NCBI RefSeq assembly: GCF_902784195.1
Contig: NZ_CACZTX010000006.1
Location: 124,001-188,000, forward strand
Source: an uncultured Methanobrevibacter sp.
Lineage (GTDB): Archaea; Methanobacteriota; Methanobacteria; Methanobacteriales; Methanobacteriaceae
Length of the DNA stretch: 64,000 nt
Direction of reading: 5' to 3'
A program made the translations under genes and the position numbers. How positions within the stretch are numbered: position 1 is the stretch's first letter; the number at the start of each line of letters is the position of its first letter. Below are positions 1 through 64,000 of this stretch, in pieces. Below the pieces are notes generated by a model, which was not told where the DNA came from, ran no database searches, and was given only the letters and a program-made list of their open reading frames with translations.

Positions 1-40
1 CGATTAATTAAAATGATAGTTAATTAAATAAATACTAATT

Positions 41-1153
41 TTATTCAAGCTCCCATTCAATAACTGAACGTATCATCATACCAAAGTCGGAATCAACTAT
101 CTCATCTACACCTAATGTCTTAGAATGAGCATCTAATTCAGCTATGACATGTGAGTAACCCAATTCATTAAGTGGTTGGACAAGTCTTGGACCATCTGTA
201 ACTGCAATGGTTTCACAGTCAAGCCCTTCAACATACAATGCATGTGGAACACCAACAACAATTACAAGATCTGGATTGATTTCTTTAAGATATTCCTCTG
301 CCTTTCTTGGGGTGATAGGATATTCATCAAGGCCACCAGTGATGCATTCAATGTCAATTCCAGTTTCATTAAGTTCTTTAGTTATATTAACTGCATGCTG
401 TCTGATTCTTGGAAGTCCAATGTTTTCATCCAAATTAGCAATGAAATGAAGATTTTCTATATCCTTATTAGAATTTATATTAGAATCATCAAATAATCTG
501 GAAAAGTCACAATTTAGAATATCTGCAAAAAGATAAGAGGTTTCCTTTTTAGCATTCAATACAAATGCTACCTTCTTGCCTTCCTGAATTGCCTTTACAA
601 TAATCTTTGCCACTTTTTCCTTGCTCTCTCCAAAATTAGGCTTTATGTATTTTCCTTGAGCCATACCACGAGTCTTTTCAACATGGGTTGCAAGTCTTAG
701 CATTTCATTTTGACGATCAGCTTCCTCTTGAGGGATTACACCATATTCCACAGCAGCGTTGAGAACGGCAATAGCTCCTTCTGTATTGTCCCCTTCACCG
801 AAACCCCCATGAGATTCCACTGGCAAGATAACACAATCAAGGCCAAGGTTTTCAATTGGCTCCTTTAAGTCTTCACCAATAATCATACTTGCACAAGTTC
901 CTACAATACCCATTAATTTTGGATTGAATGTATCATAAGCCTCTTGCAAGGTTTCCTGAAGCTTTTCGCCTGCACCTAAAATAAAATCATTTTCAGCCAT
1001 AGCTGTTGTGACAACTCTAACACCATCACTTTCAAGGAGCCTTCCTGTTCTAAAGCAACAGCCATGTGGCCCATGCATAACAATTACATCTGCATTTAAA
1101 TCTCTTAAAGTGTATAAAGAAGCTGCTATTGGACTTGGACGTGGATGCATCAT
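41..1153 (-). CDS. cfbD: Ni-sirohydrochlorin a,c-diamide reductive cyclase catalytic subunit CfbD
   Basis: NifD-like protein of 370 residues. CfbD works with the NifH-like CfbC in coenzyme F430 synthesis. It carries out the ATP-dependent six-electron reduction and lactam ring formation on Ni-sirohydrochlorin a,c-diamide (family knowledge). The sequence shows the opening [13 protein letters not shown], a cysteine pair in [14 protein letters not shown] near residue 30, and [12 protein letters not shown] near residue 85, typical nitrogenase-fold cluster/cofactor regions. It follows ychF by 9 bases, and its GGTGA ribosome site overlaps the ychF stop, so the pair is probably co-translated. Two ATGs are adjacent (1153 and 1150), so the start is uncertain by one codon. 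F430 is the methyl-coenzyme M reductase cofactor, so this gene marks the organism as a methanogen. Confidence 0.93.
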
Positions 1154-1162
1154 TTTATCACC

Positions 1163-2350
1163 TTAGTGTGTCACAATCTTAATGATATCTCTATCTTGGA
1201 GTTCGTAATCACTTGCAATTCTCATGCTCTTTCTTGCATCTACTGCATGCATGAACTTATCACCGATATCTGTGTGAATGATATATGCAAATTCACGAGG
1301 AGTTGAACCTTTAGGAACCAAGAAAGCATCTGGGAGCACATTTCCCTTTTGGTCTGTAAGCTTATGCTCATCTCCTACTGGATAGACAACAATCATGTCT
1401 AAAAGATCAAAGACTGCAGTGTTCAATGCCTCTTGAATGCCTGTGCTTCCATAAACATCAAGGATATTGGTTTGAATGTATTCCAATGCCTTGATTTGGT
1501 TAGCGTTTAATTTGTCCTTTTCAAGGATTTCAAAACTGCTGTCTCCAGAAATGTATGAAATCAATCCTGCTCTTGTAGCGTTCATAAGTGCAAGCTCGGA
1601 TTCAGCAGATGTTGGAATTACACGAGGGTATTTCTCTTGCATTCTTTCAATGTTCTCACGTGCTCCAGGCAAATCTGCCTTGTTTGCAATTACAAGGGAA
1701 GGTTTTGCAATATTCAAGAGGTTGCGTACAAATTCAATCAAGTCTTCCTCTTCCCATTTACCATAATCAGGACTGACTGTTCTTAATGCTTCAATTACAT
1801 CTTCAATTAGGATACCAGTACCGGATAATTGGTCAAAAAGAACCTTGGAAATGTCCAAATGTTCCGCTTCAACCTTACGGATAAGCCTTACCCAATTCTT
1901 GCTTACGATTCCATACATCCACATGACTATTTCATGTTCTAAAAACTCAATGTCTTCCAATGGGTCATGTGAACCTGGATCAACTGGGTTTCCTTCAGCA
2001 TCAGTAGATCCTGAAGCATCAATTACATGAATGAATACCTTAGCTTGCATCAAGTCATCGAGGAACTTGTTTCCGAGTCCCTTTCCTTCGTGAGCTCCTG
2101 GAACAAGCCCTGCTACATCAATCAATTCTATTGGAATCAATCTTGTTCCATCAATGCACTGGGAGTTGTGTGGATTGCATGTGACATTCATTTCCTTACA
2201 TGGACATTCACTTATAACATGAGCAACAGCCTTGTTTGCATCTATGGTTGTAAATGGATAGTTTGCCATTTCCACTTGAGATGCAGTGGCTGAATTAAAA
2301 AATGAGGATTTTCCTACATTCGGTTTACCTGTAACTGCAATTTGAAGCAT
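1163..2350 (-). CDS. ychF: YchF/Obg-type GTP-binding protein with TGS domain
   Basis: A 395-residue P-loop NTPase of the OBG/YchF group. The G1 loop GKPNVGKSS lies at residues 7-15, the G3-like [14 protein letters not shown] near 78, and NKADLPG, the G4 motif, near 223. The C-terminal part (about 300-395) ends in [21 protein letters not shown], the TGS region. Archaeal members bind nucleotide and associate with ribosomes; the exact role is not settled. Length matches archaeal homologues. No good ribosome site precedes the ATG, so the mRNA may be leaderless. It is first in a short operon with cfbD. Confidence 0.93.
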
Positions 2351-2593
2351 AATATCATGATTAAAATTAGTTTCTTTGATTTTTTCAAAAAACTTTAAAT
2401 TATTATAATTATTATAATACTTTATTATATCTATTTTACAAAGTATAAAAAATTATTTAAAAAATTTAGTGAAATCAAAAAAGAAAGGCAATTATATAGA
2501 ATACTCAAACCCAAATCAGATTTGTAAAAAACATTATTTAGGAAAAAAATGAAAAAAATAATCAAAGAATAAAATATGTTTGAGGAAGATGAC

Positions 2594-3223
2594 ATGAAAA
2601 AATACTCCTGCAGCAATTGTAGAATTCTAAACTGCAAACACCAAAACAAGAAATACCCTGATTTCTGTCCAACAAAAGAATTAACAAGTGAAGAGAAAAC
2701 TGAAATTGAAAAACTTTACAATGAAGACAACAACAATGAAATATCACGAATATCTGCTGAAATAGAGGAAGAATTTTACTGCAAATACACAAGAGTGGAA
2801 GAAATTATAGAATTTGCCAAAAGACTAAAAATGAAAAAGATAGGAATAGCTGCATGTGTGGGGCTGATGGAAGAAAGCAGAACATTTGCAAAAATTCTAG
2901 ACAAACACGACTTTGAAGTATATTCTGTAGCATGTAAAGTTGGTGCAATGAAAAAAACAGAAATAGCGGGTGTTGATGAAGAAAAAACAGTGACCACTGG
3001 AAATGTAATGTGCAACCCAATACTGCAGGCAAAAATACTAAACAAGGAAAAAACTGACCTTAACGTAATAATAGGATTATGTGTAGGCCATGACAGCCTA
3101 TTCTATAAATATTCTGATGCCCTATGCACAACACTTGTAACAAAAGACAAGGTACTCGCACACAATCCAGTAGGGGCATTATACCAAACAAACACATATT
3201 ATAAAAAGTTAATGAAAGAGTAA
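2594..3223 (+). CDS. DUF1847 metal-binding-type protein
   Basis: Protein of 209 residues from the chosen start, resembling the DUF1847 family of unknown function. The N-terminus carries a cysteine cluster (CSNCRILNC at residues 5-13, then PDFCP near 25) that probably binds a metal or Fe-S cluster. The body has conserved-looking IGIAACVGLMEESR near 82 and LCVGHDSLFYKYSDALCTTLVTKD near the C-terminus. An ATG six codons upstream (2576) is open, but GAGGA at 2582-2586 sits correctly for the ATG at 2594, which I prefer. It is divergent from ychF and convergent with the PAC2 gene. No function should be assigned beyond probable metal binding. Confidence 0.8.
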   Translation: MKKYSCSNCRILNCKHQNKKYPDFCPTKELTSEEKTEIEKLYNEDNNNEISRISAEIEEEFYCKYTRVEEIIEFAKRLKMKKIGIAACVGLMEESRTFAKILDKHDFEVYSVACKVGAMKKTEIAGVDEEKTVTTGNVMCNPILQAKILNKEKTDLNVIIGLCVGHDSLFYKYSDALCTTLVTKDKVLAHNPVGALYQTNTYYKKLMKE

Positions 3224-3379
3224 ATAATGTTTAATTATAGAAAAATAGCTTATTTGTTCAACTGAACATTCCAAAAGTTATAAAATTAAATAGGAATAAA
3301 AAAGAATTAAATAGAAATAAAAAGAATAAAAAAAGAAATAGCTAATTCCATAGCTAAAATTTAAAATTTAAAAGTTTAA

Positions 3380-4171
3380 TTAACCTATGTATCTGAGGTC
3401 ATCTTGAGTTTGTTGTGGTGCTTGTTGACCCATAGCCCTTTGAAGCATTTCTTGCTCCATTTGTTGAGCTTGGCTAATCATTTCACGGATTTCTTCAGCT
3501 TTTGCTTCTAACTCTTCAGTACTTACTTCGAGTTTTACAAGAATAGCTAATTTTTGCAAAATAGCTTCAGCCGCTTCAGCATCAATGAAATAACCCGGAG
3601 TTTTACCCATTAAGCAAGCCCCTTTCATTCCTCTGAGTCTACCTAAACCTAAGAATAAACCAGAAGCACCAACGATACCACCATCTGCAGATCTGATTTC
3701 AACATCTGCTTCCTTAAGCATTTCAATACGCTCTTCATCAGTAGCAGCACCTAAAACACGACCATCTGTACCTTCAATAGGTTGACCAGTAGCAAGACCA
3801 CCTAAAGTATAAAACTCTTTAGCCCCTTTTGATTCAACGAAGTCAAGGATAGAACCACAGAGTTCGTATTGACCTTCAGGTGCTAAAGCTTGACAGTTAC
3901 CTACTAAAAATATGAAATCCCTTTCATCTGCACCAGCAGACTTCAAGTAATACATTTCATTTGTCATATCCTCTACAATTCCCCCTTCACCAACAAGAAC
4001 TTGTGGAGGGAAGTAAGGAGAATAGATTTCCACAAATTTAGTAGCATCAAGTTCATCAATGACATGATCAATTGCTAATTTACCTACATGACCGATTCCA
4101 GGAAGTGCTTCAATAAATATAGGATTGTTTAAACTAACTTCTTCTAATACTTTAAATTGAGTTGTTCTCAT
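3380..4171 (-). CDS. PAC2-family protein (proteasome assembly chaperone-like)
   Basis: 263 residues with PAC2-family features: [23 protein letters not shown] near residue 15, the glycine-rich TLGGLATGQ near 122, and [27 protein letters not shown] near 168. The last 60 residues are Glu/Gln-rich and likely helical, ending [15 protein letters not shown]. Archaeal PAC2 proteins are thought to help assemble the 20S proteasome, but this is by analogy. A clear AAGGTGAT precedes the ATG. It is the last gene of the leftward L44e-S27e-aIF2a-nop10 group, an arrangement common in archaea. Confidence 0.88.
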
Positions 4172-4341
4172 AAGATCACCTTTAAGAACATTTTATAATA
4201 TAATCAATAATCGCAAATCAAATAATTGTAAATCAATAATTGTAAACCAAATAATAGTAATCGTAAAATCCAAAAAATAGAAAAATAAAAAAAATAGAAT
4301 AATGGTTTTTAAACTAACAATAGCTTGCTAATCAAAAACTT

Positions 4342-4512
4342 TTATTCCTTATTAAGCATCTCTTTCTTTAATTGTCTACGATATTTACCATACTTATCCT
4401 CAACGGAAAATTTTGGAGGGTAAATCACTTTAAGTTCACCACCACATTTTGGACATTGGGATTTAAGTGTGTAAATATTACAAACAGGACACTTCTTCAT
4501 TTTCATTTTCAT
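4342..4512 (-). CDS. nop10: H/ACA RNA-protein complex protein Nop10
   Basis: A 56-residue protein read directly from the reverse strand. It has a zinc-ribbon CPVC near residue 8 and CPKCG near 20, followed by the Nop10 signature PPKFSVEDKYGKYRRQLKK. Nop10 is a core protein of archaeal H/ACA ribonucleoproteins that guide rRNA pseudouridylation with Cbf5, Gar1 and L7Ae. It starts 12 bases after the aIF2-alpha stop. Three in-frame ATGs (4512, 4506, 4500) are possible starts; GTGA upstream favours the first or second. Confidence 0.92.
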   Translation of the reverse strand: MKMKMKKCPVCNIYTLKSQCPKCGGELKVIYPPKFSVEDKYGKYRRQLKKEMLNKE

Positions 4513-4524
4513 CTGATTCACTAA

Positions 4525-5307
4525 TTAATTTTCAATTTCACGTAAGAATTCTCCAGTTCCATCTGCATCTTCTACAATAGCAATAGCTTTTTCTGCTGCT
4601 TCTTTCAATTGCTTTTCAGCAACAAGATAATCGGTAGAAGTTACAGTGATTCTGTAACGAGGAGCTCCAACACATTGAACTTCAATGTTTTCAGCTTCTG
4701 CTGCCATAAGTGCTTTCTTAATAACCTCTACACCATCTGGGTTGTAGTTTTTAATATCTACATAACCGCTGATGTGAACTTCAGGAGGTTGAATGTTTTT
4801 CTCAGCAACTTCAGTTATGGCATCAGCCCACTCTTGGCTAATTCCCTCTTCAGTAAGAGTTTCTGCCCCTTCTTCAGAAGCGCTTTCAAATGCACCGTAG
4901 ATATCACCGAAGATATCCATAAGCTCATATCCCACTTCATCGTAAGCGGTATCCAAGTCCTTATCTAAAGATTTAGCAGCTAATTCCAAGAATTTTTCAG
5001 CTTTTTGTTCAATTTTCCATTGTTGAATCTTTTTAGTCCTTTGGTCTTCTCTAATTCTTTTTAAAGAAGCATCTACATGACCTTTTTTAGGATTAACTCT
5101 TAAAACACGAGCAACAATCTTTTGATTTTCTCTTACATGATCTCGAATATTTTTTACCCAACCAGAAGAAACTTCAGAAATATGAATGAAAGCTTCCTTG
5201 CCTGCGTATTCTTCCAAGTTAGCAAATGCACCATAGTTAACAACTTTGTAGACAGTTCCTACAATAAGTTCTCCTTCATCTGGCCATTCTTGACTTTTTC
5301 TTACCAA
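4525..5307 (-). CDS. eif2a: Translation initiation factor aIF2 subunit alpha
   Basis: 260 residues, the usual length for archaeal aIF2-alpha, the RNA-binding subunit of the heterotrimer that brings initiator Met-tRNA to the small ribosomal subunit. Residues 12-85 form an S1 domain ([23 protein letters not shown], then AFIHISEVS and [15 protein letters not shown]). The C-terminal alpha-beta domain contains [14 protein letters not shown] and [11 protein letters not shown]. The start codon is TTG, placed behind GGTG with about 6 bases spacing. It lies between nop10 and rps27e on the same strand. Confidence 0.95.
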
Positions 5308-5395
5308 TTAAAACACCGAAATAAAAACAGTTAAGATATGGTTAGAATAATTAGAATAATCATCATAACCAATCTTTATTCTAAGATCACATAAC

Positions 5396-5444
5396 AGCCA
5401 ATTACATATTCGGCCAAAATAGCGTGTTTTGATAGTAATTGGCT
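5396..5444 (-). other. Nested stem-loop between rps27e and aIF2-alpha
   Basis: A perfect 10-base inverted repeat (AGCCAATTAC at 5396-5405, GTAATTGGCT at 5435-5444) encloses a second inner hairpin, CAAAA/TTTTG around TAGCGTG. It occupies the 150-base gap between the S27e stop and the aIF2-alpha start. It is more G+C-rich than its surroundings and has no T-tract, so it does not look like a simple terminator. It may be a processing site, regulatory element or small RNA. Confidence 0.45.
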
Positions 5445-5460
5445 ATTAATAATTTTAAGC

Positions 5461-5640
5461 TTATTGTAAAACTTCATCGATGTGAGCCATGATTTTAGCT
5501 TTTCCACCACGGGATTTTACAATAGTTTTACCGCAGATGATACATTTTACATCAGAAGCTGCACGATCGAAAATGATTTGTTCGTTATCACAATCTAAAC
5601 ATTTAACTCTTAAAAAGTTTCCTCTTCCATTACTTGCCAT
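5461..5640 (-). CDS. rps27e: 30S ribosomal protein S27e
   Basis: A 59-residue zinc-ribbon ribosomal protein. CLDC near residue 14 and CIIC near 33 are the four zinc ligands, followed by the basic KSRGGKAKI segment typical of S27e. The ATG at 5640 is chosen because GGTGA lies 6 bases upstream; an open extension to 5649 lacks such a site. It directly follows rpl44e, and the ribosome site sits at the end of that gene, so the two are probably co-translated. Confidence 0.95.
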
Positions 5641-5649
5641 ACAAATCAC

Positions 5650-5928
5650 CTAGTTAGATACCCATTCAGGTTTTCCTACTCTGAAAGATTTTCTGATGTG
5701 GGATTTTCCACATTCTTTACATTTGTATCTTAAATCTAATTTTTTAACCGGCTTGTTACCACCTGGTAATGGTCTTGGATAACCTCTGTACCCTGCAGTA
5801 ACTCTTCTGAATTGTCTTTGTCCCCATTTTAATTCACTAGCTTTTCTCTTTTTGGAAGTATGCACTTCATGCATAGTGTGTTTTTTACAATGTGGACAGT
5901 AAGTTCTTTTTTCTTTAGGCATTTTCAT
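5650..5928 (-). CDS. rpl44e: 50S ribosomal protein L44e
   Basis: A 92-residue large-subunit protein with two zinc-binding CxxC pairs: YCPHCKKHT near the N-terminus and [16 protein letters not shown] near the C-terminus. The middle is basic and contains [23 protein letters not shown]. The ATG at 5928 lies 5 bases after GGTGA; a GTG three codons upstream overlaps that site and is less likely. It heads the L44e-S27e-aIF2a-nop10 group. Confidence 0.95.
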
Positions 5929-5951
5929 ATTTTTCACCTTTAATTGATTTC

Positions 5952-5994
5952 TCTGTTAAAAGACTTTTAGAACTTAATTAACAGATTATATAAT
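5952..5994 (-). promoter_or_regulatory. rpl44e promoter with inverted repeat
   Basis: Read leftward, a TATA-like TTATATAA (5987-5994) is followed within 30 bases by a perfect 8-base inverted repeat, TCTGTTAA at 5952-5959 and TTAACAGA at 5978-5985. The expected transcription start falls inside the repeat. This could be an operator or a leader hairpin for the ribosomal operon. The promoter assignment rests on position and TATA resemblance only. Confidence 0.4.
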
Positions 5995-6392
5995 AAATAA
6001 TTACAACAAACCACTTGGAACTGTTTAGGTTTCCATTTAGCATGAGGATAAATTATAACATACTAATAAGAACATCTTTCAGTTTCCTACGAGCATGAGA
6101 GCATCTACACATCTTATAAAAATATTTTTACTTAACATTTCTAATAGATTGAACATTATAGTCCCTATTCATTCATAGGATAAACTAAATTGAAAGTTTA
6201 AAAACTATAAAAAAAGATTTAACAAACTGTAAATCTTGGAATCTAATAATTAAAAAAATATTTTAAAATAAGAAAATATCATATTATTATAGATACATTA
6301 ATTATATATGATTATTATCTATATATAAACCTTTGTAATGTTTATATAATTTTTATATAAAAATAGTGAGTTTAAGAAAATAGAAATAGAAT
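5995..6392. other. Non-coding gap upstream of rpl44e
   Basis: About 400 bases with no convincing reading frame on either strand. The stretch 6000-6180 is less A+T-rich than its flanks and contains a small hairpin, CCTAT/ATAGG, at about 6166-6181. It may hold a small RNA, but I find no C/D or H/ACA box pattern to name one. The rest is low-complexity A+T sequence downstream of the GINS gene. Confidence 0.3.
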
Positions 6393-7757
6393 TTAATATT
6401 TCACTAAACTTGCCTTATTGTTGCCAATGAGAATTTGAGCAGTTATATTAGGCAAGATAACAACATCATTCGCTAAGAAAGGACCATAAACCTTTCCATC
6501 AATGCCTACCATCTCACCGACATCCTCACTAATGACAACAGTTGCATTCTCTATTTCATCTCTAGCAAATAATCCTCCTCTTGTCTTATCAACTGGTTTT
6601 TTAGGAGCATTATCCTTTTTAGAACCATCATTATTATCATCAATAGCTTTATTAAAACCATCAGTACGACTAATCTTCTTTTCCTTGACATCAAGACCAG
6701 ATGAAAATCCTAAATCTGATTTCGCAGATTCGTCCTTAGGCTTTTTAGGTTTTGCAAAAATAAGATTGAAGTCATCTTCACTTGGAGCAGCATAATTGGA
6801 TCCTGCAGCTATTGAATTATAATAGTCATCATCATAATTAGGTTCCAATTTGTCCAAATCCACAAACTGACTGTCTGGATTTTTGTAAAAGTCCTCTGGA
6901 TTAGTGGAAACAGAAGTCTCAGTTTTAATGTCTTCTTCCACATTGGATTGAATTTCTTTAGTTTCTTGAGACTCTTGGCTAAGAACTGGAGTTTCTTCTT
7001 GTTTTTCTTCCACTTCTGCAACTGCTACTTCTTCAGCTTCCTCTTCAAGCTCTTGAGCAGTTTCTGCATTGCCTTGGTCGGGATACATTTGATTAGCTAC
7101 TTGCTTATCAATGTTTTCATAAGTTTCATCAGTGATTACTTTTGCATTCTTGATCTGATTCAACCTATCCAAAACTTCATCAGATTCACCAAGAGCATCT
7201 GAAATCTCATCTTCCATATCCTCAGAAACATCACTTTCCTCTTCAACAGAACTTCCAGATTCGTAGGAATCCTCTACAAAAGAACTTTCCTCATCCTCAT
7301 CGAAATCCTCATCGTAGTCTTCATCATCTTCATAATTTCCTTCAATAACTTCTTCAGTATATTCATCTAAGGAAATTCTATATCTGTGATTTTTAAGAGC
7401 ATCCATCAATGAGAAATACAATGTTTCCTCTTCATCTGTAAGATTCAAAGGAGTTGTATCCAAGAGATCAAATTGAGGATTGTCCTTCTTGAACAAAAGA
7501 AAAGATCTGTAGATATTGTTATTGGCTGCTTTAGTAATTTTAGATTCCCTAAGCTCACAGATTTCAGTAGCAATTCTTTGAGCATTATTAAGCAGCAATT
7601 GCTCATTTCCAAAAGGGTCGTTAGCTACAGAACGTTCTAGATCTTTAATGTAATCACGTAACTGCTTATAGAAATCATTATCCACTCTAGCTAGAGAAGA
7701 TTTGTTACGTTCTTCCTTTTGAACTCTGCGTAATACTTGAAAAAAGTCGCCTTGCAT
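6393..7757 (-). CDS. GINS complex subunit (Gins51-type) with long acidic insert
   Basis: About 454 residues. The N-terminal 130 residues are helical and resemble the GINS A domain (FFQVLRRVQKEERNKSSLARVDNDFYKQLRDYIKDLE). The last 50 are a GINS B domain (VVISEDVGEMVGIDGKVYG... ILIGNNKASLVKY). Between them lie about 240 residues rich in Asp, Glu and Ser that look disordered, so the protein is about twice the normal archaeal Gins51 length. GINS joins MCM and GAN/Cdc45 in the replicative helicase. PCNA is next upstream. The start is uncertain between ATGs at 7757 and 7766; neither has a clear ribosome site. Confidence 0.85.
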   Translation of the reverse strand: MQGDFFQVLRRVQKEERNKSSLARVDNDFYKQLRDYIKDLERSVANDPFGNEQLLLNNAQRIATEICELRESKITKAANNNIYRSFLLFKKDNPQFDLLDTTPLNLTDEEETLYFSLMDALKNHRYRISLDEYTEEVIEGNYEDDEDYDEDFDEDEESSFVEDSYESGSSVEEESDVSEDMEDEISDALGESDEVLDRLNQIKNAKVITDETYENIDKQVANQMYPDQGNAETAQELEEEAEEVAVAEVEEKQEETPVLSQESQETKEIQSNVEEDIKTETSVSTNPEDFYKNPDSQFVDLDKLEPNYDDDYYNSIAAGSNYAAPSEDDFNLIFAKPKKPKDESAKSDLGFSSGLDVKEKKISRTDGFNKAIDDNNDGSKKDNAPKKPVDKTRGGLFARDEIENATVVISEDVGEMVGIDGKVYGPFLANDVVILPNITAQILIGNNKASLVKY

Positions 7758-7805
7758 AAGAATCATAAATTTGAAATAAAGTCGCCAAAACTTAAGAAAC
7801 TAAAA

Positions 7806-7846
7806 ATTTAGTTAATACTGATTTAATAGATTTAGTTAATACTGAT
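7806..7846 (-). repeat. Paired 17-base direct repeat upstream of GINS gene
   Basis: The 17-base sequence ATTTAGTTAATACTGAT occurs exactly twice, at 7806-7822 and 7830-7846, 24 bases apart, about 50-90 bases before the GINS start. Spacing near two helical turns and position in the promoter region suggest a paired regulator site, but a chance duplication in A+T-rich DNA is possible. Confidence 0.5.
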
Positions 7847-7978
7847 CGTTTTAATAAAGTTAATAATGTATAAAAAATTTAATGGTGTAATAGCTTTAAA
7901 GCTATAAAAAATAAATAAAATAAATTAATTTAAGAATAAATTAATTTATTGACTTTAAAAAAGCTTAAATCTTCTCAA

Positions 7979-8713
7979 TTAGTCTTCAGATTCTATTCTT
8001 GGAGCAAGCAAGAAACTGAGTTCCCCGTCTTCGGATACCATTTTAAGACTTAAGGTCAATGGCATGTCATTTCCAAGAGAGATAGTAGCGATTTCAGAGA
8101 ATTTGTCTGCTTTAAGCATTTCTCTGATTTTTTCTAAAGAGAAAATGGATTTAGCTTTAGTGTCTATTTTTTCACCATGTAAATATTCAATGTTTGCATC
8201 TCCAAACTCACCTTCAGCAGATGCATAGAAGTTTTCTTGATCTACCATTAAAGTGATTTTATCAGAGAAAATATCCATATCTTGAATTGAGTCTTTTAAA
8301 AGTGTGAAAGGAATCTCAAATTCAGTTGGATAATCCAATGAAGGAGGTGCAGGAGAATCATATTCTATATCAATCAATCTGATCTTGAAAGTTCTTGTAG
8401 CTTCACCAACAAAAGTGAGAATAAGATTTCCTTCATCTAATGACATCAATACACGGTCATTAGATTTTGAACGTTTCAATACTTTCATTAACTCATCTGT
8501 GTCAATATTGATCTTTTCCGGTTCATCACAAATGAACTCATCGAATAAACTGGATTTAAGTTCGAGATGAACAAAAGTAATATGACTACGGTCTAAGGCA
8601 TCTAAACGAAAACCTTCACTGTCAGTTTGGATTTGTACTTCATCTACAATAGATGAAATAGCATCAAAACTGGTTTTTAAAATACTAGAATCACTTAACT
8701 CTGCTTTAAACAT
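7979..8713 (-). CDS. pcn: DNA polymerase sliding clamp (PCNA)
   Basis: A 244-residue archaeal PCNA, the ring-shaped clamp that tethers DNA polymerase, ligase and FEN1 to DNA. Typical segments are [54 protein letters not shown] at the start and [16 protein letters not shown] and [12 protein letters not shown] at the end. The ATG follows GTTGAT by 5 bases. It lies next to GINS, consistent with a replication gene pair. Confidence 0.96.
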
Positions 8714-9099
8714 TAAAAATCAACTCTTGATTTAATTTTAAGCATTGATTATTTATTTTATAAATCAAAATAGCTAAATTGAGCCATATTTTATTTATAA
8801 AAAATTTATTAAAATAATGCATAATTTAATTTTTTAAATTCTTTAATTTAATAAAACCATATTATTTTATTATAATATTATATAAGTATTTAATCATTTA
8901 TAAATCTAATCAAAAGTGAAAATTTTTTAAAAATTTTTATATGAAAAATGAAAAAATATTGAAAAAAATAAAAGGAAATTATAATAAATTTATGAAAAAT
9001 ATTGGAAAAATCGTGAAAAAAAAACGAGCATGTGCTCTAAGTAAATAAAAAATAGCGGGTAGAAGTTTAGTAAAAATAAAAAAATAAATTTAAGAAAAA
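8714..9099. other. Non-coding gap between PCNA and acidic membrane protein genes
   Basis: About 386 bases, very A+T-rich, with no supported reading frame. It carries the PCNA promoter region near 8720-8890 and the terminator-like hairpin of the upstream gene at 9016-9037. I see nothing else in it. Confidence 0.6.
9016..9037 (-). terminator. Hairpin plus T-tract after acidic membrane protein gene
   Basis: On the reverse strand GAGCACATGCTC is self-complementary and is followed after one base by nine thymines. It lies about 60 bases beyond the stop codon at 9100. This is the form of an intrinsic terminator. Confidence 0.6.
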
Positions 9100-10794
9100 T
9101 TAATCTTTTCTTAAACTATTATCAAAATTGGTACCTTCAATGATTCTTCTTTTTTTCTCTTCCAATTCTCGAGCTTTTCTTTGTTTTTCGGCTAATTCCT
9201 CTTCACTTAAGGAATCGCCATCAAATTTTGACAAGTCAACAGACTTTTTGAATTTAGGTTTAGAATTTTCAGCTTCTTCGAAAGTATCTTCAGAATCATC
9301 TTCAAAATCATATTTAGAATACTTATCTTCTAAACCGTTCCTTCTTTCAGCCTCTAAATTGGAATCAGCATCATCTTCAACAAGATCTTCCTCAAGATAA
9401 TCCTCTTCAATAGCTTCATCTACAGAATCTGACACAGGCTCATCTATAGATTCATCTACCGGCTCTTCAATAACTTCCTCAATAATCAATTCATCTTCTT
9501 CAACTAAATCAGAGTCATCAACAAGAATATCTTCAGGAGCATCCTCAGAAATCTCAACTGAATCAAATTCATCCTCATCATCTTCAAAATCGTATTTGGA
9601 ATACTTATCTTCCAAATCAGACTCATCAGATTGTTTGTTTAGTCTGGAATGAATAGGAATGATTTCATCGGGTTCATCATCAGTTTCATCAAAGTCATCT
9701 GAAAGTTCTGTTGAATTAGCATTTTCATGCTCTTTAAAAGAAGATTGATTTTTTTGAGATGTTAAATTTGAATCAGAATATAAAGAATTGATATCATCAT
9801 CAGAAAGTTCATCTTCATTCTCATTCTCAAATAAATCTTTAGGGGAATCAACAGATTTGTCATTATCGCCACTATCGGAAAAATTAGAATCTTTTTTTCT
9901 CTTTAAAACGCTAAAAATAGCATCAAAGTCTTCACGAGTGATACCGTCCTCGCTTACTTCGTCATAATCAATACTCTTAATGCTGTTGAACGTATCGATA
10001 ATTAACGAAGACTTTGAGGAAGAGAAGAACTTCAATAAAGAAAATCCAATAATAATAAGTCCAATAATTACCAAGAAAATAGCAAGCCCTGCAGTTTCAC
10101 CGGATAAAACATTATCCACAACCCTGTCAGAACTTGAAGCATAATAAGTTATTCCAATGATTAGGATTGCCAAACCTACAATAAAACCAACAAGGGTAAA
10201 AATTGTAGAGGAATCAAAAATATCTAAAGATTTTTTAGAGTCAGAAGATTTTTCCTTATTGTTTATCAATACACCTTGAGCAGAAGATTTGCCAATTTTC
10301 TCTTCCACATCCTCATCTGCTAACGCAACATCACTATCTTTTACAGCAATAAAGGAATCTTCATCATCAATCTCTTCATCACTATCAAATGATTCACTAG
10401 ACTCATCGCCAGCTTCATCATTAATAGAATCAGTATTTTCTTTTAAATCAACATCCTCAGTTGATTCTATAACATTTGCTTCAATTGAATCATCTAAATT
10501 AGGATTAATGATAACTCCTCCTTCAATAGATTCATCATCGAAAGCATCAGATTCTTCTAAATCTTCATATTCATTATGAATAGGAATGATCTCATCTACA
10601 GAATCATCTTCAAAGTCATTAGAAACTTCATAAGATTCATCATCTTCAAATTCCAATTCCTTGAAAACCTCAGAGATGGATTTGGATTTATTGAATCTAG
10701 TTTTTTTAAGAGAAGTGGAATCATTAGCTCCGGGAGCTGATTCATCATTTCCCTTGGAAACGTCTTCTAAATTACTATTTTTTGAATTAGTCAT
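9100..10794 (-). CDS. Highly acidic two-helix membrane protein of unknown function
   Basis: A 564-residue protein I do not recognise. Residues 1-195 and 265-530 are extremely rich in Asp, Glu and Ser and probably disordered. Two hydrophobic segments, about 198-219 and 234-257, would span the membrane with both tails on the same side. Short repeats recur: DEIIPIH occurs twice, and LEDKYSKYDFEDD occurs twice in the C-terminal tail. The last 40 residues turn basic and helical (EEELAEKQRKARELEEKKRRI). A good AAGGAGAT precedes the ATG. It sits between TFS and PCNA, in a block otherwise devoted to transcription and replication, so a role as a membrane anchor or scaffold is conceivable but unproven. 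Confidence 0.75.
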   Translation of the reverse strand: MTNSKNSNLEDVSKGNDESAPGANDSTSLKKTRFNKSKSISEVFKELEFEDDESYEVSNDFEDDSVDEIIPIHNEYEDLEESDAFDDESIEGGVIINPNLDDSIEANVIESTEDVDLKENTDSINDEAGDESSESFDSDEEIDDEDSFIAVKDSDVALADEDVEEKIGKSSAQGVLINNKEKSSDSKKSLDIFDSSTIFTLVGFIVGLAILIIGITYYASSSDRVVDNVLSGETAGLAIFLVIIGLIIIGFSLLKFFSSSKSSLIIDTFNSIKSIDYDEVSEDGITREDFDAIFSVLKRKKDSNFSDSGDNDKSVDSPKDLFENENEDELSDDDINSLYSDSNLTSQKNQSSFKEHENANSTELSDDFDETDDEPDEIIPIHSRLNKQSDESDLEDKYSKYDFEDDEDEFDSVEISEDAPEDILVDDSDLVEEDELIIEEVIEEPVDESIDEPVSDSVDEAIEEDYLEEDLVEDDADSNLEAERRNGLEDKYSKYDFEDDSEDTFEEAENSKPKFKKSVDLSKFDGDSLSEEELAEKQRKARELEEKKRRIIEGTNFDNSLRKD

Positions 10795-10937
10795 TTTATC
10801 TCCTTACTTAAAAATACTAAGAATACTCACTCATCAATAATAAACACACCATAATACCCTTAGTAAAATCGCTATAAATACGATTAAATGAATAATAAAT
10901 ATAAATATTAATTTAAAACTAAAATATTAGATTAAAA

Positions 10938-10957
10938 GCATTGCATCAAAGCAATGC
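10938..10957 (-). terminator. Hairpin downstream of TFS gene
   Basis: A perfect 7-base stem (GCATTGC at 10938-10944, GCAATGC at 10951-10957) with a 6-base loop lies 20 bases past the TFS stop. On the reverse strand it is flanked by T-runs on both sides, consistent with transcription termination. Confidence 0.6.
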
Positions 10958-10977
10958 AAAAAAATGATTAAAATTAA

Positions 10978-11313
10978 TTAATCATAGCCTCTCCATTTAT
11001 GACCGCATTTTTCACAAGTGAAGAAACGAGTTGGCGCTTCATCAGCACTTCGGGTTTGAAGCAATTCGTATGAAGCACGATCATGTCCACATTTAGGACA
11101 AATTTCTCTTACAGTAGAACGTAAACCGCTTTCATCTCCTCTCATTATAACAGTTTCTTTAGATTCTACTTTTTTTTCGATTGAATATTCGGCTTTATCC
11201 ACTTCAGTTGAATCATAGCCGCAGGTGGAACATTTCAATACAATCTTTTTATCATCTTCCTCTCCTACTTCCTGAGGAAGAATCATGCCACCACAATTTG
11301 GACAAAATTCCAT
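10978..11313 (-). CDS. tfs: Transcription factor S (TFIIS-like RNA cleavage factor)
   Basis: 111 residues, matching archaeal TFS, which stimulates transcript cleavage by backtracked RNA polymerase. An N-terminal zinc ribbon (FCPNCGGMILP, then LKCSTCGYDS) and a C-terminal one (CPKCGHDRASYELLQTRSADEAPTRFFTCEKCGHKW) are complete. The acidic pair in RSADEAP corresponds to the catalytic loop. GGAGGT precedes the ATG. It appears to be transcribed alone, with its own terminator hairpin downstream. Confidence 0.95.
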   Translation of the reverse strand: MEFCPNCGGMILPQEVGEEDDKKIVLKCSTCGYDSTEVDKAEYSIEKKVESKETVIMRGDESGLRSTVREICPKCGHDRASYELLQTRSADEAPTRFFTCEKCGHKWRGYD

Positions 11314-11397
11314 TATTTACCTCCAATATTTAAGATACTACTCTCTAAAAACAGAAATTAAAAAATTTTAAATTAAATGTAAACACAATTAGAAACT

Positions 11398-11423
11398 GAT
11401 TATAATCTCCAATAATTATAATC
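11398..11423 (-). promoter_or_regulatory. Inverted repeat in the 390-base gap upstream of TFS
   Basis: A perfect 9-base inverted repeat, GATTATAAT at 11398-11406 and ATTATAATC at 11415-11423, lies about 85-110 bases before the TFS start. It may be an operator or simply a TATA-containing hairpin. The remainder of the gap (11314-11703) is A+T-rich, with no gene seen. Confidence 0.35.
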
Positions 11424-11703
11424 GAAACATTTACCTTTTCCTATAATAATTCAACTTAATTAAAATTCTAAAATTTAAGTTTTTTAAATTTCGTAAATGA
11501 TTAAATACTTTATATATAACATACTTATAAATAAAGATTATTAAGTCATAGTATTTAAACTTAATTTAAAAATAGGGTAAAAAACGCCTAAAAATTAAGA
11601 AAAATTGTAAAAATTTAGTAAAAAATAATAATAAAAACAGATTGTTAGTAGATTGAAAAATACTAAAAAATTTACAATTTTTTTGAAAAAATTTATTCAA
11701 AAA

Positions 11704-12138
11704 TCAGTCAGTTTTTTCTAAATGTTCCTTGACTTCACTCAAAATTTTTGCATGGTCAAATGCAAGTTCTTTTTCCTTCAAAACATCAAATGAAAATACA
11801 CCGATATCATTAGCATCATCATCTGCCTTTGCATCATCAAAATTTCCATGAGCCAAATAAACTATAGAAACCGTATGCCTTCTTGGGTCACGGTCCGGCT
11901 CGGAATATACACCGAATAATTCAACAGATTCAATATCAATGGAAGTTTCTTCCTTTGCTTCTCTTATAGCTGCATCTTCTGTTGTTTCACCATAATCAAC
12001 AAAGCCACCTGGCAATGCCCAAGAGCCTTCAAACGGAGGATTTTTCCTTTGAATCAATATGAATTCATGATTTTCATTATAAATAAAAATATCAACAGTC
12101 AATGATGGAATCTTATATTTAATACTCTCACCCCACAT
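11704..12138 (-). CDS. NUDIX hydrolase (ADP-ribose pyrophosphatase-like)
   Basis: About 144 residues. The Nudix box GGFVDYGETTEDAAIREAKEET near residue 48 has the canonical GX5EX7REUXEEXGU pattern, which binds Mg2+ and cleaves nucleoside diphosphate-linked compounds. The substrate cannot be told from the sequence; WALPGGFVDYGE resembles ADP-ribose pyrophosphatases. I start at the ATG reading MWGESIKYKIP, since the upstream extension is low-complexity hydrophobic and unlike the family. It lies between rpoL and TFS on the same strand. Confidence 0.88.
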   Translation of the reverse strand: MWGESIKYKIPSLTVDIFIYNENHEFILIQRKNPPFEGSWALPGGFVDYGETTEDAAIREAKEETSIDIESVELFGVYSEPDRDPRRHTVSIVYLAHGNFDDAKADDDANDIGVFSFDVLKEKELAFDHAKILSEVKEHLEKTD

Positions 12139-12285
12139 AAAAATTATAAAAAATAATAAATAAATCAATAATACATCGAATTTAAAACAAAACCTAAAAA
12201 ATAATTTAAAAATGATAAGAAAATAATAAAAAAAGATTATTAAAACTAAATAATAAAAAAATAAAAAAGAAGAAAGAAATCGAAA

Positions 12286-12558
12286 TTAGATTCCTTCAAG
12301 CAATTCTTTAAATTCAGCAGTTTCTTCTTTTAATCTTTGAGCCGCTCTTAAAAGAGAATCTCTTGGTCTTTTTGTTCTTTTAGTTTTAATGGTCATGATA
12401 GGTTCACCGGTAAGAGGGTGATCAATACCATAAACCGCATATTCTACATCGCTATCTTCCATGAGATATTTTCTTAAAACATTACAAAGAGAGTGGTTTT
12501 CTCCATGAATAATCATTTCGAGTTCTAATTTGGTATCTTTTACAACTTCAATTTCCAT
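12286..12558 (-). CDS. rpoL: DNA-directed RNA polymerase subunit L
   Basis: 90 residues, the size of archaeal RpoL (Rpb11-like), which pairs with RpoD in the polymerase assembly platform. The conserved LELEMIIHGENHSLCNVLRKYLMEDSDVEYAVYGIDHPLTGEPIMTIKT is evident. AAGGA lies upstream of the ATG. It follows csl4 by 73 bases and is probably co-transcribed with it. Confidence 0.95.
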   Translation of the reverse strand: MEIEVVKDTKLELEMIIHGENHSLCNVLRKYLMEDSDVEYAVYGIDHPLTGEPIMTIKTKRTKRPRDSLLRAAQRLKEETAEFKELLEGI

Positions 12559-12631
12559 GTTATCTTTTCCTTAAAAGTTAAATGACTTCAACAATAAAAT
12601 TTACAATTTGGATGTAAGTTAATTATAAAAA

Positions 12632-13198
12632 TTAATAATCATAATTTTTAGAAACTTTTCTTTTTTCCTTTCTATCACATACAGGACAGTATACTTCAGA
12701 TTCATTGCAAGGATCCATAAAGCTTCTGCATCTGGTACACATAGCCTTTACAACACCAGAAGTAATGTCTTCTGTATTTAAATCAAGGTTATCCCCCATA
12801 ATCTTAACTACTTTTGCTTCAATTAAATCTCCAATTCTAAAAGCATCAGTAAGCTTATCAATATAACCTGGGGTTACTTGAGAGATGTGAATAGCTGCCA
12901 AATAAGGAAGAGCCAATTCACGTTTGGTTCCCTTCTTAGCATAAATAGTTATTAAAGCTCTTTGGCCACGTACATCTTTTACTTCACCATATACAATATC
13001 TCCAACTTTCAATAGGTTTGGACCACCAGATTTTGATATTACAGAGATTTCCTTTTCATCTTCATCAATCAATACATTTCCAGGAACACCAGATTTTACG
13101 CTACCATCATCTTCGTATGCTCCTTGACCTGGTAAAAACTGTTCACTTACACTTAAAAAGTCACCAGGCATTACAAAATCTCCAGATTCCATTTTCAT
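12632..13198 (-). CDS. csl4: Exosome complex RNA-binding protein Csl4
   Basis: 188 residues with the Csl4 layout. There is an N-terminal domain (MPGDFLSVSEQFLPGQGAYEDDG), an S1 RNA-binding domain at about 60-140 (GDIVYGEVKDVRGQRALITIYA), and a C-terminal zinc ribbon (CTRCRSFMDPCNESEVYCPVCDRKEKR). Csl4 caps the archaeal Rrp41/42 exosome and recruits DnaG. The ATG at 13198 follows GAGGTG by 5 bases. The Csl4-RpoL-Dph2 neighbourhood is common in Methanobacteriales. Confidence 0.95.
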   Translation of the reverse strand: MKMESGDFVMPGDFLSVSEQFLPGQGAYEDDGSVKSGVPGNVLIDEDEKEISVISKSGGPNLLKVGDIVYGEVKDVRGQRALITIYAKKGTKRELALPYLAAIHISQVTPGYIDKLTDAFRIGDLIEAKVVKIMGDNLDLNTEDITSGVVKAMCTRCRSFMDPCNESEVYCPVCDRKEKRKVSKNYDY

Positions 13199-13240
13199 CT
13201 AAACACCTCATAACAGGCAATTTTGCCAATTTCAACATTT

Positions 13241-13348
13241 TATAATTCCTTTTATAAAATAGGACAATCATCCGAATAATCCCATAACTCCGTTTATAGA
13301 ATTAGGATAATCAATCCAGAATAAATCCCATAATTCCATTTATAGGAT
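13241..13348. repeat. Three degenerate 20-base repeats upstream of csl4
   Basis: Three related copies of a 20-base unit, roughly YATAAYTCCNTTTATARRAT, occur at 13241-13260, 13283-13302 and 13329-13348, 42-46 bases apart. They lie in the 420-base gap before csl4 (13199-13621). A GGCAA/TTGCC inverted repeat at 13216-13227 lies closer to the gene. The rest of the gap is featureless A+T-rich DNA. The regular spacing suggests regulator sites or a decayed tandem array. Confidence 0.45.
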
Positions 13349-13621
13349 TTATTAAATTATGAAATTAAATTTGATATAAATTTTCATCCATAAAATTATC
13401 AATTATTTATATGTAAATTATTTATGTTTTTTAGTAATATATAAAAAATTCGGTTTTTAGAAATAGTTTTGAATTTATAAAACAAATGAAAGTAGCATAA
13501 ACTGATAAAAATAGTTTAAAAAATAATTAGGGCAATTAGAAAAATAGGATAAAAAAATAGAATAAGTAGAAAAATAGGATAAAAAAGAATTGACGGAATA
13601 AAATAGAATAGATATCAAAAT

Positions 13622-14629
13622 TTATTGATAATACCTATCTTCAAACAATATTTCATCTAGTTGGTATTTTTCCCATTCTCTTTTATTTAAGACTATTTCA
13701 AGTTCTTTAGGAGTTATAACCGGCTTTTTATACATTTGAGAATCATCAATAGCTATTCTAGGACATGCAGTTACAACAAATCCTTCAAGTTCCATATATG
13801 GAAGCAATACATCGGGGTTTACATGGTCCATGAGAAGAATAAAAGCTTCCATTCCCTCATCTTCAAGAAGTTTCTTAATTCCCTTAGCCAATTTCATCCT
13901 GTATTGGCCTTCTTTAGAAGAAACTATAATTCCCCATTTTGTAACTTCCCGTGCCTTCACGATTCTTGCAAATCTTATTCTCAATATCCTGTCTGCATAG
14001 GCACTCATTTCACGAATGTCACCACTATAAGGATCAATAGCTAAAACTGGAGCTTTTGTGAATAGATAAATCCCTAAGGGATGGAAATTGCCGCTGCCAA
14101 TGAATAGGTAAACATCTGCTCCCAAGTTCTTTACAGAAGCGAAATTGCAACCTAAAACCTGGCCTTTTTTTGTGCTTCTTGAAGAACCAATAACAACTTC
14201 CTTGCCGTTATCCTCTAAAAAGTCTACAATCTCATCAAGCAAATGCAAGTGCTGTGCAGTTGTTGCAATAGCTATTTTGGAATAATCCTTCAATTGTTCC
14301 AATGCCTCTTCAAGGTAATCCTTGATTTTGACATTGGCTTTAGCTTCTATAAACATTGTAGGAATGCTATATCTAAGAGGGAGAGGAGTATGTCCATAAT
14401 GAACAATGAAATCCACTATTCCATTCATCTTTCTGTCTGAAACATCACAGGCCCCAAAGCATGGATCTGCAGATACAATAACAGTAGCTTCTGTTTGCTT
14501 TTCAATTTCTCTTGCAAGAGCTACAGCTTGCATCTTAAGTCCTTCTGGAAACTGCAATCCTACATTCCTAACATTTAAAGAGTTTATTTTCTTTATGACC
14601 CTTTTAAGCTCCATATCATATAATGCCAT
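13622..14629 (-). CDS. dph2: Diphthamide biosynthesis enzyme Dph2
   Basis: About 335 residues. Dph2 is the non-canonical radical-SAM Fe-S enzyme that transfers the aminocarboxypropyl group of SAM to a histidine of elongation factor 2. Three separated cysteine motifs supply the cluster ligands: [11 protein letters not shown] near 65, VLGCNFASV near 165 and [14 protein letters not shown] near 290. I start at ATG 14629 ([12 protein letters not shown]), where GTTGAT lies upstream, rather than at the upstream TTG. It is followed leftward by csl4. Confidence 0.93.
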
Positions 14630-14757
14630 TTTATCAACTAACAATGAAAAATAATTATAAAAAACAAGATTAAATCTTTAGACTAAATCTTAAAAATAGA
14701 AATAAATAAAAAAATAAAAAAGTTAGCCATTGAGACTAACAGATTAAAAGCGGATAA

Positions 14758-15324
14758 TTATAACAATGAATCAGCTACAACTTTTCCATCAACGACATCC
14801 AATTTTACAAGAGTCTTGATTTCTTCACCGGTAGCCTCTTCAACAATACCTTTACCTTCACCTTTTTCTACAACCACTACAGTGTCAACCAAGTTTACAC
14901 CAATGGATTTCAATTCATTGATTACAGCAGTGAGAGTTCCTCCTGTACTTACTACATCATCCACTAAAAGGATATTGTCTTCCTCTTTCAAGTCATTGAT
15001 GTATAATTTGGAAGTTGCATAACCAGTGGATTTGACGATTTCATGTTCACCAGGCAATCCGTATTGTCTTTTACGAATAACTACAAATGGAATGCCAGTC
15101 TCTAAAGACAATGCAGTTGCAATGTGAATACCCATAGCTTCAACACCTACAATCTTATCGATTTTGGACAAATCCAATATTTCATCTAAAACTTGTGCAA
15201 TTTCCTTTAAGACATTTGGATCCATTGCAGGTATTCCATCACTGATACCGTGAACAAAGTAATCATATTCCCCTTTTTTAACAACTGGTGCCTCTCTTAA
15301 TGATTCTACTAATTTTTCAAGCAT
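14758..15324 (-). CDS. hpt: Hypoxanthine/guanine phosphoribosyltransferase, archaeal type
   Basis: 188 residues with the PRPP-binding loop in NILLVDDVVSTGGTLTAVINELK near 125 and a flexible-loop region around VVIRKRQYGLPGEHEI near 85. It salvages purine bases by joining them to PRPP. The N-terminus MLEKLVESLREAPVVKKGEYDYFVHGISDGIPAMDP fits archaeal Hpt. GAGGG precedes the ATG. It is divergent from the SRP54 gene. Confidence 0.92.
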   Translation of the reverse strand: MLEKLVESLREAPVVKKGEYDYFVHGISDGIPAMDPNVLKEIAQVLDEILDLSKIDKIVGVEAMGIHIATALSLETGIPFVVIRKRQYGLPGEHEIVKSTGYATSKLYINDLKEEDNILLVDDVVSTGGTLTAVINELKSIGVNLVDTVVVVEKGEGKGIVEEATGEEIKTLVKLDVVDGKVVADSLL

Positions 15325-15634
15325 TTTTAAACCCTCTACTACTATAAATATATCTTTGACATAATATTCAATTCAAAATTTTAAATTATCATAAAAATAA
15401 AAAACTTAAAATCAAATTTATGCATCTATATCAATAATTTTATAATAAAAGATAAATAAACTTTTATATAATATTAGTTTATACATTAAAGTTAATAAGA
15501 TAAACTATTATTTTGTTTTAGAAAGGTGAAACAAAAATAAGATTTTTGAGAAATATTAACTAAAATAAAAATTAAAAAATAAAATTATCAAACAATAATT
15601 ATTTTAATCCATTATCAAATATCGGAGAGATATT

Positions 15635-16975
15635 ATGTCAATGTTAGGAAGTTTAGGAGAAAACCTTACAAACACCATGAAAAAATTGGCTGGAATGAGT
15701 GTTATTGACAAAAAGGTTGTAAAGGAAGTAGTTAAAGACATTCAAAGAGCTTTAATCCAATCAGACGTAAATATCCAGCTTGTATTAAAATTATCCAAAA
15801 CAATCGAAGACCGTGCACTTAATGAAGAGCCACCAAAAGGAATTACCCCTAGGGAACATGTAATCACAATTATCTATGAAGAAATGGTTAATTTGCTCGG
15901 TAGTGAAGCAAAAGAGCTTGAAATCAATAAAAAGCCATTCAAAATATTGTTCTTAGGATTGCAAGGTAGTGGTAAAACCACCACAATCGGTAAATTATGC
16001 AAGTACTTGCAAAGAAAAGGTTTCTCTCCAGCCGTTGTTTGTACAGACACATGGAGACCTGCAGCATATGAGCAGTTAAAGCAACTCACTGAAGATATGC
16101 AAATCCAACTTTATGGAGACCCTAATAATAAGGATGCATTAGACCTTGCAGAAAAAGGTTTAAAACAATTTAAAAATCAAAAGATCATTATTTTCGATAC
16201 CGCAGGTAGACATAAGAACGAAGAGGATTTAATTGAGGAAATGAACAAGTTGGATAAGATCATTGAACCTGATGAATCCATTCTAGTTATTGACGGTACA
16301 ATAGGTCAACAGGCCGGAGAGCAAGCTAAAGCATTTTCACAAGCGACCGATATCGGTTCCATAATCATTTCAAAATTAGATGGTACCGCTAAAGGGGGAG
16401 GAGCTCTCTCTGCAGTAGCTGAAACTGGCGCGCCAATCAAGTTCATCGGTACTGGGGAAAGAATCGATGAGTTTGAAGCATTCGATCCTGAAAGGTTCAT
16501 TTCAAGATTATTAGGTATGGGAGATATCAGAAGCCTTATCGAAAAGGCTGAAGAGGTTATTGATGAGGATGTAGCTACCAAAACCATGAACAACATGCTT
16601 AGCGGAAAGTTCACACTTATGGATATGCAAAACCAGTTTGAAATGATGAACAGCATGGGGCCTATGCAACAGGTCATGAACATGATCCCTGGTTTAGGAG
16701 GCAAGATTCCTAAAGAGGCCAGCCAAATGACTGAAGATAAGATCAATGAGTTCAAGATCATCATGTCTTCAATGACTGAAGAGGAAATGCTCAACCCTAA
16801 AATAATCAAGACTTCCCGCATTACCAGAATCGCAAGAGGTTCTGGTGTAGACGAGAACAGCGTAAAGGAACTGTTAAGATACTATAACAATACTAAAAAA
16901 GCGATGAAAGGTATTGGACGTAGAGGAATGGGCGGAGGATCCATGAATAGACTCATGGGCCAATTCATGAAATAA
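15635..16975 (+). CDS. srp54: Signal recognition particle protein SRP54
   Basis: 446 residues, full length. The N domain is followed by the G domain with [14 protein letters not shown] near 106, [16 protein letters not shown] near 188 and [15 protein letters not shown] near 248. The C-terminal M domain is methionine-rich ([42 protein letters not shown]) and binds signal peptides and 7S RNA. GGAGAG precedes the ATG. It is followed 63 bases later by pus10 on the same strand. Confidence 0.97.
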
Positions 16976-17038
16976 ACATTCCAAAAACAACTAAACTACT
17001 TTTATTTTTTATATTCATTTTTTTAAAGAGAGATTTTA

Positions 17039-18172
17039 ATGAATCATGAAATACTTAATAAGGCTGAAGAATTAATCAATTATGCAAATGGAAATATCTG
17101 CAATCATTGCCTTGGACGTAAGTTTTCAGATTGCGTAGAAGGAAATGGCAATGAGGATAGAGGGATTAAAATTAGAGAATCCCTAAATTTGGAAGCTTAC
17201 GATGGAGAATGTGAAATATGCCACAATATCTTCAATTATATTGAAAATGATGTTCTTGATTTGGTGAATGAGAAAATAGGCCTCTTGAAAGTTGAATTTG
17301 ACACTTTTGTTGTTGGCTGCAAATTGCCTAAGGAAATAGTTGAAAAAGACCAGGAAATCAGCGATGACCTTGATTTTAATGTAGAGATAATCAAAAAGGA
17401 AGTCAATAGGGAAATCGGCAAATTGCTTGAAGCAAATCTCAAGCAGAATGTTGATTTTGATGGAGAAGATGTTCTTGTGATGGCTGATTTTAAGTGGCCA
17501 TGCACCAAATGTAAAGGAAGAGGCTGTGAGGAGTGCAATTTCACAGGAAAGCAATACCCTGAATCAGTGGAGGAACTTCTATCCGAAACTGTCTTAAAGC
17601 ACACAAATGGATATGAAGCCAAGTTCCATGGCGCTGGAAGGGAAGACATTGACGTTAGAATGTTAGGCACTGGAAGGCCATTCGTGCTTGAAATCAAGGA
17701 GCCTAAGATTAGAAAGATAGACCTTGAAAGAATTGCTGAAGAGGTTGCTGAAGTCGCTAAAGGGAAAACTGAATACTTGAATCTCAAGTTTACAGAAAGG
17801 AAGAGAAAAGCTGAAATCAAAGTATCCTCACCAGACACCTATAAGGTTTACAGAGCATTGGTCAAATGTGAAGATGACATCAAGGAAGATGACTTGGAAA
17901 AGCTTCAATCACTTCATATGATTCAACAAAGAACTCCAATAAGAGTATCCCATAGAAGAGCAGACAAGATTAGAGAGAAGGAAGTGAAAAACATTGAAGC
18001 TAAGTTCATTGATTCAAAGACCTTTGAAATGATCATTAAGACAGAAGGCGGACTGTATATCAAGGAACTTATCTCAAGTGATGAGGGGAGATCCAATCCT
18101 AGCGTGACTGAAGTCCTAGGCACACAGGCAATCTGTGCAGAATTGGATGTGATTGAAGTTGGAATTAAATAA
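17039..18172 (+). CDS. pus10: tRNA pseudouridine(54/55) synthase Pus10
   Basis: 377 residues. Pus10 makes pseudouridine 54 and 55 in archaeal tRNA. The N-terminal zinc region has CNHCLGRKFSDC near 21, CEICHNI near 59 and CTKCKGRGCEEC near 158. The catalytic segment GREDIDVRMLGTGRPFVLEI near 200 holds the active-site aspartate. The C-terminal part includes GGLYIKELISSDEGRSNPSVTEVLG. GAGAG precedes the ATG. It lies between SRP54 and L21e, the usual arrangement in related methanogens. Confidence 0.94.
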   Translation: MNHEILNKAEELINYANGNICNHCLGRKFSDCVEGNGNEDRGIKIRESLNLEAYDGECEICHNIFNYIENDVLDLVNEKIGLLKVEFDTFVVGCKLPKEIVEKDQEISDDLDFNVEIIKKEVNREIGKLLEANLKQNVDFDGEDVLVMADFKWPCTKCKGRGCEECNFTGKQYPESVEELLSETVLKHTNGYEAKFHGAGREDIDVRMLGTGRPFVLEIKEPKIRKIDLERIAEEVAEVAKGKTEYLNLKFTERKRKAEIKVSSPDTYKVYRALVKCEDDIKEDDLEKLQSLHMIQQRTPIRVSHRRADKIREKEVKNIEAKFIDSKTFEMIIKTEGGLYIKELISSDEGRSNPSVTEVLGTQAICAELDVIEVGIK

Positions 18173-18435
18173 TTCCAATTTTAAAATTAAAAAAGCTATT
18201 TTTTAAAAATTTAAAAATAATTTTAAATATACTTTAGAAATCTTTTAAAATATTATAAAATACCTAAAAAACATAAACTTTATTAATATCTTAAAATATA
18301 TAGTTTATTACTATCAAAAATAGAAGATTGGATTATTGCTGAAATTCAGTCACTAAAATTTTATGATATTTTATAATATTTTTGATATTTTTTTCTTTCA
18401 ATATATAAAATTTAGATATGTCTTAATCAATTAAA

Positions 18436-18556
18436 CCTACGGTTAGGGCTAAGTCTAAATAAGACTTATATATTGGCTTTTACAATGAATAGCTAAACCG
18501 AAGGGCTTAAGCTATGATATTCAACTTAAATATCGTACTGGGCTACTAGCTATTTA
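18436..18556 (+). ncRNA. Candidate structured RNA upstream of rpl21e
   Basis: In a 450-base A+T-rich gap (18173-18624) this stretch is clearly richer in G and C. It contains a perfect 7-base hairpin (18450-18456 with 18462-18468). A TATA-like TTATATAT follows at 18466-18473. Next comes a 67-base domain closed by AATAGCTA (18488-18495) and TAGCTATT (18547-18554), with an inner stem GATATT/AATATC. A second TATA-like TATAAAAT at 18562-18569 could serve L21e separately. This is consistent with an independent small RNA or a structured leader. No known family was recognised. Confidence 0.4.
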
Positions 18557-18624
18557 AAAAGATATAAAATGATGGGTTTTATATTTTTACTACACAATTA
18601 ATTAAATATTAAAGAGGTATAAAA

Positions 18625-18915
18625 ATGCAAAGATCCAGAGGATTTAAAAGTAGAAGTAGAAAAAAATTGACCAAAAGAGTAAGACCTGGTCGTGCAAACC
18701 CAATTACCAGAAGAATTCAACAATTCGAAAACGGTGATATGGTACACATTATCATCGACCCAAGTATCCAAAAAGGCCAACCTCATTCCAGATTCCATGG
18801 AAAAACCGCTAAAGTAGTGGACAAAAAAGGTAAAGCTTACATACTTGCATTAAAAGATGGTAATAAAGCAAAAGAATTAATCGTTACTCCAGAACACTTA
18901 AAATTACAAGAGTGA
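18625..18915 (+). CDS. rpl21e: 50S ribosomal protein L21e
   Basis: 96 residues. The start [17 protein letters not shown] and the core [41 protein letters not shown] are typical of L21e. GAGGT precedes the ATG. The stop overlaps the leader of rpoF, whose ribosome site lies at the end of this gene. A structured non-coding stretch lies just upstream. Confidence 0.96.
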
Positions 18916-18920
18916 GTACA

Positions 18921-19271
18921 ATGATTGGGAAAAAAACATTAGAAACAGAACCAATACCTGCAGCTAAAGTAAAGGAAATTCTTGAAGAGTTTTCAGAAAA
19001 ACATGAACTTAGTTATGAACAAAATTTAACTTTAGCTCATGTAACTAATCTAAATAAACTTTCCCTTGAAGATACTGAAAAATTAATCGAAGAACTTGAA
19101 GCTTATGTCGACCACAAGCAAGCTGTTCGTATGGCAGACATTGTGCCAAGAGACATGGCTGACTTAAGATTAATTTTCGCAAAAGAAAGAAATGCTCCTT
19201 CAAACGATGAAATGAAGGAAATTCTTGAAATCTTAGAAAAATATGATATTGAAGAAGATTTATTCTTATAA
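18921..19271 (+). CDS. rpoF: DNA-directed RNA polymerase subunit F (Rpb4-like)
   Basis: 116 residues of the archaeal Rpb4/RpoF family, which pairs with RpoE to form the polymerase stalk. Conserved features are IPAAKVKEILEEF near 14 and a helical HRDC-like C-terminus (DMADLRLIFAKERNAPSNDEMKEILEILEKYDIEEDLFL). I choose ATG 18921, which has GTGAG just upstream, over the GTG at 18912. It overlaps the L21e operon closely, suggesting coupled expression. Confidence 0.92.
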   Translation: MIGKKTLETEPIPAAKVKEILEEFSEKHELSYEQNLTLAHVTNLNKLSLEDTEKLIEELEAYVDHKQAVRMADIVPRDMADLRLIFAKERNAPSNDEMKEILEILEKYDIEEDLFL

Positions 19272-19677
19272 ATCTCTTTAAATCAAATTATTTTTCTATT
19301 TTTATTCTTCAATGCAGAGATTACTTTTTTAACAATTTTTACTACTTTTAACTATTTCTTATTTTTTAATCAACAATTTTACTATTTTTTTAAATATTTT
19401 TTTAAATTATGCTAGTCTTTTTTAAATTTTTAAAGATTTTACTGTTTTTTCATTCTTAAAACTTAGATTGAACTTCAATAAATTTCACTATTTTTTAACA
19501 AAAAAGAATAAAATTATAAATATTAATAAAATTAAAATATACTAATATTATATTAAAAAGTAAAACAATAATTAAAAAAACAAATTATTAACAAAAAATT
19601 TAATCGTAGAGAATTGGCAAAATAAAAGAAGATTTGCTAGAACTAATAAACATTTAAAATTAGAATGAGGTGAAAAT
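19272..19677. other. Non-coding gap after rpoF
   Basis: About 406 bases with no gene. The first 180 bases on the + strand carry several T-runs suited to terminating the L21e-rpoF transcript. The last 120 bases are A+T-rich and lead into the DUF655 gene, which has a GAGGTGA ribosome site. Confidence 0.5.
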
Positions 19678-20415
19678 ATGGATAATCCAAACATTGATAA
19701 TCCGAATCCAAAAAAAGAGGAGTACGTAATTATTTTAGATTATCTTAAATTTGGGTATGTAAATCCAGAAAGACCAACTGCTCATGGCAAACCTATTGCA
19801 CAAGCTATTGGAGTAGACAAATTCACATTAATCGAAGTTACCCCTAAAGAAGGTGTTGATTTAGATATTCATGACAAAGTCTATATAGGATCTGGAAAAA
19901 GGGATAAGGTAAATAGAGTAAAAGGATTATTAGACTTTGAAAACTTAACTGCAACCAGTAGAATAGAATTGGAATATGCAATTAAGGAAATCATATTGGC
20001 TCATGAAGACATTTATGTAAAATTCTTTAATGAAATCGATTCACTTAACATCAAAATGCATAAATTGGAGCTAATCCCAGGTATTGGTAAAAAGCACACA
20101 CAAATGATTTTGGAAGAACGTAAAAAAGAGCCTTTCAAAAGCTTTGAAGACTTGAAGGAAAGAGTTCCTCTCCTTGGAGAACCTGTGGATATGCTTGCAA
20201 AAAGAGTCAGATTAGAACTTGATACAACTACCGTCAAAAGAGGTAAAAACAAGTATTACATGTTCACCCAAGTTCCTTCTAGACACCCTTCCAACAGAAA
20301 GAAAAAATTCAACAAAGGCAGAGGAAGAGGTAGAAACAATAGGAACAAAGGTAGAAAACCAAATAACAGAGGCAAAAAACCTCAAAACAAACCAAATTCC
20401 GAAAACAAGGAATAA
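19678..20415 (+). CDS. DUF655 protein, nucleic-acid-binding type
   Basis: 245 residues. The N-terminal half (about 15-110) resembles the DUF655 beta-barrel region (YVIILDYLKFGYVNPERPTAHGKPIAQAIG). It is followed by a helix-hairpin-helix (LELIPGIGKKHTQMILEERKKEPFKSFEDLKERVP, about 137-170). The last 40 residues are an Arg/Lys/Asn/Gly-rich tail that probably binds RNA. The family is commonly found beside ksgA in archaea, as here, which suggests a ribosome-related role; the precise function is unknown. Confidence 0.88.
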   Translation: MDNPNIDNPNPKKEEYVIILDYLKFGYVNPERPTAHGKPIAQAIGVDKFTLIEVTPKEGVDLDIHDKVYIGSGKRDKVNRVKGLLDFENLTATSRIELEYAIKEIILAHEDIYVKFFNEIDSLNIKMHKLELIPGIGKKHTQMILEERKKEPFKSFEDLKERVPLLGEPVDMLAKRVRLELDTTTVKRGKNKYYMFTQVPSRHPSNRKKKFNKGRGRGRNNRNKGRKPNNRGKKPQNKPNSENKE

Positions 20416-20547
20416 AATTCCTGAGTGAAACTCTAAAAAGAGTTGAACTCATTTTTCTATTTTTTTAATTTTTTATTTTTTTTAAATGTAATCATCAATG
20501 ATTTTCATATGATAAACTACTATTTTAATGGCTAAAAAGGTGATTAG

Positions 20548-21351
20548 TTGACTGAAAGAATATCCTTAGCTAAAGAGACTAAACAAATATTGCAGGAAAA
20601 TGGGATTATCTTAAATAAGAATTTAGGTCAGAATTACCTTATAGATGACTTCAAAAGAAAGAAAATCATTGAATATGCAAATCTTACAAAAGAGGATACT
20701 GTACTTGAAATTGGTCCAGGTATCGGAACTAACATATTGAAGAAACGTATAGAGAAAGAGAAAATCGATAATGTGGAGCTTATCAACGGCGATGCCGTTA
20801 AGGTGGATTTCCCAGAGTTCAATAAAATCGTTTCAAACCTTCCTTATCAAATATCCTCACCAATCAGCTTTAAGTTCCTAAAGCATGACTTTGACCTTGC
20901 AATTCTAATGTATCAGAAAGAATTTGCAGACAGAATGAACGGTAAGGTAGGAACTAAGCAATATTCAAGGCTTTCTGCTATGCTATACTTTAAGGCAAAC
21001 ATCAAGTTCCTAACAAAAGTTTCTCCTGAATCATTCATACCATCCCCTAAGGTGGATTCATCTGTTGTGGAATTGAAACCAAAAGAAAGTAAAATAGCGG
21101 ATGCCGACTTTAAGATCTATTCAAAAGTCGTTAAGGCATTATTCCAACACAGAAACAAAAAGGCGAGAAATGCATTGATTGATTCAAGACATATAATTGG
21201 TTTTAAGGACAAGAAAGAATTGAAATCAATTTTAAACAATTTAGAAGATGAAAATCCAAGAATCAAGGAATTATTATTGGAAAGAACAATTAATCTATCT
21301 CCAGAAAACATTATGGAACTATCTATCTTATTAAAAGAGCATATTAACTAA
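20548..21351 (+). CDS. ksgA: 16S rRNA (adenine-N6,N6)-dimethyltransferase KsgA
   Basis: 267 residues. KsgA dimethylates two adjacent adenines near the 3' end of 16S rRNA. LGQNYLIDD near residue 26 and the SAM-binding VLEIGPGIGTN near 53 are clear. The catalytic NLPYQISSP lies near 99 and FIPSPKVDSSVVEL near 165. The start codon is TTG behind AAGGTGAT. It follows the DUF655 gene and precedes an MTQ2-like methylase. Confidence 0.95.
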   Translation: MTERISLAKETKQILQENGIILNKNLGQNYLIDDFKRKKIIEYANLTKEDTVLEIGPGIGTNILKKRIEKEKIDNVELINGDAVKVDFPEFNKIVSNLPYQISSPISFKFLKHDFDLAILMYQKEFADRMNGKVGTKQYSRLSAMLYFKANIKFLTKVSPESFIPSPKVDSSVVELKPKESKIADADFKIYSKVVKALFQHRNKKARNALIDSRHIIGFKDKKELKSILNNLEDENPRIKELLLERTINLSPENIMELSILLKEHIN

Positions 21352-21401
21352 GGGCATGAATGAAAATTATAAATGCTAAAAAACCTAATTGAGGATTATT
21401 T

Positions 21402-21992
21402 ATGAAAATGGGAAAATTTGAAATAGAAACAGATGATTTGGTTTACATTCCATCAGATGACACTTTCCTTTTGGCGGAAAATCTTGAAATCAAAAAAGGA
21501 CAAAGTGTTCTTGAAATTGGAACCGGATCAGGTCTCGTTTCCATGTATGCAAGTCTCTTAACCGATGATGTTACAGCAACTGACATCAACTACAATGCCC
21601 TTGAACTTGCAGAGAAAAACTTCAAGCTAAACAATATCGGCACAATAAAACTTGAGTTCGGTGATCTCTTTGAACCTGTAAAAGATAAGAAATTTGATGT
21701 TATACTATTTAATACTCCATATCTCCCTACTGATTCAGATGACATTATCAATGACGATTTAAATTATGCATTTGACGGCGGATTAGATGGAAGGAAAGTC
21801 ATAGACAGGTTCATTAATCAAGTGTCAAATCATTTAAACGAAAAGGGAATTGTGCAGATAATTCAGTCATCCCTATCTGACAATGATAGGACCTTGGATA
21901 TGTTTGATAGAAATGGATTCGTTGCAGAAATAGCTGAAAGCGAGAAGTTCTTCTTTGAAGAGATTGTCTTGATAAACGCTTACAAGATTTAA
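21402..21992 (+). CDS. HemK2/MTQ2-type protein methyltransferase
   Basis: 196 residues. A SAM-binding motif VLEIGTGSGLVSMYAS lies near 36. The acceptor-site motif reads FNTPYLPTDSDD near 106, where most glutamine methylases have NPPY. Archaeal HemK2 relatives modify release factor aRF1 at its GGQ motif (family knowledge), which is the likely role here. The Thr in place of the first Pro of the motif is worth noting. GAGG precedes the ATG. It lies directly after ksgA. Confidence 0.87.
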   Translation: MKMGKFEIETDDLVYIPSDDTFLLAENLEIKKGQSVLEIGTGSGLVSMYASLLTDDVTATDINYNALELAEKNFKLNNIGTIKLEFGDLFEPVKDKKFDVILFNTPYLPTDSDDIINDDLNYAFDGGLDGRKVIDRFINQVSNHLNEKGIVQIIQSSLSDNDRTLDMFDRNGFVAEIAESEKFFFEEIVLINAYKI

Positions 21993-22000
21993 CTGATAAA

Positions 22001-22597
22001 ATGAGTTCAAACAGCCACAAATTAAATAAGGATCTGAAAGTTTCAGAATTTAAGGAATACTATTTTTTAAAAGAGGAATTGAAAGAATTCTGCAGAGAAG
22101 AAGGATTAAAGATTAGTGGAAGTAAAAGCCAATTGGAAGAAAGAATTATCTATTATTTAGACACTAGAAAATCATTAGATGATTCAAAATCTATTAAAAA
22201 TCATGCTAATAAAACTAATTTAAATAAAGCCACTGACTCTGAAGAAATCACATTGGATTCGATTTTAGGTGAAAACTTCAAATGCGGTGAAGATAAAAGA
22301 GAATTCTTTGAAAAGGAAATAGGAAAAGGATTCAAATTTAAGGTAAAATTCCAAAAATGGTTAAAGGTAAATCCAGATAAGACATATCGTGATGCAATCA
22401 ATGCTTATTATGAGCTTCAGAACTCAAAGGAAAAAACTAAAATAGACAAGCAATTCCAATACAATCAATACATAAGGGATTTCTTCAAGGATAATGATGA
22501 CAAGACATTAAAGGATGCAATAAAATGTTGGAATTATAAAAAGAGTTTAAAAGGCCATAATAAGTATGAAAAATCAGATTTAGATATTTTAAATTAA
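22001..22597 (+). CDS. SAP-domain protein with duplicated C-terminal DUF6434-like motif
   Basis: 198 residues, lysine-rich. Residues 10-50 form a SAP-like helix-turn-helix (LKVSEFKEYYFLKEELKEFCREEGLKISGSKSQLEERIIYYL), which often binds DNA or RNA. The C-terminal half contains two related blocks, FQKWLKVNPDKTYRDAINAYYE near 115 and YIRDFFKDNDDKTLKDAIKCWN near 152, as in DUF6434. The gene begins 8 bases after the MTQ2-like gene and has no strong ribosome site, suggesting coupling. Function unknown. Confidence 0.78.
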   Translation: MSSNSHKLNKDLKVSEFKEYYFLKEELKEFCREEGLKISGSKSQLEERIIYYLDTRKSLDDSKSIKNHANKTNLNKATDSEEITLDSILGENFKCGEDKREFFEKEIGKGFKFKVKFQKWLKVNPDKTYRDAINAYYELQNSKEKTKIDKQFQYNQYIRDFFKDNDDKTLKDAIKCWNYKKSLKGHNKYEKSDLDILN

Positions 22598-22699
22598 TTT
22601 AATACAATAAACTAAGTAAAGAATATATTTAAAGGTTTAAAAATCATATTTAATCATATAATCTAGCAAAATTAATAAAATCAATAAGAGGAATGGTTT

Positions 22700-23428
22700 A
22701 TGAATTTAGAGGAAAAAAATTCAAGAGAAATAGAAGAGTTTCTTAAATCAAAAGGTGCAGAAGTAGTTGGTTTTGCTAGTTTAGAAGGTATTAATAACGT
22801 TCCAAAGGAGTATCCAAACAGTATCTTGATTGGAATTCCAATAGAAAAGGAAGCATTGAAAACCATTTATACAGATGATCAGTCCAAATATGTGGAATCC
22901 ATGAAAAGTTTAGCATTGAAGCTTAATGACATCGTCCTTGAAGGTGAGGATTACATTAAGGAAAACATGAATTACAATGCATTGGCAATGTCTCGTGAAA
23001 GAGTTGCAAAAGACTTTGAGGGTTTGGCAAGCAAAATCCCACATAAGACAACTGGAACAAGGTCTGGACTTGGATGGATCGGAAGATGTGCATTGCTTAT
23101 CAGTCCAAAATATGGGGCTGCACTTAGATTATCCACTATTCTAACAGACATGCCTATAAAAGTAGGCACCCCAATCGATGACTCATTATGTGATGACTGT
23201 ACAGATTGCCAAGACGCTTGTCCTGTCGATGCAATAAATGAAGTTAAATGGGACTCCAGAAAAGAAAGAGAAGAGTACTTCGATGCAGAAAAATGTTTTG
23301 AATTCATTAAAAAAGAAATGCAAAGAACTCATGGCAAAAGCTTATGTGCCAAATGCGGGCTTGCTTGCCCTTACACTAAAGAATACCTAGGAATAGAAAC
23401 TGACAGGGAGTTAATTAAGGAAATATAA
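22700..23428 (+). CDS. 4Fe-4S double-cluster protein (QueG-like)
   Basis: 242 residues related to the Fe-S part of epoxyqueuosine reductase-like proteins. GLGWIGRCALLISPKYGAALRLSTILTD near 125 matches that family. Ferredoxin-type cysteines follow in CDDCTDCQDACPVDAI near 163 and CAKCGLACPYT near 218, enough for two 4Fe-4S clusters. It is shorter than QueG and lacks evident cobalamin features, so it is probably an electron-transfer or reductive-activase-like protein rather than QueG itself. GAGGA precedes the ATG. Confidence 0.85.
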   Translation: MNLEEKNSREIEEFLKSKGAEVVGFASLEGINNVPKEYPNSILIGIPIEKEALKTIYTDDQSKYVESMKSLALKLNDIVLEGEDYIKENMNYNALAMSRERVAKDFEGLASKIPHKTTGTRSGLGWIGRCALLISPKYGAALRLSTILTDMPIKVGTPIDDSLCDDCTDCQDACPVDAINEVKWDSRKEREEYFDAEKCFEFIKKEMQRTHGKSLCAKCGLACPYTKEYLGIETDRELIKEI

Positions 23429-23515
23429 TCTAAAATTTAATTAAAGTTTAATTAAGGTTTAATTTACTTCTTTAAATAGGAGTTAGGGGGTTTTACTATT
23501 TTTAATGGAAGTCCA

Positions 23516-23719
23516 TTGGATTTTTACAAACAAGAACTGCCAAGATTCATGATTTTATCAAGAAACATTTTGAATTATTTGAAAGAGGGAAAAACACTTG
23601 AAGAAGCTTGCGCTAAGGCAGGTGTTGTTCAAAATGAGTTGAATATTTGGAAGCTTTGGGCAGATAAAGGTTTGCAGCCTTATGCAGATTTCTTTAGGGA
23701 AATTCAAAATTATAGATGA
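23516..23719 (+). CDS. Small helical protein with homeodomain-like region
   Basis: 67 residues from the TTG used here. The segment TLEEACAKAGVVQNELNIWKLWADKG looks like a helix-turn-helix of the transposase/homeodomain-like type, but the protein is too short to be an enzyme. No ribosome site fits the TTG. In frame upstream, an ATT at 23498 lies 7 bases after a purine-rich GGAGTTAGGGGG, which would add six residues (I-F-N-G-S-P). The frame is open back to 23480. Function unknown. Confidence 0.65.
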   Translation: MDFYKQELPRFMILSRNILNYLKEGKTLEEACAKAGVVQNELNIWKLWADKGLQPYADFFREIQNYR

Positions 23720-23853
23720 TTTCAACAAGCTATGAAAATAAATTGCAATTTGAAAAAATATTAAAAATAAAGTTTAAAGAAAATAAAAAAATATAAAAAA
23801 ATATAAAAAAATTAAAAAAAAGAAAAAGAAAATTTATTTAAAAATAAATAAAT

Positions 23854-24717
23854 TTATTGGATTTCAGCATTGAAGACCAATGCTGCAGGTCCTTTCATGA
23901 ATGCTCCGAGTTCTCCGTCCTCTTCATAGACATTAAACTCTAAGTCTCCACCAGGTAAGTGAAGAAGAACTTCATTATCAAAAAGACCTAATTTTACACC
24001 AGCAAGTGCAGTTGAAGTTGCACCGGTACCACATGCAAGTGTAACACCAGCACCACGTTCCCAAGTTCTCATTTTTCCTTCATTCTTGCTTATAACTTCA
24101 ACAAAATGAACATTGATCTTTTCTGGGAATACTTCATGGCATTCAATAGCTGGGCCATATTTGTCAATGTCAATAGCATCAACATCATCAACAAAGAGGA
24201 TTGCATGAGGATTTCCAACATTGACACAAGTTGCCTTGAAGGTGGTGTCAATAACATCAAGGTCACCGTCGACAAACTCCTCTGAATCTGCAATCATTGG
24301 AATTTGTGGAACTTTGAATGTTGATTTGCCCATATTGACCTTAAAGAGAACAGGTTCACCATCTTCTACAGTAATTTCAATGGTCTTGATACCGGATTTG
24401 GTTTCAACGGTCATTGTTTCCTTTTCAACGATTTTATTTCTGTAAACGAAATCTCCGAAACAACGGATACCATTTCCACACATTTCAGCTTCAGATCCAT
24501 CTGGATTGAACATCCTGTATCCAATGTCTGCCACTTCAGATGGCACTACAAATAATACTCCATCTCCACCTACACCAAAGTTTCTGTGGCATAATTGTCT
24601 GCATGCTTCAGCTTTATCTGCTTCTGGAATTTGTTCCCCTTGACTTTCATCAATAATAGGGAAATCATTACCGATACCATGCATTTTAGAGAATTTTAAA
24701 CCTTTTAAATCTACCAT
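23854..24717 (-). CDS. dapF: Diaminopimelate epimerase
   Basis: 287 residues. DapF interconverts LL- and meso-diaminopimelate in lysine synthesis. The two catalytic cysteines lie in MCGNGIRCFGDF near 80 and TLACGTGATSTALAG near 229. FSKMHGIGNDFPIID near the start is typical. It follows lysA by 16 bases on the same strand, so the final two steps of lysine synthesis are in one operon. GGTGATA precedes the ATG. Confidence 0.96.
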   Translation of the reverse strand: MVDLKGLKFSKMHGIGNDFPIIDESQGEQIPEADKAEACRQLCHRNFGVGGDGVLFVVPSEVADIGYRMFNPDGSEAEMCGNGIRCFGDFVYRNKIVEKETMTVETKSGIKTIEITVEDGEPVLFKVNMGKSTFKVPQIPMIADSEEFVDGDLDVIDTTFKATCVNVGNPHAILFVDDVDAIDIDKYGPAIECHEVFPEKINVHFVEVISKNEGKMRTWERGAGVTLACGTGATSTALAGVKLGLFDNEVLLHLPGGDLEFNVYEEDGELGAFMKGPAALVFNAEIQ

Positions 24718-24733
24718 TCTATCACCTTAACAT

Positions 24734-26017
24734 CTATTGTAAATGGTCAGGAACAGATTGTTTTTCAAAAATGTCATCGAAGCTTTGTGCTTCACGGATT
24801 ACGAAAGACTCTCCATTTTTAACAAGAATCTCTGCAGGGAGAGGTCTTGAGTTATAGTTGGAAGCCATAGTGTAACCGTATGCACCAGCATTCAAGATTC
24901 CTAAAATGTCTCCTTCTTCAATATCTGGAAGAGGTCTGTCTCTTGCAAACAAGTCACCGGATTCACAGACATTTCCTGCAACATCCACTTCTTGAGTTGG
25001 CTCTTCATTCATTTTGTTTGCAACTACAATGTGATGGTAGGAATCATACATAGCAGGTCTGAGCAAGGTGTTGAATCCAGCATCTACACCGATGAATTTT
25101 CTGTAGCTTTCCTTTACACTGTTTACTTCTACAAGAATTACAGAAGCGTCCCCTACAATGTATCTTCCTGGTTCAAGGTATAAGGTAGGTTCTCCCATAT
25201 CAAACTCTTCTAATTTTTCTTTGAATAATTTGACGTTTTCTTCTGCAAAGTGTTCCAAGTCAAGCAATTCCTCATCAGGAGTGTATGGAATTCCAACTCC
25301 TCCACCGAAGTCAATAAATTCAAAGTCAATTCCTGCTTCTTGGTGAACTTTTCCTGCAATGTTCATAGTGGATTCAATAGCTAATTTGAATGGTTCTGGG
25401 TCTAAAATACCTGAACCGATGTGAGAGTGCATACCTACAGGTTCAAATCCTAATTCCTTAGCTAATTTGTAAATCTCTACAGCTTCGGTTTCCATAATAC
25501 CGAATTTACTCATTTCTCCACCGGTAATGCAGTGACCGTGGTGACCAGCACCTACCATAGGGTTTACTCTAAATGAGATTTTTTTGCCATTAGGATCAAT
25601 GCTTTCTGCAAGTCTTTTAAGAGCAGAAACAGAGTCAATGTTCAAGATTACATCTTCACTGTTTACGTAATCCATTTCATCGTTTCTAATGTTGTTTCCT
25701 GTAAATAGGATTCTGTCTCCAGAGAATCCCATTTTTTTACAGATGTATACTTCTCCAGGAGATACAGCATCAATGCAGCATCCTTCTTCCTCAAGGATTT
25801 TTAAAACAGCAATGTTTGTATTTGCTTTACAAGCATAGAATACTTTGAATTTAGGATAAAATTTAGTGAAAGCGTTATAGAATCTGTTGTAGTTGTCTCT
25901 AATTCTTTCTTCATCAATTACATAGATAGGAGTGCCATACTGTTCTACAAGATCACATGCATCAGCACCGCCAATATCTAAATGGCCTTTGTCATTTATT
26001 TTTATATTTAAATCCAT
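24734..26017 (-). CDS. lysA: Diaminopimelate decarboxylase
   Basis: 427 residues, PLP-dependent, making lysine from meso-diaminopimelate. The PLP lysine lies in [11 protein letters not shown] near 60. [16 protein letters not shown] and [11 protein letters not shown] bind the phosphate and substrate region, and [11 protein letters not shown] supplies the active-site cysteine. GGAGGC precedes the ATG. A TATA-like sequence near 26109-26116 can be read in either direction; on the reverse strand it would give a leader of about 70 bases. Confidence 0.96.
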
Positions 26018-26130
26018 TTTGTGCCTCCGATAAAAATAATATATAATGAATAATTATCTTTATAATAATCTGAAAATAAGTTTTCAATAAATATCTATTT
26101 AAACTAATATATAAAATTATTTAAGGAAAT

Positions 26131-26240
26131 GGATTAGCCGACTCGAGAAAAATATGAAATAAAGTTTATTAAAAAAGGGTGAAAGCCTACCTAAGGCAAG
26201 AGTAAACCTAAAACTTTTTGTAAAATTCGACTGTCTAAAA
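26131..26240 (+). ncRNA. Candidate structured RNA between lysA and peptide gene
   Basis: A G+C-richer island with nested complementarity. TTAG/CTAA and TCGAG/TTCGA form an outer stem. AAAGTTT (26161-26167) pairs with AAACTTT (26211-26217). GCCT/AGGC forms an inner hairpin around 26186-26198. A TATA-like ATATAAAA (26109-26116) lies about 25 bases before the structure on the + strand, so it could be transcribed rightward. Alternatively it is the 3' region of the leftward peptide mRNA. It does not match a lysine riboswitch that I can recognise. Confidence 0.35.
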
Positions 26241-26246
26241 AATCAC

Positions 26247-26321
26247 TTATTCAACAAACAATAAAATCATTTGTATGAATAGAATTAATAACAATAAAAA
26301 TTGTTTGAAATTAAATTCCAT
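26247..26321 (-). CDS. 24-residue hydrophobic peptide (candidate membrane microprotein or type I toxin)
   Basis: The reverse strand encodes a 24-residue peptide beginning MEFNFKQF, then a continuous run of Leu, Ile, Phe, Val and Met with one Gln (LLLLILFIQMILLFV), ending in Glu. It would form one membrane helix. The ribosome site AAGGAGG is 7 bases from the ATG, among the strongest in the window. A TATA-like sequence at 26399-26411 would give a leader of about 58 bases. That leader contains TACCATTTCAGATAA ending two bases before GGAGG. The exact complement of those 15 bases lies at 26562-26576, inside a candidate small RNA. The arrangement resembles bacterial type I toxins, but no homology is claimed. 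Confidence 0.6.
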   Translation of the reverse strand: MEFNFKQFLLLLILFIQMILLFVE

Positions 26322-26504
26322 GATTTTTCCTCCTTTTATCTGAAATGGTATTCTTTTTAAGGTAGTGAAACCTAAAAAATAATTTTTAAATGGCTATTAA
26401 TAAATATAACGATTTTATGAACTTTAAATTTAAAAATAACTATTTTATTGACTTAAAAATAGAAAATTATAGTTATATTGTAAAAAATAATTAAATTGGA
26501 GAAT

Positions 26505-26606
26505 TATAAAAAAAGTAAAAAATTATCAAGGTTTAATGAATTCAAAAGAATTCAAAAACCTTACCATTTCAGATAATTGGAGATTTACTCAAAGAGAAAA
26601 ACTCCT
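26505..26606 (-). ncRNA. Candidate antisense small RNA with terminator hairpin
   Basis: Reading leftward: a TATA-like box at 26626-26638, an expected start near 26606, then a weak 5' hairpin (GGAG/CTCC). Next is the 15-base segment TTATCTGAAATGGTA (26576-26562). A strong two-part hairpin follows (AAACCTT/AAGGTTT and TGAATTC/GAATTCA, spanning 26528-26562), then ATAAT and two T-runs. The 15-base segment is perfectly complementary to the leader of the hydrophobic peptide mRNA next to its ribosome site. The same TATA-like sequence could instead serve the rightward NUDIX gene. Confidence 0.45.
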
Positions 26607-26713
26607 TAAAAATACTTTAAACATCATAATATATAAATCTAATCAAAGTTAAAAACTAAAATAACGAAATAAAAGCAATATAATAATCAAATAGAATTTT
26701 CATAGGTGAAAAA

Positions 26714-27151
26714 ATGAATGGTAAAAAGGACTGGGGATTGACAGTAAGAGGAGTAGTTAAAAAAGAGGGTAAGACACTAATCCTTAGAAGACATCCAAAA
26801 TCAAGAAACAATCCTCATAAATATGAGCTTCCTGGCGGTAAAGTGGATCCTGGAGAGTTCTTTGATGTGGCATTGATAAGGGAATTCAAGGAAGAGACTA
26901 ACCTTGATGTTAATATAGAAAGCTTGTTTGAAGTTGTTCAAGATGAATTCATAAGCAGAAGGACCAAACAGCCAATAAGCACAGTTCAACTGATGATGAA
27001 TCTGGAAATATTAAGTGGAGAAGTTCAGATAAGCGATGAGCATGATGATTTCAAATGGGTAAGCAATGAAGAGCTAAAAGAGCTTTACAATGAGGATATG
27101 CTTACTCCTACACTTAGAAAAACTTTAGAAAAAAGAGATTTTGAGATTTGA
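26714..27151 (+). CDS. NUDIX hydrolase
   Basis: 145 residues with a complete Nudix box, GGKVDPGEFFDVALIREFKEETNL near 40. The N-terminus (WGLTVRGVVKKEGKTLILRRHPKSRNNPHKYELPGGK) fits general Nudix proteins acting on nucleotide derivatives. The substrate is not predictable. AGGTGA precedes the ATG. It stands alone between the small-RNA region and a convergent membrane protein gene. Confidence 0.88.
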   Translation: MNGKKDWGLTVRGVVKKEGKTLILRRHPKSRNNPHKYELPGGKVDPGEFFDVALIREFKEETNLDVNIESLFEVVQDEFISRRTKQPISTVQLMMNLEILSGEVQISDEHDDFKWVSNEELKELYNEDMLTPTLRKTLEKRDFEI

Positions 27152-27216
27152 ATAAATCCCATTATCTTTTTTGTCTTACATTTTTTTAATCTTAAACTTT
27201 TTTTAAAATAAGCCTA

Positions 27217-27861
27217 TTATTTTTCATATAAACGTTCAACATAAGGATTTAAATAAGTTTGAAGAACCTTTACAATAGGCCCAATTATTAGAGCAGAAAC
27301 GATTGTTCCTTCACGGACTCCTGCAAGATATCCTAAGAATACAATTGACAAAATAGCTGCAGTAAGTACAAAGCTTGTGTCAACAAATGGCTTTACCTTT
27401 GGAAACTCCTTTTTTAAAACCTTTGAAATGGCTACAATTATCCCGTCTGGAGGAAGATAAACCACTTCTGTTTGAACTTCAAGCATCACACCAAAAGCAA
27501 CCACTACACAGCTTAAGAGAAGTGTTGCAAATTGACTTAAATAATCTGCAGGATTCAAGAAACTTACCAACATCATTGAAAAGTCTAAGGTAAGGGAAAA
27601 GATTGTTCCTACAATTATCTGCAGATACTGTCTCTTTTCAAATCCGCTTCTTAGAAGGATTATCTGTACAGATATAAAAATAACATTAAAGATCAAGCAT
27701 ACTGTTCCAACACTCATTTTCAATATCAGACTTGAAACATATGGAAGACAAATGATAGGGGAAGTTCCTAAATTTGCTTTAATGGATATGGCTCCACCTA
27801 AAGATATTAAAAACAGTGAAAATAAGTAAATGACATATCTTGAAATCTTTTTTGTTTGCAT
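27217..27861 (-). CDS. YitT/YczE-family membrane protein
   Basis: 214 residues with about five transmembrane segments. The N-terminal RYVIYLFSLFLISLGGAISIKANLGTSPI matches the YczE/YitT-like family (DUF6198 type), as does the later PPDGIIVAISK segment. Family function is unknown. No ribosome site is seen before the ATG, so the mRNA may be leaderless. It is convergent with the NUDIX gene and downstream of an oxidoreductase gene. Confidence 0.82.
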   Translation of the reverse strand: MQTKKISRYVIYLFSLFLISLGGAISIKANLGTSPIICLPYVSSLILKMSVGTVCLIFNVIFISVQIILLRSGFEKRQYLQIIVGTIFSLTLDFSMMLVSFLNPADYLSQFATLLLSCVVVAFGVMLEVQTEVVYLPPDGIIVAISKVLKKEFPKVKPFVDTSFVLTAAILSIVFLGYLAGVREGTIVSALIIGPIVKVLQTYLNPYVERLYEK

Positions 27862-27992
27862 AAAATATAGTTTGCTTTAGAATACTTAAATAATTTTTTA
27901 AAAAAATTAGAAAAGATAAACTAAATAAGAAAAAAATAAGAAAAAAAGAATGAATAAATAAAAAATAAAGAAAAAAAGAGAAAATTAATATA

Positions 27993-29006
27993 TTATTTAA
28001 ATTTAAAACAAGTGCTCTCTTTTTTGGAGTAACAGTTATTGCAGCTTTGACAAATTGAAACTCCATCTCCATTTGCTTTCCAATCAGCTAAAAAGTCTGG
28101 CTGTGCTACAAATGGCTTGGACATGGATAAGAATTCAACTTTTGAATCATTCAGAACTTCATTCATTGATTTCATATCCCTCATTGAACCGCCTAAAATG
28201 ACTGGAACATCAATCTCATCAATCAATTTATCCACATACACAAGGAATGGATTCCTATCATTGCCATCATAAAGATAGGATATTGTCCTTGCAGTCAATT
28301 GAATGCTGTCAGCACCTGCCTTTTCAAGTTCCTTTGCAACCTTTATGCTTTCTTCAGGAGTCATTCCATTCTTTCTGACATCCCAAGGGTTAATTCTGCA
28401 GCTGACATGGAAATCCATAGTCTTTTTTAGAACCTTAATAATCTCTGAACAGATTCTGACACGATTTTCTGTATTGCCTTCTGTATTGCCCCCATATTGG
28501 TCCTTTCTTTGATTGAAAAAAGGATTGATGAATTTAGCAAGGTAAAAATTATTACCAATGTCTATTTGCATTCCATCAAAACCTGCAAAGGAGAACTTTT
28601 TAGCAGCCATGATAACATCTGCCTGAAGACGTCTTATCCCTTCCAAACTAATGTCATTCGCTTCAACCTTTTGATTCAATCCGTCATTATAATAAAAGAA
28701 TGCCAACTGTCCGAGAACCGGCACATCATGATTATGGCATATGTCTGTAATTTCCTTATAGTCCTTTACAAAACCCTTATAGTTTACATTATTGCAGTAT
28801 TCTGCAAATCTATCTCTTGGATCAAACACAAACATTTCAGAATTAATCAATCCTACACCGCTTTTAGCCATCTTTTCATATCTGTCAAAGACTTCACTTT
28901 TTAGGAATCCCCCATCTTCAGTTTGTCTTTCCCAAGTTCCTGTTCTTACAATACGGCTTTTTAGCTTTAAATCTCCTAAACTACATTCATCAAATATATC
29001 TTTCAT
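27993..29006 (-). CDS. NADH:flavin oxidoreductase, Old Yellow Enzyme family
   Basis: 337 residues forming an FMN-binding TIM barrel. Recognisable parts are LKSRIVRTGTWER near 14, GFDGMQIDIG near 145, RINPWDVRKNGMTPEES near 208 and PVILGGSM near 269. The C-terminus carries CQSCNNCYSKKESTC, a cysteine cluster like the 4Fe-4S site of larger family members. The FAD/NAD domain of the large enzymes is absent, so an external partner would be needed. Substrate unknown. GTGAT precedes the ATG. Confidence 0.87.
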   Translation of the reverse strand: MKDIFDECSLGDLKLKSRIVRTGTWERQTEDGGFLKSEVFDRYEKMAKSGVGLINSEMFVFDPRDRFAEYCNNVNYKGFVKDYKEITDICHNHDVPVLGQLAFFYYNDGLNQKVEANDISLEGIRRLQADVIMAAKKFSFAGFDGMQIDIGNNFYLAKFINPFFNQRKDQYGGNTEGNTENRVRICSEIIKVLKKTMDFHVSCRINPWDVRKNGMTPEESIKVAKELEKAGADSIQLTARTISYLYDGNDRNPFLVYVDKLIDEIDVPVILGGSMRDMKSMNEVLNDSKVEFLSMSKPFVAQPDFLADWKANGDGVSICQSCNNCYSKKESTCFKFK

Positions 29007-29066
29007 AATATCACAATTTACCTATTAAAAAAATAAAATATTAAAAAATAAAAAGCGAGGAAAATA

Positions 29067-29840
29067 CTAATAATTGTATTTATCCTCTATTACTTGACCA
29101 TCCTTGATTTTTATGGTTCTTTCTGCCAAAGCGGCAACACCATTGTCATGTGTAACTATAATCAAAGTCACATTATAACGCTCATGCATTTCCATAAGCA
29201 AATTCAATATCATTTCACCTGTTTTTGAATCAAGAGAACCTGTCGGTTCGTCTGCTAAAATGATAGATGGGTTATTTACCAATGCCCTTGCAATAGCTAC
29301 CCTTTGACGTTGACCACCAGACAATTTATTAGGCCTTTGCTTTTTCTTATCCTCCAATCCTACAGCACGGATAATTTCACTTGCCCTTTCCTTCATCTCC
29401 TTGTTGGACATTCCAGTAGGGAGCAATGGAATCTGGACATTGTCAAAAACGGATAAGTTAGGAATCAAGTTGTGCAATTGGAAAACAAAACCTATTTTTT
29501 CCTGTCTGAATTCGCTTAAGTCCTTCTCTTTAACAAGGTCGATGCCATCGATATAAATCTTTCCTCTGGTAGGCTTATCCAAAGCACCAAGCATGTTTAG
29601 GAGAGTGGATTTTCCAGAACCTGAAGGACCGATAATTGATACGAATTCCCCTTCAAAGATATCCAGGTTTACTCCATTCAATGCCTTAACAGTTCCTTTA
29701 TCGTATTCCTTTACAACATCAAATAGGCTGATTAATGGATCTTCATAATAATATTCCTCGCCATCCTCACCGATGAAGGTTTCATTATAGATATATTCAT
29801 CTTCATGATATGCATTCTCATTTTCTATGTAACCATCCAT
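29067..29840 (-). CDS. ABC transporter ATP-binding protein, MacB/LolD type
   Basis: 257 residues. Walker A GPSGSGKSTLLN near 73, signature LSGGQRQRVAIARAL near 168, Walker B IILADEPTGSLDS near 188 and the H-loop THDN are complete. An unusual N-terminal extension of about 35 residues is rich in Glu and Tyr (YIENENAYHEDEYIYNETF). It begins 8 bases after the permease stop, and its ribosome site AGGTGAT overlaps that end, so the two are coupled. Confidence 0.93.
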   Translation of the reverse strand: MDGYIENENAYHEDEYIYNETFIGEDGEEYYYEDPLISLFDVVKEYDKGTVKALNGVNLDIFEGEFVSIIGPSGSGKSTLLNMLGALDKPTRGKIYIDGIDLVKEKDLSEFRQEKIGFVFQLHNLIPNLSVFDNVQIPLLPTGMSNKEMKERASEIIRAVGLEDKKKQRPNKLSGGQRQRVAIARALVNNPSIILADEPTGSLDSKTGEMILNLLMEMHERYNVTLIIVTHDNGVAALAERTIKIKDGQVIEDKYNY

Positions 29841-29848
29841 AAAATCAC

Positions 29849-30991
29849 CTATTCATACCTCAATGCTTCTGTTGGAGCAAGCTTGGATGCCTTATAAGCA
29901 GGATAGATTCCACCGATTATTCCAACGATAATTGTAATTCCAAATGCGAGAATGAAGGTCTTAGGAGAGTAACCCAATGCAAAATCTGTAACATCAAACA
30001 ATCTAAGGCCAACTTCAGGTATCAATATTCCAAATATTGATCCGACTATTCCGGATAAGGTTGTCAGTACCAATGTTTCCCCTAGAATCATAGTTAAGAT
30101 CTTTCTGGATTTCCAACCTACAGACTTTAAAACACCGATTTCCTTTGTCCTTTCATAAACTGCCATAACCATGGTGTTTATGATTCCAATAGCTCCCACA
30201 ATAATTGCAAGAGCTGAAACTGCTAGGGTGGCAGTGTCCAATATTCCTAAAACATCATTAGCTATTGAAGAGATTTCCTCACTGGTCAAAGTTGTAAAGT
30301 TCTCATAATCCTCTTCAATCTTTTCGCTTATTGCAGAATCATTTACATCTTCGCCTGTTTTTACAAGAATACGTGAAACTCCATCCTTATCTGTTATATC
30401 CTGCAAAGTATCCAATGGAACATAAATTCCACTGTCTACAAATGGGCTTCCAGTCTCAAAGATTCCTGAAACATTAAATTCCTTGCCTTGTAGGGTAATG
30501 TCATCTCCAAGACTTACATTATTTAATTCAGCGTATTCCGCTCCAACAATAGCATCTCTAGAGCCATTTTCATACACTTTCCCATCAATGTTCTTAATCC
30601 CCATCATATAAAGCTTATCCGGTGCCAATCCTACAACAGTGGTTGCAAAACTGCTTCTGGAATCTGAACTGCCAGATTTCAGCCGATCCATATTCATTTC
30701 AGTAACCGTTAAAGAACCTGCAGCATCTATGACCCCAGTCCTATTTTTCATCTCGTCTACTATTTCACTATCGATCATGCCTGTGTTTGTGCTGATAGAA
30801 CTGGAATTACTGACTGTTATCTCAGCACCAACATCATTTAGTGAAGATTGAACTGAGTCCTCCATTCCAGTAGTGATAAGACCCAACGCCACAATAGTGG
30901 TAATCCCTATAGCAATGCCAATAATGGACAATGCACTACGGGTCTTATTCCTAAATGGATTTTTTAAAATTAAATTAATGAATCTTATAAT
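29849..30991 (-). CDS. ABC transporter permease, MacB/FtsX type
   Basis: About 381 residues. There is one N-terminal transmembrane helix, a large extracellular MacB core domain (about 50-240), then three C-terminal helices with VYERTKEIGVLKSVGW, the usual coupling motif. The first TTG/ATG-type start (30931) would cut off FINLILKNPFRNKTRSAL, a segment highly typical of the family N-terminus. The frame stays open to a stop at 31004-31006 but has no ATG, GTG or TTG there. An ATT at 30991, 5 bases after GGGG, is my preferred start, tentatively. With the ATPase it forms a probable exporter or lipoprotein-type transporter. Confidence 0.85.
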   Translation of the reverse strand: MIRFINLILKNPFRNKTRSALSIIGIAIGITTIVALGLITTGMEDSVQSSLNDVGAEITVSNSSSISTNTGMIDSEIVDEMKNRTGVIDAAGSLTVTEMNMDRLKSGSSDSRSSFATTVVGLAPDKLYMMGIKNIDGKVYENGSRDAIVGAEYAELNNVSLGDDITLQGKEFNVSGIFETGSPFVDSGIYVPLDTLQDITDKDGVSRILVKTGEDVNDSAISEKIEEDYENFTTLTSEEISSIANDVLGILDTATLAVSALAIIVGAIGIINTMVMAVYERTKEIGVLKSVGWKSRKILTMILGETLVLTTLSGIVGSIFGILIPEVGLRLFDVTDFALGYSPKTFILAFGITIIVGIIGGIYPAYKASKLAPTEALRYE

Positions 30992-31201
30992 AACATCCCC
31001 TTTTTATCTACTTATTATTTAACTCCTTTTAGATATTAAACTTATCTAAAATTTTATAAAAAATTAATCATATTAAGTTTAAAACTATGAAAACAGTTTT
31101 TAAATGATTTAAGTTTATTAAATAAATGGATAAAAAAGAAAAATCAAAACAAAGAAGAATAATGAAAAAGAAAAAAAGAAAGAAAGAAAAAATACCATGT
31201 T

Positions 31202-31522
31202 TTATTTATCTACATCTTGGAAATATTGTATTTCAATTACTGATGATTTTGGCACAATTTTAAAACCTTGTACTCTAGTTTGTATTTCAAAAGTCTGATC
31301 AGTTTCGACTATACTAATACAATCTTTTACTTGTATACAAGGGTACACATGTTTACAACCACGAGCTTTGAAATATTCAAATGTTTTTCCATTTCCCCCA
31401 TTAGGGATATTCCTTATAATGGCTTGAGGCACTTCTCCAGATCTAAACCAACTATTTTGAGCGGATATTATAAATTCACAATCTGCTGCTTTTTCCTGAT
31501 TACTTCTACCAAATAATGCCAT
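31202..31522 (-). CDS. Conserved-looking small cytoplasmic protein of unknown function
   Basis: 106 residues, not recognised. It has no signal peptide or membrane segment and four cysteines (ADCEF, RGCKHVYPCIQVKDC). The C-terminal half alternates hydrophobic residues as in a beta structure (FEIQTRVQGFKIVPKSSVIEIQYFQDV). AAGGAG precedes the ATG, supporting expression. It lies alone between the ABC transporter and another unknown gene. Confidence 0.65.
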   Translation of the reverse strand: MALFGRSNQEKAADCEFIISAQNSWFRSGEVPQAIIRNIPNGGNGKTFEYFKARGCKHVYPCIQVKDCISIVETDQTFEIQTRVQGFKIVPKSSVIEIQYFQDVDK

Positions 31523-31724
31523 ACTTATTCTCCTTAAAAAGTAGTTCCTTGTTAATTATGTTTATTAAAGTTCGTTTAAAAAAAAACCATGAAAAACTTA
31601 ATTATCGAAAATCTTATTTTTTAAATTATATGAAATAATAAAAATTTTAAGTTTTGTTTAATTTTTTATGCTTTGTTTAAAAAAAAACTTATTTAACATA
31701 AAAAATAAAAAAAAGTGTGGATGA

Positions 31725-32150
31725 TTAATCCACAACAGAAACAACACCATATGCTGCAGTAGTACTTTCTTCTTTAGCTACGTTACCATCTTTAATAATT
31801 TGAACAGTCAAGTCTCCATTATCTCCCCCTTGTTTTTGGATAGTTGCACTAACCATATCCCAAGAATCACCATCTAAGTCTATAGTTTGACTACCTGAAC
31901 CATCAATAGATTTTGAACTACCACCTACAAGAACGGAACCAGACCAGGACCCATCAGTAGTTATTTTTAGTTGTAATGCAGGAGTATCTTCAACAGTTCC
32001 TGATGAAGAAGTATCAGAACTTGTATTTTTATCAGTTGATCCAAAACCTCCAACAACCGCAAAGATTATTAACAAAACACAACAAACTCCAACAACAGAT
32101 AAAATTTTTTTACCTGTGCTCCATTCTTTAAATGTGTCTAAAAAACTCAT
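31725..32150 (-). CDS. Single-helix anchored extracytoplasmic protein
   Basis: 141 residues from ATG 32150 (MSFLDTFKEWSTGKK); GAGG upstream supports this over the GTG at 32165. One hydrophobic helix lies at about 17-37 (ILSVVGVCCVLLIIFAVVGG). It is followed by a Ser/Thr/Asp linker and a small beta-rich domain (LQLKITTDGSWSGSVLVGGSSKSIDGSGSQTIDLDGDSWDMVSATIQKQ) that probably lies outside the cell. It begins just after the DUF2085 gene and is probably its operon partner. Function unknown. Confidence 0.7.
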   Translation of the reverse strand: MSFLDTFKEWSTGKKILSVVGVCCVLLIIFAVVGGFGSTDKNTSSDTSSSGTVEDTPALQLKITTDGSWSGSVLVGGSSKSIDGSGSQTIDLDGDSWDMVSATIQKQGGDNGDLTVQIIKDGNVAKEESTTAAYGVVSVVD

Positions 32151-32161
32151 TTTATTAAACC

Positions 32162-32494
32162 TCACAAATTTAAATATATAAAAAATTTTATTGCCTTGAC
32201 AATAATGCCTAAACCTAAACCCCCTAACAAACCTGTAATTAACCTTAAATTATTATTACTTTCTCTTAACTCTAAAAGTTGTGTAGTTCCATCTATAGCT
32301 GAAGGGACTAATAAAATAACTGCAAAAGTTAATAAGTAAATATCATAGTTAATAAAATAAAAGTAAGCATATATGAAATAGGAAATTAAACTAATATAAA
32401 ATCCAGTACATCGCGCACATACTGGAAATTGATGTCCTTTAAAAAAAAAGCTTCTTTCAGGTTTTCTATGACAAATAAGTTTAGTATAATCCAT
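32162..32494 (-). CDS. DUF2085-type membrane protein
   Basis: 110 residues. The N-terminal ICHRKPERSFFFKGHQFPVCARCTGFY holds the Cys/His pattern of the DUF2085 family, a possible metal site. It is followed by about three membrane helices and LLVPSAIDGTTQLLELRESNNNLRLITGLLGGLG. I start at MDYTKL (32494). The stop lies 11 bases before the next gene's ATG. Family function is unknown. Confidence 0.75.
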   Translation of the reverse strand: MDYTKLICHRKPERSFFFKGHQFPVCARCTGFYISLISYFIYAYFYFINYDIYLLTFAVILLVPSAIDGTTQLLELRESNNNLRLITGLLGGLGLGIIVKAIKFFIYLNL

Positions 32495-32644
32495 TATTAT
32501 CAAAAATAGATTTGTCGATATATATATAGATTGTGATTTGAATTTGGGTGCGAAAAATAGTCTAAAAGTAAAAAAAGTATAAAATATTAAAAAATTTAAA
32601 AAAGAAAAATTAAAATAAAAAAGAGAAATAAAATTATGATTGGA

Positions 32645-33820
32645 CTATAAAGAAGCAAATACCTTATCAAGTGCTTCCACTAGTGCATCAATTTCCTCTT
32701 CCTTAACCACTAAAGGAGGTGCAAACCTTAATACGTTTCCTGCTGTACAGTTGATCAAGAATCCTTCTTCAAGCATTTTGCCAACTATATCTGCTCCTTC
32801 AAAGTTAAGTTCCAAACCTACCAAAAGACCAGAGCCTCTTGCATCGGTAATGAACTCATATTTCTCTTTCAATTCAGCTAATTTTTTAAGGAAGTATTCT
32901 CCCATTTCCTTACTGTGCTCAACAAGGTTTTCCTCTTCAAAGACATCAAAAACAGCATTTGCTGCCGCACCTGCAAGAGGACTTCCTGCAAAGGTTGTAC
33001 CATGGTCACCAGGTACAAAACCGCCAGCTACATCCTCTTTTGCCAAGAATGCAGCCATTGGGAATCCTCCACCAATACCTTTAGCTACAGTCATGATATC
33101 TGCATCTATGCCGAATAATTCATGAGCGAATAAAGCACCGCATCTTCCGAAACCGGATTGAACTTCATCTACAATGATTAAAACTCCTTTTTCCTTACAT
33201 AAGTCATTCAATCCTTTGTAGAACTCTTCGCTTGCAACATGAACTCCACCTTCACCTTGAACAGGCTCAATAATAATAGCTGCAGTGTTTTCAGTGATAG
33301 CTTCCTTTACACTGTCCAAATTGCCGAATTCAACTTTCTTGAATCCTCTTGGCAAGTTTTCTGTGTAAGGTGCACTGTATTCTGGATGGTCTGTTACAGA
33401 TAAGGTCAAAAAGGTTCTTCCGTGGAATGAGTCTCCGCAGAACAATACCTCATGCTTGCCGCTGTATTTGATTGCAAGCTTAAGTGCTCCCTCATTAGCT
33501 TCAGCACCAGAGTTTGCAAAGAAAATTCTATCAAAATTGGTTGCATCCACCAATCTTTTAGCATAAATGGTAGCAGGTTCATTATAGTAAATGCTTGAAA
33601 TGTGAATTAGCTTTTCAGCCTGATCTTGAATAGCTTTCACAAGCTTAGGATGATTGTGACCTAAACAGTTTACAGCGATTCCTGCTAAAAAGTCCAAATA
33701 CTCGTTACCGTCAATATCCCAAACCTTAACCCCTTCTCCATGGTCAAGTACAATTGGGACTCTGTTGAATGTATTAATGAAATATTTATCTTCAATATCA
33801 ATGATTTCTTGTGTATTCAT
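32645..33820 (-). CDS. argD: Acetylornithine aminotransferase
   Basis: About 391 residues, a class III PLP aminotransferase. FANSGAEANEGALKLA near 102, IIVDEVQSGFGRCGALFAHE near 215 and the PLP lysine in MTVAKGIGGGFPMAAFLAK near 246 are evident. GTTFAGSPLAGAAANAV binds the cofactor phosphate. It most likely acts in arginine synthesis, although archaeal members can also serve lysine routes. I start at ATG 33820, behind GAGAGG. It is divergent from an aldo/keto reductase gene. Confidence 0.92.
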   Translation of the reverse strand: MNTQEIIDIEDKYFINTFNRVPIVLDHGEGVKVWDIDGNEYLDFLAGIAVNCLGHNHPKLVKAIQDQAEKLIHISSIYYNEPATIYAKRLVDATNFDRIFFANSGAEANEGALKLAIKYSGKHEVLFCGDSFHGRTFLTLSVTDHPEYSAPYTENLPRGFKKVEFGNLDSVKEAITENTAAIIIEPVQGEGGVHVASEEFYKGLNDLCKEKGVLIIVDEVQSGFGRCGALFAHELFGIDADIMTVAKGIGGGFPMAAFLAKEDVAGGFVPGDHGTTFAGSPLAGAAANAVFDVFEEENLVEHSKEMGEYFLKKLAELKEKYEFITDARGSGLLVGLELNFEGADIVGKMLEEGFLINCTAGNVLRFAPPLVVKEEEIDALVEALDKVFASL

Positions 33821-34051
33821 GAAAATTCCTCTCATTCTTAATTTTTTAAATGAATAGATAATTGTAAGTCAAATAATCGTTAATAAGATTAAAATCAAAA
33901 ATTTTTGCCTATTAAAGATTTAACACAATTATATTTATAGTTTATTATATAAAAGAATAAGTAATGAAAAGATATATGGAATTAGAAATGTAGTGATAAG
34001 AAATAGGATAAATTCCATAATATATCACATATTTATATTTGGATTGATTAT

Positions 34052-35095
34052 ATGGCACAGATAATACTAGGCAAAACTGGACTAAAGATAGAAAAGAATG
34101 GTTTTGGAGCTCTCCCTATTCAAAGGGCTTCATTTGATGAAACCAAAGAAATCGTTCAAAAGGCTTATGCAAATGGAATTAACTTTTATGATACTGCAAG
34201 AGCATACACCGATAGTGAAGAAAAGCTAAACTATGCTTTTGAAGGATTCAATGAAAAATACCCAAGGGAAAGCATTATAATAGCTACAAAAACCCAAGGG
34301 GAAAACAGAAAGGATATTGAAAAGGACATTAAAGTAAGCCTTGACAATCTTGGCACTGATTACATTGACCTTTATCAAATCCACAATCCATCATTCTGTC
34401 CTACTGAAGGTGATGGAAGCGGAGCATATGATGCCTTATTCGATCTCTATGATGAAGGAATCATAAGACATATCGGTTTTACCTCCCATAAAGCGGAAAT
34501 TGCTAAAGAAGCTATTGAAAGCGGATTATACGAAACCATCCAATTCCCATTCTCTTACCTTACAGGTCCAAAGGAACTTGCTATTGTTGAAATGGCAAGA
34601 GCAAATAATGTGGGATTCATTGCAATGAAAGCAATGAGTGGAGGATTGATTGGGAGCTCTAAAGCAGCTTACGCTTACATAAATAGCTTTGATAATGTGG
34701 TTCCTATCTGGGGAGTTCAAAGAATGTCTGAACTTGATGAGTTCCTATCCTATATGAAAGATGAACCAACTCTTGATAACGAATTGGAGGAAATCATCAA
34801 AAAGGAAAGAGAGGAATTGCAAGGAGATTTCTGCAGAGGCTGCGGATACTGCATGCCTTGTCCGGAAGGAATTGAAATATTCCAATGTGCAAGAATGTCC
34901 TTATGGATTAGAAGATTCCCATCAGCTCCAAGTCTCACTCCAGAGTCTCAAGAAAAGATGAAGAAAATTGAAGAGTGCACTGAATGCAGGCAATGCGTAA
35001 GCAGATGCCCATACGAATTGGACATCCCGGAACTCTTGAAGAAAAACTATGAAGACTACAAAAAGATATTATCTGGCGAGATAAAAGTAGATTAA
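34052..35095 (+). CDS. Aldo/keto reductase with C-terminal ferredoxin-type domain
   Basis: 347 residues. Residues 1-270 are the AKR barrel (FYDTARAYTDSEEKLNYAFEG with the catalytic Asp and Tyr, then IIATKTQG and DYIDLYQIHNP). The C-terminal part binds Fe-S clusters through CRGCGYCMPCPEGIEIFQC near 270 and CTECRQCVSRCPYELDIPELL near 310. Such proteins are common in anaerobic archaea; the substrate is unknown. GATTGAT lies before the ATG. Confidence 0.9.
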   Translation: MAQIILGKTGLKIEKNGFGALPIQRASFDETKEIVQKAYANGINFYDTARAYTDSEEKLNYAFEGFNEKYPRESIIIATKTQGENRKDIEKDIKVSLDNLGTDYIDLYQIHNPSFCPTEGDGSGAYDALFDLYDEGIIRHIGFTSHKAEIAKEAIESGLYETIQFPFSYLTGPKELAIVEMARANNVGFIAMKAMSGGLIGSSKAAYAYINSFDNVVPIWGVQRMSELDEFLSYMKDEPTLDNELEEIIKKEREELQGDFCRGCGYCMPCPEGIEIFQCARMSLWIRRFPSAPSLTPESQEKMKKIEECTECRQCVSRCPYELDIPELLKKNYEDYKKILSGEIKVD

Positions 35096-35227
35096 TTTTA
35101 ATTTAAAATAGTTTAAATATTAAGTAAAATAAATTATAAATAGTATTTTTTAAAAGATGTTTTAAAAATATGTTTTAAACAAAATAAAAAAAAAAAACTA
35201 TCATTAAACAATTGAAACGTGATTATA

Positions 35228-35656
35228 ATGAAAAAAGCAATTATTGAAACTGAAAAAGGAGACATCGTATTGGAATTATTCCCTAATGAAGCTCCTGGAA
35301 CTGTAGCAAACTTTGAAAAATTAGCAAACAGTGGATTTTATGACGGACTAACTTTCCACAGAGTAATCCCTAACTTTGTTATTCAAGGTGGTTGCCCTAT
35401 CGGTAACGGTACCGGCGGTCCTGGATACACTATCAAATGTGAAACTGAAGGAAACCCACACAAACATGGAACTGGAGCATTATCCATGGCTCACGCAGGT
35501 AAAGACACTGGTGGAAGCCAATTCTTCATTACCCACAGTCCACAACCTCACTTAGATGGGGTTCACACCGTATTCGGACAAGTTATCGAAGGTATGGATG
35601 TTGTAAATTCCATTCGTGCTGGGGATAAAATGTTAAAAGTGACCGTACAAGGTTAG
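35228..35656 (+). CDS. Peptidyl-prolyl cis-trans isomerase, cyclophilin type
   Basis: 142 residues, a minimal single-domain cyclophilin. [27 protein letters not shown] near 44, the active-site [30 protein letters not shown] near 95, and the N-terminal [23 protein letters not shown] are complete. It speeds proline isomerisation in protein folding in the cytoplasm. Start ATG 35228 is chosen over the GTG at 35219. A terminator hairpin follows the stop. Confidence 0.95.
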
Positions 35657-35669
35657 ATTAAAAATTAAA

Positions 35670-35702
35670 GCAGTTTTTAACTGCTACTTATTCTTTTTTT
35701 TT
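35670..35702 (+). terminator. Terminator of cyclophilin gene
   Basis: GCAGTT (35670-35675) and AACTGC (35679-35684) form a 6-base stem with a TTT loop, followed within 7 bases by a long T-run. It starts 14 bases after the stop codon. Confidence 0.7.
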
Positions 35703-35844
35703 AAGATTTTTTCATGCATTATTTAAATAAAAACTTTTTTTAAAAACATTACAATACTATAAAAATGAAAAAATAGAAGAGAAAAAATGAAAAAAAAGAA
35801 GATAAAAATTAAATAAAAATTAAAAAATTAATAAGAAATCAAAA

Positions 35845-35979
35845 TCAATAGCCATACTCTTCATCGGCTAAATCCAAATCATCAGGATTTCTAATCATAT
35901 ATCCGCATTCATGACATTTGTATGTATTGTAGTTGATCTCTTCAATAGCTTCAGAACCACATCTTGGACATCTTGCCAT
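35845..35979 (-). CDS. 44-residue zinc-ribbon microprotein
   Basis: A small reading frame seen on the reverse strand. MARCPRCGSEAIEEI gives CPRC near residue 4, and YKCHECGYMIRNPDD gives CHEC near 21, so four cysteines would bind one zinc. The tail is acidic (DDLDLADEEYGY). GAGGGTGAT lies just before the ATG. Similar tiny zinc ribbons are frequent in methanogens; the partner is unknown. Confidence 0.78.
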   Translation of the reverse strand: MARCPRCGSEAIEEINYNTYKCHECGYMIRNPDDLDLADEEYGY

Positions 35980-36134
35980 TAATCACCCTCCTTTAATGAA
36001 TGATTATTTTATATGCTTTGCAGTTTATAAAACTTTCTAAAAAATTTCAGCTCGAAGAAAAAATTTATTTATAAAAACAATTATATATTATTAAAATTAA
36101 TACAAAATTAAATAAAAATAATAAAGGTGAAAAT

Positions 36135-36815
36135 ATGGAATATGAAATACGTGGAGGAGCTTTCCCTATTGTAATATGCACATTGCATGAAGGGGAAACC
36201 ATTAAAAATGAAACGGGGGCAATGTCCTTTATGACCTCTGGAATGAAAATGGAAACCAATACTGGAGGAGGCCTTTTAAAAGGACTTGGAAGAGCATTGT
36301 CTGGAGATAGCTTATTCCTAAACTTCTTTACTGCAGAGAACGGCACCCAGCAAATAGGGTTCTCAACACGCAGCCCAGGAAAAATCATACCTTTTAAATT
36401 GGATGGTACCAATACCATAATCGGTCAGAAAAATGCATTCTTGGCTGCAGAAGACTCTGTTGAAATTGAGATATACTTTAAAAACAAACTTGGAACCGGA
36501 ATATTCGGTGGTGAAGGATTTATCCTTCAAAAGTTCTCTGGAGAAGGATTAGTATTCTTGGAAATTGATGGTGAAGTAATTGAACATGACCTCCAAGAAG
36601 GAGAAACCTTACTTTTAGATCCGGGACATCTCGCTGCAATGGAAGAAACTGTTGGATATGAGATTGAAAGAGTCAAAGGTGCTAAAAACATATTATTCGG
36701 TGAAGGACTCTTCTTCGCTAAAATACAAGGCCCAGGAAAAGTTTGGATTCAAACCATGCCTATCAGCAAATTAGCTGAAGCAATCATCCCATTCATTCCA
36801 ACAAGCACTGGATAA
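36135..36815 (+). CDS. AIM24/TIGR00266 family protein
   Basis: 226 residues, a beta-rich protein of the AIM24 (TIGR00266) family. MEYEIRGGAFPIVICTLHEGETIKNETGAMSFM at the start, GGGLLKGLGRALSGDSLFLNFFTA near 49, and the C-terminal GEGLFFAKIQGPGKVWIQTMPI are characteristic. Family function is not established. AAGGTGA precedes the ATG, and a strong terminator hairpin follows. Confidence 0.88.
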   Translation: MEYEIRGGAFPIVICTLHEGETIKNETGAMSFMTSGMKMETNTGGGLLKGLGRALSGDSLFLNFFTAENGTQQIGFSTRSPGKIIPFKLDGTNTIIGQKNAFLAAEDSVEIEIYFKNKLGTGIFGGEGFILQKFSGEGLVFLEIDGEVIEHDLQEGETLLLDPGHLAAMEETVGYEIERVKGAKNILFGEGLFFAKIQGPGKVWIQTMPISKLAEAIIPFIPTSTG

Positions 36816-36842
36816 TAATGATAATGTAATAAAAAATTTTAA

Positions 36843-36877
36843 AAAGTTTATTATTTAATAAACTTTTTTTCTTTTTT
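36843..36877 (+). terminator. Terminator after AIM24-family gene
   Basis: AAAGTTTATT (36843-36852) pairs perfectly with AATAAACTTT (36857-36866) around a 4-base loop. It runs into a T-rich tail of about 13 bases, 28 bases after the stop codon. Confidence 0.75.
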
Positions 36878-37016
36878 AATATTTGAACCATCCAAAAATC
36901 AATATTAACTTCATTCCCTTTTTTTAATTTTTCTAAACAATTTATCTCATTATTTCTCGTCTTTTTTTAAAAAATTTTTAAACAACATTAAATGATATAA
37001 ACTCATATTAATAATT

Positions 37017-37607
37017 ATGTTATTTGAAAAGGAAAACACCGAAGAAAAAATCATAACCGCTACTTTTAATATTGTGCAAAGAGAAGGTGTTCAAAAAGCA
37101 ACCACTAAGAAAATAGCTGCTGAAGCGGGAGTGAATGAGGTAACTATCTTTAGGAAATTTGAAAATAAAAAAAATCTCATAGAGGCTACTAAAGATTACT
37201 ATATGACAAAGCTTCTTTCCAGACTGGAAGAAACCTTCGATTATGATGAGGATGAGAGCATCGAAGATTATCTTAAACACTGTTTTCATGGAATTCTAGA
37301 TTTTTCACAAGAGGACATTAGCATTATCAGAGTTGCTATGCAAGAAATTAAAGGAGAAACAGATAAAAAACTTTTAATTTCCCACATCACTGATACAATT
37401 ATCAATAAAATGGAAGAATTCTTTAAATTGCAATTGGAAAAAGTCGTTATAAAAAATGTTAACTCCAAAGCAATATCCGTAATGTGCTTTAGCATAATAT
37501 TCCAATCCACTATTTTATGGCAGATATACGGAAACAATGCAGATATTGATTCAGACATTTTCGCTGATGACTATCTCGATATCATCTTTAATGGAATAAA
37601 ACCTTAA
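37017..37607 (+). CDS. TetR/AcrR-family transcriptional regulator
   Basis: 196 residues. The N-terminal DNA-binding domain reads IITATFNIVQREGVQKATTKKIAAEAGVNEVTIFRKFENKKNLIEATKDYY (about 11-62), the TetR helix-turn-helix. The C-terminal helical domain would bind an unknown ligand. No ribosome site precedes the ATG. Its target may be the palindromes downstream at 37680-37752 or the neighbouring permease, which is convergent; that link is inference. Confidence 0.9.
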   Translation: MLFEKENTEEKIITATFNIVQREGVQKATTKKIAAEAGVNEVTIFRKFENKKNLIEATKDYYMTKLLSRLEETFDYDEDESIEDYLKHCFHGILDFSQEDISIIRVAMQEIKGETDKKLLISHITDTIINKMEEFFKLQLEKVVIKNVNSKAISVMCFSIIFQSTILWQIYGNNADIDSDIFADDYLDIIFNGIKP

Positions 37608-37679
37608 TTAAAGACTAAATTACTACTTATTAATCAAATAACGACTATTTATCGTTGTTTTTAGCATTTTAACATGCAA

Positions 37680-37752
37680 GTAAGCACTTACATTCGAAAA
37701 TCTTTATATAATAAGGTTTTTAAATATAGTAGTGTGAACTATAATCACACTA
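37680..37752. promoter_or_regulatory. Palindromes flanking a TATA-like box downstream of the TetR gene
   Basis: GTAAG-CA-CTTAC (37680-37691) is followed by a TATA-like TTTATATAATA (37703-37713). Then comes a perfect 8-base inverted repeat, TAGTGTGA/TCACACTA (37730-37737 and 37745-37752). The layout looks like a regulated promoter reading rightward, yet no gene follows on that strand before the convergent permease. It may drive a small RNA. Confidence 0.35.
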
Positions 37753-37834
37753 TATCCAAAAAAAGAATTCATATATTAGACCTTTAAAAATTCGTAAAAA
37801 ATTAAAAAATTTGTTTAATTTTTTTATCAACCTT

Positions 37835-37886
37835 AATTACTGTAAGAAGTGTTTCTGCATCTATGATGTGGATCACTACAGTAATT
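37835..37886. other. Stem-loop in convergent TetR/permease gap
   Basis: AATTACTGTA (37835-37844) and TACAGTAATT (37877-37886) form a perfect 10-base stem. The 32-base loop itself contains GCATC/GATGT. It could be a shared terminator or part of a small RNA; there is no T-run directly after the stem on either strand. Confidence 0.4.
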
Positions 37887-37956
37887 CTATTTATAAAATA
37901 CTTTTTTTCAATATAAAATTTCCTAAAAATAATAATTTATTTCTATTTTTTCAAGA

Positions 37957-38973
37957 TCAATTAGTTAAAAAATATACTGCTAATAAAATTAAGAGCAAAG
38001 CTATATTCAGAACTGTGAATACTATCAAATATCTGATTTTAAAATCATTGAACTCTCTAGCAAGTATCTTATAGGAAATAAGATTAGCCATTGACGCAAT
38101 GAGAGTGCCTAATCCCCCGATATTGATTCCAACAATAATGGATTCATAATTTGAACTGAAGCCACTGAGCAATATTGCAGCAGGAACATTTGAAATGACT
38201 TGTGATGAAATAATACCAAATATGACCTCATTACCTATAATCCATTGCTTAAATAGGGAATTGAAGAAAGGAATGCTTTGCAGATTTCCTATCAAAACAA
38301 ATAATGCTATAAAAGTTAAAAGCAAGTAATAATCCACACCTAAAAACACTCTTTTCAAGAATCCTTCCCACTCAATTTCAATCTTTCCAAACCTCGGTAA
38401 ACTGACCTCATCACTTGGAATAAAGAATGACAATATAATCAAGAATATCACTGATACGATTATATAAGGCAGAAGCAGAAGGAAAAATGATTGAAATGGA
38501 ATACGGGACACAGTATACATTACAATATTGTGTGGAGCACCGATAGGAAGAACCATGCATCCTACATTAGCTGAAATTGTCTCTAAGCTAACTGCAAATA
38601 TTATTAAATCAAGTCTTTCCACTTTTTTTAAGGCCAATAATGTAAATGGAACAAATATAATCAATGAAACATCATTTGTAATGAAAATGGAACTGAAGAA
38701 GCAAGTGAAAACCAAGAACAAAACAAGTCCACGAGTGTTTTTAACTTTATCCAATAGCTTACGAACAAATATCTCAAATACAGACAGATTCTTTAAGATC
38801 TCCACTATAAGCATTATTGCAAAAAGAAGAATGATTGTTTCCCAATTGATGTAATTCAAATAATCCCTATTTGGTAAAACAAAAAAGCATGAAACAATAG
38901 CCAATATCAAAGAAATGGAGAAGATTGTTTCCTTTTTAAAAAAGTTTAAAAATCCATCTTTCAAATTATTCAT
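37957..38973 (-). CDS. Permease of the ArsB/NhaD-SLC13 type
   Basis: 338 residues with about nine or ten membrane helices. TNDVSLIIFVPFTLLALKK near 100, with the TND motif, and SQVISNVPAAILLSGF near 262, with a second Asn-Val-Pro motif, are typical of the ion transporter superfamily. The substrate could be an anion such as arsenite, a dicarboxylate or Na+; it cannot be decided. It is shorter than many family members. No ribosome site precedes the ATG. Confidence 0.8.
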   Translation of the reverse strand: MNNLKDGFLNFFKKETIFSISLILAIVSCFFVLPNRDYLNYINWETIILLFAIMLIVEILKNLSVFEIFVRKLLDKVKNTRGLVLFLVFTCFFSSIFITNDVSLIIFVPFTLLALKKVERLDLIIFAVSLETISANVGCMVLPIGAPHNIVMYTVSRIPFQSFFLLLLPYIIVSVIFLIILSFFIPSDEVSLPRFGKIEIEWEGFLKRVFLGVDYYLLLTFIALFVLIGNLQSIPFFNSLFKQWIIGNEVIFGIISSQVISNVPAAILLSGFSSNYESIIVGINIGGLGTLIASMANLISYKILAREFNDFKIRYLIVFTVLNIALLLILLAVYFLTN

Positions 38974-39134
38974 AATATTATTTTAGTGAATATATTTAAT
39001 AAAGTTTTAAAAAAAGTAAAGAAAGTTTAAAGAAATGCTAAAAACCAAAAAATGTTTGAAAAAATAAATAAAAAAGAAATACAGTAAATGAAAAAAAGAA
39101 AAAAGGGAATATAATTAAAATAATTATATTCTCT

Positions 39135-40526
39135 CTAAGTTGGTCTATCTGTATTGAACTTATCTTTGGATCTTACACCAACCAATGAAGCAAATACGGC
39201 GAGGATACAAGCAACTGCACAGATTCCACAAATGATTTGAGATGCTTGAATGACCATTCCAGCATATTTGGTTGCAAGAGGCAAGGTGCCCATGACCCAA
39301 GCAAAGACAAGAGTAAGAAGACCTAAACTCATTGTTTGACCAATAGTTCTCATGGTTGCTTGAGATGCAGAAGCTGTTGGAGCATCCTTTGGTGGAACTG
39401 AACTCATGATTGCATTCATGTTTGGACTTGAGAATAATCCCATACCTATACCTTGAAGAACCATAGCTAAAATAACCAAGTAGATTGGAGTGTCTCCATT
39501 CAAGAATGTTAAAATCAATAGCGCTACAGTTGCAATTCCCATACCAATAGCTGCCAACTTTTGAGGATGTATCCTATCAGATAGTTTTCCTGAATTAGGA
39601 GCCATGATTGCCATGATAATAGGTGTGATAATCAAGATCATACCTGCCATCTGAGCATCCCATCCCCTTACATACTGGAAGTGGTAATTCAATATTGTTG
39701 TAACTACCATAACCGCAATGTAACTGCATAAAGCAGCAATATTTGAGGAAGTGAACTTCTTGTTTTTAAACAAGTTCATGTTGAATACAGGAGACTTCTG
39801 CCTAAGCTCATAAGCTCCAAACGCAACCAATATAATAAGTCCAAGAACAGTCAAGATAAGACCTGTGCTAGTTGTTAAAGTTGTAAATCCATAAATGAAC
39901 AATAATATTCCTATTCCATACAAAATAGAACCTATTGTATCGATTTTATCGTTTTCATAGGTTTTCCACTCGTCTGTAATTTTCCAAATCATAAGTGCAA
40001 TACAAAGCACTAGGAATGGAATTACAAAGTAAAACATACTTCTCCAACCAAGATTATGTACTAAGAATCCGCAAATTACAGGAGACAATGAAGTTGCCAA
40101 GTAAACACCAGTTACTGTAAATCCTAAAGCCTTACCTCTGTTTTGAGGTTTAACAGCTTGAACCACCATTGCCATAGCGGACACATTCAAGAATGCTACA
40201 CCTGCACCTTGAAGCATACGGAAAATCAAGAATGATTCTGTTGAAAATGAAAGCACAGCACCTATTGAAGCGAATAGGTATAATAATACTCCGCCAAGCA
40301 AAGACTTCTTAACACCAAACTTACCTGATATCTGTCCTGCAGGAACTGTAAATACAGCAACCACTAGGAAGAATATGGTAGGTACCCAATTCTGAATAAC
40401 GTTATTCATTGCAAATTCCTGTGCAATAGCTGGAACACCTATAATGATTCCATTGGATAAGAATACCGCAAAGAATGAAGTAATGAATGACACCGCTATT
40501 ACCACAGTTTCTAAATCAAATTTCAT
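39135..40526 (-). CDS. MFS transporter, DHA2 drug-efflux type (copy 1)
   Basis: 463 residues with 14 predicted membrane helices. GKFGVKKSLLGG near 70 is the loop 2-3 MFS motif, and RMLQGAGVAFLNVSAMAMV and GVYLATSLSPVICGFLVHNLGWRSMFY are DHA2 features. It is a close paralogue of the next gene upstream, sharing long identical stretches such as NYHFQYVRGW and SDRIHPQKLAAIGM. It probably exports toxic compounds using the proton gradient. GAGGG precedes the ATG. Confidence 0.9.
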   Translation of the reverse strand: MKFDLETVVIAVSFITSFFAVFLSNGIIIGVPAIAQEFAMNNVIQNWVPTIFFLVVAVFTVPAGQISGKFGVKKSLLGGVLLYLFASIGAVLSFSTESFLIFRMLQGAGVAFLNVSAMAMVVQAVKPQNRGKALGFTVTGVYLATSLSPVICGFLVHNLGWRSMFYFVIPFLVLCIALMIWKITDEWKTYENDKIDTIGSILYGIGILLFIYGFTTLTTSTGLILTVLGLIILVAFGAYELRQKSPVFNMNLFKNKKFTSSNIAALCSYIAVMVVTTILNYHFQYVRGWDAQMAGMILIITPIIMAIMAPNSGKLSDRIHPQKLAAIGMGIATVALLILTFLNGDTPIYLVILAMVLQGIGMGLFSSPNMNAIMSSVPPKDAPTASASQATMRTIGQTMSLGLLTLVFAWVMGTLPLATKYAGMVIQASQIICGICAVACILAVFASLVGVRSKDKFNTDRPT

Positions 40527-40629
40527 AACAATCCCTCTTTTTATAAAAATTCATAAATTTAAATTGAAATATTTCTAAATCAAATTTTATTTTTCACCTT
40601 TAAAACATCATAATTATAATAAAGTAAAT

Positions 40630-42018
40630 TTAACTTGCATTTGTATTGAATTCATCTTTAGATCTTATTCCTACAAGTGAAGCGAATATTGCAACTATAC
40701 AAATTATTGTACATATTATACAAACTATTTGAGAAGCCTGAACAACCATGCCTGCATATTGTGAGGAGAGTTTTAAGCTTCCCATAATCCAAGCGAACAC
40801 AAGGGTAAGAAGACCTAAACTCATTGTTTGACCAATAGTCCTCATTGCAGATTGTGCCGCAGAAGCATTTGGAGTCTCCTTTGGAGGCACTGAACTCATG
40901 ATTGCATTTGTATTTGGAGTTGTGAACAATCCCATACCAATACCCTGCAAAATCATAGCAATGACAATGAGCCAAATTGGAGTGTTTGCATCCAGGAATA
41001 CTAAAATCAAAAGTGCTAATGTTGCAATTGACATTCCAATAGCTGCCAACTTTTGAGGATGGATCCTATCAGAGAGTCTTCCGGAATTAGGCGCCATAAT
41101 CGCCATAATGATTGGGGTTACTATTAAAATAAGCCCTGACAATTGGGCATTCCATCCCCTTACATATTGGAAATGATAATTCAATATGGTAGTTAGTGCA
41201 GCCACTGCAAGATAACTGCATAAAGCAGCAATATTAGATGAAGTGAACTTCATGTTTTTAAATAATCTCATATTGAAAGCCGGAGTGTTGACTCTTGTTT
41301 CATAATATGCAAATACTATTAGGAGAACAAAACCTATTGCTACACAAAGCTTGCCTAAAGTGGTCATTAGGCTTGTAAATCCATAAATGAACAATAAGAT
41401 ACCTATCCCATAAATAATATAACCTAATGTGTCTATCTTATCGTTTTCATAGGTTTTCCAATCCCCGGGAATTTTTAAAAGCATAAGTGCGATACAAACT
41501 ACAAAGAATGGAATTGTAAAGTAAAACATGGATCTCCATCCTAAGTTATAAACCAAAAATCCACAGATTACAGGAGAAAGGGAACCTGCCAAATAAACAC
41601 CAGTTACAGTTAATCCAAGGGCCTTCCCCCTATTTTGAGGTTTGATAGCTTGCACAACCATTGCCATAGATGCTACATTTGAAAATGCCCCACCTATACC
41701 TTGAATTACTCTGAAAAATAAGAATGACTCTGAAGAAAATGATAAGCATGCTCCTATTGAACCGAAGAGGAAAATCAATACACCTATCACCAATGATCTT
41801 TTTACACCAAACTTACCTGACAATTGTCCTGCAGGAAGTGTGAAAACCGCTACAACAAGCAATGCGATTGTAATAATCCAGTTTTGAACAACATTGTTCA
41901 TTCCGAACTCATTTGCAATTGATGGAACACCAATAACTATACCAGCAGCTAAAAACACTGCAAAGAATGATGTGAGAAATGAAACCAACACTACTGATTT
42001 TTCCGCATCAAATTTCAT
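40630..42018 (-). CDS. MFS transporter, DHA2 drug-efflux type (copy 2)
   Basis: 462 residues, the tandem paralogue of the downstream transporter, with the same 14-helix layout and motifs (GKFGVKRSLVIG, RVIQGIGGAFSNVASMAMV, GVYLAGSLSPVICGFLVYNLGWRSMFY). It begins 21 bases after the MarR stop and is very likely regulated by it. The two copies have diverged mainly in the central helices, which may give different substrates. Confidence 0.9.
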   Translation of the reverse strand: MKFDAEKSVVLVSFLTSFFAVFLAAGIVIGVPSIANEFGMNNVVQNWIITIALLVVAVFTLPAGQLSGKFGVKRSLVIGVLIFLFGSIGACLSFSSESFLFFRVIQGIGGAFSNVASMAMVVQAIKPQNRGKALGLTVTGVYLAGSLSPVICGFLVYNLGWRSMFYFTIPFFVVCIALMLLKIPGDWKTYENDKIDTLGYIIYGIGILLFIYGFTSLMTTLGKLCVAIGFVLLIVFAYYETRVNTPAFNMRLFKNMKFTSSNIAALCSYLAVAALTTILNYHFQYVRGWNAQLSGLILIVTPIIMAIMAPNSGRLSDRIHPQKLAAIGMSIATLALLILVFLDANTPIWLIVIAMILQGIGMGLFTTPNTNAIMSSVPPKETPNASAAQSAMRTIGQTMSLGLLTLVFAWIMGSLKLSSQYAGMVVQASQIVCIICTIICIVAIFASLVGIRSKDEFNTNAS

Positions 42019-42039
42019 ACTATCACTCAGAACCTAAAC

Positions 42040-42489
42040 TCATAAATCTTCAACCAATTTCATATTATTAAGAGCTATTTCCTTAATCCTTTCAATAAGC
42101 TCTTGATCATCTTCTGTTATCCCCACTTCCTTCTCCCAATCCTTAGAGATTTGTCTAAACTTAGGAACGAATTCATCACCTTTAGAAGTGGTTTTCAACA
42201 TGTATTTCCGCCTATTTTCTGGATTAACCTCTCTTTCAATATAACCGTCTTCTTCTAATTTTTTTAAGGATTTGGCAATGTTTCCTTTGCTTTGGCCAGA
42301 CATATTTGCCAAATCATCTTGTGAAATGCAAGGATTGTCATAAATCATCATGATATACCTTACTTCATGACCTAAATCAAATTCATCAATCTTTGACTTA
42401 AGATATTTAAAATGATTTTTAGATAAATTATGAATCCATGCAATTAAAGGAGAATTATCCCAAAGACCTTGATTTTCTTCACCTTTCAT
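42040..42489 (-). CDS. MarR-family transcriptional regulator
   Basis: 149 residues. The winged helix-turn-helix reads MIYDNPCISQDDLANMSGQSKGNIAKSLKKLEEDGYIEREVNPENRRKYMLKTTSKGDEF (about 48-107). It starts an operon with two MFS exporters. GGTGA precedes the ATG. A perfect 16-base palindrome next to its TATA-like box is a strong candidate operator, suggesting self-repression relieved by an exported compound. Confidence 0.92.
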   Translation of the reverse strand: MKGEENQGLWDNSPLIAWIHNLSKNHFKYLKSKIDEFDLGHEVRYIMMIYDNPCISQDDLANMSGQSKGNIAKSLKKLEEDGYIEREVNPENRRKYMLKTTSKGDEFVPKFRQISKDWEKEVGITEDDQELIERIKEIALNNMKLVEDL

Positions 42490-42545
42490 AATTTCACCTA
42501 CTTTGAAAATTAAAAAATTATCATTTTCAAAATTATATTGTCTTT

Positions 42546-42589
42546 TATATGATATAAATGTTTCATTTGAAACAGTTAAAAATGAAACA
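42546..42589 (-). promoter_or_regulatory. MarR promoter and palindromic operator
   Basis: The perfect palindrome TGTTTCATTTGAAACA lies at 42559-42574, and an extra half-site TGAAACA at 42583-42589. On the reverse strand the palindrome directly precedes a TATA-like ATATAAAA (about 42546-42553), covering the BRE position, about 60 bases before the MarR ATG. Binding would block transcription initiation. Confidence 0.6.
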
Positions 42590-42704
42590 ATTAAAATTGG
42601 AGAAAAATATGATCCAAATTAAAAAAAAGTAAAAAAAGGGCAATAGTAAAATTTTAAATTATAAGAATTAAATAAGAATATATAGAGAATTTTGGAGAAT
42701 AATA

Positions 42705-43148
42705 ATGAAACTAGTCATTCAAAGAGTAACAAATGCCAGTGTAGAAGTTGAAGGAGAAATCACCGGCCAAATTGAAGAAGGATTAATGGTTTTAGTCGGC
42801 TTTGGTCAGACAGACACTGAAAAAGAAGTTGAATATTTGGCAAGAAAACTCTGCAAACTCAGAATATTCCCGGATGATGAAGGTAGAATGAATAAATCGG
42901 TTCAAGACATAGGGGGAAAACTATTACTTGTTCCACAATTTACATTATATGGAAAAACCAAAAAGAACAGACCTTCATTCCATAAGGCATTGGCTCCAGA
43001 TAAAGCCACTGAATTATTTGACTATTTTGTTGAAAAATGCAGCGAAGATGTTCCATGTGAAACAGGAGTCTTTGGTGCATTCATGAAAGTAAGTCTATTG
43101 AATAATGGTCCAGTAACTATCTTGCTTGAAAAAGAGTTTGAAGAATGA
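42705..43148 (+). CDS. dtd: D-aminoacyl-tRNA deacylase
   Basis: 147 residues of the bacterial-type DTD fold. MKLVIQRVTNASVEVEGEITGQI at the start, the active-site LLVPQFTLYGKTKKNRPSF near 77, and the C-terminal VSLLNNGPVTILLE (GP motif) near 129 are complete. It removes D-amino acids mischarged on tRNA. TTGGAG precedes the ATG. It is convergent with a secreted hydrolase gene. Confidence 0.95.
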   Translation: MKLVIQRVTNASVEVEGEITGQIEEGLMVLVGFGQTDTEKEVEYLARKLCKLRIFPDDEGRMNKSVQDIGGKLLLVPQFTLYGKTKKNRPSFHKALAPDKATELFDYFVEKCSEDVPCETGVFGAFMKVSLLNNGPVTILLEKEFEE

Positions 43149-43174
43149 AAAATAATAAATAATAAATTAACTAG

Positions 43175-43219
43175 ATTAGAATATTCTAATTATAAAAATA
43201 TAATAGGCCTTCTAGGCCT
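43175..43219. terminator. Bidirectional terminator-like palindromes
   Basis: Between the convergent dtd and hydrolase genes lie a perfect 16-base palindrome, ATTAGAATATTCTAAT (43175-43190), and a hairpin AGGCCT-TCT-AGGCCT (43205-43219). Their position suits termination from both sides, though T-runs are weak. Confidence 0.45.
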
Positions 43220-43231
43220 TAAATCTAAAAA

Positions 43232-44452
43232 TCAAATAATTTTATTATATTTCAAAAGTGTTCTCATCATCAATAATGATTTGGAAACGGACCCTTTTTT
43301 AATCTTTCCGTGAGGGCTAATCACTTCACAGGTTACAGCAGGAATTCCTTTCAAATTGACTTCATCCTCTAAAGCGCCAGGATACTCTGAACCTGCCTTT
43401 TTATAAATTTTGTATTTCACTTTTGCATTTTTTGCAATGTATTTAGCGATTGTTGCACTTTTTTTAGTTGGCTTATAGGATCCGAAAACAAGATTCTTAC
43501 CTGGCTTTCCACCTGGCCTTGTAGCATGAAAATCACCATAAGCATCACATTTGAACTTCTTAATCAATCGGACTGTCTTATAGGATATGGTTCCCTTCTT
43601 ATTAGCCTTTTTATTCAAGTGAACTCCCTTGTAATCCCTGACATTTGCTGCAGTCCCCTTTGGATTCATGAATGGCATTACATAAACTGTTCCTTTAATG
43701 TAATGAGTCTCCAAATACTTGATCAATTTCATTGCAGCAACCTGAGAGGGTATCTCATTACCATGACATCCTGCAGTGATGAAAACAACCTTGCCATTTC
43801 CTCCTTTGAACTTGATTACAGGAGTCCCCGATTTTGCAAGTTTAATAATCTTTCTTACAAGAGCAGAGTTTGGAACATTTGCCTTAATCCTTTTATTCTT
43901 TAAGACATTAGCTCCTGATTTCCATTTGTAATTGGTTATTTTATAGTAATTCTTTACAGTGCAGTAATTTTTTCCGGAAATGCCACTTGCGTTATATTTG
44001 ATAGCATATTTTCCAGCATTTAAATTAAGATAAACATAAGCTATTCCACTGGCATTCGTGTAGCGATTATAGGTTTTTCCAGAAACCTTAAAAGTCACTA
44101 ATGTGTGATTAATAGCTTTACCCTCATTATTAAGGACTTTTACAGAGAATTTGGCTTTTTTTCCATAAGTTGAACTAATATTTTTAGTGGATGAAAACTT
44201 AGAAGGAACTTTTGAAGAATCAATGCTTGCATTGTTGCTAGCATTCTCTTTGGAATTGCCAGTAACATCCAAAGAACTATCTGAATTAGCACTATCACTA
44301 GAGATATCAGAAGTTTCAATTGATTGCCCTTCATCAATGACTTCAATATTTGCATTGGAATCATCAGAACCTATATCTTCAGCACTAACTGAAGATACCA
44401 ATAAAAATAAGCTAATTCCAAATAATGCCAATGCTAAAAATCCTTTATTCAT
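43232..44452 (-). CDS. Secreted protein: Ig-like domain plus M14/AstE-type zinc hydrolase
   Basis: 406 residues. A signal peptide occupies about 1-24 (MNKGFLALALFGISLFLLVSSVSA), then a Ser/Asn/Asp-rich linker to about 80. An Ig-like domain spans 85-160 (GKKAKFSVKVLNNEGKAINHTLVTFKVSGKTY). The C-terminal 220 residues resemble zinc carboxypeptidase/succinylglutamate desuccinylase folds. FITAGCHGNEIPSQ gives the His and Glu zinc ligands, DFHATRPGG the third, and AVTCEVISPHG the catalytic Glu. It would act outside the cell; trimming of pseudomurein cross-link peptides is an attractive but unproven role. ATG 44452 follows AAGGG. Confidence 0.8.
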   Translation of the reverse strand: MNKGFLALALFGISLFLLVSSVSAEDIGSDDSNANIEVIDEGQSIETSDISSDSANSDSSLDVTGNSKENASNNASIDSSKVPSKFSSTKNISSTYGKKAKFSVKVLNNEGKAINHTLVTFKVSGKTYNRYTNASGIAYVYLNLNAGKYAIKYNASGISGKNYCTVKNYYKITNYKWKSGANVLKNKRIKANVPNSALVRKIIKLAKSGTPVIKFKGGNGKVVFITAGCHGNEIPSQVAAMKLIKYLETHYIKGTVYVMPFMNPKGTAANVRDYKGVHLNKKANKKGTISYKTVRLIKKFKCDAYGDFHATRPGGKPGKNLVFGSYKPTKKSATIAKYIAKNAKVKYKIYKKAGSEYPGALEDEVNLKGIPAVTCEVISPHGKIKKGSVSKSLLMMRTLLKYNKII

Positions 44453-44491
44453 GTAAAAACCCTTAATCCATAAAAATATAATCATAAAAAA

Positions 44492-45571
44492 TTATTTCTT
44501 GATTTTTTCCATTAAGCCTGACTTACGAGCATAATGGAATAAGTAAAGTTGAGCATAACCTGCATAATCTCCAAAGTGATCTATTCCAAAATCTCTTGTC
44601 TTTTCTGCAGAAATTTCCTCTCCATCAAAGTATAAGTGAGACACGATCCTTTTAATCCAAACATCAGATGGAAAAGCCTCTTCAAAACCAAAACCATATA
44701 ATAATATGCAATCTGCCACTTTAGGCCCTACACCAGGCATCTTTAAAATCAAATCAAATGCCTCTTCATAATCCATATTATAAATATCACTCAATTCCAT
44801 CTCATCAAGAATCATTTGACTTGCCTTTTTCATATAAGGTGCCCTATAGCCAACACCACATGACTTCAGATTATGGGTATAGCAGTCTATTTCATAGCTA
44901 TGCCCCTCTTCATCAGCTTCTTCAATTGGAGTATCATAAAAGTCCAAGAACTGATTTGGACTTGGGAATCCATAAAAAATTCCACAATCAAACTCCACCT
45001 TTTCTCCCCAATTATGCTTTATCTTATCGATTGACTTTGTCCAGCGTGCAATGGAATTGTTCGCAGAACATATTGAAGAGATAATGCATTCAAATGGGTC
45101 TTTTGCAATGAATAATCTCAAGCCATTGCAAAAATCTACAGAAGGAGCCAATTTCTCATCATCCAATAGGAATTCATAGAACTTTTCCAAGTCAAAGTCC
45201 AGATTATAAATTTTGGTCAATTCCTTTTTGATTTCATTTTCAATGGTTTTGATTTCATTATTGGATAAGTTTTTTTCATCAAGAATTTGAGAAAATTGAT
45301 GATTTTCCCATTTTTTAGGAAACTCATATAGATAAGAAAATTCATTAAAATTAGATTTGTCTTGTGATAGCTTTAAAAGAATTGGAAGGTTATTTAAATT
45401 AATAGTTTCATCATTAAGTTCATTAATAATTGAAGGAACTTTTAAGTAAATTAATTCATTAAACTCATCCATATTTCCAACTGAATTATGTCTCCATGGA
45501 GCCTGTGAAGTTTGACCCGATCCTTGGGTCAACTTAAGATTGATTAATGAATTGAATTTAAGATTTAGCAT
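44492..45571 (-). CDS. ogg: 8-oxoguanine DNA glycosylase/AP lyase (Ogg1-like)
   Basis: 359 residues. Residues 1-120 match the Ogg N-terminal domain (LKLTQGSGQTSQAPWRHNSVG). The helix-hairpin-helix with catalytic lysine and aspartate reads LILKMPGVGPKVADCILLYGFGFEEAFPSDVWIKRIV near 265-300. It excises 8-oxoguanine from DNA and nicks the backbone. FGDYAGYAQLYLFHYAR near the C-terminus is also typical. GTGAT precedes the ATG, and it starts 32 bases downstream of hisF. Confidence 0.92.
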   Translation of the reverse strand: MLNLKFNSLINLKLTQGSGQTSQAPWRHNSVGNMDEFNELIYLKVPSIINELNDETINLNNLPILLKLSQDKSNFNEFSYLYEFPKKWENHQFSQILDEKNLSNNEIKTIENEIKKELTKIYNLDFDLEKFYEFLLDDEKLAPSVDFCNGLRLFIAKDPFECIISSICSANNSIARWTKSIDKIKHNWGEKVEFDCGIFYGFPSPNQFLDFYDTPIEEADEEGHSYEIDCYTHNLKSCGVGYRAPYMKKASQMILDEMELSDIYNMDYEEAFDLILKMPGVGPKVADCILLYGFGFEEAFPSDVWIKRIVSHLYFDGEEISAEKTRDFGIDHFGDYAGYAQLYLFHYARKSGLMEKIKK

Positions 45572-45603
45572 AAGATCACTATTTTTAAAATAGGTCTATT
45601 GAA

Positions 45604-46437
45604 CTAAAAAGTTTCCCTGATTGGAACACCTTTTTCTTTCAAGAACTTTTTAACTACTGGAACTGGATACTCGTCAAAGTGAAAAATGCTTGCTGCAAGA
45701 GCGGCACTTGCATCAGCTACCTCAAAAGCTTCCAATATATGCTGTGGATTACCTACACCCCCAGATGCGATGACTGGAATGTCCACATTATCATTAATGG
45801 CTTTTGTTAGGACAAGATCATAACCGTCCTTTGTTCCATCTCCATCCATAGATGTAAGAAGAACTTCTCCAGCACCCCTATCTTGACATTCTTGAGCCCA
45901 AGCAATTGCATCCATGCCAGTGAATTCCCTTCCTCCGTAGATACTGCAATCAAACCATACTTCACCTTTATCCGTATCTACAATGGTCTTGCCTTTAGCA
46001 GCTTCCTTGTCATCTTCAACATATCTTTTTTTAGCATCAATTCCTATTACAACCGCTTGAGAACCTACAACCTTGGAGGCATCTGTCAATAGCTGAGGAT
46101 TGTGAATCGCAGCAGTGTTTGTAGAGCATTTGTCTGCACCTGCCTTAAGCATGCGAGTGTAATCCTCCACCTTTCTTATTCCCCCCCCTACACAAATTGG
46201 AATGAATACATTTTCAGTCAATCTTTCTATAACATCCACCATGGTTCCTCTGCGTTCATGGGAAGCTGTGATGTCCAATATAACAATCTCATCTGCTCCA
46301 TCTTCATAATATTTGGTAGCAAGTTCCACTGGATTTCCAGCATAACGGATCTGTTTGAATTCAACTCCCTTCACCACTCTACCTTCTGGAACCTGCAGGT
46401 CACAATCTAAACAAGGAATAATTCTTTTAGTAAGCAT
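45604..46437 (-). CDS. hisF: Imidazole glycerol phosphate synthase subunit HisF
   Basis: 277 residues, a TIM barrel. [24 protein letters not shown] at the start contains the catalytic Asp11 equivalent. [30 protein letters not shown] and [18 protein letters not shown] bind the two phosphates, and [15 protein letters not shown] holds the second catalytic Asp. It is slightly longer than bacterial HisF because of an insert near 140 ([16 protein letters not shown]). Start ATG 46437 is chosen, behind GTGAT. Confidence 0.96.
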
Positions 46438-46683
46438 GATAATCACAAAATGTTAAAAATTCTAATTAAATTATATTTTATAATAAATTCATTAAATTAA
46501 ATATTATATAAATTATAAAAATTATATCTAACTCTATTTATATTTTATATAATTAATATTTTTAACTAAAAATAAAAATTTATTGCTCATTAAAACTAAA
46601 ATTTTAAAAAAGATAATAAATAAATTAATATAATAGACAAATTATTGATACTAATATAACATTAATATCAAAAAACTTCTTTT

Positions 46684-46759
<76 letters not shown>

Positions 46760-46853
46760 TTTTAAAAAAATAGCTATTTTTAAAAAGTATTGGGAGAAAA
46801 TGAAATAATCAAATAAAAAAATAAAAAAATAAATAATAGAATAATAAAATTAA

Positions 46854-47021
46854 TTATTCGATTGATTCTAAAATCAGTTTTCCTTCATTAAACAATACAA
46901 TATCTAATCCTTTTTCTATACATGCCTCTAAAATGTCTTCCAATTTTTCATATTTGGCAAGTACAGTTGCATCATAATGAGTACTGTCTATTTTTATTAG
47001 TTGATAACCTAATACTTCCAT
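46854..47021 (-). CDS. 55-residue acidic small protein of unknown function
   Basis: A short reverse-strand gene beginning MEVLGYQLIKIDSTHYD and ending LFNEGKLILESIE, with two predicted helices between (LAKYEKLEDILEACIEKG). GGGGTG precedes the second of two adjacent ATGs by 5 bases, which decides the start at 47021. It has no signal or membrane segment. It lies between tRNA-Arg and a metallopeptidase gene and is not recognised. Confidence 0.65.
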   Translation of the reverse strand: MEVLGYQLIKIDSTHYDATVLAKYEKLEDILEACIEKGLDIVLFNEGKLILESIE

Positions 47022-47095
47022 CATATCACCCCAAATTTCTTTATAATTTTAATAGTATTGGTTTTATATAAATGTTCTCTTTCTATTTTCAACAA

Positions 47096-47794
47096 TTATT
47101 GCTCTTCATTCAGTAATTTCTTTATCTCTCTCCAGTTTGGACAGAAATTATCCATAAGTGCCTTGAATCTTGAGCCATGATTGAATTCAATCAAATGGCA
47201 CAGCTCATGAATCAAAACATATTCTGTGCAGATTGGAGGTTTTTTAGCCAATTTTAGATTTAAGGTAACTCTCTTATCCTTTCTGCAGTTTCCCCAATTC
47301 TTCATATTTCTGATTTTAACTTCCTTAGGTTCCTTTCCAACAAAATAAGTGCACTTTTCAAGGAAATAGTCAAGATTTCTGTTCATTTCATCCCTGTAAA
47401 GTTCAAATAAAATCTTTTCTCTCTGTTTTATATTGGATCTTTTAGGAACTGGAAGATAAATAATGGACTTCTCACTGTCATAAAAAGCTTTCTTTGCGTC
47501 CTCATTGCCGATTAACTGAAGAGTGTATGGCTCTCCCCAAATATAGTGAGTTTCCCCGTCCTTATATTTTACCTTAGGCTTTGGTGGGTTTTCAAGCATC
47601 CTTGACCTTGTATCCCTAATCCAATCTATTCTTGATAAGACAAATTCATTGATTGCATCATCAGATAATCTCATTGGAGAAGAAACCTTAACAGTGCCGT
47701 CTGGCTTGATTCGAAGGTATAGATTCTTAATATTCTTTCTCTCTAAAATTATAGAAATTCCTTCAATTTCAATTTCTTCTCTTTTCACTGCCAT
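47096..47794 (-). CDS. YgjP-like metallopeptidase (M48/SprT-like)
   Basis: About 232 residues. The zinc-protease motif HELCHLIEFNHGSRF near 190 provides HExxH and a downstream His. The N-terminal part (VKREEIEIEGISIILERKNIKNLYLRIKPDGTVKVSSPMRLSDDAINEFV) and RNMKNWGNCRKDKRVTLN match the YgjP/DUF45 family. The substrate is unknown. The frame is open to 47845, but that extension runs through a strong hairpin; ATG 47794 is the more family-like start. It follows the helicase gene. Confidence 0.87.
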   Translation of the reverse strand: MAVKREEIEIEGISIILERKNIKNLYLRIKPDGTVKVSSPMRLSDDAINEFVLSRIDWIRDTRSRMLENPPKPKVKYKDGETHYIWGEPYTLQLIGNEDAKKAFYDSEKSIIYLPVPKRSNIKQREKILFELYRDEMNRNLDYFLEKCTYFVGKEPKEVKIRNMKNWGNCRKDKRVTLNLKLAKKPPICTEYVLIHELCHLIEFNHGSRFKALMDNFCPNWREIKKLLNEEQ

Positions 47795-47828
47795 ATTACC
47801 ACTCATTAATGAGAAAAAAGTTTTGGTT

Positions 47829-47861
47829 CCGGTTTTGCAGGCCAAAGGCCTGGAAAAGCGG
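47829..47861 (-). other. Strong G+C-rich hairpin between dinG-like gene and ygjP-like gene
   Basis: The 15-base arms 47829-47843 and 47847-47861 pair at 13 of 15 positions, with two G-G (C-C on the other strand) mismatches, around an AAA loop. The perfect core is CAGGCC-AAA-GGCCTG. It starts 2 bases after the helicase stop codon. It stands out in a DNA of low G+C content. It may stabilise or terminate the helicase mRNA or serve as a processing signal. Confidence 0.6.
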
Positions 47862-47863
47862 AG

Positions 47864-49807
47864 TTAAATAATACGATCATCATTGATTACAATAGCTTCC
47901 TTAAAGAAATCTGGAATCAATGATTTGTACAACGGACTTTTAAGGAGCATTTGAATATCAGAATCAAGAATATAAGTTACACATGAATCATCATCCGCTC
48001 TCATTCCTCTACCATAAGTCTGCACTAAAGTCATTGCAGTCTTATATGCATACCATCTTTGGTCCTTTTTCATTCTCATATTGATTTGCTTATCACCAAG
48101 ATATGGGAACGGAATCTTATAGATTATCTGGAATCTGCATTTGTCATAAGGCAAGTCAACACCTTCACTCATGGATGGACTGACAAGAACCAATGGGTTT
48201 TCATCCTCTTCAAAGAATTTCAATACCCTTTCCCTATTGTTTGTTCCATGGGCAATCAATCTGTTGTTGTATAGGTTATTGATGATATACTGTTGGCACT
48301 TATAGCTGTGAGTATGAATCAAACCCTTTTCTCCTTCATGCCTTTTCAATATTTTCTGCATTATTTCAATGGATTTTGGAGCGGATTGCTTTACCCTATT
48401 CTTAGACATCTTTCCAGCTAAATTCAATTCAATTGGCCTTTTTTCAACAGAGAATGGGCTGTCAACTTGAATATGATAGACGTCACGAGGATCGAGGCCT
48501 AACCATTTTGAAAACATTTTATGTGATAGGATTGTTGCACTTAAGAAGATTACAACATCCCCATGCTTGAATAGATAATCTTCAGCGTAATGATTAACCC
48601 TAAGTGGCTTGAATGATACTCCATTCTCATCTGCATCAATCACCCAATTTCCAGGTTCCTTTTCAAGATTGGTTTTAAGAGCCTTTAACTTCCCTATAGT
48701 GGAGTTGATTCTATCTGCCTTGTTGGTAGGCAAATCCTTTAATTCAATATCAGAATAATGGCCTTGTATCGCTTCAATTTCCATTATCCATTCGCCTTTT
48801 TCAGCACTTTTTAGGGTTTGAGGACTAATGACTTTCTTGATGTCCTTTTCAAGCTGGCGATTATATAAATTAATCTCCATTGTTCTCATTAATTTATCTT
48901 CAATGTTATGTGCCTCATCAAGAATCAATAGGCTTCTCTTTCCAAAGTGCTTTACATAATTCAATTCCAATATGGCATAATCATAATTCATCAAGGTAAT
49001 TGGAGAATTGATAGCATTTGCCTTTTGCTGCCAGTATTTGCAGTGATCATTTGTTTGGAAGAACACATCACTTCCAAAGGAATCTTGAAAAGCCAAGTCT
49101 CCAGTTAAGGTTGGATTTTTGCTTATTCCATAAGGACAGAAGAACTTAGCAGACTTTGGTGCTGTTTTACAAGCTCCCATATCACAGGTAACTTCAAATC
49201 CATCCTTTAAACAGTCAAAATTGCCTCTTCCCTTTACAAGGGGGAAATCAAACTCATCTGCATATTGATTTTGAAGCTGCTTTGTCATTGTCAAAATATA
49301 TGCAGATTCATACATACGAGCCAATGTGGAAGCAATAGCTGACTTTCCTGTACCTGTACCTGCTTCCAATATAATGTATTTGTATCCTTTTGAAATGGCC
49401 TCTTCAATATCTGCAATAATCTCTAACTGGCCTTCCCTTGGCTGTTCAAATGGGAAATTCTCGATTATCTGTTCTGGAATTTCAGGATACTCCTCTTTTA
49501 ATCTATCAATGACCTCTTGAGGAAGGTCATGTTCTGCAATATCATAAACCTCTGCAAGAGGAACGTCAGGTTCTTCGCTAACTGTTATAGGTTTTCGATT
49601 TTCATATTGATAAAGCCCTTTAGCACCTTTAGATTTATTATTGATTGAAGAAGAGCTTTTAGAATTATTAGGATTACTGAAATAATTGCCTTTATTCTTC
49701 TTTTCCTTTTTCACATAAGGCTTTTTAGTCCTATCTGCAACGTATTTTCCACATACGCAATTTTTCTTTAGCATCCCACAATTGGGACAAAATAATGAGT
49801 CTGACAT
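47864..49807 (-). CDS. DinG/XPD-type ATP-dependent DNA helicase
   Basis: 647 residues, superfamily 2. A zinc-binding start ([16 protein letters not shown]) is followed by a disordered linker to about 85. Walker A is [13 protein letters not shown] near 150, and the four-cysteine Fe-S region lies between about 197 and 262. The DEAH box [13 protein letters not shown] sits near 295. Late motifs are [30 protein letters not shown] and [12 protein letters not shown]. It unwinds DNA 5' to 3' in repair. The ATG has no ribosome site. Confidence 0.92.
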
Positions 49808-50095
49808 TACAATTATATTAGAAATAAGTTATATAAAAAGGTTTTAGAAAGAGCAATTGAAAGGTAATATTTATTATAAAAAATTGATTTTAAGTTCTTA
49901 AATCGATTTTCAATGAAATATTTTAATCAAATCGAGAAATGATAAACATAATAGAAAAATCAGTGCAAATAGAAAAAAATAAAATGTGAAAATAGAATTG
50001 AAAAAATAAAAATCAAGGATAAAAAATAAAAATAGAATAAAATAATAAAAAAGAAAAATTAATTAAAAAGAATAATTAATTAAAAAATTAATTAT

Positions 50096-50893
50096 TTAGT
50101 AAGCGAAAGCCTCTCCATCTGGGGATTCCACTAAGAATTTACAGCAGTCATCACCCATGGTAAAACATTTAACTTCGGTTACGTCAACATCCTTTTTAAG
50201 ATAGTTTGCAAATAAAGCTTCAAAAATACCAGCATCTAAGTAACAGGTTGGTTTTCCTTTTTTAGGAAGCAAACTGCATTCGAAGCATTCATAAGCAGTA
50301 ATATTGATGATGTCTCCTAATTCAATTTCGAGTTTGCCTAAACCGTTGTCGTCCCAGAATTGGATGATATTGTCACAGAACTTGTTGATGTCCTCTTCGT
50401 AAAGCTTTTCATACATTGCTGATCCTATATTCTTACCTGATTGGTTCAATACAGGGTTTATATTGATTCCCTCTTGAATTAAGTTAGACCTTAAGGTGTG
50501 GAACAATAGGAAAGAGAACTTGAAGTTGTCTACATCCATGATGTTTTTAACAAGGAATTCAGCTTGCCTTTCTTCCAATTCCTTTTCATCCCCAGATTGA
50601 ACTTCACCTAAGAATTTGGAATTGATGAAGAAGATTTTCTTTCTGTGGTCGTTTGCATCAAATCTGTAGCTTACGATTCCATCTTCTCTTAATGATTTCA
50701 AATGAACGGAAATGGTAGATTTGGATTTGCCGGTGTTTTTAACGATTTCATCAAATTCCATATCTGTATCTTTCAACATTGAAAGAATTGTTAATTTCAC
50801 TGGACTTTTAACTACATTTACACCAAGCTCACCAGGAGCCTTTGCAAAAATTTGAATTGCCTTTGGTTGAATAGTTTTTTCTTCATTTTCCAT
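50096..50893 (-). CDS. msvR: MsvR-type redox-sensing transcriptional regulator (ArsR-like HTH + V4R domain)
   Basis: 265 residues. An ArsR-like winged helix lies at about 25-95 (VKLTILSMLKDTDMEFDEIVKNTGKSKSTISVHLKSLREDGIVSYRF). The C-terminal V4R domain has cysteines in ITAYECFECSLLPKKGKPTCYLDAG and VKCFTMGDDCCKF. This is the layout of MsvR, a methanogen-specific regulator that senses oxidation through V4R thiols and controls an F420H2-oxidase operon and its own gene. A (disrupted) F420H2 oxidase gene lies 2.7 kb away beyond an adhesin gene. GAGGG precedes the ATG. Confidence 0.85.
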   Translation of the reverse strand: MENEEKTIQPKAIQIFAKAPGELGVNVVKSPVKLTILSMLKDTDMEFDEIVKNTGKSKSTISVHLKSLREDGIVSYRFDANDHRKKIFFINSKFLGEVQSGDEKELEERQAEFLVKNIMDVDNFKFSFLLFHTLRSNLIQEGININPVLNQSGKNIGSAMYEKLYEEDINKFCDNIIQFWDDNGLGKLEIELGDIINITAYECFECSLLPKKGKPTCYLDAGIFEALFANYLKKDVDVTEVKCFTMGDDCCKFLVESPDGEAFAY

Positions 50894-50919
50894 AATAAAC
50901 CCTCAAAAAACTAAAATTT

Positions 50920-51014
50920 TCAAATGAATATTTCTATAAAAAAATTTTATAAGAAAATTAAACATGATTAATTCAAATATTCCCATAAAAAAAATTTTAT
51001 AAGAAAATTAAACA
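50920..51014. repeat. Imperfect direct duplication upstream of msvR
   Basis: The segment 50936-50964 (ATAAA, seven A in all, TTTTATAAGAAAATTAAACA) recurs at 50985-51014 with one extra A. The bases before it are also related (TTCAAAT...), giving a unit of about 45 bases repeated at 49-base spacing in the msvR leader or promoter. Confidence 0.55.
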
Positions 51015-51047
51015 CAATTAAACAAATTAATTGTTTGATAAATATAG

Positions 51048-51169
51048 TATGAACTTTCTACCATATATACTTGTTCTTATGTTTACAAAATGTTTTATTA
51101 TTTCAGATTTCAGTACGAACAGTTTAAAAAAATAATAGTTACTTTCAGTGAAAAATACGAACATTCGTT
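51048..51169 (-). promoter_or_regulatory. Cluster of TACGAA/TTCGTA-type half-sites upstream of msvR
   Basis: Half-sites related to TACGAAC occur at 51048 (TATGAAC), 51073 (inverted, GTTCTTA), 51114 (TACGAAC), 51156-51169 (TACGAA-CA-TTCGTT, an inverted pair) and 51196 (TACAAAC). CGAA/TTCG inverted sites are the type reported for MsvR of Methanothermobacter. The same half-sites flank the fpaA promoter here. Assignment as MsvR operators is inference from motif and context. Confidence 0.5.
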
Positions 51170-51271
51170 AAAATATATCTAAAATAAAGAATAAATACAA
51201 ACAGTTTTAAAAAATGGAAATAATTAAGAGAATTTGAATATTTTTCAAGATTTGAAAAAACTGAATGGCTC

Positions 51272-51314
51272 CTCAGCATCCTGAGATAAAGCGCATAATT
51301 TCTTTATAATCTCA
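51272..51314. other. Mutually exclusive hairpins upstream of adhesin promoter
   Basis: CTCAG-CATC-CTGAG can form one stem. TGAGATAAAG (51282-51291) can instead pair with CTTT...ATCTCA (51302-51314). The two share the CTGAG strand. The stretch is richer in G+C than the rest of the 600-base gap. It lies 120 bases before the adhesin TATA box (about 51434), so it is probably not part of that mRNA. The remainder of the gap holds the msvR and adhesin promoters. Confidence 0.3.
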
Positions 51315-51490
51315 AATTCTCCTAATAAATGATTTTTTAAGTAAGCACAATAGTTCAATTAAATAGAAAAATTATTTGAAAAATATATAATAATTTGGAT
51401 AATAATTGAATATTTTCCAATTTTTTTAGAAATGTTTATATAAAGTTAATATAAACTTATATATAACCGAAACTTTGGAGGCAATTAAAT

Positions 51491-53473
51491 ATGAAAATCA
51501 AATATTCATATATCGTGCTGATATTGCTTGTCTGCATGCTTGCAATCTCAGCAGTCAGCGCTGCAGGGGATGAGGAACTTGATGATGCAAGCAAAATCCT
51601 CAGCACTAATGACAACAATGAAGCAATTTTAGATGAAAGCATCAGCGATGATGTTTCAACAATCACGGATAATGAAGAGCTTAATTCAGTGAATGATGAT
51701 GGGGCTCTTCAATACAGCAATGAAAAGACAGAAGTATCTGAAACAGGCCAGGGATCATTTACCGACTTGAACAAGCTGATAAATGATGATTTTGCAGAAA
51801 ATTCCACAATTTATCTAAGCGGTAATTACACATACGACCCTGATTCAGAAAGCGATTCAGAATTCAAAACCGGAATAGACATAGACCGCAAGCTGACAAT
51901 CGAGGGTAATGGAATCACAATCAACGGAGCCGACACTGCACGCATCTTCAGGGTTAACTACCCAGGAGTCACAATCAGAAACATCACATTTGAAAATGGA
52001 AAATGCGGATTCTTCCAACAGGGTGGAGCAGTCCATTTAAGAGCAGGATACTGCACCATATCAGACTGCACATTCATAATGAACAATGGATACAATGGAG
52101 GAGCCATAGGCGTTGAAACATGGGACACCGTCATTGCAAATTGTACTTTCCTAGGCAACACCGCAAACCAGGGAGGGGCCATTTACATGAACGCTGTCTC
52201 CAATATCACCATTACAAACTGCAGCTTTGTTGACAACAGCGGCGATGCGATTTATGCCCAGCAGGTAGAATTCAAAGCAAACAACAATATTTTCTTCAAC
52301 AATAGAATCACTCTAGACTTCTGCCAGGGATATAATCTTGACTGCAACTGGTTTGGAAACACTGCCGGAGACTATGAAGAGTGCATGCAGAATGACGCTG
52401 AAAGCTGGCTCTTTTTAAATGCAAGCGCAGATCCTGAGACCCTTCCAATTTCAGGCTCATCAAACATTGCATTCAAGCTCTGCCTCTACAATTCATCTTC
52501 AGGAGACACTTACGATTACGACAACGGCCTTCTGCCATTGGTCAAGCTAAGAATAAACTCCGAGAAGGGAACTGTTGACAAAAACAACGCAGGCTTGGAT
52601 GAAGCAATCAAATTCACAGCTTCAGAAATGGGAACAGGCAGCGTGACAGCATCTCTGGAAGAACTTCTTGAATACACAATCGAGCTTAGCATTGAAAAAG
52701 GCAAATCTGAAATCAAGATTGATGTGGATGATGCATATTATGTCAAAGATGACATAATAATCAAACTGACTCCTGTCAATTCAAAAGGAGCAATCAGCGT
52801 GACCATCAACGGCAAGGAATATCCTGTAAAAGACAATCAAGTCAAGATCACCGGAGGACTTGGCGTAGGCACTTACGAAATAAAAGCTGTCCTGGATGGG
52901 GATGATAACTTTAACGGCTCAAGCAGCTCCGCTTCATTCAAGGTAAATAAATTAGGCTCCAAGATAACAGCAAAGGCAAAATCCTTCAAGTATGAGGACA
53001 AGACCAAGAAATACACAATAACCCTCAAAAACAGCAAGGGAAAGGTCCTCAAAAACACAAATGTCACTTTAAAGGTCAACGGCAAAACCTACACCGCTAA
53101 AACAAACAGCAAAGGTGTGGCAACATTCAAGCTAACAAAATTGACCAAAAAAGGAAAATATACAGCAGTTATCAGCTATGCAGGAGACAAAAACTACAAA
53201 AAGGCAAGCAAGAAAGCCAAAATAACAGTCAAAAAGCCTGTATGGAAAACAGTGGCAAAAGGCAGCAAGGACAAGGCAACTGTTAAAAAGATACAAAGAG
53301 CCTTAAAGAATAACGGATACTACCTAAGCTACAAGGGCCGCTACTTGAAAGTAGATGGAATTTTCCATAAATACACTGAAATGGCTGTGAAACAATTCCA
53401 AAAAGCAAAAGGCCTTAAAGTAACTGGAAAAGTAGGCTACACTACTGCAAAAAAATTAAAAATAGTTTCATAA
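51491..53473 (+). CDS. Secreted adhesin-like protein: beta-helix, Ig-like repeat, C-terminal PG-binding-like domain
   Basis: 660 residues. A signal peptide covers about 1-24 (YIVLILLVCMLAISAVSA). An acidic linker leads to a right-handed beta-helix region (about 110-300) with repeats such as TIRNITFENGKCGFFQQGGAVHLRAGYCTISDCTF and GGAIYMNAVSNITITNCSF. Ig-like domains follow (about 400-580, e.g. TKKYTITLKNSKGKVLKNTNVTLKVNGKTYTAKTNSKGVATFKL). The last 65 residues resemble peptidoglycan-binding domain 1 (KIQRALKNNGYYL...VDGIFHKYTEMAVKQFQKAKGLKVTGKVGYTTAKKL). GGAGG precedes the ATG. Its base composition is richer in G+C than its neighbours, hinting at transfer. It separates msvR from fpaA. Confidence 0.85.
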   Translation: MKIKYSYIVLILLVCMLAISAVSAAGDEELDDASKILSTNDNNEAILDESISDDVSTITDNEELNSVNDDGALQYSNEKTEVSETGQGSFTDLNKLINDDFAENSTIYLSGNYTYDPDSESDSEFKTGIDIDRKLTIEGNGITINGADTARIFRVNYPGVTIRNITFENGKCGFFQQGGAVHLRAGYCTISDCTFIMNNGYNGGAIGVETWDTVIANCTFLGNTANQGGAIYMNAVSNITITNCSFVDNSGDAIYAQQVEFKANNNIFFNNRITLDFCQGYNLDCNWFGNTAGDYEECMQNDAESWLFLNASADPETLPISGSSNIAFKLCLYNSSSGDTYDYDNGLLPLVKLRINSEKGTVDKNNAGLDEAIKFTASEMGTGSVTASLEELLEYTIELSIEKGKSEIKIDVDDAYYVKDDIIIKLTPVNSKGAISVTINGKEYPVKDNQVKITGGLGVGTYEIKAVLDGDDNFNGSSSSASFKVNKLGSKITAKAKSFKYEDKTKKYTITLKNSKGKVLKNTNVTLKVNGKTYTAKTNSKGVATFKLTKLTKKGKYTAVISYAGDKNYKKASKKAKITVKKPVWKTVAKGSKDKATVKKIQRALKNNGYYLSYKGRYLKVDGIFHKYTEMAVKQFQKAKGLKVTGKVGYTTAKKLKIVS

Positions 53474-53496
53474 AAAAGAGTATCATACTCTTTTTT
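53472..53496 (+). terminator. Terminator of adhesin-like gene
   Basis: An 11-base stem (AAAAAAGAGTA at 53472-53482 and TACTCTTTTTT at 53486-53496) with a TCA loop overlaps the stop codon region and continues into further T-runs. A 40-base A+T-rich segment beginning TTATAATGAATTT is then repeated twice before fpaA. Confidence 0.75.
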
Positions 53497-53593
53497 ATCT
53501 TTTTTTATAATGAATTTTTAAAAATAAAAAGAACTTAAAAATTATTTTTTTATAATGAATTTTTTAAAAAAAAATAAAAAAGAACTTTAAAAA

Positions 53594-54761
53594 TTAAAGT
53601 TCTAGTTTTTTAGCTTCTTCAACTAATTTTTGACCTAACTTGAAGCTGGTGTCATCGTCTTCACCATCAGGAACGTAGTAGATTTCCTGTTGGTCAAGAA
53701 CCTCGAATCCGCATTCTGTTAATTCGTTTGCAATGAATTCGACAGCTCCACCTCTTCCTCCCATGGAACCAAAGGTTACAGCAGGTCTTTTAAATCCTGT
53801 TCTGTTGAAATGGAGACCTTTCAAGTAGTAGATGATGTCACCAATGCTTGGGAATGGGAAGTCGTTGATGGTTGGAATACCAAAAGCAACAGCTTTGCTG
53901 GTTAAGATGCTCTTTACGATTTCGCTTCTTCACTTCATGAGCCATCTTTTGGGTAGAGTAATGCATGGTATCATAAACGATAGTCACTTTATCTTCAGCT
54001 CTTTTGCCGGTTGCCCAGTCACTGTATGCTCCAATGATTTTCATTGGGTCGGTCCAGATTTGACCGTGGGAAGGAGCAATCATCTTGACCTGTTCCAAAA
54101 GGCCTAATTCAATGATTTCATCAAATTTGTTAAGGACCTTTTTACTGAGTGGAGTGATGAGGTTTCCGTAGAATTTTTGAGCAGCATCCATGAGAACATA
54201 TTCAGGAATGTCGGTGTCAAATCTCTTTGCATAGCATAAGTGCTGGCCGAATGCATCGTTAGGGAATAAGATTCCATCTTCTGCAAGTAAGGTAAACATG
54301 CTGTCAGGCCAGTGAAGCAAGAAAGCATCCAAAAATGCTAATGTTTTTCCGCCTAAGTCAAGGGAGTCCCCAGTTCCTACGATATTGAAGTCTGCACCTT
54401 CTAATTTAGGATAGTGTCTAAGTAATCCGCCTTGAGCGATTTTACTGCAGTAAATTGGTGCATCGAATTTTTTCCATAAGTCATATAAGACACCACTGTG
54501 GTCTTTTTCTACGTGGTTTTGAACAATGTAGTCGACTTTCATAACTCTACCTTCTTGTTCAAATGCGTCTTCGATACGAGCCATCATTTCTTCAGTTTTT
54601 CCAGGATAAGCGTTATCTATAATAGCTACCTTTTCACCAAATACAATGTATGCATTGTAAGTGGTTCCATCTAAAGTGTATCCGTGATAAGATCTTAAGT
54701 CCCAGTCAAGTACACCAATCCAGTATACTCCGTCACCTATTTTTTGTGCTTTTGCTTTCAT
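53594..54761 (-). pseudogene. fpaA: F420H2 oxidase (flavodiiron protein) with internal deletion and frameshift
   Basis: The N-terminal frame (53838-54761) encodes the metallo-beta-lactamase-like diiron domain, with [11 protein letters not shown] near 80, LHWPDSMF near 147, and SHGQIW near 232. It goes on to the start of the flavodoxin domain ([18 protein letters not shown] near 265). Then the frame is lost near 53925-53935. The rest of the flavodoxin domain ([30 protein letters not shown] onward) continues in another frame to 53594. Compared with family members about 20 residues after MAHEV are missing. FpaA reduces O2 to water with F420H2. As written the product would lose most of its FMN domain. 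GAGGA precedes the ATG. Confidence 0.85.
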
Positions 54762-54852
54762 TTCAATTCCTCAAATTTTTAATTGAATAATTTTTATACA
54801 TAACATTTTATGTATTACATTTTAGCATATTTTCCTAACAAAGTATTATTAG

Positions 54853-54923
54853 TTCGTAAATGCTTAAACATTTATTTATATGTTTTTCTATATATATAAA
54901 GTTTTGGTTTGATAAAATACGAA
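54853..54923 (-). promoter_or_regulatory. fpaA promoter with redox-type half-sites
   Basis: On the reverse strand GTTCGTA (from 54924) lies upstream of a TATA-like TTTATATATATAG (about 54887-54899), and TTACGAAC (from 54859) lies near the expected transcription start. The half-sites match those before msvR, supporting shared control by MsvR. Confidence 0.5.
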
Positions 54924-54974
54924 CAAAGTTGTCATTGAAAAAAATATAAAAGAAAATATGAAATGATAATTACG

Positions 54975-56132
54975 TTAGAATGGGGCTCCAACCAAGCCGA
55001 CAACCAGACTAACCACAATGATTATTCCCATAAGGAAAGACATGAATGTTACAATTGGCTTATAAGCGATTTCAGGCATTATATAGGACAATAGATTTTC
55101 AAGCAAATGCCCTCCATCCAAAGGTTTCATTGGAAGCAGGTTGAAAGTTCCAATAGCGAAATTCAGGAAATAAATCCAAAACAATAGGTCAGTTAAAGGC
55201 ATTAATAGCCATAATAAAGGAGTGTAAAACTGATTGTCAAAGTCATCTGCAATGACATTGTTTGCATTTACTTGAATTCCCATAAATCCTATGGATTTAT
55301 TCATAGGATTGGTTTTCAATTGGAAACTGTAATCTCCCTGATCCGTATGAATATTAACCGTGTCATTTGGCTTTAAGGTATTTGCAGCTTTCTGGAAAGA
55401 ATCTATGTCAGTTACAGTGAGATTATTTATTGATTTGATTATCATTCCTTCAGACATATAATTTTTAGCATTTGCATCTTCAGTTAATCTGTTAACAACA
55501 ACACCCTCATCTTCAAATACCACCGGAACGATAAATGAAGATATAACTGTCATGATAATCAATGCAATAGCTGCTAAGGTTAAATTGGCCATAGACCCTG
55601 CAACATAAATCCTCATTTTTGCAGGACGGCTTAATTCATTCAATTCCTCTTCATCAGGTTCTACAAAAGCTCCTGGAATAATTGCAAACAATAAAAGACC
55701 GATGGACTTTATATTGATTTTTTCCACTCTGGATAGGATTCCATGGCTGAATTCGTGAACTATTAAAACTGTTGCAAGTGCAATAAGTCCAGAAAGCAAT
55801 GGAATAAATATAGGTGATCCTGGAACTTCAACACCTGGAACGATTAAGCTAACAGTAGGTGTATCCAACAATGTCTTTAAGGAATAGACCAATGCAATAG
55901 CCATAAGAATCATAAAACCAGTTGAAATTACGATTCCGATGTTCATATACCATTTCCAAAACCTTGGAGCACGATTGGCTAATCTGTCTATAAAACCTCT
56001 TAATCGTTGTGTTTTCCACATCAAAAGAGGGAAGTTTACTTCAACCCCATGATCAGTGAGATAATCCTTAAATACAATTGCAATAACCCAAATAAGTATA
56101 AAGGCTATTACATAATACCATATACCATTCAT
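54975..56132 (-). CDS. Site-2 protease family (M50) membrane metallopeptidase
   Basis: 385 residues with about six membrane helices. The zinc motif HEFSH lies in LIVHEFSHGILSRVEK near 122, and the distal aspartate ligand in FNLLPMKPLDGGHLLENLL near 335. Between them (about 205-290) is a PDZ-like region (YMSEGMIIKSINNLTVTDIDSFQKAANTLKPNDTVNI). Such proteases cut membrane proteins, often releasing regulators; the substrate is unknown. No ribosome site is seen before the ATG. Confidence 0.9.
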   Translation of the reverse strand: MNGIWYYVIAFILIWVIAIVFKDYLTDHGVEVNFPLLMWKTQRLRGFIDRLANRAPRFWKWYMNIGIVISTGFMILMAIALVYSLKTLLDTPTVSLIVPGVEVPGSPIFIPLLSGLIALATVLIVHEFSHGILSRVEKINIKSIGLLLFAIIPGAFVEPDEEELNELSRPAKMRIYVAGSMANLTLAAIALIIMTVISSFIVPVVFEDEGVVVNRLTEDANAKNYMSEGMIIKSINNLTVTDIDSFQKAANTLKPNDTVNIHTDQGDYSFQLKTNPMNKSIGFMGIQVNANNVIADDFDNQFYTPLLWLLMPLTDLLFWIYFLNFAIGTFNLLPMKPLDGGHLLENLLSYIMPEIAYKPIVTFMSFLMGIIIVVSLVVGLVGAPF

Positions 56133-56153
56133 ATTAACACATTGATAATTTTT

Positions 56154-56217
56154 AAAAGTTTTATTTTATAAAAGTTTTATTTTATAAAAGTTTTATTTTA
56201 TAAAAGTTTTAGTTTAT
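56154..56217. repeat. Tandem repeat, four 16-base units
   Basis: AAAAGTTTTATTTTAT is repeated four times head to tail (56154-56169, 56170-56185, 56186-56201, 56202-56217). The last copy differs by one base. It begins 22 bases upstream of the site-2 protease start, so it overlaps its promoter or leader. Such repeats can vary in copy number by slippage. Confidence 0.85.
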
Positions 56218-56314
56218 AAAAAATCCATTATTTTAATAGATTTATTTAATTGAATAATATTATTAAGTTTTCATAATATAAAAAAGTAATTATTTAAAAA
56301 TTATTTAGATTTCT

Positions 56315-57199
56315 TTAAACATTATATTTTAGCCAGAAGGTTGCTACCACTATTGCTATAGTAGTTCCGACAACTAATAAAACACCGGAAATTGCATCAG
56401 TTTGATTTACAGTCAATCCTAAAAAGCCATTATGCCCTAGACTGTTAAACAGAAAAACTAACCCCATCCAACCAAAAATAATCATAAAATATGCGAATAC
56501 TTTCTTATCATAAATTAATAAGAATATGCCTATTGATAAAATGAAAAATCCTTTTAAAAGCAGGCCTAAATCAATGCCTAAGCTTAAAAAGCTATTTATT
56601 GCTAAAATTATAATTACCGCTATAACATATGCAAGCAGAAATTTTGTTTTCTGACTATTCCATTTATCTCTTAGTTGACTATTATGCTCGTAATATTTTA
56701 TAGTTTGTTCTTGATCTCTTTTTAAGAAATTTTTTTCCTGAGCCTTTAAAACCTTGTATAACTCCTCACTAGCAACATATAGATAAAATCTATAGCTTAA
56801 AAATAATGTAAAAAGAAAACTCATAGGAATTAGCATAATTAATATTAAACTTAATATGGCTCCTAAAACATTTGGAATATAAGGAGCGATTTTTGAAAAC
56901 ATTGCCAAAATAAATATCCAAAACACTAATAGATATGCATAAAAAACTATTGTGACAAAAACTGTTAAAAGTATATCTTTTATTCTGCTGCTTAATTTGG
57001 ATTGAATTGTTTTATAAAATTTATAGCTTAAAAGAAAGGAAACTATAAATTCAAGGAAAAATAACAATAGATAAATCAAATCTCCAACATAAACTGCATA
57101 AACAAAATAAGTTCTTAAAATAGAAATATTAAATAGTAAAAAAAAGAAAACAGCAATTGTTAAAATGATTTCGTAAATCTTTTCTTTATTTTCAATCAT
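56315..57199 (-). CDS. Multi-helix membrane protein of unknown function
   Basis: 294 residues with about seven or eight hydrophobic helices (for example IYEIILTIAVFFFLLFNISIL at the start and TDAISGVLLVVGTTIAIVVATFWL at the end). A hydrophilic loop near 155-180 (KVLKAQEKNFLKRDQEQTIKYYEHNSQLRDKWNSQK) probably faces the cytoplasm. No motif identifies a transporter or enzyme. GGTGAT precedes the ATG. Confidence 0.7.
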   Translation of the reverse strand: MIENKEKIYEIILTIAVFFFLLFNISILRTYFVYAVYVGDLIYLLLFFLEFIVSFLLSYKFYKTIQSKLSSRIKDILLTVFVTIVFYAYLLVFWIFILAMFSKIAPYIPNVLGAILSLILIMLIPMSFLFTLFLSYRFYLYVASEELYKVLKAQEKNFLKRDQEQTIKYYEHNSQLRDKWNSQKTKFLLAYVIAVIIILAINSFLSLGIDLGLLLKGFFILSIGIFLLIYDKKVFAYFMIIFGWMGLVFLFNSLGHNGFLGLTVNQTDAISGVLLVVGTTIAIVVATFWLKYNV

Positions 57200-57346
57200 A
57201 ATATCACCATTTAAGATTTATGAATATATCTTTAAAGAATAATATAAAAAAGTATCTGGTTTTGGTAATTGAAAAAATTATTTAAAAGCAACACATAAAA
57301 ATTTAAAAAGAAATTTTTAAAAAACATGAGGAAAATAGAATAAAAC

Positions 57347-58009
57347 ATGAATAAAAAAATAGTTTTTTTAACATGTGTAATTGGGATTATAGCACTTTTA
57401 GCCATTAGTGCAACAAGTGCTGAAAAAAGTGATGTGGACACTTCAGATTGGGTGAATATAACTGTATATAACACCAATTTTCAGATTCCACCAGAGTACG
57501 GGGGAGGAAGCGGCTCTGGAGGAAATTATGTTAAGACAAATGTATTCACATTTGGACTTGTAGCTTTGGAAGATGACAAGTCCCTTAGAAACAATTATGG
57601 ATATGAATCTACCCTTGATGAACTTTATGATGTAGAAGAGATGGAAATAGACGGCCATCATGCGGTTGCATATTATAGCCATAGAAGCATTTGCAATCAT
57701 GATGTGACTTATCTCTACTTTGAATCAAACAAGACATTCTATGCATTGAGCTATGATGGAAACGATGTTAATGATACAATGAAGAAGATTGTTTCTTACA
57801 GCCCTAAATCCAATTTCACTAAAGAGAAATTTGATGATAAATTAAATCAAATGCAAGATGATTACATTGAAGAGCAAAGCGAATATGCAGAATCCTATGC
57901 TTACGACCAAGGATATAGAAATGGATATTCACAAGGAACCATGAACAGTAGACACGATGACTTATTTGGATACTACCTATTCTATAGATTAGGAAGAAGA
58001 AGTCGTTAA
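57347..58009 (+). CDS. Secreted protein of unknown function
   Basis: 220 residues with a signal peptide at about 1-25 (IVFLTCVIGIIALLAISATSA). The mature part has a Gly/Ser stretch (EYGGGSGSGGNYV) and a domain of about 100 residues (WVNITVYNTNFQIPPEYG... MEIDGHHAVAYYSHRSI) resembling short secreted proteins common in Methanobrevibacter. The C-terminus is Tyr/Glu-rich and ends with RLGRRSR. It is divergent from the membrane protein gene. Role unknown. Confidence 0.72.
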   Translation: MNKKIVFLTCVIGIIALLAISATSAEKSDVDTSDWVNITVYNTNFQIPPEYGGGSGSGGNYVKTNVFTFGLVALEDDKSLRNNYGYESTLDELYDVEEMEIDGHHAVAYYSHRSICNHDVTYLYFESNKTFYALSYDGNDVNDTMKKIVSYSPKSNFTKEKFDDKLNQMQDDYIEEQSEYAESYAYDQGYRNGYSQGTMNSRHDDLFGYYLFYRLGRRSR

Positions 58010-58143
58010 TGGGTTAATATAAAAAATAGCTTAATGAAGAGAAATCGAACAATTAATAAAAATAAAATAAAATAAAATAAATTTTAATAAAATTAAAATA
58101 AAAAATAAATAAAATTTAAATAAAAAATAAATAAAAATAGCAA

Positions 58144-58181
58144 AGATAAGAATTAATATTCTTATCTACATTCTTTTTTTT
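58144..58181 (+). terminator. Hairpin with T-run between secreted protein gene and moeA
   Basis: AGATAAGAAT (58144-58153) pairs perfectly with ATTCTTATCT (58158-58167) around TAAT and is followed by a nine-base T-run. It lies 135 bases after the secreted protein stop, in a gap otherwise made of AAATA-type low-complexity sequence. Confidence 0.65.
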
Positions 58182-58239
58182 AAATTCTTTTTTTAAAATA
58201 TAAAAAATAATTAATTTTTAAAAATATAAAATTTTAATT

Positions 58240-59478
58240 CTAAAGGCTAGGCCATGCCATATCATTGAAGAAGATCAAGTCAACTTCATCTCCTTTTTCG
58301 ATTCCTTCATGGTTTTCGTCAATGATAATGTAACAGTTTGCCTCTACCATTGACCTAATGATACCAGAACCTCTATTCAGGACATGATGAACACCATTAT
58401 CATCAGCTACCGCACGAATATAATCTGTTCTTCCAAGAGATGAAGGTATTTTGGTTTTAGATACCCTATTAATCACTTTATGGGAATAATCAAGTCCTTG
58501 CATTTTAAATATGTAATGTCTTGCAATTATATCAAATTGGCCCATAGCAGCTACAGGCTGGCCGGAAAGCATAAACACTTGGGTTCCATTAACAATGCCC
58601 GCACCTACAGGCTTTCCTGGCCTCATTGCAACACCATGGAAAAGAACTTGACCTAATTCCTCAACTGCTTCAATGACTACATCCCCTTTGCTTATAGCGG
58701 TTCCACCAGTAGTGATAACAACATCATAGTCTTTAGTTGCCTTATCGATTGCTTCCTTAACTGCCTCAAAGTCATCTGCACCATGCTCTATATCAACAAT
58801 AGCTCCAGCACTTCTAATCAATGCTGCAATGGTGAATTGATTGGAATTGATTATTTTTGCCTTATCAAGCTCTGGAGAAGGTTCCACCAATTCATTCCCC
58901 GTGATTAGTAATTTGACTCTTGGCTTTTTGTAGACTTCAACTTCACTGTGTCCAGCTGAGGCAATCAAACCCATCTCTTGTGGCCTGATTAAAACATTCT
59001 CCCCTAATAATTCATCTCCTTCAGCAATGTCTTCAGCTTTTGGAGAAATGTTTTCACCAGGAGTAACCTGTGAATGAATCTCCAGATTATCCCCATCTTC
59101 ATAGGTGAATTCCTTCATTAAAACAGCATTAGCACCATTTGGAATCGGTGCACCAGTAGCTATTACAATAGCTTCACCATTGGATAAGGTCTTATCTGAA
59201 AAGTCTCCTGCTCCAATCCTATCAATGATCTTTAATTCTTTAATGACATTATTGGAAGCTCCAAATGTATCCTCTGCAATCACTGCATATCCATCCATAG
59301 CAGATTTGTCAAATGGAGGGGAATTGTGATAAGAGGAAATGGAATGAGCTAAAACTCTACCTTGAGAATCTTTTAGATTGATCTTTTCTGTATCCATAAG
59401 CTTTTGATTCTCATCAATTTTAGCTAAAGCATCTCCCAATGGAATTAAATTTGATATAAACTTCATATTATCGTCCAT
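58240..59478 (-). CDS. moeA: Molybdopterin molybdotransferase MoeA
   Basis: 412 residues. SPPFDKSAMDGYAVIAEDT near 55 and the MoCF-type core (TTGGTAISKGDVVIEAVEELGQVLFHGVAMRPGKPVG, near 255) are diagnostic. MoeA inserts molybdate or tungstate into molybdopterin, needed in methanogens for formylmethanofuran and formate dehydrogenases. The start may be ATG 59478 or the ATG four codons downstream (59466). It stands alone between two A+T-rich gaps. Confidence 0.94.
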   Translation of the reverse strand: MDDNMKFISNLIPLGDALAKIDENQKLMDTEKINLKDSQGRVLAHSISSYHNSPPFDKSAMDGYAVIAEDTFGASNNVIKELKIIDRIGAGDFSDKTLSNGEAIVIATGAPIPNGANAVLMKEFTYEDGDNLEIHSQVTPGENISPKAEDIAEGDELLGENVLIRPQEMGLIASAGHSEVEVYKKPRVKLLITGNELVEPSPELDKAKIINSNQFTIAALIRSAGAIVDIEHGADDFEAVKEAIDKATKDYDVVITTGGTAISKGDVVIEAVEELGQVLFHGVAMRPGKPVGAGIVNGTQVFMLSGQPVAAMGQFDIIARHYIFKMQGLDYSHKVINRVSKTKIPSSLGRTDYIRAVADDNGVHHVLNRGSGIIRSMVEANCYIIIDENHEGIEKGDEVDLIFFNDMAWPSL

Positions 59479-59569
59479 AAAATAAATTAATAATATTATT
59501 CAATTAATAAAATAAAATAAAATAAAATAAATTTAAAAAAAATAAAAAGATTGATTAAAATATTATAAA

Positions 59570-61780
59570 TTAAGCCATATACTTTTCAATGACACCATGA
59601 TAAGCGTCATCCAATTCTGCTACAGCTAAATCTACAATTGTTTCATCATCTTTTTTAATTACTAATGAATCTCCTTTGACTTCACCAATGATTGCAGCGT
59701 CCACATCAAGGGAATCGATTATTTCTTCTGCCTTATCAGCGCTTACAGTTATGATGAATCTTGCATGGGATTCTGAGAACAATAAGTTATTGTCACTGAT
59801 GCCCTCTTCGGCTGGAACTTTGCTAATGTCCACTTCACAGCCAAGTTTACCGCTCATAGCCATTTCAGATAATGCAATAGCTATTCCACCAGCAGATACA
59901 TCGTGTGTAGCGGTTATTGCAAGTTCATCTTCGCCTTCAAGGTATTTTACATAGTCCCCGTCATTTTCAATTAAGTCAAGAATGGTTTTTGCAGATGCCA
60001 ATTCATCATCGATTCTGATTTTAGGAGCATCCCCTTGTTCAAGAGAATGTACAGCTCTGTGGTATTCAGAACCTTCAACTTCATCATAGGTTTTACCGAT
60101 AATAATGATTTTATCTCCTTCTTCCTTGAATGGGAGTGTTCTGATGCTTGAAAGCTTTTCAACACCGATAACTCCTACAGCAGGGGTCGGGTTGATTTTA
60201 ATACCTTCTGTTTCATTGTAGAAACTTACATTTCCACTGATTACAGGAGCTTCGAATTTCTCTGCAATGTCAGACATTCCCTTAATGCACTCCTTGAATT
60301 GCCAAAGGATTTCAGGAGTTTCTGGGTTACCGAAGTTTAAGCAATCTACAACAGCATAAGGTTTTGCACCCATTGAAACCACATTACGGATTGCTTCTGC
60401 AACACTTCCTGCTCCACCATCATATGGAGTCAATTTAGTGTGGATTGTATTGGAATCAGCAGTAATTGCAACAGCGGTTTCATCATCAATTTGCAATACG
60501 GCTGCATCATCACCAGGTTTTACTACAGTTCTGGTTTGAACTTCATGGTCATATTGCTTGTAAACCCATTCCTTGCTTGCAATATTAGGGGAGGACAACA
60601 CTTTAATCAATGATTCATCTATTGGGCCATCTACCACTTCAACCAAATCAGTTGGTTTAGCAGGCTCTCTCATTTCCCTATCAAGTGAAGGAGGATCTGC
60701 TAAAAGGATTGTTGGAACATCACATAATGTTTGCAATTCCACTTCTGCATCGAAATCCTTAACAACCATATGGTTACCATCAGTAACTTCACCAATCACA
60801 GCAGAAGGAATTTCATGCTTGTCACAGATAGCTTGTGCCAATTCAACATCTTTAGGGTTAATGACAAAAATCATACGTTCCTGGGATTCTGAAAGCATAA
60901 TTTCGTAAGGAGTCATTCCCTCTTCACGAAGAGGAATGGCCCTAAGGTCTACAACTGCACCATTTCCAGATTTGTCTACAAGTTCTGAAACACAGCAAGT
61001 AAGACCTCCACCACCTAAATCCTTTACACCGGAACAATCTATTTTTTCAAGAATTTCAAGTGAAGCTTCAAGCACTCTCTTTTTGGTAAATGGATCTGCA
61101 ACTTGCACAGCAGGACGGTCTTCAGTTTCAGAATTGGAAGTTAACTCTTCAGATGCGAAGGTTACCCCATGAATTCCATCCCTACCGGTAGTTCCACCCA
61201 TAAGCAAGAAGACATCACCAATATTTGGAGCAACTGCCATTACGATTTCGTCCTTTTTCACAAGCCCTGCACATAAAACGTTTACAAGAGGGTTTGTTCT
61301 GAAGGACTCATCAAATTCAATCTCACCAGCAACGGTTGGAACACCTACCCTATTACCATAGTCAGATATTCCTTCCACTACATGCTCAAACAAGTATCTG
61401 GACTTTTGGTCTTCAAGTGGACCGAAACGCAAGCTATCTAAAAGTGCAATTGGCATTGCACCCATAGAGATAATGTCTCTTAAGATACCTCCAATACCAG
61501 TACCTGCTCCACCGTAAGGTTCAATAGCTGAAGGGTGATTATGACTTTCCATACCTACAGCAAGAGCATACTCATCTGTAATGGATACGAGACCTGCATC
61601 ATCCCCAGGACCTAAAACTATGTTTTCTCCTTCAGTAGGGAACAACTTTAAAATTGGCCTACTACTTTTATATGAACAGTGCTCAGAGAACATTACATCT
61701 AACATTCCCTCTTCCAATTCGTTCATTTCTCTTCCGAGAATTCCTTCAATATATTTTACTTCAGAATCTGTTAAAGTCAT
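59570..61780 (-). CDS. purL: Phosphoribosylformylglycinamidine synthase subunit PurL
   Basis: 736 residues, full-length small-type PurL, which with PurQ and PurS makes FGAM in purine synthesis. [20 protein letters not shown] near 30, [11 protein letters not shown] near 58, [30 protein letters not shown] near 80 and [20 protein letters not shown] near 265 are typical. It starts 9 bases after the ileS stop, with its AAGGTG ribosome site overlapping that stop, so the two genes are coupled. Confidence 0.96.
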
Positions 61781-61789
61781 AAAAACACC

Positions 61790-64000
61790 TTAGATAAGTT
61801 TTACAACAGAAATAATTACTTTGTTTTCTTCAATAATCCATTCTTTTGAATATTCAATGGAAATATCATCATCAACATTTTCTTCTGTACCTTTAAGTGT
61901 ACAGACTTCACAAGCTTCACCATCGAATATTACAAGTGATTTAGCCCTTACCTCTTCACTTATTAAATCAGACTGCTTTTCAACTAATTCCTTGAATTCA
62001 GCATTAGTATTCACCATAACGCCAATATTAGCCTCAACATCCAAGTCCATGTCCTTTCTCATATCTTGGATTCTTCTAATAAGTTCACGAGCCATAGCTT
62101 CAGATAAGATCTCCGGAGTGATTTTAGTATTCACGAATACATTTCCTCCAGCAAATTCTGCACTTACAACATCATCTGGAAGCTCAGTTTCATAAAGAAC
62201 ATCATCAGCGGAAAGTTCAATTTCTTTTAAATTACCTTCCCTATCTTCTCCTCTCACTACATATTTGCCAGTAGCATCCAAGCTATCCTTTATGGAATTT
62301 CCTGTTCCATCTGCTTTAGCTTGTGCGAAGAATTTCTGTACAATGCCCATATCTCCCTTAAGTCTTGGACCTAAGGTCTTGAGATTAGGTTTTGCAATGA
62401 ATGTAAGGTTTTCAAATTCAGTAGCTGTAATGACTTCTTTTGTATTTGATTGATCTTTAATAATATCTTCAAGTGAGGATATGCTTTCCAAGATTTCATC
62501 ATCCTGTGATACTACAGTGATGTCACTTACAGGCCATCTTAACTTGTATCTTGCAACATCTCTAGCTCTTGCAGATGCTTCGATAACGTCTCTCACATTA
62601 TCCATTTTAGCTTCAAGTTCCTTATCGATTAAGGATTCATCATACATCCAATCATCCATATGAACACTTTCTGCAGCATCAGCATCCAAGTTTTTAACCA
62701 AGTTTTCATATACCTCTTCAGATAAGTGAGGAGTGATTGGAGCCATCAAATGGATTAAGGTATTGAGTGTAGTGTAAAGTGAATAGTATGCACCTAATTT
62801 GTCTGCTTAAGTCTTCAAGAATGAAATTGTTGATTGCTCTTGTAGCTAAATGGAAGTGTACATCGTTAATCGCCTCACCTACCTCCTTAGCAAGTGAATT
62901 TACACGGGACAAGATCCATTTATCCTCATTTCTAAGAGTGACATTTGCATCAGGACCTTCCACTATACATTTTGCAGGGTCAAATTCATCCAGTGCCATA
63001 TAAGTGGTTGAGAACACATATACGTTCCAGAAGATATTGAACATCTTTTTAACATTGTTCAATTCATCCCATACGAACTTAAGGTCATCCCATGGCTTAC
63101 AAGCCCATAAAAGGTAGAATCTTAGAACATCTGCACCATACTTTTCAATAACTTCCTCAGGTTGAACTACGTTTCCTAAGGATTTACTCATCTTTTTACC
63201 TTCTTCGTCCAATACGAATCCATGCATTAAAACCTTATTGTATGGAGCTTGATCCAATGCAATTACACCAGTACCTAATTGGGAATAGAACCATCCTCTG
63301 GTTTGGTCGTGCCCTTCACAAATAAAGTCATAAGGATACCATTCATTAAACATTTCCTCTTCACGAGGGTAGTATAAAGCTGCCCAACCTGCCACTCCTG
63401 AGTCAATCCATACATCCAATACATCAGGAATACGTTTCATAGGTGAATCGCAGCCACAATCACATTTAATCAATACGTCATCGACATAAGGTCTGTGTAC
63501 TAAATCTTCATCACTTGCAGTGATTTCATTGATTGATTCATTTTTAAGCTCTTCAACTGAACCGATTACCTTGATCTCACCACAATCAGGACAAATCCAA
63601 ATAGGTATTGGAATACCCCAGTATCTTTGTCTTGAAATGGTCCAGTCCTTAGCGTTAGCTACCCAATCATGGAATCTTCCTTCACCAGCCCATTTAGGTA
63701 CCCATTCAACTCTGTCAATTTCAGAGAGCATTTTATCCTTGATTTCAGGCACTTTAATGAACCATTGTTCAGTAGCTAAGTAAATGATAGGAGTCTTACA
63801 TCTCCAACAGACCCCGTATCTGTGGTTGATTGTATCATGCTTAAACATTAAATCTTGAGCAATTAAATCTGCAATAATTGTATCATTCAAGTCTTTGGTG
63901 AAGCCTTCAGCATAGATACCACCATCTTCAGTGAAACATCCTGCTTCATCCACTGGACAATGTATAGGAAGTCCTACTTTTTGACCTATTTCAAAGTCCT
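61790..64000 (-). pseudogene. ileS: Isoleucyl-tRNA synthetase, disrupted by small deletion/frameshift and cut by window edge
   Basis: The frame entering at the right edge (to 62718) carries the editing-domain end, [14 protein letters not shown], and the KMSKS loop ([19 protein letters not shown]), then the anticodon-binding start [12 protein letters not shown]. Just after LSR, near 62800-62806, the frame changes. The expected WYVRLIRGRTW-type segment of about 18 residues is missing, and [32 protein letters not shown] continues in another frame to 61790. IleRS is essential, so the break implies a sequencing or assembly error, another copy elsewhere, or real damage. The N-terminus (HIGH motif) lies outside the window. 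Confidence 0.88.

Follow-up and report, generated by a model that had tools for sequence, protein, structure and literature searches.

The NUDIX-lysA gap of an uncultured Methanobrevibacter

The sequence under study, here called the window, is a stretch of 64,000 nt from an uncultured Methanobrevibacter sp. (NZ_CACZTX010000006.1, assembly GCF_902784195.1), and all coordinates in Table 1 are positions within it. Between a lysA-like gene (24734-26017, - strand) and a gene whose NUDIX-like name we assigned by reading the sequence (26714-27151, + strand) lies a gap occupied by a module with two candidate genes on the minus strand, one for a hydrophobic peptide of 24 residues and the other for a small RNA complementary to the leader of the peptide mRNA. 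Since a conserved 3'UTR of the mRNA belongs to the module, its limits are wider than those first given.

Table 1. Features of the module in the window.
Feature	Position	Strand	Remarks
Whole module	about 26637-26171	-	wider than the 26247-26606 of the earlier note
TATA-like box of the small antisense RNA, TTTATATA	26630..26637	-	hairpin 1 starts 28 nt downstream
Small antisense RNA, putative antitoxin, about 100 nt	26505..26609	-	covariance model matches homologues in 10 species
Hairpin 1 of the antisense RNA	26579..26605	-	double changes in the family preserve the stem
Anti-SD CUCC, end of the 3' arm of hairpin 1	26582-26579	-	
Antisense stretch TTATCTGAAATGGTA, complement of the peptide mRNA leader	26562..26576	-	
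Hairpin 2, core GAATTC TTTT GAATTC, probable terminator hairpin ahead of the T-runs	26528..26562	-	
TATA-like box of the peptide mRNA, TTATATTT	26402..26409	-	5' hairpin lies 33 nt downstream
5' hairpin of the peptide mRNA, TTTAGGTTTCACTACCTTAAA	26356..26376	-	
CTACCT, 3' arm of the mRNA 5' hairpin	26365-26360	-	alternative partner in the 3'UTR
Target of the antisense RNA, TACCATTTCAGATAA	26336..26350	-	hypervariable among loci
Shine-Dalgarno (SD) GGAGG of the peptide	26329..26333	-	
24-residue hydrophobic peptide MEFNFKQFLLLLILFIQMILLFVE, putative toxin, including stop codon	26247..26321	-	homologues in related species
Post-stop segment GTGATTTTTT	26237..26246	-	pairs with the SD-start region AAAAATCAU
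Conserved 3'UTR hairpin of the mRNA	26178..26219	-	
AGGTAG in the 3'UTR hairpin	26192-26187	-	pairs with CTACCT of the 5' hairpin

The small RNA consists, in this order, of hairpin 1, the antisense stretch, hairpin 2 and the T-runs, and its 15-nt complement of the target sits about 210 nt upstream of the peptide leader. Complementarity of this length was reached in none of 500 dinucleotide shuffles of the gap, the maximum being 14 nt, in 9 of the 500. Beyond the 15 nt, and after a 2x2 mismatch, the CUCC that ends hairpin 1 faces the GGAG of the SD; a repeat search delimited the complementary arms as 29 nt with 83% complementarity. When the antisense RNA is folded alone (z = -3.0), AAUUAUC of the antisense stretch is paired and UGAAAUGGU is left as an exposed bulge. 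The earlier note on this DNA had described the hydrophobic frame with its GGAGG, the leader segment with its exact complement, the exposed bulge and a TATA-like box belonging to the RNA segment; all of these were found, with a pairing longer than it had claimed and another box ahead of the mRNA. The region 26200-26720 gave no Rfam match up to E = 5.

A family of modules found only in the genus

A BLAST search of the window's genome with this region gave one real paralogue (C1:400143-400682), which has the same anatomy with a different complementary pair, the rest being AT-rich noise. Peptide, DNA, pattern and covariance-model searches were then combined over 19 genomes of the genus and yielded at least 27 complete modules in 11 of the 19 Methanobrevibacter species, distributed in seven peptide groups; these counts, taken mostly from metagenome or draft assemblies, are lower bounds. 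Group A, to which the window module belongs, is present in 6 species, groups B and C comprise 7 loci together, group D 4, groups F and E 4, group H 3, and group J 6 loci with a peptide of 39 residues. Hairpin 2 is kept in all groups, and the sole variable pair of its core is a U-A to C-G exchange. The genome of the window holds five complete modules (A, B, D, F and J) and one solitary RNA, and two J modules are found in one completed genome of a relative, G003, on its minus strand at about 873,200-873,650 and 1,355,450-1,355,900. In the window's own genome modules are paired at 4-6 kb, J with B (C1:396.1k, C1:400.2-400.7k) and D with F (C2:83.3k, C2:89.6k), as if they clustered in certain regions.

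A DNA pattern scan of 84,980 genomes located true relatives solely in Methanobrevibacter, including M. olleyae SIG14; the matches outside the genus are due to chance, with no similar peptide there. Likewise, no relative outside the genus was detected by peptide search and a second covariance model among 139 genomes of the family. Weak peptide matches in other genera mostly lie inside longer open frames or contain stops, and the sole other-genus match for the J peptide (G082) is spurious, being inside a gene read as ferredoxin-like, on the opposite strand. The B peptide had no match in plasmids and the J peptide none in phages. Several relatives retain both flanking genes with an empty gap between them; thus the module is accessory. 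At the site that the A module occupies in other species, locus L196 (G015) has a PIN-domain-like (VapC-type) gene adjoining lysA, and locus L024 (G013:C19) shows, near 93,643, an intergenic repeated stretch of about 60 nt (cacaaaaagaaatttaaatacttaatcaagcagagtaaacc...).

The small RNA covaries with its target

The 15-25 nt ahead of the SD are hypervariable among loci and the sequence of the RNA changes in step with them, as seen in the matching pairs TCTTTCAACTAAA / TTTAGTTGAAAGA at B_G016, TCGATTTTTCAAC / GTTGAAAAATCGG at B_G002 (with one G-U pair), TTGCAACATAGTAATAA / TTATTACTATGTTGCAT at D_G005 and AGGTTCTAAAGAAATT / AATTTCTTTAGAACCT at F_G000. In group H two mRNAs carry GGGGG in place of GGAGG, and for one of these the anti-SD of the RNA is CCCC.

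We compared all RNAs with all leaders at 22 non-identical loci using a simple duplex model without accessibility, and obtained a mean energy of -27.7 kcal/mol for cognate pairs vs -13.1 kcal/mol for the other pairs. The cognate sum of -610 was not reached by any of 200,000 permutations (mean -303, sd 22, minimum -440), nor was it ever reached when shuffling was restricted to members of the same family. With the SD removed, the cognate value was -19.5 vs -7.8, again with 0 of 200,000 permutations as good (18 loci). Moreover, four J loci had been found by peptide search alone, and a matching RNA was present at the predicted place in all four, which constitutes an out-of-sample test. This prediction and the within-family permutation weigh most, because related loci are not independent.

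Base-pairing of an RNA with the mRNA of the peptide, which characterizes the antitoxin of type I systems, is backed, at the level of sequence, by covariation at 22 loci, and an antisense mechanism of the RNA on the peptide mRNA is very likely. The comparison with related genomes that the earlier note had proposed came out strongly positive, with a conserved peptide and two complementary segments that co-vary, and so supports its suggestion of an archaeal type I-like system or a membrane peptide controlled by a small RNA.

Two genes in either order on one strand

The position of the RNA depends on the group. Groups A, B and C have it 290-360 nt upstream of the start codon; groups D, E, F, H and J have it 190-235 nt downstream of that codon, with a TATA-like box of its own. 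In every group it is on the strand of the peptide. In 16 of 18 distinct loci the best TATA-like box of the RNA is found at -28 or -31, and a box near -32/-33 precedes the 5' hairpin of the mRNA in most groups; in groups A-C this second box sits between the two complementary segments. The boxes at fixed offset, the occurrence of both gene orders and the solitary RNAs described below all suggest, from sequence, that the RNA is a separate transcript.

Predicted restraint of the mRNA by its own sequence

Throughout groups A-H a segment located at or right after the stop codon is predicted to pair with the SD-start region, and its sequence is group-specific: AUGAUUAU/AUAAUCAU in D_G016 and AUGUUUAU/AUAAACAU in D_G005 for group D, GUGAUGCA/UGUAUCAC in H_G014 and GUGGUGCA/UGCAUCAU in H_G016 for group H. 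The cognate pairing was equalled by 1 in 100,000 family permutations, although J and F show this occlusion only weakly, and for group A a window other than the post-stop segment pairs best. Restraint of the mRNA through occlusion of its own SD, another trait of type I systems, is hence predicted for the family.

The 3' arm of the mRNA 5' hairpin matches a conserved segment of the 3'UTR, with both sides changed at 3 of 7 pairs, a count that leans towards structure because the register of the short alignment was set by hand. In a separate permutation test of the 5'-3' duplex, 2 of 5040 arrangements were as good. Among the traits of type I loci, a primary transcript that is inert has been called a major hallmark (PMC6733600).

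The peptide is small, hydrophobic and conserved

Groups A to H have a peptide of 24 codons and group J one of 39, both inside the range of small hydrophobic type I peptides (<60 aa), and the hydropathy of the best 19 residues is 2.0-2.8 in groups A, B, D, F and H and 1.1 in J. Summed over 10 orthologue pairs, group A shows 8 synonymous and 0 non-synonymous differences (pN/pS = 0); pN/pS is 0.14 for B and C, 0.28 for D and 0.19 for H, while selection is weak in group F (0.64). Of the five groups for which selection was measured, four thus show purifying selection on the peptide. In three of the four loci of groups F and E (L010:3634-3708, L103, L102) TTG replaces ATG as start at the same position, which may lower translation.

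Searches of Pfam, NCBIfam and PADLOC gave no match for the peptide and no homology to a known toxin family, the bacterial type I toxins (Hok, Ldr, Ibs, TisB, Fst, TxpA, AapA and others) included; PHROGs returned weak matches only, to phage families of unknown function.

The RNA outlasts the peptide

The RNA occurs without the peptide at seven sites (G004:C190, G002:C88, G017:C16, G008:C75, G015:C26, G000:C2 and G002:C56), the solitary RNAs of G000:C2 and G002:C56 being one orthologous pair. The RNA of G008 is identical to the D RNA of the window's genome, the peptide gene being absent from G008, and in G017 an A peptide is frameshifted next to an intact RNA. Among the loci found, no intact peptide lacks the RNA, apart from one cut by a contig end. 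Loss of the toxin first is what an addiction pair predicts, and these seven sites, partly of shared ancestry, provide modest evidence for it. The solitary H-type RNA lies directly upstream of a small zinc-ribbon/rubredoxin-like gene in two species (G000:C2:171456-171569, L158; G002:C56, L154) and may have been retained for another use.

Interpretation

We interpret the locus, with a probability of roughly 0.8, as a type I-like toxin-antitoxin module encoded in an archaeal chromosome. At the level of sequence this reading has the support of both gene products, the co-evolved pairing, the separate promoter signatures, the swapped gene order, the purifying selection and the asymmetric loss; from these we infer that both RNAs are transcribed, that translation is blocked and that the peptide is toxic. 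One promoter would produce a short mRNA encoding a membrane peptide of 24 residues that forms a single helix, and a second one on the same strand an RNA of roughly 100 nt. The 3' arm of hairpin 1 of this RNA, together with the adjoining single-stranded stretch, would pair with a segment of the mRNA that begins about 30 nt upstream of the start codon and extends over the SD, thus blocking the entry of ribosomes and perhaps triggering decay. Two restraints in cis may add to this, one in which the SD-start region is paired with the sequence right after the stop codon and another in which the 5' hairpin of the mRNA switches to pairing with the 3'UTR. Peptide that escapes would insert into the membrane and halt growth.

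The peptides could nevertheless be regulated yet harmless, and the RNA would then control a small membrane peptide of another kind, for instance one that modulates a membrane enzyme or signals stress. The case for antisense control is good irrespective of what the peptide does, and regulatory small hydrophobic proteins exist, but we regard this explanation as unlikely: an antisense specificity that is private to each copy and hypervariable, an accessory presence with the site empty in relatives, an RNA kept after loss of the peptide and several layers of silencing all fit a harmful product better.

The window alone would also suit the alternative offered by the earlier note, a single long leader in which the SD is masked in cis by the complement folding back on it, since there the complement precedes the SD on one strand and the stretch as a whole does fold in this way (z = -3.6). 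Such a cis-leader or riboswitch would always have the complement upstream of the SD in the same transcript; however, in D, E, F, H and J it comes after the peptide and its 3'UTR, behind a TATA-like box of its own, in A-C the mRNA has a TATA-like box between the segments, and RNAs persist alone. A single self-inhibiting leader is therefore not a general explanation, and we consider it highly improbable. Scarcely credible is the idea that the complementary segments mark the ends of a small mobile element as its terminal inverted repeats, or are a product of chance, even though they form an inverted repeat, present in several copies per genome, in an AT-rich gap. The repeat differs at each locus while the flanking parts are conserved, and it lies inside the module, adjoining the SD; chance is rejected by the shuffles and permutations, and the covariation refutes both.

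Relation to known systems

The type I-like module has counterparts of several kinds. CreTA of haloarchaea is likewise an archaeal toxin-antitoxin system with an RNA component; in it the toxin CreT is an RNA silenced by CRISPR-Cas with CreA, and so it differs from the present family in having neither a peptide toxin nor a direct antisense block. In hok/sok the Hok mRNA is inactive through pairing of its 3' end with the 5' region, on top of an antisense RNA; Hok has about 50 aa and Sok is an overlapping cis-antisense. The Methanobrevibacter modules share with it the small membrane peptide and, by prediction, the combination of 3'-5' mRNA pairing and antisense RNA, but here the peptide is without Pfam match and the RNA is encoded before or after it. 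The bacterial systems tisB/IstR-1, shoB/OhsC, zor/Orz and TimP/TimR, unrelated in sequence to our family, similarly join a short hydrophobic peptide to a neighbouring RNA with short complementarity to the leader; their RNA genes are mostly divergent, and we know of no tisB/IstR-1-like system with both gene orders in one family.

With aapA/IsoA the likeness extends to several chromosomal copies, a small hydrophobic (here putative) toxin, an antisense RNA over leader and SD, and a 5'-3' long-distance interaction of the mRNA, in our case predicted from sequence. IsoA is transcribed from the opposite strand; here, instead, RNA and peptide share a strand, with either of them first, the promoters are archaeal and there is no sequence relation. 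In Helicobacter pylori the aapA mRNA is kept inert by its 5'-3' long-distance interaction and transient hairpins, and 5'-3' long-distance interactions have been described in type I mRNAs (PMC6733600). TimP is reported to be a membrane-acting toxin under repression by TimR (PMC7667032).

By function the system is probably type I, outside every named bacterial family. According to a 2025 paper, type I systems had been known only in Proteobacteria, Firmicutes and Tenericutes (PMC12390103), and our literature search for archaeal type I systems found none, the papers retrieved reporting bacteria only. It seems likely to us that archaea evolved, independently of bacteria, a type I family in which the antisense RNA diverges with each copy and is private to it, the two genes share a strand in either order, and the mRNA is silenced twice over, through occlusion of the SD and through an interaction of its 5' and 3' parts. 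If so, type I systems would for the first time be known beyond bacteria. From a well-delimited archaeal family it would follow that toxic peptides came under antisense control on more than one occasion; it would also offer a clear archaeal example of an antisense RNA acting on the ribosome site, while its natural series of about 20 different RNA-target pairs lends itself to the study of how specificity diverges. The completed genome with two modules makes the proposal testable now and, the hosts being rumen methanogens, an addictive membrane peptide in them would be of practical interest.
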